From a virus: a stretch of DNA of 49,539 bases. The notes beneath the pieces were generated by a model that had not been told where the DNA came from, did not search any database, and saw only the letters and a program-made list of their open reading frames with translations. Both the position numbers and the translations under genes were made by a program. Shown here one piece after another: positions 1-49,539 of this stretch; the first letter of the stretch is position 1, and every line of letters begins with the position of its first letter. The stretch spans positions 1 through 49,539 of IMG/VR virus record IMGVR_UViG_3300025326_000053; one strand, written 5' to 3'.

Positions 1-554
1 ACAATCTCTTCGGTATACGGGGTGATCGTGCCAAGATCGTTGACCGTGGCATACCCGCCAAGGCCAAGGGGTATCCACAAGAGATTGTTGTACTCTACGG
101 CCTTGTTCGTGGGCTCTGCTGCCAGTGTCCCGATTGACGTAAAGACGCGGGTTGTGTCGTTCCACCTCGCGAGTGTCGTGCTAAACGCGCACCATAGTGA
201 CGGTGCCCGAGCCGGATAGTCCTCCAGTGGATAGGCTCTCGATACGTCACCAGACGGTGCGGGGAATGTGTGCGTAAGCGCAGGTAGCGTAACCATTCCC
301 GGATAGCGTGTTTCGAGTGTGCCCGTCCAGTACGTTTCGTCATCAACACCCTCTTTCAAGGTTTCATTGCCGATACCGCCCGTAAACGATGACCAGATTG
401 CCACGCTTTGCAGCGGGTCAGAATCCTGCGAGTAATCGCCAAACGTGACCTTGCCCATCAACCGTGCAAGATTGTTCGGACGCACGTCGCCCTCAACCGG
501 AAGGTCGATGCCATCCAGCCGAACGGTATTGTTGTTTGCCTGGACGTGCTTCAT
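1..554 (-). CDS. Structural protein, N-terminal part (gene crosses the contig ends)
   Basis: This is the first ~181 codons of a virion protein whose remainder lies at 48021-49539. The frame opens at an ATG at 554 (reads MKHVQANNNTVRLDG) and runs leftwards. It enters the 126-bp repeat shared with the right end, and there the frames match exactly, giving a joined product of 645 residues. Bases 1-9 do not match the right end and give a false ending, so the true sequence follows the right-end copy. The protein is rich in Trp, Gly and beta-strand-like segments, with no catalytic motif I recognise. It follows the connector-like gene at 564-1697 with only 9 bases between, in the same leftward unit. 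A tail or head-completion role is inferred from position only. Confidence 0.8.
   Translation of the reverse strand, partial: MKHVQANNNTVRLDGIDLPVEGDVRPNNLARLMGKVTFGDYSQDSDPLQSVAIWSSFTGGIGNETLKEGVDDETYWTGTLETRYPGMVTLPALTHTFPAPSGDVSRAYPLEDYPARAPSLWCAFSTTLARWNDTTRVFTSIGTLAAEPTNKAVEYNNLLWIPLGLGGYATVNDLGTITPYTEEI
10..135 (+). repeat. Terminal direct repeat, left copy (126 bp)
   Basis: Bases 10-135 are identical to 49414-49539. The repeat lies inside one continuous coding frame, which is what an assembler overlap of a circular or circularly permuted molecule looks like. A true direct terminal repeat cannot be excluded. Unit length after closing is 49,404 bp. Confidence 0.97.
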
Positions 555-563
555 GCGTTACCC

Positions 564-1697
564 CTAACTTGGCAGCTTGACTGTTCCTGGTGGGAAAGAC
601 CGGATTACCATACTTCGCCTGCCATCCGCGCCTTGCCGCTCCATTGCCAGCATCCGGTCACGCTCGCCTTGGGTAATGCCCATGCTTACGTCATGCTGCA
701 ACAGGATCGCTGCCGCCTCATGCACCACCCAGTCAAAGGGAATGTGTGTGCGCATATCGTCTGATAGCAACTGGTCAGGACGGCGTGACCCGATGATGCG
801 CAAGGTGGAATATCCACGGCCCGAGTAGGAATAGTTGCCACTCAGGGAGAACTCGCGGGTGCCGCGTGACAAGTGCAGGTTCTTGGCCGGGACTTCCTTG
901 CGTTTGCCGTACCGATCAATCGCCTGCACCCCCGAGAAGTGGGAGAACTCAGCCGGGATCGACAGGTATTCAGCATCATGGTCAATCGTCACATCGTAAG
1001 GCAGCGGCGCGTGTTCATCACCGGCCCGCGCAATCGCCTGGTTTATAGCCCGGTTGTACTGATCTACCTTCCAGCCGTTACCCCGGTAGTTGTACATCTC
1101 ATAGGTATCGCCGGGGACAGATAACGCAGGCAACGGCGGCTCAATCATGATCGAACGATTTGTCGGGTTGTTGCTCATCACCGTGCCAATATGCCCCACG
1201 TTCTGCGCCGACGCCGACGAGATACAGATAACCTGCATCCCCTTGAAGGCGTTGACTTCCTGTGCGAGGTTCACGTTATCGACAATCATCGCCTCGGTGC
1301 CGGTCGCGGTTGCCGTCACTGTCGTGAGGTCGCCAAGGGATTCAGCCACTGCACGCCGTAATTCAGACCGGCTGGGGCCAAGTTGCGGATACACCGGGGC
1401 CGGGACGATTTCCTGGCTCAGCGGATACCCGATGATGTCAAAGGTTTCCTCGTACCGGAACCCGTTGTCGGCCTGAACCAGCAGGAACCATTCGCCGGTC
1501 ACATCGTAAACCGTGGTGACAACCGACGCTTCATACGTGCCGCCGCCAATCTCCCGGAACGATACCGGGAACACCGTGTCGTCCGGTCGATTGGCGGTAA
1601 GAACAGTGAAGGTTGCGCCAAGGATCGCGTTGCCAGAGGCATCAAAGTGATTGATGCTGGTTCGCAGTGTTTCGCCTATGATGCCTCGAATAGCCAT
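564..1697 (-). CDS. Probable head-tail connector or tail tubular-type protein
   Basis: 377 residues from the ATG at 1697. The N-terminal ~100 residues look like a beta-sandwich (repeated GTYEASVVTTVYDVTGEW-like strands). A helical segment containing SRSELRRAVAESLGDL (about residues 108-123) follows, then a beta-rich middle and a basic C-terminal third (DRMLAMERQGADGRRS). The pattern of an LR-rich helix followed by an adaptor-like domain resembles podovirus connector/collar proteins, but I cannot assign a family. It sits between the tail-spike gene (16 bases upstream) and the structural gene that crosses the contig ends, so a role at the portal-tail interface fits. The function is an inference from order and composition. 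Confidence 0.6.
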   Translation of the reverse strand: MAIRGIIGETLRTSINHFDASGNAILGATFTVLTANRPDDTVFPVSFREIGGGTYEASVVTTVYDVTGEWFLLVQADNGFRYEETFDIIGYPLSQEIVPAPVYPQLGPSRSELRRAVAESLGDLTTVTATATGTEAMIVDNVNLAQEVNAFKGMQVICISSASAQNVGHIGTVMSNNPTNRSIMIEPPLPALSVPGDTYEMYNYRGNGWKVDQYNRAINQAIARAGDEHAPLPYDVTIDHDAEYLSIPAEFSHFSGVQAIDRYGKRKEVPAKNLHLSRGTREFSLSGNYSYSGRGYSTLRIIGSRRPDQLLSDDMRTHIPFDWVVHEAAAILLQHDVSMGITQGERDRMLAMERQGADGRRSMVIRSFPPGTVKLPS

Positions 1698-1713
1698 GAT
1701 ACTCTCCCCGCCG

Positions 1714-3531
1714 CTAGGCGATACCTACCCACGCCCCGCTTCTGCGGATATACAGGTTGTCAGTAGTGCTTACCCCGTCGGTACGCCGGTAGGTTGAGCC
1801 GTTCGGACGCGCAGCACTTGGTGCACCCGCTCCTGTCTCATGTGACGGCCACGCGCGGGCTGTGCGGTTGTTGTCGCGGATGGAGTTCGCGCCGAGCATG
1901 AGCAACGGTGTTGCCCCGGTCAGCTTGGTCAGGTCATAGAGATAGACATTGTTGGCAACGTAGTTGTAGTCGGATGTACCGGATTCGTGGTGGCCACGAA
2001 TAGTGATGTTCGTGCCCCATGCAGGCGTGACCACTTGCCTGTTGCTCTCAATCACACAGTCGATGGAATCCACCATACGCACACCGTCAATGACTGTTGC
2101 CGACGCCGCGTCCACTTCCCACTTGATAAGGTTCTCGCGGACAATGGCATGGTCCTGGTAGTTCAGGTGGATACCGTAGGAGTTGGTGGCGTTGATATAG
2201 GTGATGGTGTTACCGCTCACCTCGTTGTGCGTGCCACGAACTGTTGCCGACGCCGTTAGGGAGATGATCCCGAAGTTGGCGACAACCGGCACCTTGACGA
2301 TGTTGCCCCGGATGATATTGCCGGACATCTCTGTTGCCAGGCTGGACGGGCCAACGGAAATACCCCGCCCCGCGCCACCCGAACAGATGATCGTATTGCC
2401 TTCAACAATGTTGTTATTGATCGGGCCGGAAGTCGTCAGGCGTGTAATCGAGATAACCGTGCCGCTCGCCAGTGACACACCCTTGATGGTGTTATGGGAA
2501 ACGACACAGCCGTTGGCGTTGCGCAGGCTGATACCAGTCACGTCATGCAGCGCATCCGTGGTATCGGTGTACATCGTATTGCCGTCAACCACATGGAAGT
2601 CTCCGGTGGCGGCGACCGGAACACGGCAGCGCGAGAAGTTATTGCCACTGATGAGGGTGCCGAGAGCGTTGCTGAGATAGATGCCATGATCCCGGCAACG
2701 CTCAAAGGTATTGCCACTGATCGTGATGCCGAGCGACACCGTGCCAGTACCGAAGTTGCCCTCGATAAAACCCTGCACACACGATCTGATCAGATTGCCA
2801 GTGACAACGACGTTGCCATTCGGCTCAGTCGCAGGTGGGTCGTAGCAGATAGCGAAGTGCCCGGTTTCCGTGCCGGTGTAGTACGACTGCGGGATATTGC
2901 CATTGATGCGGCAGCCAAGCACCTGCGCGTCGTTCACATCGCGGATGCCGATGCAAACCTTGGGGACATTGATAAACCGCACACCGTCCGCCGTGAATCC
3001 ATCGCCCTTCACATGCACAACGGCATACGTCCAGGCGGTATTGACCGCGTTCCACGCTGCCGGGCATTGAATCCTGCCGGGGCCGCTGATTGTGACATTG
3101 GCTCCCGTGACAACAATGCCGTCAGTGAATGATGTGGTCTTGTTCAGCACCGCGCCCGCCATCAGAACGATATGCGTATCCGCGTCGGGGATGTTGAGCG
3201 TTGTGAAGTCGTAGGTATGGGGAGGGAATACAATCGTCTGGCCAGGGTTGGCGGTGATAATGGCTTGCAGCGCCGCCGTGGTATCGCCACTGGCAGGCAC
3301 GCTGAAGCGGGGATGCAGCACGTTTACCGTGGCCTCGCCCATCCATGCGGGGACGCCACCAATACCGAGCGTCATATACTCGCCCGCTGCCCCCGTAGTG
3401 CCGGGGTCAACGCGGGAGAGCGCCGTTTGTTGTTCTGCACTAATCGGCTTGTCTACGTCGGCAGTGTTATCAACATTGCCAAGCCCGATAGATTCCTTGG
3501 TAATGGGGTCACTGCCAACGCGACTAGCCAT
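1714..3531 (-). CDS. Tail spike / tail fibre with parallel beta-helix
   Basis: 605 residues starting at ATG 3531. The N-terminus carries a fibre-type motif, GLGNVDNTADVDKPIS (about 17-32), common at the base of phage tail fibres. Residues ~80-540 are repeated short strands with VxxNxI/GNxI turns (for example SGNTFERC, VSHNTI, ISGNNFSRC), the signature of a pectate-lyase-like right-handed beta-helix. The C-terminus is short, with SIRDNNRTARAWPSHETG. Such spikes bind and often cleave host surface glycans, but no catalytic residues can be placed by eye. The start overlaps the stop of the upstream gene (TAATG), so the two are translationally coupled. This is the best candidate for host-range determination. 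Confidence 0.85.
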   Translation of the reverse strand: MASRVGSDPITKESIGLGNVDNTADVDKPISAEQQTALSRVDPGTTGAAGEYMTLGIGGVPAWMGEATVNVLHPRFSVPASGDTTAALQAIITANPGQTIVFPPHTYDFTTLNIPDADTHIVLMAGAVLNKTTSFTDGIVVTGANVTISGPGRIQCPAAWNAVNTAWTYAVVHVKGDGFTADGVRFINVPKVCIGIRDVNDAQVLGCRINGNIPQSYYTGTETGHFAICYDPPATEPNGNVVVTGNLIRSCVQGFIEGNFGTGTVSLGITISGNTFERCRDHGIYLSNALGTLISGNNFSRCRVPVAATGDFHVVDGNTMYTDTTDALHDVTGISLRNANGCVVSHNTIKGVSLASGTVISITRLTTSGPINNNIVEGNTIICSGGAGRGISVGPSSLATEMSGNIIRGNIVKVPVVANFGIISLTASATVRGTHNEVSGNTITYINATNSYGIHLNYQDHAIVRENLIKWEVDAASATVIDGVRMVDSIDCVIESNRQVVTPAWGTNITIRGHHESGTSDYNYVANNVYLYDLTKLTGATPLLMLGANSIRDNNRTARAWPSHETGAGAPSAARPNGSTYRRTDGVSTTDNLYIRRSGAWVGIA

Positions 3532-3989
3532 TACCTGTTATCCGCCCACATCTGGACGTACTGCTGCCACTTGGTATGGTTACGGGTGCGGAAGCCACTC
3601 TCATCGTGGGTGAACCACTCGCCAGTCTTGGGCTCCTCATACACATGCGGGGCAGCGGCAAGGACCTTGTTCGCGGTATCACGATCCGTAATCAGGCGAC
3701 CATTGGTGAACTGCGCCGTATCGCCAGACCAACGCTTGCCACTATCGTCCGTCAGGAACACCTTCTCCTCGGTGTGTTTGATATTCACCAGCAGAATCAG
3801 GTCGTCCACCGCATCTACATCAGGTGCGTTCTCAACGTCTACATGCTCGATTACCGGGGAAGGATCACCGGCATCGCTGAACCGATCAGGGGCACCCTTG
3901 TAGATGTCCTCCAACTCTGCCTCAGCAAGACTGGCAAGGTCCATGTTTTCAACAGACGTGAGGGTGGTTGTGCTTGCGTTTCGTCCCAT
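3531..3989 (-). CDS. Small structural-cluster protein, unknown function
   Basis: 152 residues from ATG 3989. The N-terminal half is acidic (AEAELEDIYKG, DVENAPDVDAVDDL). The C-terminal half is aromatic and charged, ending in HTKWQQYVQMWADNR. No known domain is recognised. It lies between the capsid genes and the tail spike, immediately downstream of a strong hairpin at 4007-4035 that may separate capsid from tail expression. Its stop overlaps the spike start. It could be a head-tail joining or spike-attachment protein, which is inference from location. Confidence 0.7.
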   Translation of the reverse strand: MGRNASTTTLTSVENMDLASLAEAELEDIYKGAPDRFSDAGDPSPVIEHVDVENAPDVDAVDDLILLVNIKHTEEKVFLTDDSGKRWSGDTAQFTNGRLITDRDTANKVLAAAPHVYEEPKTGEWFTHDESGFRTRNHTKWQQYVQMWADNR

Positions 3990-4006
3990 GTTCGCTCCTT
4001 ACAAAG

Positions 4007-4035
4007 AAGGGGCAGTGGCAGAACCACCACCCCTT
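4007..4035 (-). terminator. Hairpin between capsid and tail genes, likely attenuator/terminator
   Basis: AAGGGG-CA-GTGG-CAGAA-CCAC-CA-CCCCTT folds into a 6 + 4 bp stem with a symmetric internal loop. Read leftwards it is followed by CTTTG, a weak T tract. It lies between the genes at 4047-4262 and 3531-3989, so it probably lowers read-through from capsid into tail genes. Confidence 0.6.
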
Positions 4036-4046
4036 TCCATAGATGC

Positions 4047-4262
4047 CTATACGTCCGCCGCAGCGTCCACGCGGGCATCAATCACGTCGCGGTCAGCCTG
4101 GTTCGCGGCAACCGCCTTATCGAGGGTCACGGTCCGGGTGCCGTGCTCTGTGGTGCTGGACCATGCCACTTCTGCGAAAGAAGTGTCGAGGTTACCGGCG
4201 CTATACACGACGGCTTCCTTGGTTTCGCGCCCACCGATCAGTTCTTTACTCAGTACAGCCAT
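4047..4262 (-). CDS. Small head-associated protein (possible decoration protein)
   Basis: 71 residues from ATG 4262, 30 bases downstream of the major capsid gene. It is small, Ala/Val/Asp-rich and without Cys (VLSKELIGGRETKEAVVYSAG, ending DARVDAAADV). Position right after the capsid gene and small size suit a decoration or head-stabilising protein, but no family is recognised. A hairpin follows its stop. Confidence 0.6.
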   Translation of the reverse strand: MAVLSKELIGGRETKEAVVYSAGNLDTSFAEVAWSSTTEHGTRTVTLDKAVAANQADRDVIDARVDAAADV

Positions 4263-4292
4263 GATGGTACTCCTATGCTACGAAGCTATGCG

Positions 4293-5522
4293 CTACGGTG
4301 TGCCCCATGCCGGATATGCACTCAGGGTCGTGTTGAAGTTGTTGATGAGCGCATAGCCCGGAACTGCACCTGGTCGGAAGGTGTAGGTGCCGGAAACGCC
4401 GCGCCACTTGTAGTTACCCTTGGTCGGTACGTCCTTCTCGTGCCAATCCTCACCGACAAATGGTGCGTACTCCATCTCGCTCGGGTCGAACAGGATGATA
4501 AGGCCGTCCGGGATACCGTACTCAGACTCAAACTCCAGTCGCCCGAAGTCAGTCTCCACGGTGTTCCAGCGCAGGTCAACATTGGTGCCATCGGTGCCAC
4601 GATTGTAGTCCGATGGGTACTTCAGCCGATTGAAGATTTGCTTGGTGCGGTGGCTCATCAACATCTTGGCCCCGCGATTGTCACCAATCGACTCGTCAAG
4701 CGTAATCAGCGCCTCATTGATAACGTCGATGCTCAGCAGGACGGCAGCGCCACCCACGTTGAACACGTTACCGGAGAGTTCCGCGAACTGGATCAAGCCA
4801 CCAGTCATGGCCGGAATCGGGTTGCTCGGGTCAGGAGTACCCTCTTGGCGGCGACCATTGATGAACGCCTGTTCAAGGTCCATCTTCAACTCTTTACCGA
4901 GCTTCACCATGTCCTTCGCAAGAAGGCCACCCTGCGGGAACTCAATGCTTGGTTCCTGATCAGCCTGGTTCGAGATGGTCAGATGCTTGCTGAACTCCTG
5001 ATAGAAGTTGTGGAACATCCGGCCACGGGAGACAGGCGCGAGGGGGTAATCGGAGAGTTGTGGCATTGCGATACCGATAATGCGGATCGTGTCATTGGCA
5101 GCGAAGCCAATGGCAGTGGTGCCAGCCTGCGCCCGTTTCACGGACAGGGAGCCGGTAGCCGGATCAGCGTTGACCCACATAATCTCGGTTGCTCCACTGG
5201 CAGCGGCGGTCACCTGGAGTACGTGGCCCTGCTGAAATCGGACACCATGCCCGGCAGGAAGATTCACGGTGGTATCGGCGGCAAGAACCGCAGACCCAAC
5301 CTTGGAGCCACGAGGGGTTACCCCGTGCATACCCGTTCGTTCCTTGCGCTGGTTACCGGCCTTGCCCTTTTTCATGGAGTTCAGGATTTTGGTATCCTGT
5401 CGCTCAATCGCGTCCATGAACGGGCCAATGCCCAGGCCATTGCCGGAGAACTGGTCAGACGTACCACCATCAAACGTGGTGGGGTAGGACGTTTGTGCCG
5501 CCCTCAGTGTGGTTACAGCCAT
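4293..5522 (-). CDS. Major capsid protein
   Basis: 409 residues from ATG 5522 (AVTTLRAAQTSYPTTFDGG). The protein has a flexible N-terminus, a basic patch (MKKGKAGNQRKER, about 50-62), a beta-rich insertion (~80-150), a long helix (LAKDMVKLGKELKMDLEQAF) typical of the HK97-fold spine helix, and a C-terminal beta region ending in YALINNFNTTLSAYPAWGTP. Length and layout match HK97-fold major capsid proteins of the SU10/DUF5309-like kind. The gene lies directly after a scaffold-like gene with only 4 bases between, the usual scaffold-capsid order. There is no N-terminal protease domain. Confidence 0.88.
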   Translation of the reverse strand: MAVTTLRAAQTSYPTTFDGGTSDQFSGNGLGIGPFMDAIERQDTKILNSMKKGKAGNQRKERTGMHGVTPRGSKVGSAVLAADTTVNLPAGHGVRFQQGHVLQVTAAASGATEIMWVNADPATGSLSVKRAQAGTTAIGFAANDTIRIIGIAMPQLSDYPLAPVSRGRMFHNFYQEFSKHLTISNQADQEPSIEFPQGGLLAKDMVKLGKELKMDLEQAFINGRRQEGTPDPSNPIPAMTGGLIQFAELSGNVFNVGGAAVLLSIDVINEALITLDESIGDNRGAKMLMSHRTKQIFNRLKYPSDYNRGTDGTNVDLRWNTVETDFGRLEFESEYGIPDGLIILFDPSEMEYAPFVGEDWHEKDVPTKGNYKWRGVSGTYTFRPGAVPGYALINNFNTTLSAYPAWGTP

Positions 5523-5526
5523 GTCG

Positions 5527-6294
5527 TTATCCTCTGTAGGTGCCCGACTTCAACTGCGCGTAGACATACGCGGCCTTTTCATCAGGGTTTGTTGGAAGCG
5601 CCACGTTGCCTGTCGGCCCGTTTACCCCACCCACGAGCCCGACGCCAGTACCTTGCAGCTGCTGCGCCTGTTGGGATCGAGAAAGTTGGTCAATTTGCTG
5701 TTGGAGTGTGGAATACTGTTGCTTCTGCGCTTTGAGGTAGGGAGCCATACGCGCTGCATCATCCGGGTTTTCGAGCCCGAGAAGTGTTTGACGATCCTCA
5801 TCGGAAAGCCCATGCGACTTCACAAGGTTGTCGATGTACAACGGACGGGCAAGCGTACGTTTTGTTTGCTCCAGTTGATTTCGATACTGGTTAGCATCCT
5901 CATCTCGCAGTTTCCGCATTTCCTCTGCGATGTACTTCCGGGCGTCGTCGCTCGGCATCGTATCGGCGCGGTTAAGAATCTCTTGCTCTCGGCTTTGAAT
6001 CTGCGCCTGACGCTGTTGCTGCTCCTGTTGAGCGGCCTGCTGCTCTGCCCACATTCGGACGTTCTGCAACGTGGCCTGCATTTGCGCGTTCTCTTGTTCA
6101 ATGCGCTGCTTCTCTGCTTCAAGCGCTTGCGCTCTGGCAGCGTAATCAACGGGCTCTTCCTGAATCGGCTCGGCTGCGGCACCAGGCGCATATCCCTGAC
6201 CACCCTGGTTTACCTCGTTGTAAACAGGCTGCGGGCTATCGGCTGACGCGGGAACCGGGGCGTTGGGATTCTGCTCGTACTGGTTACGTTCCAT
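5527..6294 (-). CDS. Scaffolding protein
   Basis: 255 residues from ATG 6294, preceded by AGGAGGAAAG. It has an acidic, Pro/Ala-rich N-terminus, then a long Gln/Glu-rich coiled coil (about residues 50-150; AEKQRIEQENAQMQATLQNV) and a short C-terminal tail (DEKAAYVYAQLKSGTYRG). Composition, the coiled coil and position immediately before the capsid gene are those of a phage assembly scaffold. No protease motif is visible in it or next to it. Confidence 0.85.
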   Translation of the reverse strand: MERNQYEQNPNAPVPASADSPQPVYNEVNQGGQGYAPGAAAEPIQEEPVDYAARAQALEAEKQRIEQENAQMQATLQNVRMWAEQQAAQQEQQQRQAQIQSREQEILNRADTMPSDDARKYIAEEMRKLRDEDANQYRNQLEQTKRTLARPLYIDNLVKSHGLSDEDRQTLLGLENPDDAARMAPYLKAQKQQYSTLQQQIDQLSRSQQAQQLQGTGVGLVGGVNGPTGNVALPTNPDEKAAYVYAQLKSGTYRG

Positions 6295-6347
6295 CTTTCC
6301 TCCTTGGCGTTTTCCGCCATATCACTAGAGTACGTTTCATACTGACA

Positions 6348-9300
6348 CTAGAACTGCAACAGAGATAGAAGTTCATTGATACCGCCTGCATACTGAGGTT
6401 GAGTCGGTGCGTATGAACTCTCCTTACGTTTGGCCTTCTCCCTATCCTCGGGGGACTGATCGCCGGGCTTCTTCTCTACGTCGGCATCCTGCCCTTCCTT
6501 CCACTTCTCATACGCGGGGATACTGGTATCGGTGCCAGGGGTCTGCGCGTCTACCCACTTCATGTAGTCCTTTGCCTTGGCCGAAAGGTATGGCATCTCG
6601 TCGCCGTTATCGCGGGCAATCTGCATCGTCGCGTCCCGCATCGGTGGCGTCATGTTCCGCAGGTCGCCGTACTTCGCATTCCATGCCGTCATCTCCTCGT
6701 CGTATGCAACCAGGTCCTCTTCAATCGTGGTAGACGATCCGCTACCCCATTCCCCATTGCTATCGCTAGCACCAGCCGGGTTGTAGGGTTGCCCCTGCCC
6801 GTTGTTGGTGCTAATCGGGTTGGGGTCGTAGATGGTTGGACGGATACCCATGTACTGCATGTATGCAGTCACGCTGGTCAGGTTCATTTCGACGTCGCCG
6901 GGCTCCCCCTCCTCAACATTGGAGAGATACCGTTCAGCGTTGGGGTTGCCCTCGGCAAGGTCGGCCCAATACTCAATCGCTCCACCTTCGTGGTCGGATA
7001 CCTGCCCGCGCCAATCGACATACGCGGCATATTCAGGGTGCGATTCGCGGTATTCCTTGCGGAGTTCCCGCACGGATTCAACCTTGTCAGTATTGCCGGT
7101 TTGTTCAGCCCACGCATCGGCAGCCGTTTTGCGTTCGTCCTCCGTCATGCCGAACAGCACCCAGTCGTCAACAGCCACCCCGTCGATCACCACCGGCTCC
7201 TTCAAGCCGCCGTACTGGATACCGTTGTAGGTACTGTACGCATCGCGTTCATCCGGCTTGCCAAGCGATGTGTATTCCTTTTGCTGCAAGGCAAGCGTCC
7301 GCGCTTCCGGGTCAGACGTTTGCGCGATAGCCCGCTGGTTCATGGCTTCCTCGCGCTCACTGCTTCCCGGCTCTGCGCTGTTGATGATGTAGCGGGTTTC
7401 ATCCCCACGCTCCTGCCGCACCTTCGGGTACAGCGGGGCCGTAATCGGGAAGAACCGTAGCCCGTGTTCCCACAACTTCATCTCGGAGTAGCGGTTGAAG
7501 GCTTCCTTGTACAGCGAACTCTCGGGATCGTCCATTGCCGCCATTGCCTCAACGCCCATCGGGTCAAGGCCGCGTTCCTCAGCCACTTCCATGATGAAGT
7601 AGTTGACATCACGTCGGGCATACTGGGTTGAATCCGTCATCTCGATCTTTGGCAACCCGACATAGCCGGAGGTCTTTTCTCGCACCCATGCCAACAGATC
7701 GCTATAGCTGTTGCGGGTCGGGGAGCCTACCTCATCGCCCATGTGAGACTTCACGAAGTTCGTGCCGTTGGTGGAAAGGTTGCTCCACTGCCCCAGCATC
7801 AGCGGGTCCGGTGCGAAGGTATCCCCCTGAATACCAAGCAGGTTCGCGGCGGAATCAATCAACGGGTTAATCATCAATGGCGACTTGCGCATCAATGTCC
7901 CCAGGAATGTCTCGCCCTCGGGGGCAAAGTCCGAACCGTCGTCCAGCGCAAACACGGTTTGCAGGAAGGCATCAGGCCGGATGAAGATGTTGAACCCGAA
8001 CGGGGTGGACAAGAAGTTGAGGAAGCCGTTGACCGCAGGGCCGAACCGCCCTTCCTCCTCCTGTTCCTTGATTTCAGCCAGCATCTTCACATACGCGTTC
8101 ATCACGCCCGGATTGCGCATCAATGCCTCTGTGTACAGTGGCGTGGCACGGCTCATCCAGTAGTGGAAGAAGAACACCCGGCGTAGCGCCTTATCCGCGT
8201 TGCGCTCATACCCGGAGAAGAACAGTTTGTAGGTCTTGTCACGGGCATCCATATCCATCTTGCGGATCGCGCTCTGCCAGTCACGCGCCATGCGGTCAGC
8301 CCACTTCGCATCCACTTCCCCGAATACCTGGCGGATACGATCACTGCCGAAGAAGTCCGGGATCTCATCCCACATGCGGTTGAACTCGCTGGTGGGCAAG
8401 GACGATGGCATGGTTTCCATCATGCGGTTGCGCATGTGAATCCGGGCACCGGCATTGTTCTGTTGCAGCATGTGACCATACATCGCCTTGCGGTAGGACA
8501 AGTCCCATGCGTTCGCCATATCACGCACCGCGCGGTTGGCAAACACCCCATCGACCCGCTTGCCGATTTGCATGCTGCCAAGGCGCAGGTTGTGGAGCTT
8601 CGTTGGCGCACCGACTTCGGTGACCTCATCACGCACGACGTTGAAGATGTCGCCACGCTCGGTGCCGATGTTCCATTCCCGCATCATCCGGTCAGTCCCG
8701 TCGAACAGGATCATCCGGGGCTCACCTTCGAGTTCACGGATACCCTTGCGCAACGTCCGCTCAGAGAGTTCACCATCGCCAATACCGCCGAGCATCTTCA
8801 TCACCCAGTCGTTATTGACACCGCTCATCTGCTGGTACGAAGACTTGTACTCACCAATCGCGCGGGGGATGATTCCGAAGTTCCCGGTAATCATCGCGGT
8901 AATCGTGTTACCGATCAACTGCGTCATGATGTAGCGCGGGCCAGACAACACGTTATACAGCGTCATCTCGCGCATGATGCCAAGGTAGTCATCGTAGATC
9001 GTGGTGGCCTTGTTGGTGCCGCCAATCGCCCGCTGGGTTGCCACGATTTGCGCGTGCGTTCCTTCCAGCCGGTCCTCTTTCTTGCCGGTGGTGGTGACGC
9101 GCTCGTATTCCTCCACGTACTTTTCATGGTACGAGGTGCCGTGCTTGGCGTCGTAATCCTTGATAACCTGTTCGCCCCAGTCCGCCATCACCTGATCGGC
9201 AGCGCGAACATCGGCCTGTTCTGCGGTCAACCCACGGCCTTCATATTCGTCGGCAAGACGTGACCACCGATCCAGGATTTGCTCACCATCGTCAAACCGC

Positions 9301-12300
9301 TGGCTGAGGATGTGCGCATCCCAATCGTTCTCGGTAACGACGCGCCCACGGACAATCCGCACTTCCGATTCAGGTGCGCGCGATGTATCCGCCCAGTAAT
9401 CAGCATCACGGGATTGTGCCGATGGCCGCTGCGTATTTGCACGGGGAGACAGGAACTCGGATTCGCCCTTGTAGAACGGGTTGGCAACCTTCTTGTTCAC
9501 CCGGCTGCTGATGCTATCAAGGTTCAGGCTGGGGAACTCCCATTGCCCCATCGGGTGCCCATACACGGCCACTGCCGCTGTGGTTGGCCCACGCTGGTTG
9601 ACCGCCCGTGGTGCCCACCGGGTTTCCGGTGTTTGTCGCTGGCTAAACAATGGGCTTGCACCACTATCGCGCATCCGTTGTGCTGCCGAGATAATGGGGT
9701 TGCCATCCTCATCTAGCATCTCATCAACAAGCGGCCCTGAATTATCGAACTCTGGTGCAGTACGAGTTGCAGCCGCAGCCCCCTCATCAACCTGGTAATC
9801 CCGGCTGAGATACCCTTCCGGCGTGGGGTTGCGCATCCCTATCTTGGCATCAGGGATGTCCAGTTCATCGGCAAGACGCGCCCGTTCTGCTTCCAGTCGG
9901 GCTATCTCTGTGCGGCTCCGTACCGGGGAATCGTTGGCAAGGCGAAGATCGTCATGGGTTTTCGTCCATTGCCGCCACAGGTCGTCCACTTCATCCTCGG
10001 CGGCTTTGAGGTTGTCACTGACATTCATCCCCTCAAACATGCCGCCCATCTGCTGAGACTTGCCTTCCTCGGAACGCTTGATTGCACGCCGGAGAATGTC
10101 ATCAAACTTCTTGGGGTTGAGCCGGTTATCAGATACCCGGAACGCAAGTGCCTGAACCTCTGCCTGATCCAGCGCACCATTGCGGATACCCCGACCAGCG
10201 TTGGCGGAGATTTCCATCGGCAAGATGCCCTGGTCAGTCAACCGGGCAAGGTTGCTGTCAGGATTCAGGAACGAGTAGTTGTAGTACCGTTCAGCCATTG
10301 TCGCCGGAGTTTTGGCAATGCCGTCCGGGGACAATTTCAACGCACGGCCAATCTCCTCAAACGACTTTCCCTCGTCCACCATTCGGCGCACATCCTCCGC
10401 GATGTTCGCGTTCGACATGCCAAGGTTCTGCATGTTGGTTTCACGGGAAAGCCGCAGAAGATCATCGCCACTCGCGTCCGTATATCTGACTGGCACATCC
10501 ACGTTCAGCCGACGCGCTGCCTCTAGCCGGTTGTGGCCTGCAACAACGTAGGCATTGCCATCCTTGCCGCGTTTGAGAAGGATCGGGTCCATGCGTTCGC
10601 CGACATAGTTATCCACAATGCCGCGCACATGTTCCTCATCAAACGGTTTCGACCGTGGCTGGAGTGACTTGTCGATACCGAGATTCTTTTGCAGGTCCCG
10701 TTTCTTCATGCCCCATGTGGTGCGAATATCGGCAGGGGCCATGCTCTCAATCCCAGCAACACCCTTCGGTGCGCTGGCCTCAAAGAAAGCTTCCAGCATT
10801 TCCTTCGTTCCTGCCGCGTCTGTCCGCAACTTGTTTTTCAGGTACGTGAGCTCATCCAGCGTAAGACCTGCCGCACTGGCATGCCCTTTACGCTGCGCGT
10901 AGGCGCTCACCCACTCCGGCTTAACATTATTTTCTTTCATTAATGCGCGTAGGCGATTGTTCTCTGTGTTCCACTGCTTACGCGCCTCGGCCGTTTCCCT
11001 TTCTGTCGGAACGCGCAAGTCCCCCTGCTGCTCCTGCCCTACACCACGACGCACCGGCTCAGGCTCCACAATCGGGGCATCCATGATGCCTTCCGGCTCT
11101 ACCGGGGCAGCCTGACGCGGGGTGGGCAATGGCTCTGTCGAAATGGTTGGCGTCGGTGCAGCGGCACGCGGTTCAGGCACACGGCCTGCAAGCCGGTCCA
11201 GGTATCGGGTGCGATACTCGCCTGCTGTACGGATAAGCGCGGCAAGGTGGGCATCTTCCCGGTTGAAAGCCCGGGTGCCCAACGTCCGGCGTGCAGCATC
11301 AGATACATCCGCATCGCCAAAGATGAAGGTTTCCAGCAACAGGTCATCGTTCTCGGTGCTATCCAGCGTTGCGGTCTTGGCCTTGTTCTTGAAGCGGTAC
11401 GCGGGAATCTCCCGATCCGGGAACGCCTGCTTGAAGTCAGGGATCAAGTCATCAATGATGTACCGGGCTTCATTGACCGCAGACAGCGCCTTGTGCGGGT
11501 AGTCAAACTTCCCGCCACGGGCTTGTTTCTGGCCGATACTCCGGGCTTTTAGTTCCTCTTCCTTGGCATCGAATCGGCGGGCCTTCGGATCGTGCAGGTC
11601 CGCAAAGAACTTCCACCGATCCGGGAGGTCCTTGCCAACTGCAACATACGTTTCATCCACAATCCGGCGTGCGTAATCATCTTCCTCCAGAAGCTCAAGG
11701 ACAGCACGCCCATCTTCATCGGTACGCGGTGTCGCAATACCCCAGTTCGGCGCGTCCGGCAACCCATCCTCACGATACGAGAACGGGGATTCACCACCAA
11801 TATCAAGTGACTGCTGATCCCAGTTCTCATACAGGGCACGTTGCGCGGGCGGCAATGTCTCGATCACCTCACGCGGGATTGGCGGCGTATCCACCGAGGA
11901 CACGACGGTTGGCGGTTGCCCCGATGCAGGAGCATCCGGCGTTCGTGGCGCAGGTGGCACATCAGGCGCAGTTGGAGGTGGCACGGTGCCGGTCGTTGGC
12001 GGCGGGTTATCCATCGGACGGGTCAGCGCCTGCTGGTCAGCAAGGGTGGACACGGAGCGGTCTACGTCTTGCTGCGATTTTGTCATGGCAACCTGGTCGG
12101 TGTCCCGGAACAGCTTGCCAGTAATGCGGGCAGTTGCCAGTTTATCGGCAAGCCCTGTCCGCACACCCTCTGTCGTGAGAGTGTTATACGTACCCCGCGC
12201 CGTCCGGGACAGGGCCGCATCCATCAGTTCGTCAGGCAGTTGCAGCAACCGTCCTGTGGTATTCATGCCGCGAGAAAGCAGGTTGCGGCCAATGCTGGTT

Positions 12301-14042
12301 GTTGCGGCTTCCCCCGCGACCTTGGTAGCACCACGTCGGAGCAAGCCACCACCACCGGCAGCGATATTCAGTGGATCGCCCGCGATTTCGCCCACGACAC
12401 GGGTGAGCATATTCTGTTGGCCTACCCAGTATTCAAAGACCGCTTCGCCGCCCGTGAAGTCCACAACCCCATCATCATTCGCGTCATACCCATTCTCATA
12501 CAGGTCAATCACCTTATCAGGGTTGGCTTTCGCCCACTCCCCAATCGAACCTTCCTCCGACGTGAGTTTTGTTTTCCCCGGCTTCAAGTCTGACCCGGGG
12601 GCACCGAGGACAAATGAGGTCAACGGGTCCCATCCGGGGAGGTTCACATCATTGCCGGACGCCTGCTCATACAAGATGCTGCCCATTTGCTCATTGGTCC
12701 ATCGGCGCGGCTTGTCCAATGCAGCCAAGGCAGGAAGCACGCCACCGCCAAGGTCCTTCATGCCCTCGATAAAGTCACCACCACTGCCGATAATGCGCTT
12801 ATCTTCCAGCGGCTTGCTCACGCCGCCGTAGACAACATCATCGACATTCGCGGGATTCTCTTGTGCGGTAACAATCGTCCACGTCCCATTGCGCTTGACG
12901 GCCATCTTGCCGTCAGGGATCACATAGATGCCCTGCGCTTCCAGTTCGTTCGCTTCCGTATTCATGCCGTGCTCATCACGGATGATATTGGTTGTCATCG
13001 CAGGCAACGGTGCGTTGGCATCCTCTGACTGTGCCAGGTATTCGTCCATTGGCATTGCCGTCAGTCGCCCGGTTTCCGGGTCCTGGATATACGCGGTATC
13101 ATCGCGGTACTCAGTCAACCCGCTCTGCTCCAGCCGGTCAGCCATCTCGGTTGTCTCAGGCGTATCAATGGCACGTAGTTCGGCAATCGACAGTACCCGC
13201 ACTTCCTTATCGGGCTCAACAATGTTGCCCTCGGCGTCCACCGTTGCGGTGTTCTGTGCCCGGTTTGCGGCAGCCTGTTCATCAGTCATTTCACCGACGA
13301 CGGTTGGGCTACCCGTGGCAACCATTTTCTCCCCGGATTGCTCACCGCCACCGCGACGGATAACCTTGGACCCCTGCGGGACTTCCTCGGTTGCATAGAT
13401 CGTGGAGATATTGCCTTGCCGATCTTCAACAACCAGGATTTCAGGATTCTTGGCAACGGCAACCTGCTTCGGCGGGACAATGCCATTCTTGACCGTATCC
13501 GACTGCTGTTCAAGCAAGTCGTTGTTCGCGGCCATATCGTCACGCCGGGATGCCGGGATCACTTCACTGATAACCCGCGTTCCAGCCGGAAGGGTTGGCA
13601 CATACCGCTCAGGCACGGCAACCGTGACTTCGCCTTCCTCTGTGCCGGTATCGTAGGCCACAAACACGTAGCCCTCGCCATCCTTCGCAGCGTAGGGGTT
13701 ATCGGTTGGCTTCGGTTGCGGCGCTTGCACCGGGGCAGTATCACGGGCAGGCTGCTGATAGCCCATCGGCATTGTGGTCGATGCCATAAGGTTCGGGTTG
13801 ATCGCCGGGGATGGCATCTGCTGTGCGGCAGGTGCAGCCGCAAGTTGCGCGATCTGCGCTACCAGGTCGGGCGGCAATCCTGCGGATGCCTGCTGAATGG
13901 CCTGTTGCTGTTGTGGTGTTGCGTTGGAATACGGCAGTGGCTCTGGCCGTTGGGTACGGATAGGCGGTGGCGCTGTGGGCGCACCCGGTAGGCCCATTGA
14001 CGATGTAAGTCCTTCAAGGAATCTCTCGAAATCAGATACCAT
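6348..14042 (-). CDS. Giant internal virion protein with ParB-like domain (polyvalent-protein type)
   Basis: 2,564 residues from ATG 14042, about 15.6% of the genome in one frame. The first ~130 residues are Pro/Gln-rich. Around 524 is an EF-hand-like loop (DANDDGVVDFTG). Residues ~680-720 form a Pro-rich linker. About 1100-1230 resembles a ParB/sulfiredoxin-type nuclease domain, with VVAGHNRLEAARRLNVDVPV near 1168. From ~1680 to 2100 it is helical with a hydrophobic stretch near 1700 (LIGNTITAMITGNFGIIP). The C-terminal ~200 residues are acidic and Pro/Ser-rich. Many podoviruses eject proteins of this size with their DNA, and multi-domain polyvalent proteins of phages often combine such modules. 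It lies between the virion lysin and the scaffold, as expected for a core/ejection protein. The enzymatic role is unproven. Confidence 0.8.
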   Translation of the reverse strand: MVSDFERFLEGLTSSMGLPGAPTAPPPIRTQRPEPLPYSNATPQQQQAIQQASAGLPPDLVAQIAQLAAAPAAQQMPSPAINPNLMASTTMPMGYQQPARDTAPVQAPQPKPTDNPYAAKDGEGYVFVAYDTGTEEGEVTVAVPERYVPTLPAGTRVISEVIPASRRDDMAANNDLLEQQSDTVKNGIVPPKQVAVAKNPEILVVEDRQGNISTIYATEEVPQGSKVIRRGGGEQSGEKMVATGSPTVVGEMTDEQAAANRAQNTATVDAEGNIVEPDKEVRVLSIAELRAIDTPETTEMADRLEQSGLTEYRDDTAYIQDPETGRLTAMPMDEYLAQSEDANAPLPAMTTNIIRDEHGMNTEANELEAQGIYVIPDGKMAVKRNGTWTIVTAQENPANVDDVVYGGVSKPLEDKRIIGSGGDFIEGMKDLGGGVLPALAALDKPRRWTNEQMGSILYEQASGNDVNLPGWDPLTSFVLGAPGSDLKPGKTKLTSEEGSIGEWAKANPDKVIDLYENGYDANDDGVVDFTGGEAVFEYWVGQQNMLTRVVGEIAGDPLNIAAGGGGLLRRGATKVAGEAATTSIGRNLLSRGMNTTGRLLQLPDELMDAALSRTARGTYNTLTTEGVRTGLADKLATARITGKLFRDTDQVAMTKSQQDVDRSVSTLADQQALTRPMDNPPPTTGTVPPPTAPDVPPAPRTPDAPASGQPPTVVSSVDTPPIPREVIETLPPAQRALYENWDQQSLDIGGESPFSYREDGLPDAPNWGIATPRTDEDGRAVLELLEEDDYARRIVDETYVAVGKDLPDRWKFFADLHDPKARRFDAKEEELKARSIGQKQARGGKFDYPHKALSAVNEARYIIDDLIPDFKQAFPDREIPAYRFKNKAKTATLDSTENDDLLLETFIFGDADVSDAARRTLGTRAFNREDAHLAALIRTAGEYRTRYLDRLAGRVPEPRAAAPTPTISTEPLPTPRQAAPVEPEGIMDAPIVEPEPVRRGVGQEQQGDLRVPTERETAEARKQWNTENNRLRALMKENNVKPEWVSAYAQRKGHASAAGLTLDELTYLKNKLRTDAAGTKEMLEAFFEASAPKGVAGIESMAPADIRTTWGMKKRDLQKNLGIDKSLQPRSKPFDEEHVRGIVDNYVGERMDPILLKRGKDGNAYVVAGHNRLEAARRLNVDVPVRYTDASGDDLLRLSRETNMQNLGMSNANIAEDVRRMVDEGKSFEEIGRALKLSPDGIAKTPATMAERYYNYSFLNPDSNLARLTDQGILPMEISANAGRGIRNGALDQAEVQALAFRVSDNRLNPKKFDDILRRAIKRSEEGKSQQMGGMFEGMNVSDNLKAAEDEVDDLWRQWTKTHDDLRLANDSPVRSRTEIARLEAERARLADELDIPDAKIGMRNPTPEGYLSRDYQVDEGAAAATRTAPEFDNSGPLVDEMLDEDGNPIISAAQRMRDSGASPLFSQRQTPETRWAPRAVNQRGPTTAAVAVYGHPMGQWEFPSLNLDSISSRVNKKVANPFYKGESEFLSPRANTQRPSAQSRDADYWADTSRAPESEVRIVRGRVVTENDWDAHILSQRFDDGEQILDRWSRLADEYEGRGLTAEQADVRAADQVMADWGEQVIKDYDAKHGTSYHEKYVEEYERVTTTGKKEDRLEGTHAQIVATQRAIGGTNKATTIYDDYLGIMREMTLYNVLSGPRYIMTQLIGNTITAMITGNFGIIPRAIGEYKSSYQQMSGVNNDWVMKMLGGIGDGELSERTLRKGIRELEGEPRMILFDGTDRMMREWNIGTERGDIFNVVRDEVTEVGAPTKLHNLRLGSMQIGKRVDGVFANRAVRDMANAWDLSYRKAMYGHMLQQNNAGARIHMRNRMMETMPSSLPTSEFNRMWDEIPDFFGSDRIRQVFGEVDAKWADRMARDWQSAIRKMDMDARDKTYKLFFSGYERNADKALRRVFFFHYWMSRATPLYTEALMRNPGVMNAYVKMLAEIKEQEEEGRFGPAVNGFLNFLSTPFGFNIFIRPDAFLQTVFALDDGSDFAPEGETFLGTLMRKSPLMINPLIDSAANLLGIQGDTFAPDPLMLGQWSNLSTNGTNFVKSHMGDEVGSPTRNSYSDLLAWVREKTSGYVGLPKIEMTDSTQYARRDVNYFIMEVAEERGLDPMGVEAMAAMDDPESSLYKEAFNRYSEMKLWEHGLRFFPITAPLYPKVRQERGDETRYIINSAEPGSSEREEAMNQRAIAQTSDPEARTLALQQKEYTSLGKPDERDAYSTYNGIQYGGLKEPVVIDGVAVDDWVLFGMTEDERKTAADAWAEQTGNTDKVESVRELRKEYRESHPEYAAYVDWRGQVSDHEGGAIEYWADLAEGNPNAERYLSNVEEGEPGDVEMNLTSVTAYMQYMGIRPTIYDPNPISTNNGQGQPYNPAGASDSNGEWGSGSSTTIEEDLVAYDEEMTAWNAKYGDLRNMTPPMRDATMQIARDNGDEMPYLSAKAKDYMKWVDAQTPGTDTSIPAYEKWKEGQDADVEKKPGDQSPEDREKAKRKESSYAPTQPQYAGGINELLSLLQF

Positions 14043-14054
14043 TCCTTATCCCCT

Positions 14055-16055
14055 TTACCGGAACATGTTTGCCACAAGCCAGTCGTTCCATGCGTTGCCA
14101 CTGGACACATTGTTGCTTTGAACTGTATCACCTCGCATGATGGCGATAATCATATCTTGATAACTGGTTGGCATTGGCCGTCCACTTATTTGCCCGCTCA
14201 GGGATGAAAGACCACCGGCCAACACGCCCCCCGTGGTCAGGGTTGCCGGGTCCGCGCTCATCCAGCCGGAAGGCGTTTGCGGGTTGGGCACCCGGTATTC
14301 AAGGTGCAAGTGTGGCCCTGAACCTGCCGTGCCGGATGTGCCAACAAGACTCCCCGCGTTGATACGCTGGCCCACCTGTACCGTGCCCGATCCCATATGG
14401 CCGAAGATCAACTCATGGCCGTTATCCATCCGAACCCGGATTTCGCCAATGCCCCCATTGTCATCGCCGTAGAACCCGGTGCCACCGGCAGCGATCACCG
14501 TGCCGCCGACCGGGGTATAGATTTTGGTTCCATATTCCATGCCGTAATCAACGCCCGGATGCCCCAGTTGCCCGAACTGTTCATACGCATAGTCATACAT
14601 GCCGCGCCCGCTCAGTTGCCGCCCGCCATACTCCACACTCGTATGGTTGAGCACCCAATCGTTCGCCTCCAGGTTCCCTTGCGTCACACTCACGCCGGGC
14701 ATATTCCCCCAGATAGAACTCAATGGCAGGACATCGCCACCTGCGGGGCCAGTTGTGCCGCCACCCGTACTCCCGTCCAGTTCCTTCCAGTACCCGTTGA
14801 TTTGGTTCCAGTACATCTCATTGGTGGTGCCGTTGGCGTCAGCGCCTACCAACCCGAGATACGCACGCGCAGCCATTTCCCACGAGCCGTGCTGGTCGTA
14901 GTTCGATTTCAGGATTTTGGTGCCGAGGTCGATGTTATAGGCCGGGTCGAACAACTGTTCTGCGTTACCGCCGTTCCAGATATCCGGCATGATTTGCATG
15001 AGCCCGGTTGCGCCACTCGCGCCATGCTGTGCCGTGGGCACGCCGCCCGATTCAAGCCGGATGATCGACTTCACAAGGTTTGGCGGCACGCCGTACCTGG
15101 ATGCAGCGGTGGCAACAAGGCTGTCCCACTGGTTCACGGGCTGCCAGTTCGGGTCCTGTGGACTGCCGAGCGATACACCCATGCGACTGCCAACAACACC
15201 ACCGTTAGCCTGTGTCCACGCATCCTCCTGTTGCCACATGCCGTTGACCTGTGAGACATACATGGATGTGGTGCCGTGAACGAGGCTATCGGGGGGCGTA
15301 TAGGTTTGGTCAGGGTTGCCCGAGTAATAGGTGGCAATAACCCCGTCCCACCCGTACTTGTCGCCCACACCGGGGCGGCTGTAGATTTGCCGCAAGCCGT
15401 TCGCCATTGCGTCAATCTGCAAGGCCCGGTTGCCGATCATGGCATTGAAGTCATAGCCCCATGATTTCGCGGTACTCTCAAAGATACCGACATACGGGAG
15501 GATACGGTCACCGGGGCGAACCTCTGGCGTGCGATTCCCATCCCGTTCCCAATCGCCGGTTGATTCCCGTGCGATCATCGACTTCAACAGGTTCGCGGGG
15601 ATACCATACTTGGCGGCAGCAGCCTCAATCTCCCCGAATACAGCCGGGTCCTTGTTGAAGTTGCCACTGGCAAACCCTGGATTCTTGCTAACGTTACCAC
15701 CACCACCGGACGGGCCAGCGGCAAGTTGCTCCTCAAACGATTGCCACTCAGACGGCGTGTCCTTGTAATACTTGTCGATCCGGCCACCGATCAGGCGACT
15801 GGAGTAGGCGTTCATCGGATCGAAGCTGGCCGAGTAGTTACCGAACGACGCGCCGAAGTCATTAATCAGGGGATTCCCGGAGCCGCTCCCCATCGTGTAG
15901 TCGTATGGCGTTGGGGTGGTACTTGCCCAGTTACTTGATACGGGAGCCGAGAACTTGCTCGTCCATGAGGAAAGTCCCCCATCAGCAATGGGGGACGCTC
16001 CGGGTAAATCCTGCCAATCTACAGAAAGATCAGCGTTATATGCTCTACGGTCCAC
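14055..16055 (-). CDS. Virion-associated lysin: two transglycosylase domains plus M23 peptidase
   Basis: 666 residues from GTG 16055, with AGGTGA upstream and no better ATG. Residues ~140-250 form a lysozyme-like (SLT-type) domain with catalytic Glu in ARESTG (~159). A second such domain at ~305-420 has RLESGG (~331) and GATGLMQIMP. Residues ~490-600 form an M23 endopeptidase domain with HPGVD (metal ligands, ~498) and HLHLEY (~578). The enzyme would cut both glycan and peptide bonds of peptidoglycan during genome entry. The gene is next to the giant internal protein, suggesting both act in ejection. Two transglycosylase modules in one chain is uncommon, and the first lacks the GATGLMQ signature of the second. 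Confidence 0.92.
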   Translation of the reverse strand: MDRRAYNADLSVDWQDLPGASPIADGGLSSWTSKFSAPVSSNWASTTPTPYDYTMGSGSGNPLINDFGASFGNYSASFDPMNAYSSRLIGGRIDKYYKDTPSEWQSFEEQLAAGPSGGGGNVSKNPGFASGNFNKDPAVFGEIEAAAAKYGIPANLLKSMIARESTGDWERDGNRTPEVRPGDRILPYVGIFESTAKSWGYDFNAMIGNRALQIDAMANGLRQIYSRPGVGDKYGWDGVIATYYSGNPDQTYTPPDSLVHGTTSMYVSQVNGMWQQEDAWTQANGGVVGSRMGVSLGSPQDPNWQPVNQWDSLVATAASRYGVPPNLVKSIIRLESGGVPTAQHGASGATGLMQIMPDIWNGGNAEQLFDPAYNIDLGTKILKSNYDQHGSWEMAARAYLGLVGADANGTTNEMYWNQINGYWKELDGSTGGGTTGPAGGDVLPLSSIWGNMPGVSVTQGNLEANDWVLNHTSVEYGGRQLSGRGMYDYAYEQFGQLGHPGVDYGMEYGTKIYTPVGGTVIAAGGTGFYGDDNGGIGEIRVRMDNGHELIFGHMGSGTVQVGQRINAGSLVGTSGTAGSGPHLHLEYRVPNPQTPSGWMSADPATLTTGGVLAGGLSSLSGQISGRPMPTSYQDMIIAIMRGDTVQSNNVSSGNAWNDWLVANMFR

Positions 16056-16060
16056 CTAGT

Positions 16061-16477
16061 TCACCTGCCGAGCCATCGGGCGACCGGCGCGAATTGCGCA
16101 TTGTTCTCGCCGCGCTGTCCAGCGGAGAGTTGCTGGAACTGCGCCTGCAATGCTGCCAGTGACGGCAGGGTTTTCATAAACTGGTCCATCGTAATCAGCG
16201 GATTCTCCAGGGTCGCCTGCCCATACCCGCGTTGGAACCGTGGGTACTGCTGGTAGAACCACCGGGAGAAGGCGCTATCGTTATCCGCGATGCCCTGCTG
16301 CTGGCCGTACTGCGAGTAGGCCAACTGTGGGGCCTGTTCCCGAATCTGTCCGGCAAGCGGGGTGGTGTTCCAACTCTTGACCGCGCCATACGTGGAGTTC
16401 GGATCGAAGAACACGTTAGACGGAGCGGTGGCAGCCGGAACCGATGTCGATGTAAACGGCTTATTCCAGTCAACCAT
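16061..16477 (-). CDS. Small virion-cluster protein, unknown function
   Basis: 138 residues from ATG 16477, with AGGAGATTGGC upstream. It is rich in Gln, Tyr, Phe and Pro (AYSQYGQQQGIADNDSAFSR, FYQQYPRFQRGYGQ). No known domain is seen. It sits 5 bases before the virion lysin, in the same leftward unit, so it is probably an internal core or ejection protein. Confidence 0.65.
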   Translation of the reverse strand: MVDWNKPFTSTSVPAATAPSNVFFDPNSTYGAVKSWNTTPLAGQIREQAPQLAYSQYGQQQGIADNDSAFSRWFYQQYPRFQRGYGQATLENPLITMDQFMKTLPSLAALQAQFQQLSAGQRGENNAQFAPVARWLGR

Positions 16478-16486
16478 GCCAATCTC

Positions 16487-17233
16487 CTATCGTGGGGCCT
16501 GCCCTGTGAGCCACGGGTACTTCTCGCGCATGAACTCAACCGGATTCTGCGTACTGCCTGCGCCCGTTCGGAGCATCTGGTTACCGTATTCGTCACCGGC
16601 CTGCTGCACAGAGCCCATGTAGGCACTTGCGGCAAGCGGATTCATCCCGGCCCCGGCAACGTCACGAAGCAGGTTGAACAGGGTGCGAATCTGTGTACTG
16701 GCATCGCCCTGTCCGAGCAATGCGCCAAGGTCAGTCTTGGAATCCGCGCCGAACTCGCCCTGGCCGAAGATGTTGTTCAACAGTTCGCCGGAACTCAATG
16801 CCTTGCCACCCGGCGTACCGAGTTGCGAGTAGAGGTTCTGGAGGAAGTTGGCGAAGGTATTGGCCGCGCCGCCCTTGTCGTTCGCGGTCAAACGACCAGC
16901 ACCCTCCATCATGGAGAACAAGGACAACGGGTCAGCGCCAAAGTCGCGCATCGCTGCATAGCCGGGGCTACTGGTTTCGATACCCTTGAATACGTCCTGC
17001 AACAGGAACCACGGGTTTTGGTAGATGCTTTCCAGCATCTCCGGGGTATAGCCCTGCTTCCCGGCCCAGCCAGTTCCACCGGCAAACCCGTCACCACCGG
17101 ATGTCCCCGGCGCGGTATACGCGGGATTGACCGATCCGGTAGAAGGGGCGATTGGGGCTACTGTGTTTGTGAATACAGGCTGCCCCGTGGGGCCAACAAC
17201 CTGACCTGTTCGTTCGTCGATATATCCTGCCAT
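16487..17233 (-). CDS. Virion-cluster protein, unknown function
   Basis: 248 residues from ATG 17233. The N-terminal ~70 residues are Gly/Thr/Pro-rich and disordered-looking. The remainder is helical (GYTPEMLESIYQNPWFLLQD, LFNLLRDVAGAGMNPLAASAYMGSV) and ends in a basic segment. It lies between the portal gene and the lysin/ejection group. Size and order resemble small internal core proteins of podoviruses, but I do not recognise a family. Confidence 0.65.
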   Translation of the reverse strand: MAGYIDERTGQVVGPTGQPVFTNTVAPIAPSTGSVNPAYTAPGTSGGDGFAGGTGWAGKQGYTPEMLESIYQNPWFLLQDVFKGIETSSPGYAAMRDFGADPLSLFSMMEGAGRLTANDKGGAANTFANFLQNLYSQLGTPGGKALSSGELLNNIFGQGEFGADSKTDLGALLGQGDASTQIRTLFNLLRDVAGAGMNPLAASAYMGSVQQAGDEYGNQMLRTGAGSTQNPVEFMREKYPWLTGQAPR

Positions 17234-17298
17234 GTTGCTCTCCTTATGCGCTCAACGCTGTTGACTGTAGTGTGCGTTTTATCGTCACACCATCGCTG

Positions 17299-19437
17299 TT
17301 ATCGTGCGCCCGATGGTATCCCGTCCATAAGTGGCGGGGGACCGGGCAAACTTGCTGGCATCCCCAGCGAACCATTCATTTGCGGTGCCATTTGTGGGCC
17401 ACTCGGCCCACCAGGATTCCCGCCCATAGTGCCGGGGCCACCCGGAGCACCCGGGGGTAAGCCTGACGGCATACTTCCACCCATACCCGGTGGCGGCGGC
17501 GCGTTCTGTTTCGCCATCATCTCGCGGTAAATGGAGACAGCGGCAAAGTCGCCTTCCTCCTCCAGTAACCGCATGACCTCGATCTTCTTGTATTCCGGGT
17601 CCTCTTTGAGTTCCTGAATACGCAACTTGCGGGCATACGCCTGTGGGTCCTGCACGCCGCGCATCTCCAACGCTTCCTCGGTCAGGATCAGGCCACCGCT
17701 TTTGAGTTGCATCACGGTATTGGCATACGAGGCAAGGGCTGACATCTTGATAGATGTGCGCTTGCTACGGATATTCGGGCCTGCCTCACGGAGTTCCATG
17801 TGGGTGATCTTGACGATGCCCTCACGGCCTTCGGTTGGTTGGGCCATGCCAATCTCAAACTCGCCACGTTGTCCATCCGTACCGAGCAAATGCCCCCAGT
17901 CGGCGGTGAGTTGCATCGCCATTTCCGCGCACTCACGGTCATAGACCTGCATCATGCTCAACCACGGCGCGATCTTATCCCGTCCCGCCTCAGACAACCC
18001 ATCAATCGCCGTGCCAGATTCATTCGCATTGGAGGTGAGCCCATAGGATGCAGCAGGCATCATGCCGCGCATCGCGGCTTCATTGGTCACGCCCATAATC
18101 GGGCCAACCAGCGACAACCCCGGCTTGTCAGGGCCAGCGACACGGCGCTCATGGCCGGCACGCAGCAGGTTTATCGCGCCTTCGGCTTCACTCATCTGCG
18201 GGGCATCACCATACGTGTGATCGTCCTGCTCAAAGGTCTGTGGCGGGTTGTTCGTCTTTTTGAGTTCGGTGAACATGCGGCCAATAATGGCCTCTTTTTG
18301 CTCGTGTGCCTTACGCATCGCCCAGATATGCGACAACCCCTTGAAGGCAATCTCTTCCTCAATCGTCGCAGATGCACCCGTATGGGCACCCAACGCATGA
18401 AGACTGAGTATGCCGGGATCGCCATACGGTGATACCAGGTACACATACGGGACAAAGCCGAAGCGATGTTCCGCGTTCACTGCTTCGATACCGTCCACCG
18501 ATACCGTGTACCAGCGCCGGTCCCAATGCTCGATCACCTCTACCTGGTCGTTCATGTTGCGGTCGCGTTCACGACCGTCCGCGTTGGTGACCTTTTTGTC
18601 CTGCAACAGGTCTTTCTTGATGCCCTTCTTGAATCCGCCATAGAGCGCGACAACCTGTCCGACTGTCTGCGAATACACGCGACGCATCGTGGCAAGGCCC
18701 TTGTCGCCGTCCCATGTGGGGAAACAGGTAGTCACATCCAACAGGTCGGCATTGATGGGGATTTCCGTGGACTCCGCGTTGAAGTCCAGGCTCAGTCGGG
18801 CGCACAGGTGCCCGGTGCCCATTGCGGTTTTGACCTCATCATATTTGAGATCAGTACCAAACGAACGGGAGTGCCTGCGCTCCCACTTGTCGCGGAAGGC
18901 GTGGGCAAACTGTTCCTTCTTCTCGGCAATCTCGGCATTACTCAACCGGGTTGCCCGCGCATCGAAGTTGATGTCGCAGGTGGCGACAAGGTTCACGGCA
19001 AGGTTGTAATCGTGGACAAGCGACGGGTCCTGGAATGTGACTTCGGCATCGGGCTCAAAGCCCTCGAAGGTGCCGACGACTTGCAGGTTGAGGATTTTGC
19101 GCTCCATGCGGATACGCTCGATCAGCATCTTGTGAAGGGACTTGTCGCGCTGGGCGGCAGAGATAATATCCTGCAACTCAGGCTTCTGGTAATCCTCGCG
19201 GTTGTACCACTTCTTGTAGCGCGGACCGTTCTGGAGTTCCGATTCCTGCTCCATCAACTTGATAAGCGCCATCATCACTTCGGGATCGGCAAGCATCCCC
19301 ATAATATCCATGCCGCCACCCATTTGCAGGGGAAGCGGCGGTTGGACACCCTCGGGGGGCATAAGTGCCATAGGCGATGCCATAGCCGCTGGCTGTGGCA
19401 TCATGGGCGGGGGACCTTGTTGTAGCGGAAAAACCAT
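17299..19437 (-). CDS. Portal protein
   Basis: 712 residues. The ATG at 19437 follows GGAG with 6 bases spacing, so it is preferred over the TTG two codons upstream. The N-terminus is Pro/Met-rich. The core (~60-600) has portal-type features: a charged helix (SAAQRDKSLHKMLIERIRME), an aromatic beta region (HWDRRWYTVSVDGI) and long C-terminal helices. The last ~70 residues are Gly/Pro/Met low-complexity sequence (GGPGTMGGNPGGPSG). At 712 residues it matches large podovirus-type portals. It is encoded directly after the terminase, as usual. The dodecameric portal forms the DNA channel and docks the terminase. Confidence 0.85.
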   Translation of the reverse strand: MVFPLQQGPPPMMPQPAAMASPMALMPPEGVQPPLPLQMGGGMDIMGMLADPEVMMALIKLMEQESELQNGPRYKKWYNREDYQKPELQDIISAAQRDKSLHKMLIERIRMERKILNLQVVGTFEGFEPDAEVTFQDPSLVHDYNLAVNLVATCDINFDARATRLSNAEIAEKKEQFAHAFRDKWERRHSRSFGTDLKYDEVKTAMGTGHLCARLSLDFNAESTEIPINADLLDVTTCFPTWDGDKGLATMRRVYSQTVGQVVALYGGFKKGIKKDLLQDKKVTNADGRERDRNMNDQVEVIEHWDRRWYTVSVDGIEAVNAEHRFGFVPYVYLVSPYGDPGILSLHALGAHTGASATIEEEIAFKGLSHIWAMRKAHEQKEAIIGRMFTELKKTNNPPQTFEQDDHTYGDAPQMSEAEGAINLLRAGHERRVAGPDKPGLSLVGPIMGVTNEAAMRGMMPAASYGLTSNANESGTAIDGLSEAGRDKIAPWLSMMQVYDRECAEMAMQLTADWGHLLGTDGQRGEFEIGMAQPTEGREGIVKITHMELREAGPNIRSKRTSIKMSALASYANTVMQLKSGGLILTEEALEMRGVQDPQAYARKLRIQELKEDPEYKKIEVMRLLEEEGDFAAVSIYREMMAKQNAPPPPGMGGSMPSGLPPGAPGGPGTMGGNPGGPSGPQMAPQMNGSLGMPASLPGPPPLMDGIPSGAR

Positions 19438-19506
19438 ATGCAACTCCAGCGCTGACGCATTACCATGATTATCGCGATGATGCTAACACCGGAACTGCCA
19501 GACAAA

Positions 19507-19544
19507 CAGAAACGCCACGGGCTTCAAGGTCCGCAGCGTTTCTG
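19507..19544. promoter_or_regulatory. Perfect 9-bp hairpin between terminase and portal genes
   Basis: CAGAAACGC and GCGTTTCTG are perfectly complementary, with a 20-nt loop. The gap 19438-19618 (181 bp) contains no gene. Read leftwards the stem is followed by TTTGTC, so it could weakly terminate terminase transcripts or stabilise the portal mRNA 5' end. Confidence 0.5.
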
Positions 19545-19618
19545 TGAGCGGCGCCGATCAGGAGTTCAACCTGAAGTCTCGTTGTCATCGAACAACGCCG
19601 CCCTGTAATAGCAGTATA

Positions 19619-21451
19619 TCACCTTCTCGTGCGGCCACCCATTGTTCGGCGGATCGGCGGCACGGCACGTTGCATCCCGCCACCGGAGCCCTGCAACGGC
19701 TCCACATTCACCGCGAAGAACTCCATTGCGGTCCTGCGGTGGCTGTACTTGTCATGGGCAGGCTCCAGGATTTCCGAGCTATACGTGCGGCCTTCTTTGC
19801 GGGCCGGGTACTTGGATTCCTTCAATGCGGTCAGCACGGATGCTGCACCCTTGGTATCGTTGAAGTCCAGTTTGCCGAGAATCTTGTTCAGCGCCACCTT
19901 GCGCCGGAGATGGTTACGTGTGTCCTTGGTGGTGATGCCAGGCACCTCAATCGAGGTTGGGGCCTTCACATAGATCACATTGGCACCGCCGGTCAGTTTC
20001 TCGCTATCGTCCCGGAGCCCTTCATAAAAGGACTTCTTGCCGTCACCGCCACGGTGGTTGCCATACGGGTCGCCCACGTACACCACGGGCACCTGCAAGT
20101 TCCCCGTCCAGTCCATAATCCGGGCAATATCCGGGTACTGATGGTACTTGTAGCCGCCGATACCCGAGACATACACGCCCGTCAGGACACTTGCGATGAA
20201 GTGCGTATCCTCACCACCGACGCCCTCGAAGGCATCGACTATTCGGTATCGGTTGGCTTTGGGATCGTCCTGAATCCAGATGATCGCCGCAGGGTCACTT
20301 GTTCCGGGGTCGATGGTGCAATACAACGTTCCGAGGTTCGGATCGAATGGGTAATGGCCAAGTTGGACATCCTGTATTCGTGGGTATACCACCTCCCCAC
20401 GGCCAGCTTCATAAGAGATTTCATACTCGCGCTCGAAGGAGTGCAAGTCGTTGATTGCCCGGGCTTTCTCATTCTCGAACCACTCCTCGGTATGGAAGGG
20501 ATGCACCCACCAGTCCAGTCTCAGGTAACTGGGGGCTTTCGCATACGGGTTAGCCAGTCCCGCACGGCCCAGTTCGGCAAGTTCACGGAAGCCGGGGGAT
20601 TTGAGGTCGGCAGAGGAAAGCGCAAATCTATGAGTTGTCGTCGCTGCCTGATTTGCCCACGCTGCATCGAAGTTCTCAAACCGAGCTGCCTCATCATTAA
20701 CTCGCATAGTTGCGCGGCCACCAACACCTGCGAGTGACGTGGAGGTTTCCCCAAGTATGCTGCATTGTTTTGTTGGATGAGCGATTGTACGGAGTGTAGA
20801 GGAATCATTATTCAATCCTTTCGGCTTCATCCATTCGGGCAGACGCAACCCGGCAGGCACACTCAGTACCAGCCCCAGCAGCGCCTTGATCTTGAAGAAC
20901 AGGGTATCCGATGAGTTGGTCTTGTCCACCTGGTCCGCGTTGCGACTGATAATCCCGGCCACAAACACATCCTGATAGAGAAATGCCCATGAGATATACG
21001 CGCAGAATATCCAGCTTGCGCCCATATCGCGGGACTTCTCGACCACGCCATCGCCGCGTCCGCCTTCAGTCTCCTCCATCGTGGCCTGAATCCAGCGGAT
21101 CATGCCGACCTGAAACGGGAACAGAATCCACGGATACCATGCAGGCGGGTTGCCATCAATACTCCGGGGCTCGAAGATGGCCGTGTACATGATGATCCAA
21201 TACGCCGGATCATCCTTGCAGCGGTCCATTTCGATCTTCTGTTCCTTGCGGTTGTCCTCACACTGCCGCCTACGCAGTTCCCTGTACGCCTTGACCCGTG
21301 TGCGCCACAGTTTCCACTCGTCGGCGTCCTGTGGCACAATCGCCAGTTCCGGCACCAATGCGCCAAGGGCAGGGATCGTTTGCTGTTCCACAAGGAACGG
21401 TGATTGGGGACCAGGGGAGAACCGGCCTGTCTTGGCAATGGCGCTACTCAT
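19619..21451 (-). CDS. terL: Terminase large subunit
   Basis: 610 residues from ATG 21451; its start overlaps the upstream stop (ATGA). It carries an adenine-binding PFQVGMIRW (112-120), a Walker A variant EKSRDMGAS (138-146), Walker B MRVNDEAA (249-256, acidic pair D253/E254) and an RNase H-like nuclease domain with TIDPGTSDPAA (D381) and VYVGDPYG (D461). The Walker A with Lys at the front of the loop instead of a classical GKT is usual for many terminases. The enzyme pumps DNA into the prohead through the portal and cuts concatemers. The C-terminus is Gly/Arg-rich (RRTMGGRTRR). Confidence 0.95.
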   Translation of the reverse strand: MSSAIAKTGRFSPGPQSPFLVEQQTIPALGALVPELAIVPQDADEWKLWRTRVKAYRELRRRQCEDNRKEQKIEMDRCKDDPAYWIIMYTAIFEPRSIDGNPPAWYPWILFPFQVGMIRWIQATMEETEGGRGDGVVEKSRDMGASWIFCAYISWAFLYQDVFVAGIISRNADQVDKTNSSDTLFFKIKALLGLVLSVPAGLRLPEWMKPKGLNNDSSTLRTIAHPTKQCSILGETSTSLAGVGGRATMRVNDEAARFENFDAAWANQAATTTHRFALSSADLKSPGFRELAELGRAGLANPYAKAPSYLRLDWWVHPFHTEEWFENEKARAINDLHSFEREYEISYEAGRGEVVYPRIQDVQLGHYPFDPNLGTLYCTIDPGTSDPAAIIWIQDDPKANRYRIVDAFEGVGGEDTHFIASVLTGVYVSGIGGYKYHQYPDIARIMDWTGNLQVPVVYVGDPYGNHRGGDGKKSFYEGLRDDSEKLTGGANVIYVKAPTSIEVPGITTKDTRNHLRRKVALNKILGKLDFNDTKGAASVLTALKESKYPARKEGRTYSSEILEPAHDKYSHRRTAMEFFAVNVEPLQGSGGGMQRAVPPIRRTMGGRTRR

Positions 21452-21675
21452 CGGTCGCTACCGAGCACACGATCTATCACGGTAGGCAAAGTCATCTCAT
21501 ACATACCTCTCTCCGCTGCAATCTCGTACTCAATATCGTCAGCCAGCGTTATTGCAGACTTGCTCAGCAATGCCTCGCGCACAATGGCGATAATCCGATC
21601 AGTGACTTTTATCGGTGCTTCTATACTGGTTTGCGATACCCATACAACTTCTGCTATCTGTTCGCGTGCGTTCAT
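21448..21675 (-). CDS. Small helical protein (REALLS family), unknown function
   Basis: 75 residues. The ATG at 21675 has GGAGG 6 bases upstream, which fixes the start. The product contains TDRIIAIVREALLS, almost identical to TDRILAIVREALLS in the gene at 41529-41798 on the other arm, so the phage keeps dispersed copies of this module. It overlaps the terminase start by 4 bases and is therefore translationally coupled to it. It has no HTH typical of small terminases. Function unknown. Confidence 0.7.
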   Translation of the reverse strand: MNAREQIAEVVWVSQTSIEAPIKVTDRIIAIVREALLSKSAITLADDIEYEIAAERGMYEMTLPTVIDRVLGSDR

Positions 21676-21685
21676 GGCTGCCTCC

Positions 21686-21850
21686 TTACCGATCACTGCC
21701 ATCTGTGCGCATATACGTACCGCGTTTGTGGTTGTAGTAGTACTTCTCTTTGCCATGCACCTGTTCCCGTCGATGGCTTGACTGCGTAACCAGGAACAAG
21801 AACGCGGGCACCGAGAACAGTCCCACGATCCAGAAGAAAATCTCACTCAT
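21686..21850 (-). CDS. Small membrane protein
   Basis: 54 residues from ATG 21850 (an ATG three bases upstream is also possible). One N-terminal membrane segment, IFFWIVGLFSVPAFLFLV (about 4-21), is followed by a basic, Tyr-rich tail (KEKYYYNHKRGTY). It overlaps the end of the MerR-like gene (ATGAGTGA). Function unknown; it could act at the membrane during infection. Confidence 0.65.
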   Translation of the reverse strand: MSEIFFWIVGLFSVPAFLFLVTQSSHRREQVHGKEKYYYNHKRGTYMRTDGSDR

Positions 21851-22088
21851 CATCGTCCTCCACCGGGTGCAAATGGTCCCGGATGTCGTCAAGCGTCATG
21901 TTCCGGTCCAGGATGGCCTGCACTTCCCGAAGTTGTTGCAGGTGTTCACCCGTGAACCGCTTGTACTGATCGCCACCATAACGCCCTCCCTGCGGCAATG
22001 GCTTCGAGAGCACCCCCCGGCGCAGGTAATACCGCACCGTGCGGACAGGGACCCCCGCCAAATCCGCCAAATCCTCTGCTGAGTACAC
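21843..22088 (-). CDS. MerR-like helix-turn-helix DNA-binding protein
   Basis: 81 residues when started at GTG 22088, which has GGAGGT with 6-nt spacing. An ATG at 22103 would add five residues but lacks a ribosome site. It contains a winged-HTH of the MerR/excisionase type: AEDLADLAGVPVRTVRYYLR (about 3-22), then a wing with KRFTGEHLQQLREVQAIL. The C-terminus is acidic (HPVEDDDE). It is the first gene of the leftward arm, divergently placed against the plus-strand arm with a very short gap, so it may control the switch between arms. It could alternatively act as a small terminase subunit, since it precedes the terminase cluster. Confidence 0.75.
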   Translation of the reverse strand: MYSAEDLADLAGVPVRTVRYYLRRGVLSKPLPQGGRYGGDQYKRFTGEHLQQLREVQAILDRNMTLDDIRDHLHPVEDDDE

Positions 22089-22132
22089 CGTGACACCTCC
22101 CATGCTACACTGATCTATAAGGAGGATACACT
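22089..22132. promoter_or_regulatory. Divergent intergenic region between the two arms
   Basis: Only 44 bp separate the leftward MerR-like gene from the rightward gene at 22133. It contains both ribosome sites (ACCTCC read leftwards, AAGGAGG read rightwards) and a short AT-rich core (GATCTATAAG). Any divergent promoters must overlap the gene starts. No strong -35/-10 pair is visible. Confidence 0.4.
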
Positions 22133-22594
22133 ATGAGTGATACGTACGACAGCACAGCGGACACCATTGCCCATATCAAGCGGGTAAGCGACCTGTTGGG
22201 TGAGGTTGAAAGTGAACTGGAGTTCCGGGCATCTGTTCACGACGCGAGTAAGTTGCAATCACCAGAGAAGGAGGTTTTTGACAGGGTAACGCCACGGCTG
22301 AAAGAACTCACCTATGGCAGTGACGAGTACAAGGCACAGTTGTCCGAAATGAAAGTGGCGCTTGACCACCATTACGCTGCAAACAGCCACCATCCTGAGC
22401 ATTACGATAACGGCATCCGGGGGATGTCCTTGCTTGATGTCGTGGAAATGCTTTGCGACTGGAAAGCGGCTACGGAGCGGCATGAAAACGGGGACATAGC
22501 CAAATCCATTGAGATAAACCAGGACCGCTTTGGGTACAGTGACGACCTGAAACCTATCTTCCACAACACAATCAAGGAAATGGGGTGGGGATGA
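22133..22594 (+). CDS. DUF5662-like protein
   Basis: 153 residues from ATG 22133 with AAGGAGG upstream. It has a helical, His-rich pattern: HIKRVSDLLGEVESEL, RASVHDASKLQSPE (~41-54), HHYAANSHHPEHYDNG (~82-97) and DWKAATERHENGD. This is the layout of DUF5662-type phage proteins, whose His/Asp pattern resembles HD-type phosphohydrolases. It is the first gene of the rightward arm. Enzymatic activity is likely but the substrate is unknown. Confidence 0.75.
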   Translation: MSDTYDSTADTIAHIKRVSDLLGEVESELEFRASVHDASKLQSPEKEVFDRVTPRLKELTYGSDEYKAQLSEMKVALDHHYAANSHHPEHYDNGIRGMSLLDVVEMLCDWKAATERHENGDIAKSIEINQDRFGYSDDLKPIFHNTIKEMGWG

Positions 22595-22893
22595 CCGATA
22601 AAGACGCCTACCGGAAAGAACATGTGCTCATCTTCGGGCATAATCCGGTGCCTGACCTCGGCAGGGGGCGGCAATGTGGTCACCCGATGCACGATTACAT
22701 CGGGTACATGATGGATATGCCAGGTGTTGACGTGGAAATCCCCTTCGACGCCCATGAAATCATCACCGAGGACGACCCGGAAGCGACCGCGTTCCAGGAA
22801 ATCTACGAAAAGGAGACCGATAAGTGGCGCGATGTCATCAAAGAGGTCGAGGAACGGGAAGCATACGAGAAGAAGAAGGGGAAGAAGCCATGA
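22591..22893 (+). CDS. Hypothetical charged protein
   Basis: 100 residues from ATG 22591, overlapping the upstream stop (ATGA). The C-terminal half is a strongly charged helix (KETDKWRDVIKEVEEREAYE) ending in KKKGKKP. The N-terminal half has CGHPMHDYIGYMMD. No family recognised. It is coupled to both neighbours by 4-base overlaps, so it is expressed as part of a short early operon. Confidence 0.65.
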   Translation: MTDKDAYRKEHVLIFGHNPVPDLGRGRQCGHPMHDYIGYMMDMPGVDVEIPFDAHEIITEDDPEATAFQEIYEKETDKWRDVIKEVEEREAYEKKKGKKP

Positions 22894-23126
22894 GAATCAA
22901 CACCGAGTTTGGGCCACTCGAAATCACGCCAAGCGATGCCATCCCGGAAGGCCACCTAATCATGGGGTCGCATAGCGTTGATGGGACCATCACCTTCTGT
23001 TACTACAGCGCTATCACCGGGAAGTCAGCGACATATGCCAGGGCGGACATTGACGAAATCGAGCGCCACTTGATGGAAGGCACGCTCGGCCAACTGCTTA
23101 CGATCCACAAACGGGATGATGTATAA
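22890..23126 (+). CDS. Hypothetical small protein
   Basis: 78 residues from ATG 22890, overlapping the previous stop by ATGA. It looks beta-rich in the first half (FGPLEITPSDAIPEGHLIMG) with a helical end (ADIDEIERHLMEGTLGQLL). No family recognised. It is the last gene of a three-gene overlapping group and is followed by a pair of hairpins. Confidence 0.65.
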   Translation: MRINTEFGPLEITPSDAIPEGHLIMGSHSVDGTITFCYYSAITGKSATYARADIDEIERHLMEGTLGQLLTIHKRDDV

Positions 23127-23127
23127 T
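23122..23127 (+). promoter_or_regulatory. Possible -10 box (TATAAT) at the end of the upstream gene
   Basis: A perfect TATAAT overlaps the stop of the previous gene. No good -35 is visible. It would start transcription just before the hairpins at 23135-23207. Confidence 0.45.
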
Positions 23128-23134
23128 CACCAGC

Positions 23135-23211
23135 AGGAGGGAGCTTTGCGTGGTTGCCTTCCCCTCCTACACTTTTAGCCCCTGTTCCCAGTTTCCGGGA
23201 GCAGGGGTTTC
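23135..23211 (+). terminator. Two hairpins, the second a Rho-independent-type terminator or attenuator
   Basis: AGGAGGG (23135-23141) pairs with CCCTCCT (23162-23168). Then CCCCTGTTCCC (23179-23189) pairs with GGGAGCAGGGG (23197-23207), with one G-T pair, followed by TTTCTG. The position upstream of the gene at 23236 allows either termination of the upstream operon or leader attenuation. Confidence 0.65.
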
Positions 23212-23235
23212 TGCTATCTACCAATGGAGAACAGC

Positions 23236-23676
23236 ATGAGTGAGATATTTGACGGCGACCGTGACTATATTGGCCCCTATCTCCGTTTCCTTGCCGACCA
23301 AATGGGGCTCCGCGATTGGTTCCTGTACCATGGCCATTCAACGCCACAAGACGAAGGACACAGTGAAGTCGTTGGCGGCACATGTACTCCAGAAGAAGGA
23401 CGTAAATCAGCCACCATCCGGCTACGTTCCGACTGGCCGTCCTGGGATGAAGAAAAGTTCCGGCATATCTGCGTCCACGAACTCCTCCACTGCCACTTTG
23501 CGCCGGTGCGCGACCCGTTATCTGAACTTGAATCCCTGATTGGGGTCATCATGTTTGCGCCAACGTGGGCAGCGACAACATCGGCAATGGAATACTGCAT
23601 CGACGGCATTGCCTACGACTGGGGACGACTCCTGCCAACACCCGCTGAGTGGCTGGAACGGGAAACGACACCGTAG
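23236..23676 (+). CDS. Putative zinc metallopeptidase (HExxH)
   Basis: 146 residues. ATG 23236 is chosen because GGAG lies 8 bases upstream; an in-frame ATG at 23224 is possible. The motif HELLH (81-85) in a helix preceded by WDEEKFRHICV is the zincin active-site pattern, and a downstream Glu-rich helix (PLSELESLIGV) could supply the third ligand. Size and context match small phage metallopeptidase-like proteins. A cytoplasmic host-modifying role is an inference. It is bracketed by terminators, so it may be expressed alone. Confidence 0.7.
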   Translation: MSEIFDGDRDYIGPYLRFLADQMGLRDWFLYHGHSTPQDEGHSEVVGGTCTPEEGRKSATIRLRSDWPSWDEEKFRHICVHELLHCHFAPVRDPLSELESLIGVIMFAPTWAATTSAMEYCIDGIAYDWGRLLPTPAEWLERETTP

Positions 23677-23679
23677 TGG

Positions 23680-23688
23680 TGCTATAAT
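23680..23688 (+). promoter_or_regulatory. Extended -10 promoter for a small RNA
   Basis: TGC-TATAAT is a perfect extended -10 box (TGnTATAAT). No clear -35 is needed for this class. Transcription would begin near 23695, after the metallopeptidase stop, and end at the terminator at 23777-23809. Confidence 0.65.
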
Positions 23689-23694
23689 CTGTAT

Positions 23695-23809
23695 GTGGCG
23701 TTATACCTTCCGCCACTGCAAGGATGGCTGGTCAATCTCATAGCACTTTTGCCTCTACCATCCATCCTGATTTACAGGGAGCCCTCTCATTGGCGGGGCT
23801 CCCTTTTTT
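23695..23809 (+). ncRNA. Candidate small RNA (~115 nt)
   Basis: The stretch lies between a perfect extended -10 box and a perfect terminator and has no open reading frame of note. It can fold into GTGGCG/CGCCAC (23695-23700 with 23711-23716), then GGATGG/CCATCC (23722-23727 with 23758-23763) and the terminator stem. An independent promoter, stems and terminator are what a phage-encoded sRNA gene looks like. I recognise no known family. Alternatively it is a leader of the tRNA-like gene downstream. Confidence 0.55.
23777..23809 (+). terminator. Rho-independent terminator
   Basis: GGGAGCCC and GGGCTCCC form a perfect 8-bp stem with an 11-nt loop, followed by TTTTTT. Confidence 0.9.
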
Positions 23810-23829
23810 GTGCCCTATACTGGTAACCA

Positions 23830-23952
23830 GCAGTGGTGGCGGAATAGGTAGACGCGAATCCCGTAAGGGTGTGGTGAGATACGTCAATGAAGGTCGGGTC
23901 GCACCCGGTATGTCCACACCATGCGGGGTGCAAATCCTCGCCCACTGCCCCA
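23830..23952 (+). tRNA. tRNA-Leu-like gene with encoded CCA and aberrant centre
   Basis: GCAGTGG (23830-23836) pairs perfectly with CCACTGC (23942-23948), followed by C and an encoded CCA (23950-23952). A canonical Leu-type D arm (GCGGAATAGGTAGACGC) follows the usual TG. A T arm with loop TGCAAAT and stems CGGGG/CCTCG lies next to the acceptor. The centre is abnormal. D arm leads straight into CCCGTAAGGG, which looks like a Leu variable arm, then ~48 nt closed by GGTGTGG/CCACACC. Within it GTCGG-GTCGCAC-CCGGT is a 5-bp stem with a 7-nt loop having U33 and A37 (anticodon CGC if real). Total 123 nt, against ~85-90 for tRNA-Leu. It may be a degenerate tRNA, a tRNA mimic or a rearranged gene. Confidence 0.6.
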
Positions 23953-24758
23953 TTCATAAACATTGTGCAGAAAATCACAATACATTGTGAAAGAAATCAC
24001 AAGATAAAGATCGTGACGTAAATCACAATGTTCCTTTCCTGCGAACTCGGTGATAAACTGCAAGGACAACCGAAGACAGCAGACACGCATTGATCTGAGC
24101 CGCGCATAACGGCCAGGGAGCACACTACCACCGGGGGACTTGCGGAGCCAACAGGCTCTTGGTACGGACCGGAGAGCCGTATCGTGTTCAACACGAAACC
24201 CACTCACCCATCACGGGGAGGGGGACTATAGGGGGTGGGGTTATCCCTTCCTATGCGGAACGCAGTGTAGCAACGGCGCTAGCCGTTACCCTTGCCGCAG
24301 CAACCCTTACCCTCAGGATTCCCCCAAACTCGGGGGAGAACGAGGGGTCCGGGGGTTGTTTCCTACCGGCACTCAGGACAGGGACACGACGGGAACGAGC
24401 AAGGATGACGAGAGGCGAATCCCCAGAATTCCTGTGACTTTCCTGCATGTTTGGGTGGGTCCCATCCATACATTCACACTCACCCACGCACGAATCCACC
24501 CCGGTAGGTAAGGCAGGCCCCTCCCCACAGGCACACCACCACCACACCACACCACAGAGGAGACACCCCCTCCCCTCCCCCTGTGCAGTGGCAGGCAGAC
24601 AGGTACACCACGAGCAGGGATAGGACACTGGCAAGGCTGGATCATACGGAGTGCTGGCGCGAGCTAAGGTATGAGAGGGATCAACCACCGGCATCAGCAC
24701 CGTCACAGTAACCACCGCGTATCACAGCATCGCATCCCCACCTATCACATGCGCACCG
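23953..24758. other. Long noncoding region (~0.8 kb)
   Basis: No convincing gene on either strand; the open frames here give Cys/Trp-rich or repetitive products. It holds three CRP-like operators (23964-24027), competing hairpins at 24145-24193 (GAGCC-aaca-GGCTC versus GGCTCT/AGAGCC, and CGTGT/ACACG), AACGGC/GCCGTT at 24272-24287, TCCCCC/GGGGGA at 24320-24337 and a C/A-rich, strand-asymmetric stretch at ~24500-24600. Lying beside a terminase-small-like gene, it could hold the packaging site. Confidence 0.55.
23964..24027. promoter_or_regulatory. Three tandem TGTGA-N6-TCACA operators
   Basis: Copies: TGTGC-agaaaa-TCACA (23964-23979), TGTGA-aagaaa-TCACA (23986-24001) and CGTGA-cgtaaa-TCACA (24012-24027). 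Centres are 22 and 26 bp apart. This is the core recognition pattern of CRP/FNR-family regulators. The middle copy is perfect. They lie downstream of the tRNA-like gene with no obvious gene start nearby. Confidence 0.65.
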
Positions 24759-25274
24759 TTACGTAGTCTCGGGTATCCGACCCATAGCTATTTCCTGGAG
24801 TTGCGCATCGGGGATAGAGTGAAAGCCCTCGATGTCCACCACCGAGCGCAAGGTATCGGCAGCATTGTCCCGCCGAGCCGTGGCAGGACCAAGCACCAGC
24901 TGGAGTCCCGCAATAGCCGCCGTCACCGCCACCCGGTCAGGCGACTCTATATCCCCACTGCCAGCGCCCACCAGATACAACGCCATGCTAGGCGCACCAT
25001 CCAGCAAGATCGCCGCGGTATCAACAAACTTCCGGGGGTCGGCACTCACATACCCAGCCGTTGCGTATCTGTGCCAGTCATGCCGATTGACCCACTGCCG
25101 GATGGTTCCAGCCGGTATATCCAGATCCGTGTTGGCAGACAGGTACCGGGCAGCTCGTGCCGCCGATCTATTGCCGTCAGGCGATGCCCACACCTCAAAC
25201 GCGATCCGCCGCGCTTCATGCTCAGGCAACGGGTAGACCTCTAACGCAACTTCCGAACTACCATCATATGCCAC
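24759..25274 (-). CDS. HTH protein, candidate small terminase subunit
   Basis: 171 residues from GTG 25274, with GAGGTG upstream at 5-nt spacing. Residues ~25-70 form a helix-turn-helix resembling the N-terminal domain of small terminases: GNRSAARAARYLS followed by PAGTIRQWVNRHDWHRYA. The middle is Ala/Leu-rich helical and the C-terminus ends in LQEIAMGRIPETT. It is the only minus-strand gene within the plus arm, flanked by a long noncoding region, which suits a packaging-site-binding protein or a regulator. It is separated from the terminase large gene by 3.3 kb, so the small-terminase call is tentative. Confidence 0.6.
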   Translation of the reverse strand: MAYDGSSEVALEVYPLPEHEARRIAFEVWASPDGNRSAARAARYLSANTDLDIPAGTIRQWVNRHDWHRYATAGYVSADPRKFVDTAAILLDGAPSMALYLVGAGSGDIESPDRVAVTAAIAGLQLVLGPATARRDNAADTLRSVVDIEGFHSIPDAQLQEIAMGRIPETT

Positions 25275-25480
25275 CGTAACACCTCATTCCCTGCTACACG
25301 ATCAATACACCCATACTACCACCACTACCCCACGGTACATTATTCTGAGTGATTCGAGATAGACCTAAAAAGATTCTACAAAAGATTGACAATAAACTAT
25401 AGACACCGCCTACCCTATACGATACTATTAGGTCAGAGGTAAGGGACACGACCTAAGCCCACGCAGGAAGGAACCACGAG
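25275..25480 (+). promoter_or_regulatory. AT-rich upstream region of the early operon
   Basis: A 206-bp gene-free stretch, clearly AT-richer than its surroundings (GATTCTACAAAAGATT). A TTGACA lies at 25386-25391, with TACCCT 19 nt downstream and TATACG beyond. This is the likely early promoter of the rightward genes, though no -10 with ideal spacing is visible. AAAGATT occurs twice (around 25368 and 25381). Confidence 0.5.
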
Positions 25481-25672
25481 ATGACACACACCGCAACAGA
25501 CAAGCGCAACGCACTCCGCGCCACCACCAAAGCAGAACAGAAGATAGCCGCACGTATAGCAGCGCTGCCACAGGACAGCGACGAAACACAGGACCTGCTC
25601 GATACAGTCACGAACATATGGATCATAGACCTGGTCGACATACTTCGAGCAGAGAAGGAAGCAACCCAATGA
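25481..25672 (+). CDS. Hypothetical small helical protein
   Basis: 63 residues from ATG 25481, preceded by GGAAGGAACCACGAG, one of the recurrent start-associated sequences. It is charged and helical (KAEQKIAARIAALPQDS, IDLVDILRAEKEATQ). No family recognised. It is the first gene of the early operon and overlaps the next gene by ATGA, so it should be made in the first minutes of infection. Its coding strand is rich in A and C. Confidence 0.65.
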   Translation: MTHTATDKRNALRATTKAEQKIAARIAALPQDSDETQDLLDTVTNIWIIDLVDILRAEKEATQ

Positions 25673-26160
25673 CCTACCACTACCAACCCAGCACACAGGC
25701 CCAACAGCAGGCAGCACAGGACACCCAAGACCGCGCCATAGACACAGCCGTAAATGCACAGTTCGAGAAGGGACATACCACGATGACACAGGCAACCACC
25801 AGCACCAAGCCCCGGCTGATTATCGAAGGCTACCGCGCCACCCTTATCGCCCTATACAAGCGCACAGGCGGCCATTTCTTCGATGCTGACAGCATGCGTT
25901 TCTTCAATAGCCGCATATCCGAACGCGTGTACCAAGTCGGAGGACACAACGAGAAGAACCCCGCGCAATACGTGTTTGTCACATCGGAGCGCAACGACGG
26001 AGCATGGGGGGAAGCCAGCAACCCACGCCTATACACCGTGCGCCACTGGGACGGCACCAGCACCAACATTGACAGCGTGCCAGACTTCCAGGCGTTCGAG
26101 ACGCGAGAAGCAGCACACAAGGCAGCAAAGCAATACGCACAGGAACTAGCACGCAAGTAA
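25669..26160 (+). CDS. Conserved phage protein (GGHFFDADSMRFF motif)
   Basis: 163 residues from ATG 25669. The first ~37 residues are Gln/Thr-rich and may be a leader; an internal ATG at 25783 could start the core. The core has GGHFFDADSMRFFNSRIS, then YVFVTSERN, RLYTVRHWDG and a helical end FETREAAHKAAKQYAQE. This pattern occurs in small proteins of many actinobacterial phages (DUF7447-like, from memory). Function is unknown. It is coupled to the upstream gene by a 4-base overlap. Confidence 0.7.
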   Translation: MTYHYQPSTQAQQQAAQDTQDRAIDTAVNAQFEKGHTTMTQATTSTKPRLIIEGYRATLIALYKRTGGHFFDADSMRFFNSRISERVYQVGGHNEKNPAQYVFVTSERNDGAWGEASNPRLYTVRHWDGTSTNIDSVPDFQAFETREAAHKAAKQYAQELARK

Positions 26161-26169
26161 CACCACACA

Positions 26170-26237
26170 GCGCGGGACCACGAGCACAGCAGGAGCAACA
26201 CCTACCCCGCGCACCGACCTTGACCACCTGGCCAAGG
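26170..26237 (+). promoter_or_regulatory. Structured leader element, copy A
   Basis: GCGCGGG (26170-26176) pairs with CCCGCGC (26206-26212), then ACCG, then a second stem CCTTG/CAAGG around CCACCTGG (26218-26237). The same layout with different but still paired stem bases occurs at 26716. It lies in the 5' leader of the gene at 26264. Confidence 0.6.
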
Positions 26238-26263
26238 GAAGCAACCACACAGGAGACACACAC

Positions 26264-26707
26264 ATGAACACACTACACAGTATCAACCACGAACAAGGGC
26301 TATACGTTATCAATGCCGGCGGAGGGTATTGCTGCCTAGGATTCACCAACGCGCAACGCAAAGCCGAAGCGGTCGCCGCGTGGTTAGGGATAGACCCACC
26401 AGACCCAGCCCAACAAGGAACGCCGGAAGGCTACGCTGCATATCTGGAAGTAATGAGCCAAGGCAGCAAACACGAAGCAGCAACCCGCGACCGCTGCCCC
26501 GCAGATCTACATGCACAACTTATCGGGCTCGAAGGCTGGAGAGTAGAAGTAACAGACCAAGACGACAACACATACCGTTTCATTGTTGGCAGGTCTACGG
26601 GCTGGATGCCCTGCCACCTGCAAATAGCACGACGCAACAGTAGCGGAGGCCCAGCAGTAGACAGCCGCCCATTCAAGAAGGTGACACGCCTATACAAAGC
26701 CAACTAA
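26264..26707 (+). CDS. Conserved hypothetical protein
   Basis: 147 residues from ATG 26264, with AGGAGACACACAC upstream. Features are GLYVINAGGGYCCLGF (~12-27), a middle GTPEGYAAYLEVM, and a strongly conserved-looking C-terminus GRSTGWMPCHLQIARRN followed by GGPAVDSRPFKKV. I recall similar proteins, with the GWMPCHLEIARRNS signature, scattered in bacterial and mobile genomes without known function. The gene is preceded by the structured leader at 26170-26237. Confidence 0.7.
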   Translation: MNTLHSINHEQGLYVINAGGGYCCLGFTNAQRKAEAVAAWLGIDPPDPAQQGTPEGYAAYLEVMSQGSKHEAATRDRCPADLHAQLIGLEGWRVEVTDQDDNTYRFIVGRSTGWMPCHLQIARRNSSGGPAVDSRPFKKVTRLYKAN

Positions 26708-26715
26708 CCACCACC

Positions 26716-26782
26716 GGACCAGAGCAACGAGCGCACGCGGAGCAATATCGCGCTGGTCCACCGCTTGACCACTTGGCCGAGC
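26716..26782 (+). promoter_or_regulatory. Structured leader element, copy B
   Basis: GGACCAG (26716-26722) pairs with CTGGTCC (26753-26759), then ACCG, then GCTTG/CGAGC around ACCACTTGG (26763-26782). Compared with copy A the stem bases have changed but pairing is kept. The interior shares CGAGC and GGAGCAA with copy A. Confidence 0.6.
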
Positions 26783-26808
26783 ACGCACACACAAGAGGAG
26801 CGGACACC

Positions 26809-27102
26809 ATGTTAGCGCAGCCGATAGCACCAGCCACAGCCGAGCACGTCCACATGCAGACCGAGGACGGTCGGACCTGGGAAGTATCGAAGCACGGAAC
26901 CGTAAGCAAGATCGAGGTACACGGAGGGATCGATTACACCGTGTTTGATCGTTCATGTATGGGGGAGTACGGTAAGGAGATTGCCGTTGCCGCCTTCCTG
27001 CTCACCGACCTGGCCCCATGCAAATGCCGTAAGGCCCATTGCGTGAACGCCCGCCGCATCATCCGTGAAAGGATCGCAGCCCTGCACCCATCCGAACTAT
27101 AG
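26809..27102 (+). CDS. Hypothetical protein with Cys cluster
   Basis: 97 residues from ATG 26809, with GAGGAG upstream. It is beta-rich at first (DGRTWEVSKHGTVSKIEVHG) and ends with PCKCRKAHCVNARRIIRERI, a three-Cys cluster that could bind a metal. No family recognised. It follows structured leader copy B. Confidence 0.65.
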   Translation: MLAQPIAPATAEHVHMQTEDGRTWEVSKHGTVSKIEVHGGIDYTVFDRSCMGEYGKEIAVAAFLLTDLAPCKCRKAHCVNARRIIRERIAALHPSEL

Positions 27103-27114
27103 GCACCAGCACAG

Positions 27115-27160
27115 GGACCGGCAGCCGCGCCGGTCCACCGCAGAGGCACACGAGCCGAAG
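27115..27160 (+). promoter_or_regulatory. Structured leader element, short copy C
   Basis: GGACCGGC (27115-27122) pairs with GCCGGTCC (27129-27136) over a 6-nt loop, followed by ACCG as in copies A and B. The second stem is degenerate (ends GAGCCGAAG). Confidence 0.5.
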
Positions 27161-27182
27161 CACAACAAGAAAGGTGACCACG

Positions 27183-27422
27183 ATGAACAGCAAGAGCAGC
27201 CACGAAGCACTAGCAGACTACACCGCCGAAGCGGTCTATTTCCCCACCGACGACGCACCCGGAATCATGCGCACAGGCATCACACAGGAACGCGCACGTT
27301 TCGACCACCTAGAGGATGCCCAAGAAGAAGCACGCCAATACATAGCAGCCCACGAGCGCACCAAAGTGTTTATATATTCCTGGCCCTACGGACAGCGCAA
27401 GCTTCACAGCGTTATCAAGTAA
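27183..27422 (+). CDS. Hypothetical small protein
   Basis: 79 residues from ATG 27183, preceded by AAAGGTGACCACG, a recurrent start-associated sequence. It is acidic in the middle (HLEDAQEEARQYIAAHERTK) and ends with FIYSWPYGQRKLHSVIK. No family recognised. It is in the early A/C-rich gene block. Confidence 0.6.
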   Translation: MNSKSSHEALADYTAEAVYFPTDDAPGIMRTGITQERARFDHLEDAQEEARQYIAAHERTKVFIYSWPYGQRKLHSVIK

Positions 27423-27449
27423 CCACACGCAGCAAGGAGCAACCACGCC

Positions 27450-27896
27450 ATGCAGTACACAATCACCGGGCAGATATGGATCACACCCAACGAGTTCATA
27501 GCGATCACACCAGAGGTGCGCACCCTTACAGAGGAGCAAGCAGAACGCGAATACGGACCACGCCGCAAGGAGGATAGCCCCACAGGCACCCAGTACCGCA
27601 GCCAATCCAACTACGCAGGATCACGCAAGACCCGCGAAACCGTACTAACACCAACAGGAGACACGGCCATGAACCATGCCACGACATGCGCAGGATGCAG
27701 CGAAACAATCAACACCGCCGACGTATGGTACATAACCGCCAACGATGACCAGCGCCCCTATTGTGACCAATGCGCGGAAACATGCGACCGATGCGGAACC
27801 AACGACCACATAGAAAACCTTGTCGAAGTGTTTGCACACCAGTCAGACGGAGAGTACGACCGATACCATTGCGCCAAGTGCCACGCAGCCAAGTAA
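27450..27896 (+). CDS. Hypothetical protein with C-terminal zinc ribbon; possible second internal start
   Basis: 148 residues from ATG 27450, preceded by AAGGAGCAACCACGCC. Residues 1-73 form one unit (GQIWITPNEFIAITPE). Residues 74-148 carry a zinc-ribbon-like set CAGC, CDQC, CDRC and CAKC. Exactly at residue 74 lies ATG 27669 with its own AGGAGACACGGCC ribosome site, in frame. Either two former genes have fused or the zinc ribbon is also made alone (75 residues). Function unknown; nucleic-acid or protein binding is likely. Confidence 0.65.
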   Translation: MQYTITGQIWITPNEFIAITPEVRTLTEEQAEREYGPRRKEDSPTGTQYRSQSNYAGSRKTRETVLTPTGDTAMNHATTCAGCSETINTADVWYITANDDQRPYCDQCAETCDRCGTNDHIENLVEVFAHQSDGEYDRYHCAKCHAAK

Positions 27897-27917
27897 CACC
27901 GAAGGGATAACCACGCC

Positions 27918-28127
27918 ATGAAATGCCCCACCACACGCCGCCAACGCCGCGCCCTCCTCCGAGATACCAAGCGATACCGCGACCTGCTTACAGCGGCCTA
28001 CACGCAGCCATACAAGCCCGACCAGGGCATATGGAAGGAGGTTCACCGCATAGCCCGACGATTGCAGAACAAGTACCCGTACCCCACCTACACCCGGATC
28101 GAAGCAGCAGCCGTCCGATACTCATAA
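27918..28127 (+). CDS. Hypothetical small basic protein
   Basis: 69 residues from ATG 27918, preceded by AAGGGATAACCACGCC. It is strongly basic (TTRRQRRALLRDTKRYRDLL, HRIARRLQNKYPYPTYTR), so nucleic-acid binding is plausible. No family recognised. Confidence 0.6.
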   Translation: MKCPTTRRQRRALLRDTKRYRDLLTAAYTQPYKPDQGIWKEVHRIARRLQNKYPYPTYTRIEAAAVRYS

Positions 28128-28146
28128 CAGAAAGGTATCCACCGCC

Positions 28147-28449
28147 ATGGCACACACACCAACCGCACGCGACCACATCGAAGAAGCCCTAGCCATTGTG
28201 CAGGAACTAGCCGAACGCGCACACGCCAGCGGACGACCACGCGATAAACGCAGCCTCGACACCGCAGAGGAAGCACTATACGCAGCGCTCGATGTGTACC
28301 CGGACACCATGCCAGACACGCCAGAGGAACCCACGCCCGAACCCTGGTACGACGTGACCCACGAGAACAGCGGGACTGTGCTCATGCTGTGCATGGAAGG
28401 GCACGCAGAGTACAGCGACAACGGCCTCCAGTATCGCAAGAAGGGCTAA
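28147..28449 (+). CDS. Hypothetical acidic protein
   Basis: 100 residues from ATG 28147, preceded by AAAGGTATCCACCGCC. A helical N-terminus (DHIEEALAIVQELAERAH) is followed by an acidic Pro-rich linker (PDTPEEPTPEPWYD) and a short C-terminal domain. No family recognised. Confidence 0.6.
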   Translation: MAHTPTARDHIEEALAIVQELAERAHASGRPRDKRSLDTAEEALYAALDVYPDTMPDTPEEPTPEPWYDVTHENSGTVLMLCMEGHAEYSDNGLQYRKKG

Positions 28450-28453
28450 TCCA

Positions 28454-28825
28454 ATGACACCACATCTGCGCCGCGAGACAATCACCAACGGCCAGGTATG
28501 CGTATACAAGGAGAGGATGAACCACAGAGGTGATACAATAGGCTATATCAAAACAGTAGGCTATTGCACTACACCTACCCACGTATGGGCAGTGATCCAC
28601 AGGCCCGGAACCAACCACCAGTACAGCGACCGATTCAGGGACGGAGAGCACGCGGCGAAATGGCTACTTGCCACCGTGCAGCCACACCCGAAACGCGGGG
28701 ATGTGCTCATCGACGATCAGACCTGGAGGAATATCCACAAGATAGCACCCGACCTACTGCCAGCATTCAGGGAAGCCACCGGCCAGCAATGGAAGCCAGC
28801 CGCAACACAGGCAGAATTGTTATGA
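28454..28825 (+). CDS. Hypothetical protein
   Basis: 123 residues from ATG 28454. It has beta-rich segments (GQVCVYKERMNHRGD, HVWAVIHRPGTNHQYS) and a helical C-terminus (WRNIHKIAPDLLPAFREAT). An extended -10-like TGATACAAT lies inside the gene (28531-28539) and might serve downstream genes. No family recognised. It overlaps the region of the HNH ribosome site. Confidence 0.6.
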   Translation: MTPHLRRETITNGQVCVYKERMNHRGDTIGYIKTVGYCTTPTHVWAVIHRPGTNHQYSDRFRDGEHAAKWLLATVQPHPKRGDVLIDDQTWRNIHKIAPDLLPAFREATGQQWKPAATQAELL

Positions 28826-28836
28826 GGAGAAAGACA

Positions 28837-29343
28837 ATGCCGAACCCACTCCCGACAGATGAGGCCACCTTGCAAACAGCAAAGGAGCGACTATACGACC
28901 GATCAGTATTGAGCGATGACGAATCATGTTGGCTATGGCTAGGCCACGTTGACAGTTCGGGATACGGAGAAATGAGCATCAACGGGACCACGCACAAGGC
29001 ACACCGTATTTCGTATCACATCCATATCGGGCAAATACCCCAAGGCCTTTTCGTGCTTCACCAATGCGATGTCCGGCCCTGCATAAACCCCTATCACCTA
29101 TTTGTCGGCACACATGCAGACAACGTAGCCGACAGGGTGAAGAAGGGAAGATCAGGCAGGCTCATGGGAGAGACCAACCATTCCAGCAAGATCACCGCAG
29201 AAGACGTACGTGCAATCAAATCATTGCTATCGGAAGGGAGAAGCCACACCTATATCGCCACGCTCTACCCCATAAGCAGAAGGAGCATAGGCTATATCGC
29301 ATCAGGACAAACCTGGCAACACGTAAAGGAGCACATGCCATGA
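28837..29343 (+). CDS. HNH endonuclease
   Basis: 168 residues from ATG 28837, with GAGGAG at 7-nt spacing. An ATG at 28822 is in frame but has no site. The HNH_3-type core is LHQCDVRPCINPYHLFVGT (74-92) followed by DN, typical of His-Cys/HNH homing endonucleases. A C-terminal HTH-like region (KITAEDVRAIKSLLSEGRS, then YPISRRSIGYIASG) would read DNA sequence. Free-standing HNH genes of this size are common mobile elements in phage genomes. It overlaps the next gene by ATGA, so it is well integrated in the operon. Confidence 0.85.
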   Translation: MPNPLPTDEATLQTAKERLYDRSVLSDDESCWLWLGHVDSSGYGEMSINGTTHKAHRISYHIHIGQIPQGLFVLHQCDVRPCINPYHLFVGTHADNVADRVKKGRSGRLMGETNHSSKITAEDVRAIKSLLSEGRSHTYIATLYPISRRSIGYIASGQTWQHVKEHMP

Positions 29344-29546
29344 CACACCCGCTCAACACCGACTACGAGAACACGCAGAATCCATACGGCATCATCGTCT
29401 GCGATACCTGCGGCCAGACCTCCACCATGCAGGCAAGCGCAGATGGATCATGGGAGTTTGTCTACGGAGAGAAAGCCGAACTTACCCACGTACTCTGTCC
29501 CAAATGCTACCAAGCCCGACCACCCCACAAGGAGCCCATCCGATGA
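29340..29546 (+). CDS. Small zinc-ribbon-like protein
   Basis: 68 residues from ATG 29340, overlapping the HNH stop. CDTC (~21-24) and CPKC (~53-56) make a two-knuckle zinc-ribbon pattern with aromatic residues between. Function unknown; similar tiny zinc proteins are common in phage early regions. Confidence 0.65.
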   Translation: MTHPLNTDYENTQNPYGIIVCDTCGQTSTMQASADGSWEFVYGEKAELTHVLCPKCYQARPPHKEPIR

Positions 29547-29956
29547 CAGAACAACCACGATACAGTGTATGGCCTTCCCTCAAGTTTGCAGAACGAGCGG
29601 ACCATGCGACATGGGATAACGCGAACAAGGAATACACACGCCGACAAGAAGGGCGAGGCGTGCGCAGATGGCGCATATGGGACTACAGCACCACGCCACC
29701 AACCGATGTGACCGACAACAACCCGGAAGGAACTCATACGATGACAGAGACACCACACCCAGGCAAGCGCACACCAACACCGACCATCCCGGAAGCCGTA
29801 GAGGTGCTCACCATCCGACGACACACATACGGGGAGCGCGGTAGATTCTATGTCACCGCCGAGGGCGATGGATGGAAGATCACCGTCACCGCGAAAGACG
29901 CAGATGTGCTCACGCGCATACATGAAATCGCCGCAGCTATGGAGGCAGTGAAATGA
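29543..29956 (+). CDS. Hypothetical protein; possible second internal start
   Basis: 137 residues from ATG 29543 (ATGA overlap). The N-terminal 66 residues are aromatic and charged (RYSVWPSLKFAERADHATWD). At residue 67 an in-frame ATG (29741) is preceded by GGAAGGAACTCATACG, so the C-terminal 71 residues (VEVLTIRRHTYGERGRFYV...) may also be made separately. This repeats the arrangement seen at 27450-27896. No family recognised. Confidence 0.6.
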   Translation: MTEQPRYSVWPSLKFAERADHATWDNANKEYTRRQEGRGVRRWRIWDYSTTPPTDVTDNNPEGTHTMTETPHPGKRTPTPTIPEAVEVLTIRRHTYGERGRFYVTAEGDGWKITVTAKDADVLTRIHEIAAAMEAVK

Positions 29957-30417
29957 ATGACGGTATGTACTCATCCAACACCGATGAATGGTCCACGCCG
30001 CAAGGATTCTATGACCAATGGGACGCAATCTACTCCTTCACGCTAGATGCAGCGGCCACACCAGACAACGCAAAGGCCCCAAGGTACTACACCAAAGACG
30101 ACGATGGGCTAACGCAACCGTGGGAAGGTACGGTATGGTGTAATCCTCCTTATGGTCGAGGCATTGACAAGTGGATACAGAAGGGATACGTGGCAGCACG
30201 CAACGGCGCAACCGTCGTGATGCTGATACCCGCCCGCACCGATACCCGATGGTGGCACGACTATGTTGCCAAGGCATACCAAATCTTCCTCATCAAGGGA
30301 CGGCTAAAGTTCGGCGGGCATAAGGATAGCGCCCCATTCCCAAGCGCCGTCGTGGTATTCCGGACTGGAGAACACCGACCGGGGTTTCACCATTATCAAC
30401 AGGAGGCAGTGAAATGA
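29953..30417 (+). CDS. DNA N6-adenine methyltransferase (phage Dam type)
   Basis: 154 residues from ATG 29953 (ATGA overlap). It carries EWSTPQGFYDQWDA, TLDAAATPDNA (30-40), the catalytic motif CNPPYGRG (63-70, the NPPY variant of DPPY) and VMLIPARTDTRWWHDYV. This is the layout of short phage N6-adenine methyltransferases. It would methylate phage DNA, probably as protection from host restriction or to mark replication. It forms an overlapping pair with the HTH gene downstream. Confidence 0.92.
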   Translation: MNDGMYSSNTDEWSTPQGFYDQWDAIYSFTLDAAATPDNAKAPRYYTKDDDGLTQPWEGTVWCNPPYGRGIDKWIQKGYVAARNGATVVMLIPARTDTRWWHDYVAKAYQIFLIKGRLKFGGHKDSAPFPSAVVVFRTGEHRPGFHHYQQEAVK

Positions 30418-30713
30418 ACCAGAAGGAACTCATCGAAGAACGGCTAGATCAACTCGGCATGTCATGGTACGCGCTGGCAAAGGAGACAGGGCTACACCAT
30501 CACACCATCTACAAGATCAAGCAGGGGAAAATCCAGGCACGACGGTTAGACATCCTCACCCCCATCGCAGAGGTGCTCATGCTCCTACCCGATGAACTTG
30601 CCATTGCGGGAAACCACGTACCACAAGATGTCCACAATGGAATCGTTGAACACCCGGAACTCCTGCCCATTATCCGGAACCTCATCACCAAGATTGAGGC
30701 ACGGCAGGGGTAG
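30414..30713 (+). CDS. Cro/CI-family helix-turn-helix regulator
   Basis: 99 residues from ATG 30414. Residues ~5-60 form an XRE-type HTH (MSWYALAKETGLHHHTIYKI, then a recognition-helix end KQGKIQARRLDILTPIAEVL). No dimerisation or protease domain is present, so it is Cro-like rather than a full CI repressor. The gap just after it carries a promoter with AGTATACT and AGTAGTAT half-sites that may be its operator. With no integrase nearby, a role in early-to-replication gene switching is more likely than lysogeny control. Confidence 0.85.
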   Translation: MNQKELIEERLDQLGMSWYALAKETGLHHHTIYKIKQGKIQARRLDILTPIAEVLMLLPDELAIAGNHVPQDVHNGIVEHPELLPIIRNLITKIEARQG

Positions 30714-30749
30714 ACAGAACCTACGTCGTGCGAGTATACTCACTAGTAG
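30711..30749 (+). promoter_or_regulatory. Sigma70-type promoter with possible operator
   Basis: TAGACA (30711-30716) is 18 nt from TATACT (30735-30740), each five of six to consensus. The -10 lies in palindromic AGTATACT, followed by AGTAGTAT. It would drive the recombination/replication genes and may be controlled by the HTH protein encoded just upstream. Confidence 0.65.
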
Positions 30750-30851
30750 TATCTGTACCTTAACAACCCAGCCGATCCGCCGCGAAAGGCAACCACGCAA
30801 ACCGCACCGGGCATGTCGCCCAAGGTGCTCATTCACATACAAGGAGACACG

Positions 30852-31157
30852 ATGACAGACTGGATCAAGCCCCAGTGGGATACCGACCGTGTAGTTAGCA
30901 CATCACTCAAAGGAGAACCAATGCAGGCAGAAGGCACGAAGATCAACCAGGCCCCCGAGCTCTATCTCGCAACCGATGTGGAGGCGATGGCAAAAGGCGG
31001 CTGGAAGATCACGGCAAAGGCAAGCGTCCGCGTGTTCGACGGCAACAACCGCGAACTGTACAAACACTTGGAGGACATGCTGCAAATGGGACTTGCGATA
31101 GCACAGGAAACCGTACGAAACCACGACGAGAAGAAGGAGACAACCAATGAGCAGTAA
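30852..31157 (+). CDS. Hypothetical protein of the recombination operon
   Basis: 101 residues from ATG 30852, with AAGGAGACACG upstream. Other in-frame starts are 30813, which follows a start-associated sequence at a distance, and 30921 with its own AAAGGAGAACCA. The core is beta-rich then helical (GWKITAKASVRVFDGNN, YKHLEDMLQMGLAIAQET). It ends with ETTNEQ, shared with the next gene. No family recognised. It is upstream of Bet, where exonuclease or modulator genes often lie, but there is no nuclease motif. Confidence 0.6.
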   Translation: MTDWIKPQWDTDRVVSTSLKGEPMQAEGTKINQAPELYLATDVEAMAKGGWKITAKASVRVFDGNNRELYKHLEDMLQMGLAIAQETVRNHDEKKETTNEQ

Positions 31158-31371
31158 CGAGGGGTTCCCGAACGATTGGGGATGTATCCACATCGACGAC
31201 GTAATGGTAGTGCCCACACCGACGAGCAGCGGATATGGACAGACGCTATTGCTCATGTTCCACATCGACGACGTATCGCGCATTGAGGCACCGTCAAAGG
31301 AACTCAAAGATGCACTCGGCGGCATCGCTAACCACCTGCCAAAACGAAAGGCAACCACCAATGAGCAGTAA
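31147..31371 (+). CDS. Hypothetical small protein flanked by duplicated gene borders
   Basis: 74 residues from ATG 31147. Its first residues (MSSNE) are the same as those of the Bet gene after it, and its last residues (TTNEQ) match the end of the gene before it, because the 18-bp border ACCAATGAGCAGTAACGA is present on both sides. The body has two IHIDDV/FHIDDV repeats. This looks like a gene inserted or duplicated by recombination at a short homology. Confidence 0.65.
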   Translation: MSSNEGFPNDWGCIHIDDVMVVPTPTSSGYGQTLLLMFHIDDVSRIEAPSKELKDALGGIANHLPKRKATTNEQ

Positions 31372-32428
31372 CGAACTCGCAGTACACACCGACGATATGT
31401 TCTCCGATGCCCGCGTGCAGATGATCCGGGACCAGGTTGCCAAGGATGCACCTGCCCCTATCTTCGCAGCCCTGATCGACATTGCCCGCCGACGCAGGCT
31501 CGACCCACTGGCAAAGCAAATCTCGCTTATCAGGTTCAAGAGCAACTGGACGATCATCACCACCATTGACGGCTACCGTGCGCTGGCAGAACAGACCGGA
31601 CAGTATGCAGGCAGTGATGCCCCCGTGTTTACCTATTCCGACCCGCCGAGGGTGAACGGCACCAAGCGCACCGAGCCCGAGACAGTCACCGTGACCGTGT
31701 ACAAGCTCCTGAATGGCAGAGCATTCCCGTTCAGCGCCACGATCTTCTTCCAGGAGTACACCACCAATAGCAACAACTGGTTATCCATGCCGCACACAAT
31801 GGGAGCCAAGGTTGCCGAGTCCCACGCGCTCCGTAAGGCGTTCCCTGCCGTGATGAGTGGCCTCTACACCAGCGAGGAAATGGAACAGGCCACCGTCGAT
31901 ACGCAGACAGGGGAAATCCACGATGGCCCCAAGCATATTGTGGTCAACCAGCAAAGCCAGGTAATCGGCACCGTTCAACGCCTCGGCTCCAAGTCCGCGG
32001 CTGCGGCCATCGCCAAGGCAGAGAAACCCAAAGGACCTCATGTGCCGCCAAAGGGCATGGTGTTCTACGATCCCGAGCAGGAAACCACTCCCGAGACACG
32101 CAAGAAGGTCCTTGGCAGCTTCGCCATGACGCTCAAAGACGCAGGCATGGACGAGAACCACCGCCATGCGCTGGCATGGGGAGCAGGCTACGACGGCAGC
32201 ACAACCAACGTGCCAAGTGAAGTCCTCAAAGAGTGGCAGAAAAGAATCAAGGCCAAGCCGGAAGTCTGGAAGGCACGCGCCGAAGAACTCATGATCGACA
32301 TGATCGCTGAACAAGAGAACCTTGCGATGGATGAGCAGCGCGAACTCACCGAGGACTTGGGAGAACAAGCGTTCGATGACGACGACGATGTGTACGAAGG
32401 GGAGTACATGGAGGAGGACGAAAGCTAA
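31361..32428 (+). CDS. bet: Single-strand annealing protein, Bet/RecT family
   Basis: 355 residues from ATG 31361, preceded by AAAGGCAACCACCA. The N-terminal ~175 residues carry the Bet core: IFAALIDIARRRRLDPLAKQ (34-53), TTIDGYRALAEQTGQYAG and WLSMPHTMGAKVAESHALRK with FPAVMSGLYTSEEM. The C-terminal half is a low-complexity linker ending in a very acidic tail (EDLGEQAFDDDDDVYEGEYM). Proteins of this family anneal complementary single strands during phage recombination. No partner exonuclease is encoded next to it, but an SSB is close by, which Bet proteins usually need. Confidence 0.92.
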   Translation: MSSNELAVHTDDMFSDARVQMIRDQVAKDAPAPIFAALIDIARRRRLDPLAKQISLIRFKSNWTIITTIDGYRALAEQTGQYAGSDAPVFTYSDPPRVNGTKRTEPETVTVTVYKLLNGRAFPFSATIFFQEYTTNSNNWLSMPHTMGAKVAESHALRKAFPAVMSGLYTSEEMEQATVDTQTGEIHDGPKHIVVNQQSQVIGTVQRLGSKSAAAAIAKAEKPKGPHVPPKGMVFYDPEQETTPETRKKVLGSFAMTLKDAGMDENHRHALAWGAGYDGSTTNVPSEVLKEWQKRIKAKPEVWKARAEELMIDMIAEQENLAMDEQRELTEDLGEQAFDDDDDVYEGEYMEEDES

Positions 32429-32733
32429 TGGCAACGCCACAGCATAGAGAGAAAGCGAGGCAGTCGTACAAGTTCTCCGACGAGGATCACGTATGGGTGG
32501 ACCGATACATAGTTCGATGGCCAGTGGGCAAGGGGTTCGTGCTCGATGTGCCCGTCCCCTACCACCCGGAAGGAGACAACCCATCGGTAGAACGCCAACT
32601 ACGGGTATACGTCAACAACATCATTGTCCAAATGGGGAAGAGGGACGGGAGGAAGGGCAAGCCAACCATGAGCAAAGAAAGGTTGACCCTTCCTCTCGAT
32701 GAAGTCCCCGTATCAGCATGGGAGGAAGAATGA
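32428..32733 (+). CDS. Hypothetical protein
   Basis: 101 residues from ATG 32428, touching the Bet stop. It has a basic middle (NNIIVQMGKRDGRKGKPTMS) between an aromatic N-terminus (DHVWVDRYIVRWPVG) and an acidic end (SAWEEE). No family recognised. It overlaps the next gene by ATGA, so it belongs to the recombination/replication operon. Confidence 0.6.
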   Translation: MATPQHREKARQSYKFSDEDHVWVDRYIVRWPVGKGFVLDVPVPYHPEGDNPSVERQLRVYVNNIIVQMGKRDGRKGKPTMSKERLTLPLDEVPVSAWEEE

Positions 32734-33020
32734 GACTCACGATTGAATCCAATGTCGCGGAACGGTATGGACTGCACGGGGCCGCAGTCCTCGCGTATCT
32801 CACCCGCCAACATGACCAAGATGTTACCCCTGAGGGGTGGTTCGCTGCCCCTCACATCGACCTCATGTATCACTACAAGATCACCCGCAAAACCTTCACC
32901 CGCGTCCGCGATCAGCTCGTAGAGGATGGGATACTGCAACTCCGAAAGCAGCCCAATCTGACGTACTACAGGATCAATTGGCACGCGATGAATCGCCTGG
33001 TTGACCGGGGAGGGAACTAA
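32730..33020 (+). CDS. Winged-helix-like protein
   Basis: 96 residues from ATG 32730, with GGGAGGAAGA upstream. The pattern AERYGLHGAAVLAYLTRQHD, then HYKITRKTFTRVRDQLVEDGILQL and a beta hairpin (NLTYYRIN) is a winged helix of the type found in phage replication-organiser N-domains. It may be a DNA-binding regulator or replication accessory. Confidence 0.65.
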   Translation: MRLTIESNVAERYGLHGAAVLAYLTRQHDQDVTPEGWFAAPHIDLMYHYKITRKTFTRVRDQLVEDGILQLRKQPNLTYYRINWHAMNRLVDRGGN

Positions 33021-33021
33021 C

Positions 33022-33315
33022 ATGGACGAACTAACAAGGCAGGTGGCTGAAATCTGCGAAGATGCTTATCTAACTGCCTCCACGTCATTCGTACCGGAAG
33101 ATGTCGCAAAGCACATCATCGCCCTGGTTCGCGCCGACGAGCGCAAGCGGATACGCGAGGCGCTGTTGGATCAGGACCTACTGGAGAGCGTGGCCGAGGT
33201 CGCCGCACCGGAGGTCAATCACCGTAAGCGCATCGTTGAGATTGAGACAGACACGATGATGGAGTTCGCCCTCTCCGCCATCGGCCTCACCGAAACACAA
33301 GGAGAAAAACCATGA
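33022..33315 (+). CDS. Helical protein related to the REALL module
   Basis: 97 residues from ATG 33022, with GGGAGG upstream. It has HIIALVRADERKRIREALLDQDL (42-64), resembling the IVREALLS module in the genes at 21448 and 41529. Mostly charged helix; no known family. Confidence 0.6.
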   Translation: MDELTRQVAEICEDAYLTASTSFVPEDVAKHIIALVRADERKRIREALLDQDLLESVAEVAAPEVNHRKRIVEIETDTMMEFALSAIGLTETQGEKP

Positions 33316-33716
33316 GCGTTCAGATAATAATCCCATCAGGTAACGTCGGTAAAGACATCGAGGAGTTTAGTTTCGGACAAGGCGGGACAGGTATCCGTTT
33401 CGATGTGGCAGTTACTACCGACCAACGCGGGGAACAAACTACGAGATGGTACAAGATCGCGTGCTTCGGCAAGATGGTGGAGAAAGCCCAAACCCTCATG
33501 CAGGAAGGGCAACTCGTCACCGGATCAAAAGTCATGGTGATGGGAGCCTTCAACCCGAGGGACTTCACCACCCGCAACGGCGAAACCCGCACATCGTTTG
33601 ATGTAGTCGCCAACTTCATCGACGTCATCTCAGCACCACGGGCACAGCAGGCCGCACCCAACACAGACGACTGGGAATACACGGACGAGGACGACGACGC
33701 CGAGCCTAACTTCTAG
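33312..33716 (+). CDS. ssb: Single-stranded DNA-binding protein
   Basis: 134 residues from ATG 33312 (ATGA overlap). An OB-fold N-domain: VQIIIPSGNVGKDIEEF, RFDVAVTTDQRGEQTTRWYK (a typical SSB strand with Trp-Tyr), ACFGKMVEKAQTLM, GSKVMVMGAF and FDVVANFIDVI. The C-terminus is acidic, DDDAEPNF, like the protein-docking tail of bacterial SSBs. It coats single strands for replication and assists Bet annealing. Confidence 0.92.
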   Translation: MSVQIIIPSGNVGKDIEEFSFGQGGTGIRFDVAVTTDQRGEQTTRWYKIACFGKMVEKAQTLMQEGQLVTGSKVMVMGAFNPRDFTTRNGETRTSFDVVANFIDVISAPRAQQAAPNTDDWEYTDEDDDAEPNF

Positions 33717-33731
33717 CAGGAGGCAACCACG

Positions 33732-34055
33732 ATGCAAACAAATCGACACGTTGACATCTTCCGCGCCATATCCCCGATGGAGGCGCTAGCCGCCATGATG
33801 GATAAGATGGAACGCATCGGATTCGAGAAGGAGGATACGCGCCGGGAGTACCGCGTCACCATCGAGTACATCACGCCCGAACCAGAGCAGCCGAGGTGGT
33901 GGCTGTTCGATAGAGACTGCTGGCGGGTGTCCCCTTTCACCACGAGCCAATCATCCACGAACGGGGTTCTTACGGTTGTCTACGGCACCACGGCCGACCG
34001 TGATGCTAAGCGCGATGCCCTATTGGAAGCCGCCAAGAAGGCAGGCAAACCATGA
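33732..34055 (+). CDS. Hypothetical protein
   Basis: 107 residues from ATG 33732, preceded by GGAGGCAACCACG. An N-terminal helix (SPMEALAAMMDKMERIGFEKED) is followed by a beta region (REYRVTIEYITPEPEQPRWW) and a basic helical end. No family recognised. Confidence 0.6.
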   Translation: MQTNRHVDIFRAISPMEALAAMMDKMERIGFEKEDTRREYRVTIEYITPEPEQPRWWLFDRDCWRVSPFTTSQSSTNGVLTVVYGTTADRDAKRDALLEAAKKAGKP

Positions 34056-34360
34056 ACCAAGACGACGAACTGACAAGGCAAATATCCGACCTTGTTGACA
34101 TTGACACATACGAGGATGAGTACACCGAACCGGAAGTGGAGGAGCCGGAGTACGAACACGCAGACGACACCCCTATCTACCTTGTTGAACTGGTATACCG
34201 GGATAAAAGAGCCACGCTCGGTGTCTTTGACGACAAGGCAAAAATGGAACTTGCACTTGCTGAACACGGTAGCGAGGCGGTCACTGGCATCATTACCCAC
34301 ACATGCCTGAACGCCATCATCAACACCTGTATCGAAGAAAGAGTGGTAACACAAGCATGA
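34052..34360 (+). CDS. Hypothetical acidic protein
   Basis: 102 residues from ATG 34052 (ATGA overlap). The first ~45 residues are extremely acidic (DTYEDEYTEPEVEEPEYEHA). The rest could be a small alpha/beta domain (IYLVELVYRDKRATLGVFDD). DNA mimicry or protein docking is possible but unproven. It overlaps the LPDTG gene. Confidence 0.6.
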   Translation: MNQDDELTRQISDLVDIDTYEDEYTEPEVEEPEYEHADDTPIYLVELVYRDKRATLGVFDDKAKMELALAEHGSEAVTGIITHTCLNAIINTCIEERVVTQA

Positions 34361-34986
34361 ACAAGATAACCATCATCACCGCACTCATACTCGCCCTCAC
34401 CTTCACCACCGCAGCGGCCAACCACAAGCCAGGAGGCAACGACAACAGCCACTTGCCGGTCATGGTGTGCCACCTGCTCGGCAACGGCGGGTATATCCTG
34501 CTCACCACCGACGACAGCGCACTCGAAGCGCACCTGGGCCACGGCGATATGCTCCCAGGCGAACAGGGCAACTGCCCCACGGAGAACGCGCCAACGCCTA
34601 TCGTGGAAACACCAGTACCAACAGAGGTAGTCGTGCCCACGCCCACGGAGCCAGTCACCCCGGAGCCAACAGCGCCACCCGTGATCGAAACTCCCGTGCC
34701 AACCGATGCACCGCCAGTTGAGACACCTATTCCGACCGTCCCGGTTGTTACCCCAGGCATACCGACACAGGAACCACCCGCTGTAGAGCCTCCAGTGGCA
34801 CCAGGATCAACGGAAGCCCCTGTACCCGACACAGTACCCGCAGCACCAGCACCGACCACGGTAACGGGCTTGCCGGATACAGGCAGCGGACAGAGTGATC
34901 AAGGCTATGGATTCGGGATCGGAACGGTACTCGCGCTGATCGTCATGGCCGCAGGGATCGCCCGACAAAAGGCCACAGCGAACTGA
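34357..34986 (+). CDS. Secreted surface protein with LPDTG cell-wall anchor
   Basis: 209 residues from ATG 34357. It has a signal peptide (MNKITIITALILALTFTTAAA), then a small Cys/His domain with MVCHLLGN (36-43) and AHLGHGDMLPGEQGNC (58-73) and a Pro/Thr-rich stalk (~78-168, repeated ETPVPT and PTEPVTPEP). LPDTG (172-176) follows, then a hydrophobic segment (FGIGTVLALIVMAAGIA) and a short tail RQKATAN. Signal, stalk, LPxTG, membrane segment and basic tail are the parts of a sortase substrate. The Cys/His domain resembles one I recall from extracellular proteins of Actinobacteria and Chloroflexi. A phage-encoded wall-anchored protein could block superinfection or alter adhesion. Confidence 0.8.
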   Translation: MNKITIITALILALTFTTAAANHKPGGNDNSHLPVMVCHLLGNGGYILLTTDDSALEAHLGHGDMLPGEQGNCPTENAPTPIVETPVPTEVVVPTPTEPVTPEPTAPPVIETPVPTDAPPVETPIPTVPVVTPGIPTQEPPAVEPPVAPGSTEAPVPDTVPAAPAPTTVTGLPDTGSGQSDQGYGFGIGTVLALIVMAAGIARQKATAN

Positions 34987-34992
34987 TACAAT
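34984..34992 (+). promoter_or_regulatory. Extended -10 promoter before the initiator operon
   Basis: TGA-TACAAT is an extended -10 box overlapping the end of the LPDTG gene. No convincing -35 is seen. It would give a leader containing the hairpin at 35007-35044. Confidence 0.5.
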
Positions 34993-35006
34993 GTTGACAT
35001 GTTAAA

Positions 35007-35044
35007 GCGAAACCGCCGCACCCAGGGCAGGGAATACGGCGGCG
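35007..35044 (+). terminator. Strong leader hairpin
   Basis: GAAACCGCCG and CGGCGGTTTC form a perfect 10-bp stem around a ~20-nt loop, followed by only a short AACACC rather than a T run. It may be an attenuator, an mRNA stabiliser or a protein-binding site. Confidence 0.55.
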
Positions 35045-35076
35045 GTTTCAACACCAAGAACAGGAGTTCTCTACGT

Positions 35077-35328
35077 ATGAGTATACACCACCCCAAGATG
35101 CTGCTTGACCGCACCGATACCCTCACACTTGATGAAGCGGGGAATCTCTGTGACATCAAGGGGCTACCACTACCCTTATCACAAGCCATTCAGATACGGA
35201 ATCTGCTCAACCTTTCAGTCGCAAAGGCTGATCCATCGTATCTTGCAGACCTGTACAACCGGAGACTGTCAGATTGGGGGGACCACTATCTTGAACAGTT
35301 CGGAGTAGACCCAAAGGATATGGCATGA
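35077..35328 (+). CDS. Hypothetical small protein before the initiator
   Basis: 83 residues from ATG 35077, with AGGAG upstream. An earlier in-frame ATG at 34999 would place the hairpin in the coding region and is less likely. It is helical (SQAIQIRNLLNLSVAKADPS, YLADLYNRRLSDWGDHYLEQ). No family recognised. It overlaps the initiator gene by ATGA, so a replication-accessory role is possible. Confidence 0.6.
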   Translation: MSIHHPKMLLDRTDTLTLDEAGNLCDIKGLPLPLSQAIQIRNLLNLSVAKADPSYLADLYNRRLSDWGDHYLEQFGVDPKDMA

Positions 35329-36191
35329 GCACCAAGGTTCGCCGTGTTGATGGAGGGTATGCCGCCTTCCCTAACCGTTGGATAGATGCCGGATACATGT
35401 CCAAGTCCCCCGGCTCAATCACGCAGGTCTATCTATTCCTCTGCCGGTGGGCAGACAACACATCGTTCGCATCATCACAACCTATTGCCACCATTGCACG
35501 GAAGACCGGTCTCAGCGAAGACGTTGCGCGAAAAGCCGTGAGAATCCTGGAGGCATGGGAGGTTATCGAAAGGGACCCAGAGACAGGACCCAATGCCCGG
35601 AACGTTTGGACACTACTCACTCTCCAGAAACAAGCACCTGATTACCCCGGGAAAGTTACCCCCAAACTTTTCACTACCCCAGTGAAAAGTCAGGGTAGTG
35701 AAAAGTCAGGGTCATATCAACCTGAAGACTCCTATCAACCTGAAGACAAGAAAGAGTATCAACCTGAAGATGGTTCTGTTTCTGACGAAACCAAATCCTC
35801 AAAACACCCCGCAGATTTTTCCGTTCCAGAAAAGAAACCCATGCCACGACACGGACCCGCGCAGACGCTTCTCGCCACCCTCCATGAGGACGTGCTGCAT
35901 ACGCCACCGCCCACTAACTACGGACGCGCGATGAAGGATGCAGACACGCTTGCGAAAGCAGGATGCACGCCAGCGGAAATCGTAAGCATTGCCGAGTGGC
36001 TCCTCAACGATCCCTTTTGGAGGGCAAAGGGTGTGACCATCAATCGCATCCTCGCCAAGCGGGATGAATGGTTATCAGCACGTACCGCAAAGCCCAAGGC
36101 AGGCGCGGCACGGCAGGATGGATTCGTTTCACGCGACCAGGAAGCAGCGCGTCAGAAAATGATCCGCGACCTTGAAGGGTGGAAAACATGA
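35325..36191 (+). CDS. Replication initiator (lambda O / DnaD-like), contains probable origin
   Basis: 288 residues from ATG 35325. Residues ~15-100 form a winged-helix DNA-binding domain (ITQVYLFLCRWADNTS, PIATIARKTGLSEDVARKAV). A polar linker (~110-175) holds three YQPED repeats. Residues ~190-270 form a second helical domain (CTPAEIVSIAEWLLNDPFW, GVTINRILAKRDEWL) like DnaD/initiator C-domains. The linker is encoded by tandem DNA repeats at 35681-35771, matching the way lambda O carries its origin inside its own gene. The next gene is a helicase loader, which supports the role. Confidence 0.82.
   Translation: MSTKVRRVDGGYAAFPNRWIDAGYMSKSPGSITQVYLFLCRWADNTSFASSQPIATIARKTGLSEDVARKAVRILEAWEVIERDPETGPNARNVWTLLTLQKQAPDYPGKVTPKLFTTPVKSQGSEKSGSYQPEDSYQPEDKKEYQPEDGSVSDETKSSKHPADFSVPEKKPMPRHGPAQTLLATLHEDVLHTPPPTNYGRAMKDADTLAKAGCTPAEIVSIAEWLLNDPFWRAKGVTINRILAKRDEWLSARTAKPKAGAARQDGFVSRDQEAARQKMIRDLEGWKT
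35667..35771 (+). repeat. Iteron cluster, candidate replication origin
   Basis: Two adjacent 16-bp copies of AGTGAAAAGTCAGGGT (35681-35696, 35697-35712) are followed by three copies of TATCAACCTGAAGA (35715, 35733, 35757; spacing 18 and 24 bp). CTTTTCACTACCC at 35667-35679 is an inverted copy of GGGTAGTGAAAAG. AT-richer DNA follows. The repeats are intact at the DNA level, more than the encoded peptide needs. Confidence 0.75.
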
Positions 36192-36955
36192 AGCACATCA
36201 GTAGCGCCTTGCCAGAGCACCACATCGAACAGATGGTGGAGAAACTTGCCCGCCACATGGAACAGCAACGGCAAGCAGGCATCAAGGACTTCGGATGGGA
36301 TGAGGGCTGCGAGTGCCACGAGTGCGGAGATACCGGCATCAATCCCCACACGAACGCCGCCTGTTGGTGTGACGTTGGCCGCAAGATGCAACTCAGCAAG
36401 GAGCTCGAAGCATCTTGGCCGCTGTATGCACCGCATATCCACGTCAATGCACGGCTAGACACACACCCATCAGCGGACGCACGAAGGTTCGGGCAGGAAT
36501 GGCTGGAGAATGACTACCCGGAGAAGTATGGGCTTGTCCTCTCCGGCAATGTCGGGAGCGGCAAGACCGGACTGGCTGTGGCGCTGGCCTACATCGTTCA
36601 CATGTCGGGCAAGCGTGTCCGTATCGGCACCTTCACGGAAATCTTGGACGAAATGCGACCGACCGCAGGAACTATGACCACCACGACCACACCATCTGAT
36701 ATGTTCAAGCCATACCTGTTGGTTCTGGACGACCTTGGCACACAGAAGGTGACGGAGTTTGTTGACGAGCGGTTGTTCGCCATCATTGACGGACGGCATC
36801 ACCGCAAGTTGCCAACGATCATCACTACCAACCTGGATATGGGCCAACTCAAAGCCAAGTTCGGGCCGCGTGTTGTCAGCCGTATCGCAGAGGTCGCACG
36901 CTTCACCACACTTACCGGAGATGACCTGCGCATGAGGAACCTGCGCATATCGTAG
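36188..36955 (+). CDS. dnaC: AAA+ helicase loader, DnaC/DnaI type
   Basis: 255 residues from ATG 36188 (ATGA overlap). An N-terminal Cys cluster (CECHECGDTG, 41-50, plus CWCD at ~59-62) is like the zinc-binding, helicase-contacting domain of DnaI/DnaC proteins. The ATPase domain has Walker A SGNVGSGKT (119-127), Walker B LLVLDDLG (177-184) and sensor TTN (213-215). The C-terminus ends in VSRIAEVARFTTLTGDDLRM. It would load the host replicative helicase at the phage origin, since no phage helicase is encoded. Confidence 0.9.
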   Translation: MKHISSALPEHHIEQMVEKLARHMEQQRQAGIKDFGWDEGCECHECGDTGINPHTNAACWCDVGRKMQLSKELEASWPLYAPHIHVNARLDTHPSADARRFGQEWLENDYPEKYGLVLSGNVGSGKTGLAVALAYIVHMSGKRVRIGTFTEILDEMRPTAGTMTTTTTPSDMFKPYLLVLDDLGTQKVTEFVDERLFAIIDGRHHRKLPTIITTNLDMGQLKAKFGPRVVSRIAEVARFTTLTGDDLRMRNLRIS

Positions 36956-36971
36956 AGAAGGGAACAACGGA

Positions 36972-37208
36972 ATGGCAGCAGCGGAGAAGCAACCAACTGA
37001 CGCGGCGATCATCAAGGGCTTTGACAAGTTCGAGCAGGGATTCAACGTCTACATTCAGTGGTTTCGCAACCACCCTGATGATGACATTGCCCTGCACATG
37101 CACTACGAGATCGACTCCATGTGGGCAGCGCATAAGGCGTACCGGGAGCTTGCGGTAGCAGCACACGCACGGAAGGACGCAGCGAATCATGCCCGTAAAG
37201 GCCACTAG
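36972..37208 (+). CDS. Hypothetical helical protein
   Basis: 78 residues from ATG 36972, with AGAAGGGAAC upstream. Charged helices, with FNVYIQWFRNHPDDDIALHM and a basic His-rich end (ARKDAANHARKGH). No family recognised. It overlaps the resolvase gene by 20 bases. Confidence 0.6.
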   Translation: MAAAEKQPTDAAIIKGFDKFEQGFNVYIQWFRNHPDDDIALHMHYEIDSMWAAHKAYRELAVAAHARKDAANHARKGH

Positions 37209-37629
37209 CAGCCCCGTGGTGCGACGAAAGCCCCCACATGCGATCCATTTCACTGTGCCGTGGGTCCCGCCCACCACACTCGGGCAGAATGCGCACAAGC
37301 ATTGGCGCTCCAAGGCACCCGATGAGAAGAACGCGTACATCATTGGCAGTGGTGCCGTGCGTGGCACACGCTACACCAAGGCAGACGTTCCCGAGATGCC
37401 CGTGCTGGTATGGGTGATCCACTGGGACAAGGCAAGCAGGCGAAAGGATGACGACAACGCCTTGGGCACGCTCAAACATCTACGGGATGGCATCTGTGCT
37501 GGACTCGGATTGGACGATAGGGTTTTCGTTACGTCGATGGCCTTCCAGCGCATTGATCCGAACAAAAAAGGATTCACCGAGGTTTTTATTCGCTCCGCCA
37601 ATGCCGAAGAAAGAAAGATGTTATCGTGA
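37189..37629 (+). CDS. rusA: RusA-like Holliday junction resolvase
   Basis: 146 residues from ATG 37189. An N-terminal beta strand with PWVPPTTLGQNAHKHWR is followed by the RusA signature RRKDDDNALGTLKHLRDGI (84-102) and GLDDRVF (107-113), which supply the acidic metal ligands. The end is beta-rich (KGFTEVFIRS). RusA dimers cut four-way junctions formed in replication and recombination, clearing DNA for packaging. The position at the end of the replication operon fits. Confidence 0.88.
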   Translation: MPVKATSSPVVRRKPPHAIHFTVPWVPPTTLGQNAHKHWRSKAPDEKNAYIIGSGAVRGTRYTKADVPEMPVLVWVIHWDKASRRKDDDNALGTLKHLRDGICAGLGLDDRVFVTSMAFQRIDPNKKGFTEVFIRSANAEERKMLS

Positions 37630-37640
37630 CGGACATCAGG

Positions 37641-37703
37641 TACAATCAGATCAACGACATACAGAAGCCCCGGCGCTGCGTCAACAGCCCGAGGCATGGC
37701 ACA
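37641..37703 (+). promoter_or_regulatory. Promoter-like box and hairpin leader of an HNH gene
   Basis: TACAAT (37641-37646) precedes a GC-rich hairpin: GAAGCCCCGGCGCTGCGTCAA and CAGCCCGAGGC, with GCTG/CAGC and GCC/GGC pairs (37664-37698). A closely similar leader precedes the HNH gene at 46850. Confidence 0.55.
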
Positions 37704-37721
37704 TGAACTACGGAGGTTCAC

Positions 37722-38222
37722 ATGCAAGACTATTCTATCTCAACCCTCAACAAAGCAGATGTTCTCGAACGGTTCTGGTCAAAAGTTGACAAGAGCCAAT
37801 CGTGCTGGCTCTGGCAAAATGCTATCGGCACCAAGGGCTATGGCATCTTCACTATCAAGAAGCGGAACTGTGTTGCATCTCGCGTAGCCTGGGTGCTTAC
37901 ATATGGGCCTATCCCGCAAGGGAAGTACGTGTGCCATCATTGCGACACCCCCGCGTGCGTCAACCCCGATCACCTGTTCTTAGGAACTCAAAAAGACAAC
38001 CTGCATGATATGAGCAGGAAGGGACGCCGAGGTATTTGGCATCCTGCGGGGGAGATGAACCCCAAGGCCAAGCTAACCAAAGAGCAGGTAGCAGAGATTC
38101 GACAGGTGTACCGACGATACGACAGGGTGTTAGGGGGAGGAGCCTTGGCCAAGAGATTCGGGGTCTCCTTGTGCGCAATCACCGCGATCATTCGTGGCGA
38201 TACTTGGAAGGAAGGCAATTGA
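37722..38222 (+). CDS. HNH endonuclease
   Basis: 166 residues from ATG 37722, with GGAGGTTCAC upstream. The core VCHHCDTPACVNPDHLFLGT (70-89) and DN is HNH_3-type. N-terminal FWSKVDKSQSCWLWQNAIG matches the usual lead-in of this family. The C-terminus has an HTH-like DNA-reading module (LTKEQVAEIRQVYRRYD, ALAKRFGVSLCAITAIIRG). It is likely a free-standing homing endonuclease with its own leader. Confidence 0.87.
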   Translation: MQDYSISTLNKADVLERFWSKVDKSQSCWLWQNAIGTKGYGIFTIKKRNCVASRVAWVLTYGPIPQGKYVCHHCDTPACVNPDHLFLGTQKDNLHDMSRKGRRGIWHPAGEMNPKAKLTKEQVAEIRQVYRRYDRVLGGGALAKRFGVSLCAITAIIRGDTWKEGN

Positions 38223-38223
38223 T

Positions 38224-38334
38224 ATGTCCGGTTTGGATTTTCTCCAGGCAGCATTCAACGTGGCAGTCTTTATCTTCATCATCTACCTGCTATGGTGCGG
38301 GGTATGTGAGATAGCAAAGCGAGGAAAGAAATGA
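38224..38334 (+). CDS. Tiny single-pass membrane protein
   Basis: 36 residues from ATG 38224, too short for most gene callers. One membrane segment (FNVAVFIFIIYLLWCGVC, about 11-28) ends in a basic KRGKK. It is coupled to its neighbours: the start follows the HNH stop by one base and the stop overlaps the next ATG. Function unknown. Confidence 0.55.
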   Translation: MSGLDFLQAAFNVAVFIFIIYLLWCGVCEIAKRGKK

Positions 38335-38549
38335 GCGACCTTGCCACACGCAACGAAATCAACCGGCAGCAGATGGATGAGTGGGAAGCGGAGTTCACAC
38401 GGGCGACCGTGCCGCTCACCTATGACTTTGCAGGCTATCTCCGGTATGTGTGGGGGGATCAGCAACGCATGTCATCCATGCAACTCCTCACCAATATCAT
38501 GCAACCACGATACGAGATATGGCTGACAGAAAGGAACAGGCAACCATGA
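38331..38549 (+). CDS. Hypothetical small protein
   Basis: 72 residues from ATG 38331 (ATGA overlap). A charged helical start (NEINRQQMDEWEAEFTRA) and an aromatic middle (YDFAGYLRYVWGDQQ). No family recognised. It is part of a tightly overlapping series of short genes. Confidence 0.6.
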   Translation: MSDLATRNEINRQQMDEWEAEFTRATVPLTYDFAGYLRYVWGDQQRMSSMQLLTNIMQPRYEIWLTERNRQP

Positions 38550-38947
38550 GCGAGACAGCACGAGAGCGGGTAGCAGAGGGCTACACAGCCGGAGAGCGTA
38601 CACGGATGATCGCCCTGCGCGTGGCGAAAGATGTAGGCGCTATATATGGCCCGGATGCAGCGACAACCGTCGCTGAACTGTTCGATCAGCACGAAGCCGC
38701 GTTTGACACGACAAGGCAGGTCGATGATGCAGACGAAAACCGTGAGGCAGAGCGACCCGATACCACCGTCTTGGTTCGCCTGCGGGACGGTACGCGCATC
38801 CGATCAGACCCCATGCCACGAACCACGGCACACGAACTTCACTCGTGGATTCTCAGTTATTTCCCAACGGACAACGTTGCTGCGGACATTTTGCAGGAAA
38901 CGGTTGTCTGGCAAGGCGGATTCGGTGAAGGACAGGAGGGAACGTGA
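38546..38947 (+). CDS. Hypothetical protein
   Basis: 133 residues from ATG 38546 (ATGA overlap). An N-terminal helical part (ETARERVAEGYTAGERTRMI) and a C-terminal part with VLVRLRDGTRIRSDPMPRT and HELHSWILSYFP. No family recognised. Confidence 0.6.
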   Translation: MSETARERVAEGYTAGERTRMIALRVAKDVGAIYGPDAATTVAELFDQHEAAFDTTRQVDDADENREAERPDTTVLVRLRDGTRIRSDPMPRTTAHELHSWILSYFPTDNVAADILQETVVWQGGFGEGQEGT

Positions 38948-39225
38948 TGGCGGTTTATGTCGATAACATGCGTTCGCAGACTGGCAAGTGGGCAGGGCAC
39001 ATGGTCGCGGACACTCGCGAAGAGTTAGAAGAAATGGCTAAGGCAATTGGGCTGCGGCCTGAATGGATACAGCGGCCAGGGACGCGACTAGAGCATTACG
39101 ACGTCACCCCTGCTAAGCGGTGGGCGGCTATCCGCGCCGGTGCAATCCCGGTCACATGGCGGCAAATGGCGCGAATCATCGCCCGAAACGAACAGGAGCA
39201 ACACGATGAACGACATGTGGGGTGA
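38947..39225 (+). CDS. DUF4031-like protein
   Basis: 92 residues from ATG 38947. It matches the DUF4031 pattern I know: an opening AVYVDNMRSQTGKWAGHMVA, then DTREELEEMAKAIGL, EHYDVTPAKRWAAIRAGAIP and TWRQMARIIAR. This is a small conserved protein found in phages and bacteria with unknown function. Confidence 0.75.
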   Translation: MAVYVDNMRSQTGKWAGHMVADTREELEEMAKAIGLRPEWIQRPGTRLEHYDVTPAKRWAAIRAGAIPVTWRQMARIIARNEQEQHDERHVG

Positions 39226-39643
39226 ACTCGACCACCACTACGGGCCAATGGCAGAGCCGCACCTGAACAGCGACAGCGTTACCGCAAACGACAGGAGGGC
39301 AGCGATGAGCGATCAGAACCAGACACTAGTGGAAGAAATTGAGGACTTCCTTGTGAGCGCTTACCGCTGGGGACAATCAGGTGCGTCATATGCCCCTGGG
39401 AAAGCGGCGCTAAGCCTTGCCAACAAAGTCGCCGAGATTGTCGAGGCTGGCGTGGCGCGGCGGTTGATGAGCGATGCGGCGGTGTATGCGCTAACTGACG
39501 GGTGGCTAGAGAAGTCGATGGAGTATTGGTCAGTCCGAGCGGGCGACAAGCGCCCATCCGCTGCCGAGCAATCCGTCAAGGCGTTTACGAATGGCATGAC
39601 CGCCGCCATCGCCGCCATTGGGATTGAGGTAGGCCATGAGTAG
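39206..39643 (+). CDS. Helical protein related to the REALLS module
   Basis: 145 residues from ATG 39206 (AGGAG at 8 nt). A second in-frame ATG at 39305 has AGGAGG and may be the main start, giving 112 residues. It contains KVAEIVEAGVARRLMSDAAVY, similar in form to the IVREALLSDDVIYAATDG stretch at 41529. No known family. Confidence 0.6.
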   Translation: MNDMWGELDHHYGPMAEPHLNSDSVTANDRRAAMSDQNQTLVEEIEDFLVSAYRWGQSGASYAPGKAALSLANKVAEIVEAGVARRLMSDAAVYALTDGWLEKSMEYWSVRAGDKRPSAAEQSVKAFTNGMTAAIAAIGIEVGHE

Positions 39644-40274
39644 CGCACCTGCCTATACGTCACCGCCACGCCCACGCCGCCACTTCGATTACCGCACTTG
39701 CATCATCACGGACACGCCCGACGGCCCGCATCAGTTCATGCCGGAGCAGGAATCGCAGGTGATGTGCCGGTTGTGCCAGGTACGGCTGAGTTCGAGGCCG
39801 CAGAAGCCGGAGCGCACGCTGATCTGCCAGGAATGCAAGCAGCCATTCACCACCACGATGCGCGGGACATCGTTGAAGTATTGCGGTCCCACATGCCGCT
39901 ACCGCCACGATCAGAAGCGCAAGGCCGAGAAGTACGCCGCCGAGCGGGTGCCAGATCGGGCGACGAAAGTACGTGGATCTATCCCGACCAGGATGTGCGC
40001 CCACCCGTCGTGCGGCGCGGAGTTCACCCCGGCGTGCAAGCACGCTGCGTTCTGTTCGCGGGAGTGCAGGGACGATGTGCGGCGGGCACGGGAACGGGCG
40101 AAGTACATCCCGGTCGGCACGGGGAACAAGCCGCGCAAGAGGCAACCAGCCCGCATATGTGACCGGGCAGGTTGCGGCACGGAGTTCACACCCGGAAATG
40201 CAAAGGGCCGGTATTGCTCGCCCATATGCAGGCGGCAGGCATGGGAAGCACGGAAGAAGGAGATAGGGCTATGA
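39636..40274 (+). CDS. Triple zinc-finger protein
   Basis: 212 residues from ATG 39636. There is one CRLC pair (44-47), then three four-Cys modules: C64-C67-C83-C87, C121-C126-C140-C144 and C175-C180-C194-C198, joined by Arg/Lys-rich linkers (YRHDQKRKAEKYAAER, DDVRRARERAKYIPVG). The last two modules are internal duplicates of each other (CGAEFTP and CGTEFTP; FCSRECR and YCSPICR). It is likely a nucleic-acid-binding protein; I do not recognise an exact family. Confidence 0.7.
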   Translation: MSSAPAYTSPPRPRRHFDYRTCIITDTPDGPHQFMPEQESQVMCRLCQVRLSSRPQKPERTLICQECKQPFTTTMRGTSLKYCGPTCRYRHDQKRKAEKYAAERVPDRATKVRGSIPTRMCAHPSCGAEFTPACKHAAFCSRECRDDVRRARERAKYIPVGTGNKPRKRQPARICDRAGCGTEFTPGNAKGRYCSPICRRQAWEARKKEIGL

Positions 40275-40624
40275 GTGAGAATGAACGACTAGAGGCGGTG
40301 GCGAAGGCGATCTTTGATTTAGAAGGCAACTGGGACGCTTTGATCGCCTGTAGTGAAGACCCAGACCCCGCGTTCGATGAGGCGCGATTTCTCCGCGCGA
40401 TGACGCTTGACCAAGCAGCCGCCGCGCTTGCCGCCGCTGACCAGTTCGGGATTGACGCGGCGCTGGATGGGGTACATGAGGAGGCAGCAGTGTGGATTGG
40501 GCCAGATGGTGACGGATACCGGGCTGAAATCAGGGTGAGAGCAATGATGTTCGGGATTAGTACCGGACCGACCCGCACCGCCGCGATCCTGGATGCGTGC
40601 CGCAAGGCGAAGGAGCAGAAGTGA
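40271..40624 (+). CDS. Hypothetical helical protein
   Basis: 117 residues from ATG 40271 (ATGA overlap). Ala-rich helices (TLDQAAAALAAADQFGIDAA) and a beta section (AAVWIGPDGDGYRAEIRVRA). It has the feel of short accessory genes of proteobacterial phages, but no family is recognised. Confidence 0.6.
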   Translation: MSENERLEAVAKAIFDLEGNWDALIACSEDPDPAFDEARFLRAMTLDQAAAALAAADQFGIDAALDGVHEEAAVWIGPDGDGYRAEIRVRAMMFGISTGPTRTAAILDACRKAKEQK

Positions 40625-40812
40625 TGAGTTTCCAAGTAGGCGATGAAGTCATTATCAACGGCCTCGGTTGGCGCAATGTTCCGGGCGTGGTGACCAGAGT
40701 GGATGTTACAACGCCGTTCGGCATTTGCTGCGAAGTGGAAAGGCACGATGGTACAGGCCGAGGATTGTTTGAGCCTCGCTACCTACGACGCGCTGGAAAG
40801 AAGCAACGCTAA
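40624..40812 (+). CDS. Small SH3/KOW-like protein
   Basis: 62 residues from ATG 40624. It starts with FQVGDEVIINGLGWRNVPGV, a KOW/SH3-barrel-like opening, then a beta hairpin and a basic end (RRAGKKQR). Likely a small beta-barrel; function unknown. Confidence 0.55.
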   Translation: MSFQVGDEVIINGLGWRNVPGVVTRVDVTTPFGICCEVERHDGTGRGLFEPRYLRRAGKKQR

Positions 40813-40905
40813 CCCGCCGCCCCTGCGTCTGCTCCGGTGGGCGCAGCAGCGACGTGTTGGCTAGACGTAAGGAGGGAGTGACCAAGTTTCCCGGCAGCTC
40901 GTGTG

Positions 40906-41079
40906 GTGTGCCTTCACTGGCGCAGTACTTTATCCCACGAGCCTGCCACCCACATTCAGGCTGAGCGCGATGGCATCTACAAGCGATGTGCCGTGCTGAT
41001 GCCCATACTGGACATACGCCGCACCGAGGCTGTACGAATGGACGTAACCATCGCGCAAGGCCGCACCAAGGAGAGATAG
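40906..41079 (+). pseudogene. Possible decayed small gene
   Basis: The 270 bp at 40813-41081 contain a frame of about 57 codons with normal composition (AERDGIYKRCAVLMPILDI) but only weak GTG starts. The best ribosome site, GGAGG at 40871, leads into a different frame (GTG 40879) that stops after 28 codons. This suggests a frameshifted remnant, perhaps of a small zinc-ribbon protein. It could also be a real short gene. Confidence 0.35.
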
Positions 41080-41081
41080 AC

Positions 41082-41273
41082 GTGAACGAGCGAGAAGTGT
41101 ATTGGGGCACGCGAAACCCCATCCTGCATGACCAGACCGGCGCATCGACGGACGATGTATCTGAGTTGTATTTGACCCGCGAACAGGCGGAAGCCAACTC
41201 TGCCTTCGCGGATGCTATCTACGAGGTGGCAGTGATACGACACGAACTGGATGTCAAGGAGCCACAGCCATGA
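41082..41273 (+). CDS. Hypothetical small protein
   Basis: 63 residues from GTG 41082, with AAGGAGAGATAGAC upstream. Acidic and helical (LYLTREQAEANSAFADAIYE). No family recognised. It overlaps the next gene by ATGA. Confidence 0.6.
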   Translation: MNEREVYWGTRNPILHDQTGASTDDVSELYLTREQAEANSAFADAIYEVAVIRHELDVKEPQP

Positions 41274-41536
41274 CGCTCACCGACACCATCCGGCGCGAAC
41301 TCTGGCACGCCTACAACTGGCGGGAGACCATCGAGCGGACGGGCGCGCTATGCACAGCCGAGCAGGTAGTCGAGAGCGGGGTTGCGGAGATCGAGAAGGC
41401 CATTGCGGCGGAACACCAACCGCGCCTGACTGACATATTCCCGATTCGCATTGACCCGACGCTGCCCGATGGCACGATGGCATTTGAGCAGCCAGACGGC
41501 ACGCGGGTATTGGTGAAGGAGGCCGACCATGAGTAG
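41270..41536 (+). CDS. Hypothetical protein
   Basis: 88 residues from ATG 41270. A helical start (TIRRELWHAYNWRETIERTG) with GALCTAEQVVESGVAEIEKA, then a beta end (TMAFEQPDGTRVLVKEA). No family recognised. It overlaps the next gene by 8 bases. Confidence 0.6.
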   Translation: MTLTDTIRRELWHAYNWRETIERTGALCTAEQVVESGVAEIEKAIAAEHQPRLTDIFPIRIDPTLPDGTMAFEQPDGTRVLVKEADHE

Positions 41537-41798
41537 CGCACGGGACAGGATAGCGGAAGAGGCACGCAGCATGGCAGCCGCAGGCGTAGAGTGGGCCAAG
41601 TTTGGTGGCGAGTATCCCGACTTCGACGCGTACACCGATCGCATCCTCGCCATTGTGCGCGAGGCGCTGCTGAGTGACGATGTGATTTACGCCGCCACAG
41701 ACGGGCTGAGCCTCGGTGTGCGGGACGTGTATGCACGGGATGAAGCAAGCCGTGTCGTGGAAGCCGCGCTCGACGCCGCGTTCCCCGACCATGACTGA
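41529..41798 (+). CDS. Helical REALLS-module protein
   Basis: 89 residues from ATG 41529. It carries TDRILAIVREALLSDDVIY (about 36-54), nearly identical in core to the protein encoded at 21448-21675 on the packaging arm. The C-terminus is an Ala/Val helix (DEASRVVEAALDAAFPD). Function unknown. Confidence 0.65.
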   Translation: MSSARDRIAEEARSMAAAGVEWAKFGGEYPDFDAYTDRILAIVREALLSDDVIYAATDGLSLGVRDVYARDEASRVVEAALDAAFPDHD

Positions 41799-41869
41799 GC
41801 GCGGCTGGTGGTGCCCGATTGCCGAGCAGACATATGATATTCTGGTTACACGTAATGGCAATCAGTAAA
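41792..41869 (+). CDS. Possible tiny peptide gene
   Basis: 25 codons from ATG 41792, overlapping the upstream stop and ending 10 bases before the next ATG. The product opens TERGWWCPIAEQTYD. Tight packing supports translation, but there is no clear ribosome site, so it may be only a spacer. Confidence 0.35.
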
Positions 41870-41879
41870 GGAGCACCAC

Positions 41880-42089
41880 ATGGCAGGTAAGTTCAAGGTT
41901 GAAGAAGGCGTACGCGCCACGGTAGACGGCAAGACGGGCGAAGTGTTGGGCACCTATGATGAGGGCGTGCGATTCCGTTTCGATGACGGCACCACCAGCA
42001 TCGTCAAGGAGGGCGACATCGGCAAGTATGAGGAACCCAAGGCCGATGCTCCCGCTGAGGAACCAGCCCCCGACGCGCCCACTGAGTAG
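41880..42089 (+). CDS. Small beta-barrel-like protein with acidic tail
   Basis: 69 residues from ATG 41880, with AAAGGAGCACCAC upstream. A KOW/SH3-like half (EEGVRATVDGKTGEVLGTYD) is followed by an acidic Pro-rich tail (KADAPAEEPAPDAPTE). It is the last gene of the rightward arm, immediately before the convergent terminator. Function unknown. Confidence 0.65.
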   Translation: MAGKFKVEEGVRATVDGKTGEVLGTYDEGVRFRFDDGTTSIVKEGDIGKYEEPKADAPAEEPAPDAPTE

Positions 42090-42100
42090 CACGCACAGAG

Positions 42101-42130
42101 AAGCCGGGGTGTTGAGCCCCGGCTTTCTTG
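42101..42130. terminator. Bidirectional terminator between converging arms
   Basis: AGCCGGGG and CCCCGGCT pair over a 7-nt loop, followed rightwards by TTTCTTGT. It sits between the end of the rightward arm (42089) and the end of the leftward arm (42134), so it would stop transcripts from both sides. Confidence 0.85.
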
Positions 42131-42133
42131 TGT

Positions 42134-42469
42134 CTACTTGTTAGAGACTTTGGCAGTCACACTGCTGGTGAGCCCGGTGAATGTTTCCACCTGCAAGGTG
42201 AACCCACGTGAAGGGACCGCGATTGATACCGCGCTCTTGCCGTCCGCACTATCGAAGGCGTGCGATGCCCCTTCATACCAGTCCGTTCCATCGGTGAGCC
42301 ATACACGGATCGTGCCCGTAGGGGTGCCCGTGTAGGACAGGTACATGGTGGCCGTGCTATCTGCAACCAGGTACACATCGGAGTTCGCGTCCGGCACAGG
42401 CGTTACCGCCGCCGCCGCATTGATAACGATAGGCGCATCCGAGCGCCTGTCGAGGTTGATTGTTGCCAT
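42134..42469 (-). CDS. Small beta-rich virion-cluster protein
   Basis: 111 residues from ATG 42469. Beta-rich throughout (VYLVADSTATMYLSYTGTPT, IRVWLTDGTDWYEGASHAF), with no Cys. The last gene of the leftward arm. Composition fits a small head-fibre or decoration domain, but no family is recognised. Confidence 0.65.
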   Translation of the reverse strand: MATINLDRRSDAPIVINAAAAVTPVPDANSDVYLVADSTATMYLSYTGTPTGTIRVWLTDGTDWYEGASHAFDSADGKSAVSIAVPSRGFTLQVETFTGLTSSVTAKVSNK

Positions 42470-42478
42470 GATGTTCTC

Positions 42479-42802
42479 CTAACCTAGTCGGTTGATGAAC
42501 GGACTGTCGGGATGCGCAGCCGGATCATTGTCAGCCGGTGGGGATGGCAAGTCAGGCTGTGGCTGTGTTGGTGGTAGCCCTGCATCATACGCCTTGTCAG
42601 TCAGGGCCTCAGTGGTGTTCGGGCTGAATACGAACTGCCGACCGATGAGCATAATCAGGATAGGCGCGGCAATGGTCACGAAGTCCTGGATTGCGTTCAA
42701 CTGCTCGTCTGTTACCGGGATACCGAACGATTGCATCAGCACAATGAACGCACCAATCAGTGAGCCAATCGTACCGATAATCGCAAGAGGTTCTTTTTGC
42801 AT
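42479..42802 (-). CDS. Holin-like membrane protein
   Basis: 107 residues from ATG 42802, which overlaps the upstream stop (TGATG). Two membrane segments, LAIIGTIGSLIGAFIVLMQS (~6-25) and VTIAAPILIMLIGRQFVF (~43-60), are followed by a polar Pro/Asp tail (PPTQPQPDLPSPPADNDPA). Two membrane helices plus location in the lysis module point to a holin, which would let the endolysin out. Confidence 0.65.
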   Translation of the reverse strand: MQKEPLAIIGTIGSLIGAFIVLMQSFGIPVTDEQLNAIQDFVTIAAPILIMLIGRQFVFSPNTTEALTDKAYDAGLPPTQPQPDLPSPPADNDPAAHPDSPFINRLG

Positions 42803-43098
42803 CACTGTCCCCTTCGCTTGGCCGTAGGCTTTTGGCCATACATAACCCCTGCAATATTCCGAAGTTGCTCCAATTGTTTCGGCGTGAAGTTCGGTCCAGG
42901 TTCACCGGGGAACGAGCGTGGCTGCGCGGGCGCTGCCTTTACGGGCCGACTTGATTGCCCCGGATTCGTCGATGCAAAGGGAGACTTCCCTACCGCCTTC
43001 AACGTGCCTGGCCCCGACACAACACCACGGCCAGCAGATGATTTACCGGCAGGCGTGGGTTTTGAGGGCTTTGCCCACGGGTCATTCTTTCGTGCCAT
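42802..43098 (-). CDS. Hypothetical basic, low-complexity protein
   Basis: 98 residues from ATG 43098. Lys/Pro/Ser-rich and probably disordered (NDPWAKPSKPTPAGKSSAGR), with a short helix near the end (TPKQLEQLRNIAGVMYG). No family recognised. It sits between two membrane-protein genes of the lysis module. Confidence 0.6.
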   Translation of the reverse strand: MARKNDPWAKPSKPTPAGKSSAGRGVVSGPGTLKAVGKSPFASTNPGQSSRPVKAAPAQPRSFPGEPGPNFTPKQLEQLRNIAGVMYGQKPTAKRRGQ

Positions 43099-43109
43099 GA
43101 CATTTCTCC

Positions 43110-43205
43110 TTACAGCGCGATCCCGAGGACTCGGAACAGCACCACGATAATCACAATCAACACGACAACGTAAATCAACAGGCTCAATGGGTCTTGTCTG
43201 TCCAT
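43110..43205 (-). CDS. 31-residue membrane peptide in the lysis module
   Basis: ATG 43205 is preceded by AAGGAG with 8-nt spacing. The product is almost entirely one hydrophobic helix: DPLSLLIYVVVLIVIIVVLF, then RVLGIAL. Very short single-span proteins of this kind act as pinholins or lysis accessories in some phages. It is a real candidate missed by length cut-offs. Confidence 0.6.
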   Translation of the reverse strand: MDRQDPLSLLIYVVVLIVIIVVLFRVLGIAL

Positions 43206-43318
43206 GATGGATTCTCCTTGGTTCACGACTGCACGGTGCCCCATGTTCGCAACACCCGCATAGGGCGGCGGAAGATAGGCAAGTACAACGTTATCACAAC
43301 GTAGTGCCCGATCACCTC
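43206..43318 (-). promoter_or_regulatory. Gap before the membrane peptide, possible weak promoter
   Basis: 113 bp without a gene. Read leftwards, TTGTGA is followed 16 nt later by TATCTT, each four of six to consensus, near an imperfect repeat AACGTTatcacAACGT. It could allow late boosting of lysis genes. Confidence 0.35.
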
Positions 43319-44155
43319 CTACGCAATCGTCAACGTGTGAAGCACCTCATCCTGCACCCAGCCAGTCCCGATACCGGGGATACTGATGTCATACCACGCG
43401 ATACCCTCCACCTCCTTCGGCCCGGATACAATCGTGCCCTTGGTGCCAGATGGGAGTGTGCGAACGACGTTGCTCTTGTTGTTGGCGTAGTCCCAGAAAC
43501 CCGGCGATGTCCGCAGCAACAACTCGAACCGCGTGGTGAATGTCCGCTGCTTGGTAGGGGTCGGAGCGATGCCGCCGCTCACATGGGCAACGATGTCTGC
43601 ATGGAACTTCTTGACCATCGGGTAGTACGAGTAGTTCCAGATTTCGTTATTGTTGGCCCTCATCAGCAACGGGCAGTTCTTGCCCGTCCAGTAGTTATGC
43701 TGGAGCAAACCAGCCTGCGGGGTGAGCCCACGGGATTGAAGCACCCCGGCATCCACGGCGGCAGCAATGCGACGAGCCTTGGCATGATCCGTTCCAGCAT
43801 CTACGCACAATTCGTGATGATCGCTGGTGTGGTTCCCCGTGTAGGTGCCCGCAGCCCAGGTATCCTCATCGTACGGCGTGAGTTGGATAACCTTGTTGTC
43901 GTCACTGACCGTGTTGTATCCCGCTGCTGGATCGGGGTTGCTCATCAGGTAGCGATAGTGCATATCCGCATCGGCACCGGCATTGAAGTTCGCTGTCTCG
44001 TGACGGGTGACAAACTTCACATCACTGGCAGCACGTTTCGTATTGCTACGCACGTTGGTGTTGCCAGCGGGGATGATCTTGATTTCTACCAAGATGTCAT
44101 CTGGCAGGTACACGGGTTTCGCCAACCCAACGAATGTGTAAGTCTTAAGTGCCAT
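43319..44155 (-). CDS. Endolysin: N-acetylmuramoyl-L-alanine amidase with SH3-like domain
   Basis: 278 residues from ATG 44155. The amidase_2-type domain has FVTRHETANFNAGADADMHY (48-67; zinc ligand H52), ADMHYRYLMSNP, HHELCVDAGTD (113-123) and LLQHNYWTGKNCP (150-162; zinc ligand H153 with the K/C after it). A C-terminal segment (~205-278; NVVRTLPSGTKGTIVSGPKE, WYDISIPGIGTGWVQDEVLH) is an SH3b-like wall-binding domain. It cleaves the sugar-peptide amide bond of peptidoglycan at the end of infection. There is no signal peptide, so it depends on a holin. Confidence 0.93.
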   Translation of the reverse strand: MALKTYTFVGLAKPVYLPDDILVEIKIIPAGNTNVRSNTKRAASDVKFVTRHETANFNAGADADMHYRYLMSNPDPAAGYNTVSDDNKVIQLTPYDEDTWAAGTYTGNHTSDHHELCVDAGTDHAKARRIAAAVDAGVLQSRGLTPQAGLLQHNYWTGKNCPLLMRANNNEIWNYSYYPMVKKFHADIVAHVSGGIAPTPTKQRTFTTRFELLLRTSPGFWDYANNKSNVVRTLPSGTKGTIVSGPKEVEGIAWYDISIPGIGTGWVQDEVLHTLTIA

Positions 44156-44157
44156 GA

Positions 44158-44790
44158 CTATTCCTCCTTGTCCCGTAAGTCCAACGCGTCCTCACGTTCG
44201 CCTTGCCGTACATCGGTTGCATCTTGCAGCACGCCTACCGCCGCCTGATCTGCTCCTTCCTTGTCGTGCGCACGCTGCCGATGCGATAGCCTGATAACAC
44301 GTTTGTCCAACTCCATTCCTTTGAGACTAATATGACGGCCACGGGTTGCATTGATTCTACTTGTCTCTGCAAGCACGAGCGCCGTTTCGTCCAACTTGTC
44401 CTGTGTTTCCTGTTGCCGCAAATCACGGGCATCCTTGGTTTCAACAGGCCGTCCCCAGTTCTCTGCCCGGAGTGCGACGATAAACCTGTACCCACGCCAT
44501 ACCGCGTAGATGGCAAGCGCCGCCGTTACCACATAGATAATCTCGCGGGCTGTTTCGTTGAATGGCATCCTGTCCCGGGCAACTAGCCAGACCAGCACGA
44601 ACTCGAAAGTGGCACGCGCAAAGCCCTTCATAGCAAGCGCCCCCTCGCGCTGCAACAGGGTTGTAGCAAGCCGATCCTCTTTCGCCTGTGGCCTTAGTGC
44701 CCACCAGGTTTTTCCATGGACCGCAGATTGTGCGATGGTGGTGAGAAACAACGTCCACACGACTATCAGTTGGAAAACATCTTCACTCAT
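44158..44790 (-). CDS. Membrane protein of the lysis module
   Basis: 210 residues from ATG 44790. Three probable membrane segments lie in the first ~110 residues (LIVVWTLFLTTIAQ, ATFEFVLVWLVAR, IIYVVTAALAIYAVWRGY). They are followed by a long charged cytoplasmic region (QQETQDKLDETALVLAETSR, LDLRDKEE). It may be a second holin or an anti-holin. No family recognised. Confidence 0.6.
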   Translation of the reverse strand: MSEDVFQLIVVWTLFLTTIAQSAVHGKTWWALRPQAKEDRLATTLLQREGALAMKGFARATFEFVLVWLVARDRMPFNETAREIIYVVTAALAIYAVWRGYRFIVALRAENWGRPVETKDARDLRQQETQDKLDETALVLAETSRINATRGRHISLKGMELDKRVIRLSHRQRAHDKEGADQAAVGVLQDATDVRQGEREDALDLRDKEE

Positions 44791-44993
44791 ACCGAGCCCC
44801 CTTGCCCCCGTTGGTGGCGCAGCGTTGCCACCATCGCGTGTTGACGGCGCTCACGAATACGGGTGGCCGAATCAAGCGCAGCCTGTTCCTCCTCTTTGAG
44901 GTATTGCATGAACTGGTCCTCTTGCATGTGCGGTCGGCACCGATGCGTCAGGATGCACCATATGTCGTGCAGTTTATTCATCATACCGCTCAT
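44787..44993 (-). CDS. Hypothetical small protein
   Basis: 68 residues from ATG 44993. It has MNKLHDIWCILTHRCRPHMQ at the start and a charged helix (YLKEEEQAALDSATRIRERR). It overlaps both neighbours by 4 bases. No family recognised; it is in the lysis module. Confidence 0.6.
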   Translation of the reverse strand: MSGMMNKLHDIWCILTHRCRPHMQEDQFMQYLKEEEQAALDSATRIRERRQHAMVATLRHQRGQGGSV

Positions 44994-45208
44994 TGGTTCG
45001 CCCCCGGTGGGCGTGTCAGCAGTTCCCAAAGACGTGTATTCTCCACGTTCAGTTCGGCTATCTCCTGGTCCTTCGCTTTGATCGTAGCCGCCGACTGTTC
45101 CTGGAGTGCTTCTGCCCTGCCTTGCGCCTTGGCCCACTTGTAGAGAATCCCGATAGTGGTCGGCCCGCCTATCGCGGTTATGAGTAGGGCTATGCTGTTC
45201 CCGTCCAT
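44990..45208 (-). CDS. Single-pass protein with coiled coil (possible spanin or holin-like)
   Basis: 72 residues from ATG 45208. One N-terminal membrane helix (SIALLITAIGGPTTIGILY) is followed by a charged coiled coil (EALQEQSAATIKAKDQEIAE, LNVENTRLWELL). This plan resembles Rz-type inner-membrane spanins or XhlA-like holin partners. A tiny ORF ends at its start codon (TGATG). Confidence 0.6.
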   Translation of the reverse strand: MDGNSIALLITAIGGPTTIGILYKWAKAQGRAEALQEQSAATIKAKDQEIAELNVENTRLWELLTRPPGANQ

Positions 45209-45285
45209 CACCACCCCGCCCTTGCTTCGGCACCAAGTACAGATGAGGCCGTGCTGTTATGTTGTTGCGCGGTACATTCATTCAT
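45208..45285 (-). CDS. Possible leader peptide (25 residues)
   Basis: ATG 45285 is preceded by GGGGAGGGGGC. The frame reads NECTAQQHNSTASSVLGAEA and stops at TGATG, which shares a base with the next ATG. Such coupling suggests a short translated leader controlling the membrane-protein gene. Confidence 0.4.
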   Translation of the reverse strand: MNECTAQQHNSTASSVLGAEARAGW

Positions 45286-45298
45286 GCCCCCTCCCCTG

Positions 45299-45502
45299 CT
45301 ATATCGTCATTCCTTGCGGGATGAACAACATGTCCTCCTGGTTTAGGCGAATCATGAATCCCACGGTATCAATCGGGGTGGTTGCAAAGACAGATGGATA
45401 CCAGCGCGGCAGGGTAGCCCCATCACCCAGCCGAACCCGGACTTCACCGGGGCGGGTATCAATCACCGTTGCAAATGGATTGGAACGGGTCACTTCACTC
45501 AT
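45299..45502 (-). CDS. Small beta-rich structural-cluster protein
   Basis: 67 residues from ATG 45502 (ATGA overlap). It reads SNPFATVIDTRPGEVRVRLG, then VGFMIRLNQEDMLFIPQGM, and looks like a small beta-barrel. Location suggests a tail-tip or structural accessory. No family recognised. Confidence 0.6.
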   Translation of the reverse strand: MSEVTRSNPFATVIDTRPGEVRVRLGDGATLPRWYPSVFATTPIDTVGFMIRLNQEDMLFIPQGMTI

Positions 45503-46704
45503 GCGGTCAGGTCCAGTCTCGCGGAAATGCTTACCCATGTCACCGTGTAGGTGCCCACGCCCCAGGTCGTCATCGGGCGAACGGTAATCGCGCCACCGGG
45601 GGATGATGTATTGACATGATTCCATGTCCATGTCAGGTAGTTCGCATTATCTGGCACCGGGATCAGGTCGGTACTTGCTCCCGAGGTGCTTGCCCCGATG
45701 ACGCTGTACCCAAGCGCCAGGCTGGTCGTGGGGCCACCCGTGATCCTCATCGCAACCGAGACTTCAACGGTGTACTGGGTACTTGGGAGCAACCCGGAGA
45801 AACCAAGGTCGCCCACCGTAACCCCGTCTTGTGTGGGCTGCCGTGTCCCTGCTGTTGAAACCGTCTGGTTCGCCGCATAGGTTCCCCGGTCGGATTTCGG
45901 CCTGCGCTGTGAAAGCAGGAGGTCTACTTCGGCCTCAGTGTAGTACCGGGCATCAAGTGTTCCCGTGGTGATCTTGGCGATATTGACCGCGCCATCAGCG
46001 ATCATGTCTGTGTCGATATACCCGTTGCTGATTTGCACGTTCGCGGGCACACGCACGTCTGCAACCTTGTTGGATGCAATCGAGGACACGCCGGGATCAA
46101 CTGTGATGTTGGCAAGCGGGTGTTCCCAGATGCCACCAGTCGTTTGTGTCAGCGATGGCGCAACCGGGGATGCAGCAGGCGTGCCCTTCTTGACCACCAG
46201 CCGTGTTCGCCCCTCAACATCGGGACCACTCCCCGGCACCATCACTTCAATAACGACGGTATCAATCCGGGGTTGGGTATCCGGGGCATCAATCGTCAGC
46301 GATTCCTCCCCCGGTTGGTCGTACAGTACGCCCTTGACGAGATGCACGCCTGAGCGCACAAGCACAGCCATACCCGCGCCGCTCGAATACACACTGGATT
46401 CATTCAGGAAACCGGCGATATAGCCGTCACTCCACAGACCCCGAAAGTACAACGGCAGGTTGCCCACGTCCAGCGGGCCAGACATGCCAACGACCTTGGA
46501 CGATGAGATATGCACTTCATCGGCAATCGCCGCCCGGATATAATACGGACCCGGCGATCCGTTCAGCACGAGTTCATACATGCCGCCAACAGTGACAGCA
46601 GTAGAGATGAGCGAATCATCAACATGGCGGCGAATCGCTACCTCTGTCCCGTCAGGAACAGCGGACCCATCGTCTACCCGTCTGATATATCCCCTGATTA
46701 GCAT
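45499..46704 (-). CDS. Structural protein (tail or receptor-binding type)
   Basis: 401 residues from ATG 46704. The N-domain resembles a carboxypeptidase-regulatory beta-sandwich (IRGYIRRVDDGSAVPDGTEV, GGMYELVLNGSPGPYYIRA). The middle (~115-260) has a baseplate-like SGVHLVKGVLYDQPGEESLT and PRIDTVVIEVMVPGSG. The C-domain is a Thr/Gly-rich beta region (PTSLALGYSVIGASTSGAST, TYTVTWVSISARLDL). TEAEVDLLLSQR (~262-273) is a common linker before fibre tips. It is likely a host-contacting or tail-tip protein. Confidence 0.7.
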   Translation of the reverse strand: MLIRGYIRRVDDGSAVPDGTEVAIRRHVDDSLISTAVTVGGMYELVLNGSPGPYYIRAAIADEVHISSSKVVGMSGPLDVGNLPLYFRGLWSDGYIAGFLNESSVYSSGAGMAVLVRSGVHLVKGVLYDQPGEESLTIDAPDTQPRIDTVVIEVMVPGSGPDVEGRTRLVVKKGTPAASPVAPSLTQTTGGIWEHPLANITVDPGVSSIASNKVADVRVPANVQISNGYIDTDMIADGAVNIAKITTGTLDARYYTEAEVDLLLSQRRPKSDRGTYAANQTVSTAGTRQPTQDGVTVGDLGFSGLLPSTQYTVEVSVAMRITGGPTTSLALGYSVIGASTSGASTDLIPVPDNANYLTWTWNHVNTSSPGGAITVRPMTTWGVGTYTVTWVSISARLDLTA

Positions 46705-46771
46705 GGTATCTCACCGTCCTTTGTTTCTATTGTCGCGTTCACAGCGACACCGCTACTGTCATTTGTCCATC

Positions 46772-46828
46772 TGATAGAATACGAGAAAGCCCCCGCGTCA
46801 TAGCAGTGACCGGAGGCGCGGCACAACG
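46772..46828 (+). promoter_or_regulatory. Extended -10 and hairpin leader of an HNH gene
   Basis: TGA-TAGAAT (46772-46780) precedes GAAAGCCCCCGCGTCATAGC and AGTGACCGGAGGCGCGGCACA, which fold with GTCA/TGAC and GCC/GGC pairs. The sequence and shape match the leader at 37663-37703. Confidence 0.55.
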
Positions 46829-46849
46829 TTTATAGACTGGAGTAACGCT

Positions 46850-47428
46850 ATGCACCCTCAGTGTACTCGCCCCCACCATTTCACTCAAGAACAAGTAGAC
46901 AAGTTCTGGTCGCGTGTAGATCAGTCGGGCGGACCTGATGCCTGCTGGCCGTGGACAATGAGTTGCCACAAGTACGGATATGGGAAGATGCATTGGCTTG
47001 AACAATGCGGCGACCAATCGACGATTCATGTTTACGCCCATAGGGTTGCCCTCATCCTTTCTCTTGGTGTCCACATAGATAGCCTGCACGCACTCCACAA
47101 GTGCGGCAATCCCATGTGCTGCAATCCTGCACACTTATACGCTGGCACTCCCAAAGACAACATGAACGACACGATAGACATGGGCAGGCGCGGGCCAATG
47201 CTTCCACAGAAACGCGACCAGCCCGTAGAACCACCGCGCAAGTTCAGCGGTGAGGGCAATAGCCATAGTAGATTGACTGAGGACGATGTTCGTGAGATTC
47301 TACGACGATACGAACAGCGGGATACCACACTCGCAAGCCTCGCCGCCGAGTTCGGGGTAAGCCGCAATGCGATCTGGATGATTACAAGTGGCAGAAACTG
47401 GAAGCACATATCATTCCCCGATGATTGA
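46850..47428 (+). CDS. HNH endonuclease inserted in the structural arm
   Basis: 192 residues from ATG 46850, on the strand opposite to all its neighbours. The HNH_3-type core is LHKCGNPMCCNPAHLYAGT (82-100) followed by DN. The lead-in FWSRVDQSGGPDACWPWTMS matches the other HNH proteins here. The C-terminus has LTEDDVREILRRYEQRDTTL and ASLAAEFGVSRNAIW, an HTH reader. Its own promoter and leader, plus opposite orientation, mark it as a mobile homing-type insertion. Confidence 0.87.
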   Translation: MHPQCTRPHHFTQEQVDKFWSRVDQSGGPDACWPWTMSCHKYGYGKMHWLEQCGDQSTIHVYAHRVALILSLGVHIDSLHALHKCGNPMCCNPAHLYAGTPKDNMNDTIDMGRRGPMLPQKRDQPVEPPRKFSGEGNSHSRLTEDDVREILRRYEQRDTTLASLAAEFGVSRNAIWMITSGRNWKHISFPDD

Positions 47429-48031
47429 CTACTTGTATGCAGCCCTTGTCACTCTCATGGTAGTGCCGTCGTTTGCTGGATTCGGCTCAACCTCGCCGTT
47501 CAATGCCCGTTTGATAAGGATAATCGCCGCTTGATTCGTTGGGTCGAAAGCAAAATTGTAATCATACAAATCGACCACTCTCATGTACATAGATAGCCGC
47601 TCGCGCTGCAATGCATCGTGGGCTTGCTGATCTATCCCGGCGTACAAATGCCAATGCTCGGTAACGACCCGGAAGGCAATATCCATGTTAGATCGACTTC
47701 CTGAATACACAAGGAAATCGACCACGCTTCCCCCTACCATCCTTCGCCCCTCGTCCCATGCTTTTTGATATGTCCACATGCCGGGCATGCCGATGAAAGG
47801 TGGTTGTCGTGGGTCTTGCGGGTAGCCCATGACTTTGCTCATGGCATGAAATATTTGCCACTCTGTCTTGCTCGTGGTGCCACGCACAAACCCCGGTGGC
47901 GGCTCACTGGTCGGACCCTTGTAACCCTTATCCTTTGGCTCCCGGTACATGCGGGGACCCGTAGGAAGGGCAGGTGGTGTGCGTAATCGCGGTGGCCTAT
48001 ACAGGTCCCTATTGGTGCGTTCACGGTCCAC
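47429..48031 (-). CDS. Nuclease-like protein (possible PD-(D/E)XK fold) of the structural arm
   Basis: 200 residues from GTG 48031, with GAGGGAG upstream. After a Pro-rich N-terminus (~1-50) come SKTEWQIFHAMSKVMGYP, VVDFLVYSGSRSNMDIAFRV, RVVTEHWHLYAGIDQQAHD and RERLSMYMRVVDLYDYN. The run of a helix with an early Glu, VDFLV, then a strand and RVVDLYD at the end resembles PD-(D/E)XK nucleases, with E in VVTEH as a possible catalytic residue. This is a weak match by eye. A virion nuclease or DNA-end-processing role would be novel here. Confidence 0.5.
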   Translation of the reverse strand: MDRERTNRDLYRPPRLRTPPALPTGPRMYREPKDKGYKGPTSEPPPGFVRGTTSKTEWQIFHAMSKVMGYPQDPRQPPFIGMPGMWTYQKAWDEGRRMVGGSVVDFLVYSGSRSNMDIAFRVVTEHWHLYAGIDQQAHDALQRERLSMYMRVVDLYDYNFAFDPTNQAAIILIKRALNGEVEPNPANDGTTMRVTRAAYK

Positions 48032-49539
48032 TTGGCGGCTCCCTCAACTCATTCGCGGGGAGCACCATTTCGACAATCGAAAGCTGTTTCACAGAACGCG
48101 GGTCTACGCCTGTCTTTTCCGAGCCGGATACTTGCGCCACCCGGACACGGTAATGCCGGTCACGGTGGATGAACTCGCACAACTCGGTACTGTGAGCGAG
48201 GTCGTCGAGATGGTTGGCAATGTCGTTGACGCCCATGCCCATAAACGACACCTTCTTCAAGTCCACCTCAAACGTCCACGTGATAGTGGACAGCGGTATC
48301 TTGATGAACTTCACAAGGAAGGAACGCATCACCGGGGAATACTTGGGGTTGTCACTGGCAAAGTCCAGACGGAACCGGATACGCCGTGTCAGCAATCCGG
48401 CGCTGAATGTCGCATCGCCCTCAGTCTCAATCAGGTTGAACGGGAATATTGCCCGCCCAATCCGGTCCATCTTGCCCATCAGGTGCCAGCCCGGATCAGT
48501 ATCGCTCTGGTAGAACAAACTGATTTCGCCCGTAGGCGTGCCGTCGCTGAACACATCTTCGGTATTGATTTCGCAGTGGCCGTTCAACTTGTAGAACGCG
48601 ATCATATCCGCGTCAAACCATCCGGTCGTCAGCGACCCGCGTGGGGCAAAGTCAGCAACCCCGACCTGCATCCCTGCCTTGGGATTGTGGAACGTCACGG
48701 GCAAGTCCTGATAGTACATCTCGCCAGCATAGCCCCACCACAGCCGGTACTCACCATCTGCTTCCGATACATGTGCCCATGTGGGTAACCCGCTTACATC
48801 CGGGCTTGTCCAGACAGGATGCCAGCCATATCCGGTAAAGCGCAGGATAGTGGACCGTGCGTTCACCGTGGGGAATCCCGTCATATCGTCCTGGTACTGA
48901 CGGCGCACATGGTAGAACTCTTGCCCCTCGCTGACTACGACCTGCGCCCCCTCGATCACGGCAATCAGCCCGTTATACTCTGGCTCCAAATCAACCACGC
49001 GGCCACGCAGATCAGCCGGTAGCCCGTGCCGTCCGTCCGGCCCCATTGATGTGATGATGCCGCCGTTGTACCCGTGGATACCGAGGCCAACACTGACGTA
49101 CATGGATTCGCCACGCCATACGGTCGATGCCAAGCCCTGATCCGGGTGCCGGGGGAACTGCAAATGTGTTCGCACCAGCCGTGCAAGTCCCCGGTCATAC
49201 GCCCACACATCTCGATTGGTGATGATGTGAATCGTCGGGTCCTGCCGCTGGTCCATGAACACCACAAGGTTGCGGGGCACATGCCCGGATGGAAGGGCAA
49301 GGTTCGGGTCAGCCACTTCCCACGCCGTTGCCAGATACTTGATCCGCAGCACACCCTCATAGGTGAGCGCCACGATCTTGTTATCCCATACCACAAAGGC
49401 AATGATGTTCAGATCGGTATACGGGGTGATCGTGCCAAGATCGTTGACCGTGGCATACCCGCCAAGGCCAAGGGGTATCCACAAGAGATTGTTGTACTCT
49501 ACGGCCTTGTTCGTGGGCTCTGCTGCCAGTGTCCCGATT
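48021..49539 (-). CDS. Structural protein, C-terminal part (continues at the left end)
   Basis: This carries ~464 of 645 codons; the N-terminus is at 1-554. The whole frame through the contig junction is uninterrupted once bases 1-9 are ignored. Residues ~160-470 show repeated short beta blades with Trp and Asp-Gly turns (VVWDNKIVALTYEGVL, DVWAYDRGLARLVRTHLQFP, HGYNGGIITSMGPDGRHGLP), suggesting a beta-propeller. The C-terminal ~150 residues are a beta-sandwich-like region ending in SIVEMVLPANELREPPSG. Propeller proteins in this position may form part of the tail hub or bind glycans. The stop overlaps the next gene. Confidence 0.8.
   Translation of the reverse strand, partial: IGTLAAEPTNKAVEYNNLLWIPLGLGGYATVNDLGTITPYTDLNIIAFVVWDNKIVALTYEGVLRIKYLATAWEVADPNLALPSGHVPRNLVVFMDQRQDPTIHIITNRDVWAYDRGLARLVRTHLQFPRHPDQGLASTVWRGESMYVSVGLGIHGYNGGIITSMGPDGRHGLPADLRGRVVDLEPEYNGLIAVIEGAQVVVSEGQEFYHVRRQYQDDMTGFPTVNARSTILRFTGYGWHPVWTSPDVSGLPTWAHVSEADGEYRLWWGYAGEMYYQDLPVTFHNPKAGMQVGVADFAPRGSLTTGWFDADMIAFYKLNGHCEINTEDVFSDGTPTGEISLFYQSDTDPGWHLMGKMDRIGRAIFPFNLIETEGDATFSAGLLTRRIRFRLDFASDNPKYSPVMRSFLVKFIKIPLSTITWTFEVDLKKVSFMGMGVNDIANHLDDLAHSTELCEFIHRDRHYRVRVAQVSGSEKTGVDPRSVKQLSIVEMVLPANELREPPSGP
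49414..49539 (+). repeat. Terminal direct repeat, right copy (126 bp)
   Basis: Identical to 10-135. It lies inside the coding frame of the structural gene, which continues correctly from one copy into the other. Confidence 0.97.

Follow-up and report, generated by a model that had tools for sequence, protein, structure and literature searches.

The stretch of viral DNA analysed here (49,539 nucleotides of the IMG/VR record IMGVR_UViG_3300025326_000053, hereafter the window) carries on its plus strand, at positions 23,830 to 23,952, a genuine tRNA-Leu-like gene that belongs to a large RNA family and is not a product of tRNA decay. Its parts are collected in Table 1. The acceptor stem, D arm, T arm and CCA are all readable in the sequence, as the initial annotation had stated: the acceptor strands GCAGTGG and CCACTGC pair at seven of seven positions and form, with the 6-bp T stem, a stack of 13 bp. 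The covariance model R1 scores positions 23830-23949 at 75.2 bits (E 9e-17), a value that is partly by construction as the window is among its 61 seed sequences. Directly upstream of the element lies a gene (23224-23676) for a protein of 150 aa that contains HELLH, an HExxH motif, and has no match in PHROG or Pfam; a small HExxH protein is likewise found close to the element of a Listeria prophage (L195). Just ahead of the element, a TATAAT box, two hairpins and a further, strong hairpin of terminator type (23776-23803, followed by a T run) make the interval 23682-23810 look like a distinct small RNA of about 115 nt. Immediately 3' of it, positions 23965-24030 hold operator- or iteron-like repeats of the motif AATCACAA/TTGTGATT, and from 24030 to 24800 a long stretch towards the rightward early genes is free of any convincing gene. 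A plus-strand promoter scan ahead of the window copy found none. For the genes next to the element, the relatives found were near-identical copies of the same virus only, and around the window no more than short DNA matches to named phages came up (none by megablast), one of which, in the Bacillus SPbeta-like phage BUCT082, turned out to be a member of the family.

Table 1. Parts of the tRNA-Leu-like element in the window
Feature	Position	Strand	Basis or remark
Complete tRNA-Leu-like element, acceptor to CCA (123 nt)	23830-23952	+	Covariance model R1 on 23830-23949
Acceptor stem, 5' strand GCAGTGG	23830-23836	+	7/7 bp with 23942-23948
Leu-type D arm: stem GCG/CGC, loop GAATAGGTAGA (G18 G19)	23839-23855	+	Alignment of members
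Linker GAATCCCGTAAG	23856-23867	+	CCCG (23860-23863) against CGGG (23895-23898) in the central loop, pseudoknot candidate
P3 (central stem), 5' strand GGTGTGG	23868-23874	+	Fold and family statistics
Inner centre	23879-23911	+	Constrained fold; peculiar to the window member
P4, ATAC/GTAT	23879-23882 and 23908-23911	+	Constrained fold
P5, CGGGT/ACCCG	23895-23899 and 23903-23907	+	Constrained fold
P3, 3' strand CCACACC, 2 nt (AT) short of the T stem	23914-23920	+	Family optimum at 'minus 2'
T arm: 6-bp stem GCGGGG/CCTCGC, loop TGCAAAT with G55	23923-23941	+	Subtype trait and T-stem covariation
Acceptor stem, 3' strand CCACTGC	23942-23948	+	Covariation with the 5' strand
N73 = C, then encoded CCA	23949-23952	+	Sequence; not conserved in relatives

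Standard tools pass over the gene. The fit to a standard tRNA was checked with ARAGORN, which called no tRNA in the window in its default, intron or mitochondrial modes; its tmRNA mode (-m) returned no match for the element, on which ground a tmRNA was rejected. The Rfam scan found no tRNA in the window (locally none even at E <= 10) and, at the gathering threshold, no family over the window element or over the elements of the scanned loci. In free folding of the window element the cloverleaf is not the minimum-energy structure; the argument therefore rests on comparison and not on the folding of a single sequence.

A specific search pattern matched three copies of the same virus (99.99-100% identical), while a search with acceptor and D arm led to an independent element (L012) with a different centre and the same odd ends, namely a 7-bp acceptor, a 6-bp T stem and G55; here the constrained cloverleaf is the minimum-energy fold as well. 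A broad pattern, combining D arm and T loop at a distance of 52-82 nt (wider than in a normal tRNA-Leu), matched at least 119 stretches of viral contigs; a collection of prokaryote genomes added 52. The latter are chiefly from Firmicutes, mainly Lactobacillaceae, Bacillus, Paenibacillus, Weissella, Leuconostoc, Listeria and Clostridia. Among the named phages that carry a member or match are phiJL-1, Sha1, ATCC 8014-B2, LP65 and the above-mentioned BUCT082, and two candidates (L008 and L009) were discarded as chance matches of a looser pattern. Members are present in 24 of 246 Lactobacillales genomes and in one of 199 genomes of the phylum that contains an acidobacterial MAG. Applied to twelve genomes, R1 gives the members of its seed genomes 61-86 bits, as against ca. 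29-38 bits for tRNA-Leu-sized matches. Some contigs carry close or tandem pairs of members (L124:7602-7812, L029:2643-2892, L097:948-1695). A tRNA-Leu-like element with a centre of 17 nt (a short GNRA hairpin), A73 and an encoded CCA (L013:11526-11593; 38 bits with R1) is a small anticodon-less relative.

To assess covariation, we aligned 61 diverse members, window included, that had been pre-filtered for pairing. In the acceptor, D and T stems 99.5% of the cells are paired, against 74% in shuffled alignments; the pre-filter somewhat inflates this figure, yet it does not account for the cells that are changed on both sides, 257 against 66 in shuffles (0 of 500 reaching the observed value). Sliding the partner strand by one to three columns leaves 36-45% paired. 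All seven acceptor pairs show both-sided changes across the 61 members, and among 120 pattern matches picked blind to the acceptor, 113 allow at least six of the seven acceptor pairs (counted as the best of six offsets, with the acceptor window one base off). Conservation of the D arm is in part imposed by the search pattern; members found by covariance model show it too. Compensatory changes in related phages, which the initial annotation had proposed to look for, are thus abundant, and the random decay that it had set against them is absent from the relatives, whose acceptor and T stems covary. These results bear on the reading of the gene as a decayed tRNA-Leu, or as an attP remnant of a host tRNA gene, that survives by chance. 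Its Leu-type sequence would fit such an origin, and prophages commonly bear tRNA fragments (PMC9897764). Against it stand the compensatory double changes all along the acceptor and T stem, the specific departures shared by the members (104 of 106 couple G55 to a 6-bp T stem), the recurrent genomic position of the element, and the absence of an integrase among the scanned ORFs of the window (a subset of its ORFs). We reject this reading on the covariation and regard it as scarcely conceivable.

The family falls into two subtypes. In the first, which includes the window element, a T stem of 6 bp accompanies G55 (104 of 106 non-redundant members); in the second, a T stem of 5 bp accompanies U55 (35 of 40). 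The G at T-loop position 55 that the initial annotation had pointed out is therefore a family trait tied to the longer T stem: the T loop of the window departs from U54 U55 C56, and a stack of 13 bp takes the place of the canonical 12 bp. At position 73 the members of this subtype have A, T, C and G in 57, 29, 14 and 6 cases, respectively, and the window has C73 where the leucine discriminator would be A73. An encoded CCA occurs in one of the 106 non-redundant members against ca. 1.7 expected by chance, so the CCA of the window is probably coincidental; the notion that both ends are under selection thus holds for the acceptor and T stems and probably not for the CCA. Among class II tRNAs, LeuRS requires A73, and EF-Tu reads the acceptor-T stack. 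For these reasons the G55 subtype seems unlikely to be charged and delivered in the usual way, and leucine charging as a function is weakened by the unconserved N73.

The centre, which spans 40-77 nt across the family, is highly divergent from phage to phage. A canonical anticodon arm (four of five bp at positions 27-43) is found in three of 106 members with 1.9 expected, i.e. at chance level, in agreement with the earlier remark that the arm is missing and the centre rewired. Members without a decoding arm cannot decode and must make use of the tRNA machinery otherwise. What recurs instead is a stem whose 3' strand stops two bases ('AT') before the T stem: near-perfect 7-bp stems occupy this position in 23% of the members and in 0.7% of swapped controls, and the mean helix score across the family is 13.5 against 9.5 in shuffles (0 of 300). 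In the window this stem is GGTGTGG/CCACACC, which had been noticed before and is indeed paired at seven of seven positions; by itself it reaches a shuffle p of 0.016, and its strong support comes from the family. It also holds the position of the variable arm, a role initially given to CCCGTAAGGG, where the relatives show a linker. This linker, which frequently ends in UAAG in the relatives, tends to pair with the loop inside the central stem, giving an H-type pseudoknot (score across the family 11.3 against 10.2 shuffled; 0 of 300). Examples with covariation come from related Bacilli (AUCUCGU/ACGAGAG, AUCUAGU/ACUAGAG and GUAUCGU/ACGAUAA), and GAGUUGAGC/GCUCAACUC with AUCGGUU/AACCGAU is another. 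The window itself offers CCCG/CGGG alone, a pairing that is not significant there on its own.

The same statistics bear on the proposal that the element is a real tRNA after all, be it one with a small intron, a permuted one, or a suppressor with an unusual cloverleaf. The 5-bp/7-nt hairpin with U33 and A37 around CGC speaks for it, as does the tRNA-Ala(cgc) that ARAGORN proposed inside the window element at a lowered threshold; this hairpin is present in the sequence, as annotated, but it is no feature of the family, in which anticodon arms stay at chance level. Removal of a segment restores no anticodon arm, which speaks against a tiny intron, and the acceptor ends, and with them the mature ends, lie in normal order, which does the same for a permuted gene. 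With the negative ARAGORN results in normal and intron modes and the unconserved N73 added to this, we consider a real tRNA highly improbable, and its intron-bearing and permuted forms were rejected on the ARAGORN modes and the centre statistics.

In Firmicutes phages the element sits after the ArpU/RinA late activator and before HNH/terminase genes. Among 66 loci of the Firmicutes type, the upstream gene matches a phage late activator (phrog_248 in 26 loci, phrog_36 in 22; the two sets may overlap), and HNH endonucleases or terminase subunits are frequent among the genes that follow. Terminators follow 13% of the elements as compared to 2.4% of random windows, and some members adjoin tRNAs. 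Known prophage RNAs lie immediately 5' of three members. Of two Listeria-like prophages, one (L195:1911-2136) has an element whose first 9 nt are still covered by the Rfam match to rliG (RF02415), and in the other (L198:1766-1898) the element begins 51 nt after rli62 (RF01486), with the mcrA RNA ca. 150 nt further on; at a third locus (L059) the ROOL RNA (RF03087) ends 13 nt upstream of the element. These RNAs are neighbours of the family; their Rfam models stop short of the tRNA-like element or overlap it by 9 nt. Both rliG and rli62 have been described as sRNAs of prophage A118 (PMC3556495), and secreted RNA is reportedly enriched in rliG (PMC6786865). The 9-nt overlap suggests that the published 3' end of rliG is a tRNA-type processing site.

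Such an arrangement recalls the tRNA punctuation of organelle transcripts, and the element might act in cis only: cut by tRNA enzymes, it would trim its neighbours (rliG, ROOL, tRNA arrays) and create the 5' end of the late mRNA. The spacings just given, the proximity of tRNAs, and the position between late activator and HNH/terminase genes are all in line with this. A mini tRNA would suffice for the task, however, and the large folded centre would be left unexplained; moreover, nine Enterococcus-like genomes (genus inferred) carry the element as a free-standing gene that has nothing to process. In these chromosomes it occupies a common site downstream of azlC/azlD-like genes and consists of a promoter (TTGCAT...TATNAT), a leader of ca. 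20 nt, an element of 130-132 nt and an intrinsic terminator. The element, including its centre, is near-identical in the nine genomes, whereas the spacer and terminator sequences diverge. This gene is the clearest evidence that the family comprises a functional RNA, probably transcribed independently, and a purely cis-acting role appears unlikely to us.

A further possibility is a decoy or counter-defence RNA that acts in trans and sequesters either a host protein that binds tRNAs or a tRNA-attacking defence nuclease, the hypervariable centre reflecting an arms race. Lacking an anticodon arm, such an RNA would resist anticodon nucleases. The conserved elbow (D loop plus T loop), the strong divergence of the centre among phages and the mostly phage or prophage occurrence agree with this, but no defence partner is known, and the almost frozen centre in the Enterococcus-like lineage fits a pure arms race poorly. 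An explanation by arms race only is weakened accordingly, and we rate the decoy as quite improbable.

Several known RNAs invite comparison. The family shares with canonical tRNA-Leu (class II, RF00005) the acceptor, the Leu D arm with G18 G19, the T arm and a stem at the variable position; it differs by the missing anticodon arm, the centre of 40-77 nt, the 6-bp T stem with G55, the unconserved N73 and the lack of an encoded CCA in the relatives. Like the family, tmRNA (SsrA) combines tRNA-like ends without an anticodon arm with pseudoknots. The family members are much shorter, have a Leu D stem, and contain no identified tag-coding region. YrlA, a bacterial Y RNA known from bacteria and phages, is likewise non-coding and has a tRNA-like elbow module besides its Ro-binding stem; the ends of the family form a free acceptor stem, and the Rfam scan gave no match. 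The tRNA-Other of Bacillus cereus is a non-translational tRNA-like element within a larger bacterial RNA and adjoins mobile DNA (PMC3399842), but carries a Trp anticodon, whereas members of the family lack the anticodon arm. The analysis also brought up tRNA-like elements of a second, opposite type: stretches of 58-60 nt with acceptor, D and T arms, only ca. 10 nt between them and no anticodon arm. The Rfam tRNA model scores them at 42-46 bits, and in Lactobacillus phages they often accompany the oversized element (L033, ca. 100 nt 5' of the latter; L022; L188:3004-3063; L018:2288-2345; L159:2699-2756). In the openly licensed literature we found no account of the family (subscription journals lay outside the search), which is apparently undescribed so far.

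Taken together, we incline towards a non-decoding structured RNA that uses its tRNA-like ends for processing and stability and acts in trans. It would be built on a chassis derived from tRNA-Leu (acceptor, D arm, T arm and elbow), in which a variable, often pseudoknotted domain replaces the anticodon arm. At both tRNA-like ends the primary transcript would be cleaved, with RNase P acting on the 5' side and RNase Z or another tRNA 3' maturation activity on the other, and this cleavage may release the RNA from neighbouring RNAs or from the late mRNA and add to its stability. The 13-bp acceptor-T stack, G55, the missing anticodon and the unconserved N73 would bar it from charging and translation, and it could then act through its variable domain, by tying up a protein that recognises the tRNA elbow, or by both. 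The function ascribed to the variable domain is inferred. A more specific version, to which we give a little less than an even chance, is that of a widespread, hitherto undescribed class of regulatory or counter-defence RNAs with the tRNA-Leu body as a non-decoding scaffold and an interchangeable pseudoknotted effector, employed by phages when they turn to late expression and adopted as a stable chromosomal gene in the Enterococcus-like lineage.

Hundreds of such genes appear to exist in phages and bacteria, unreported by tRNA finders or Rfam. They would represent a natural tRNA body rebuilt for non-decoding use, with a common chassis and a swappable domain. For Listeria the findings suggest that rliG, and possibly rli62, are pieces of transcripts in which a tRNA-like element, overlooked so far, defines the 3' boundary. 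The free-standing genes reside in cultivable bacteria, which makes expression, processing, partners and deletion phenotypes directly accessible.
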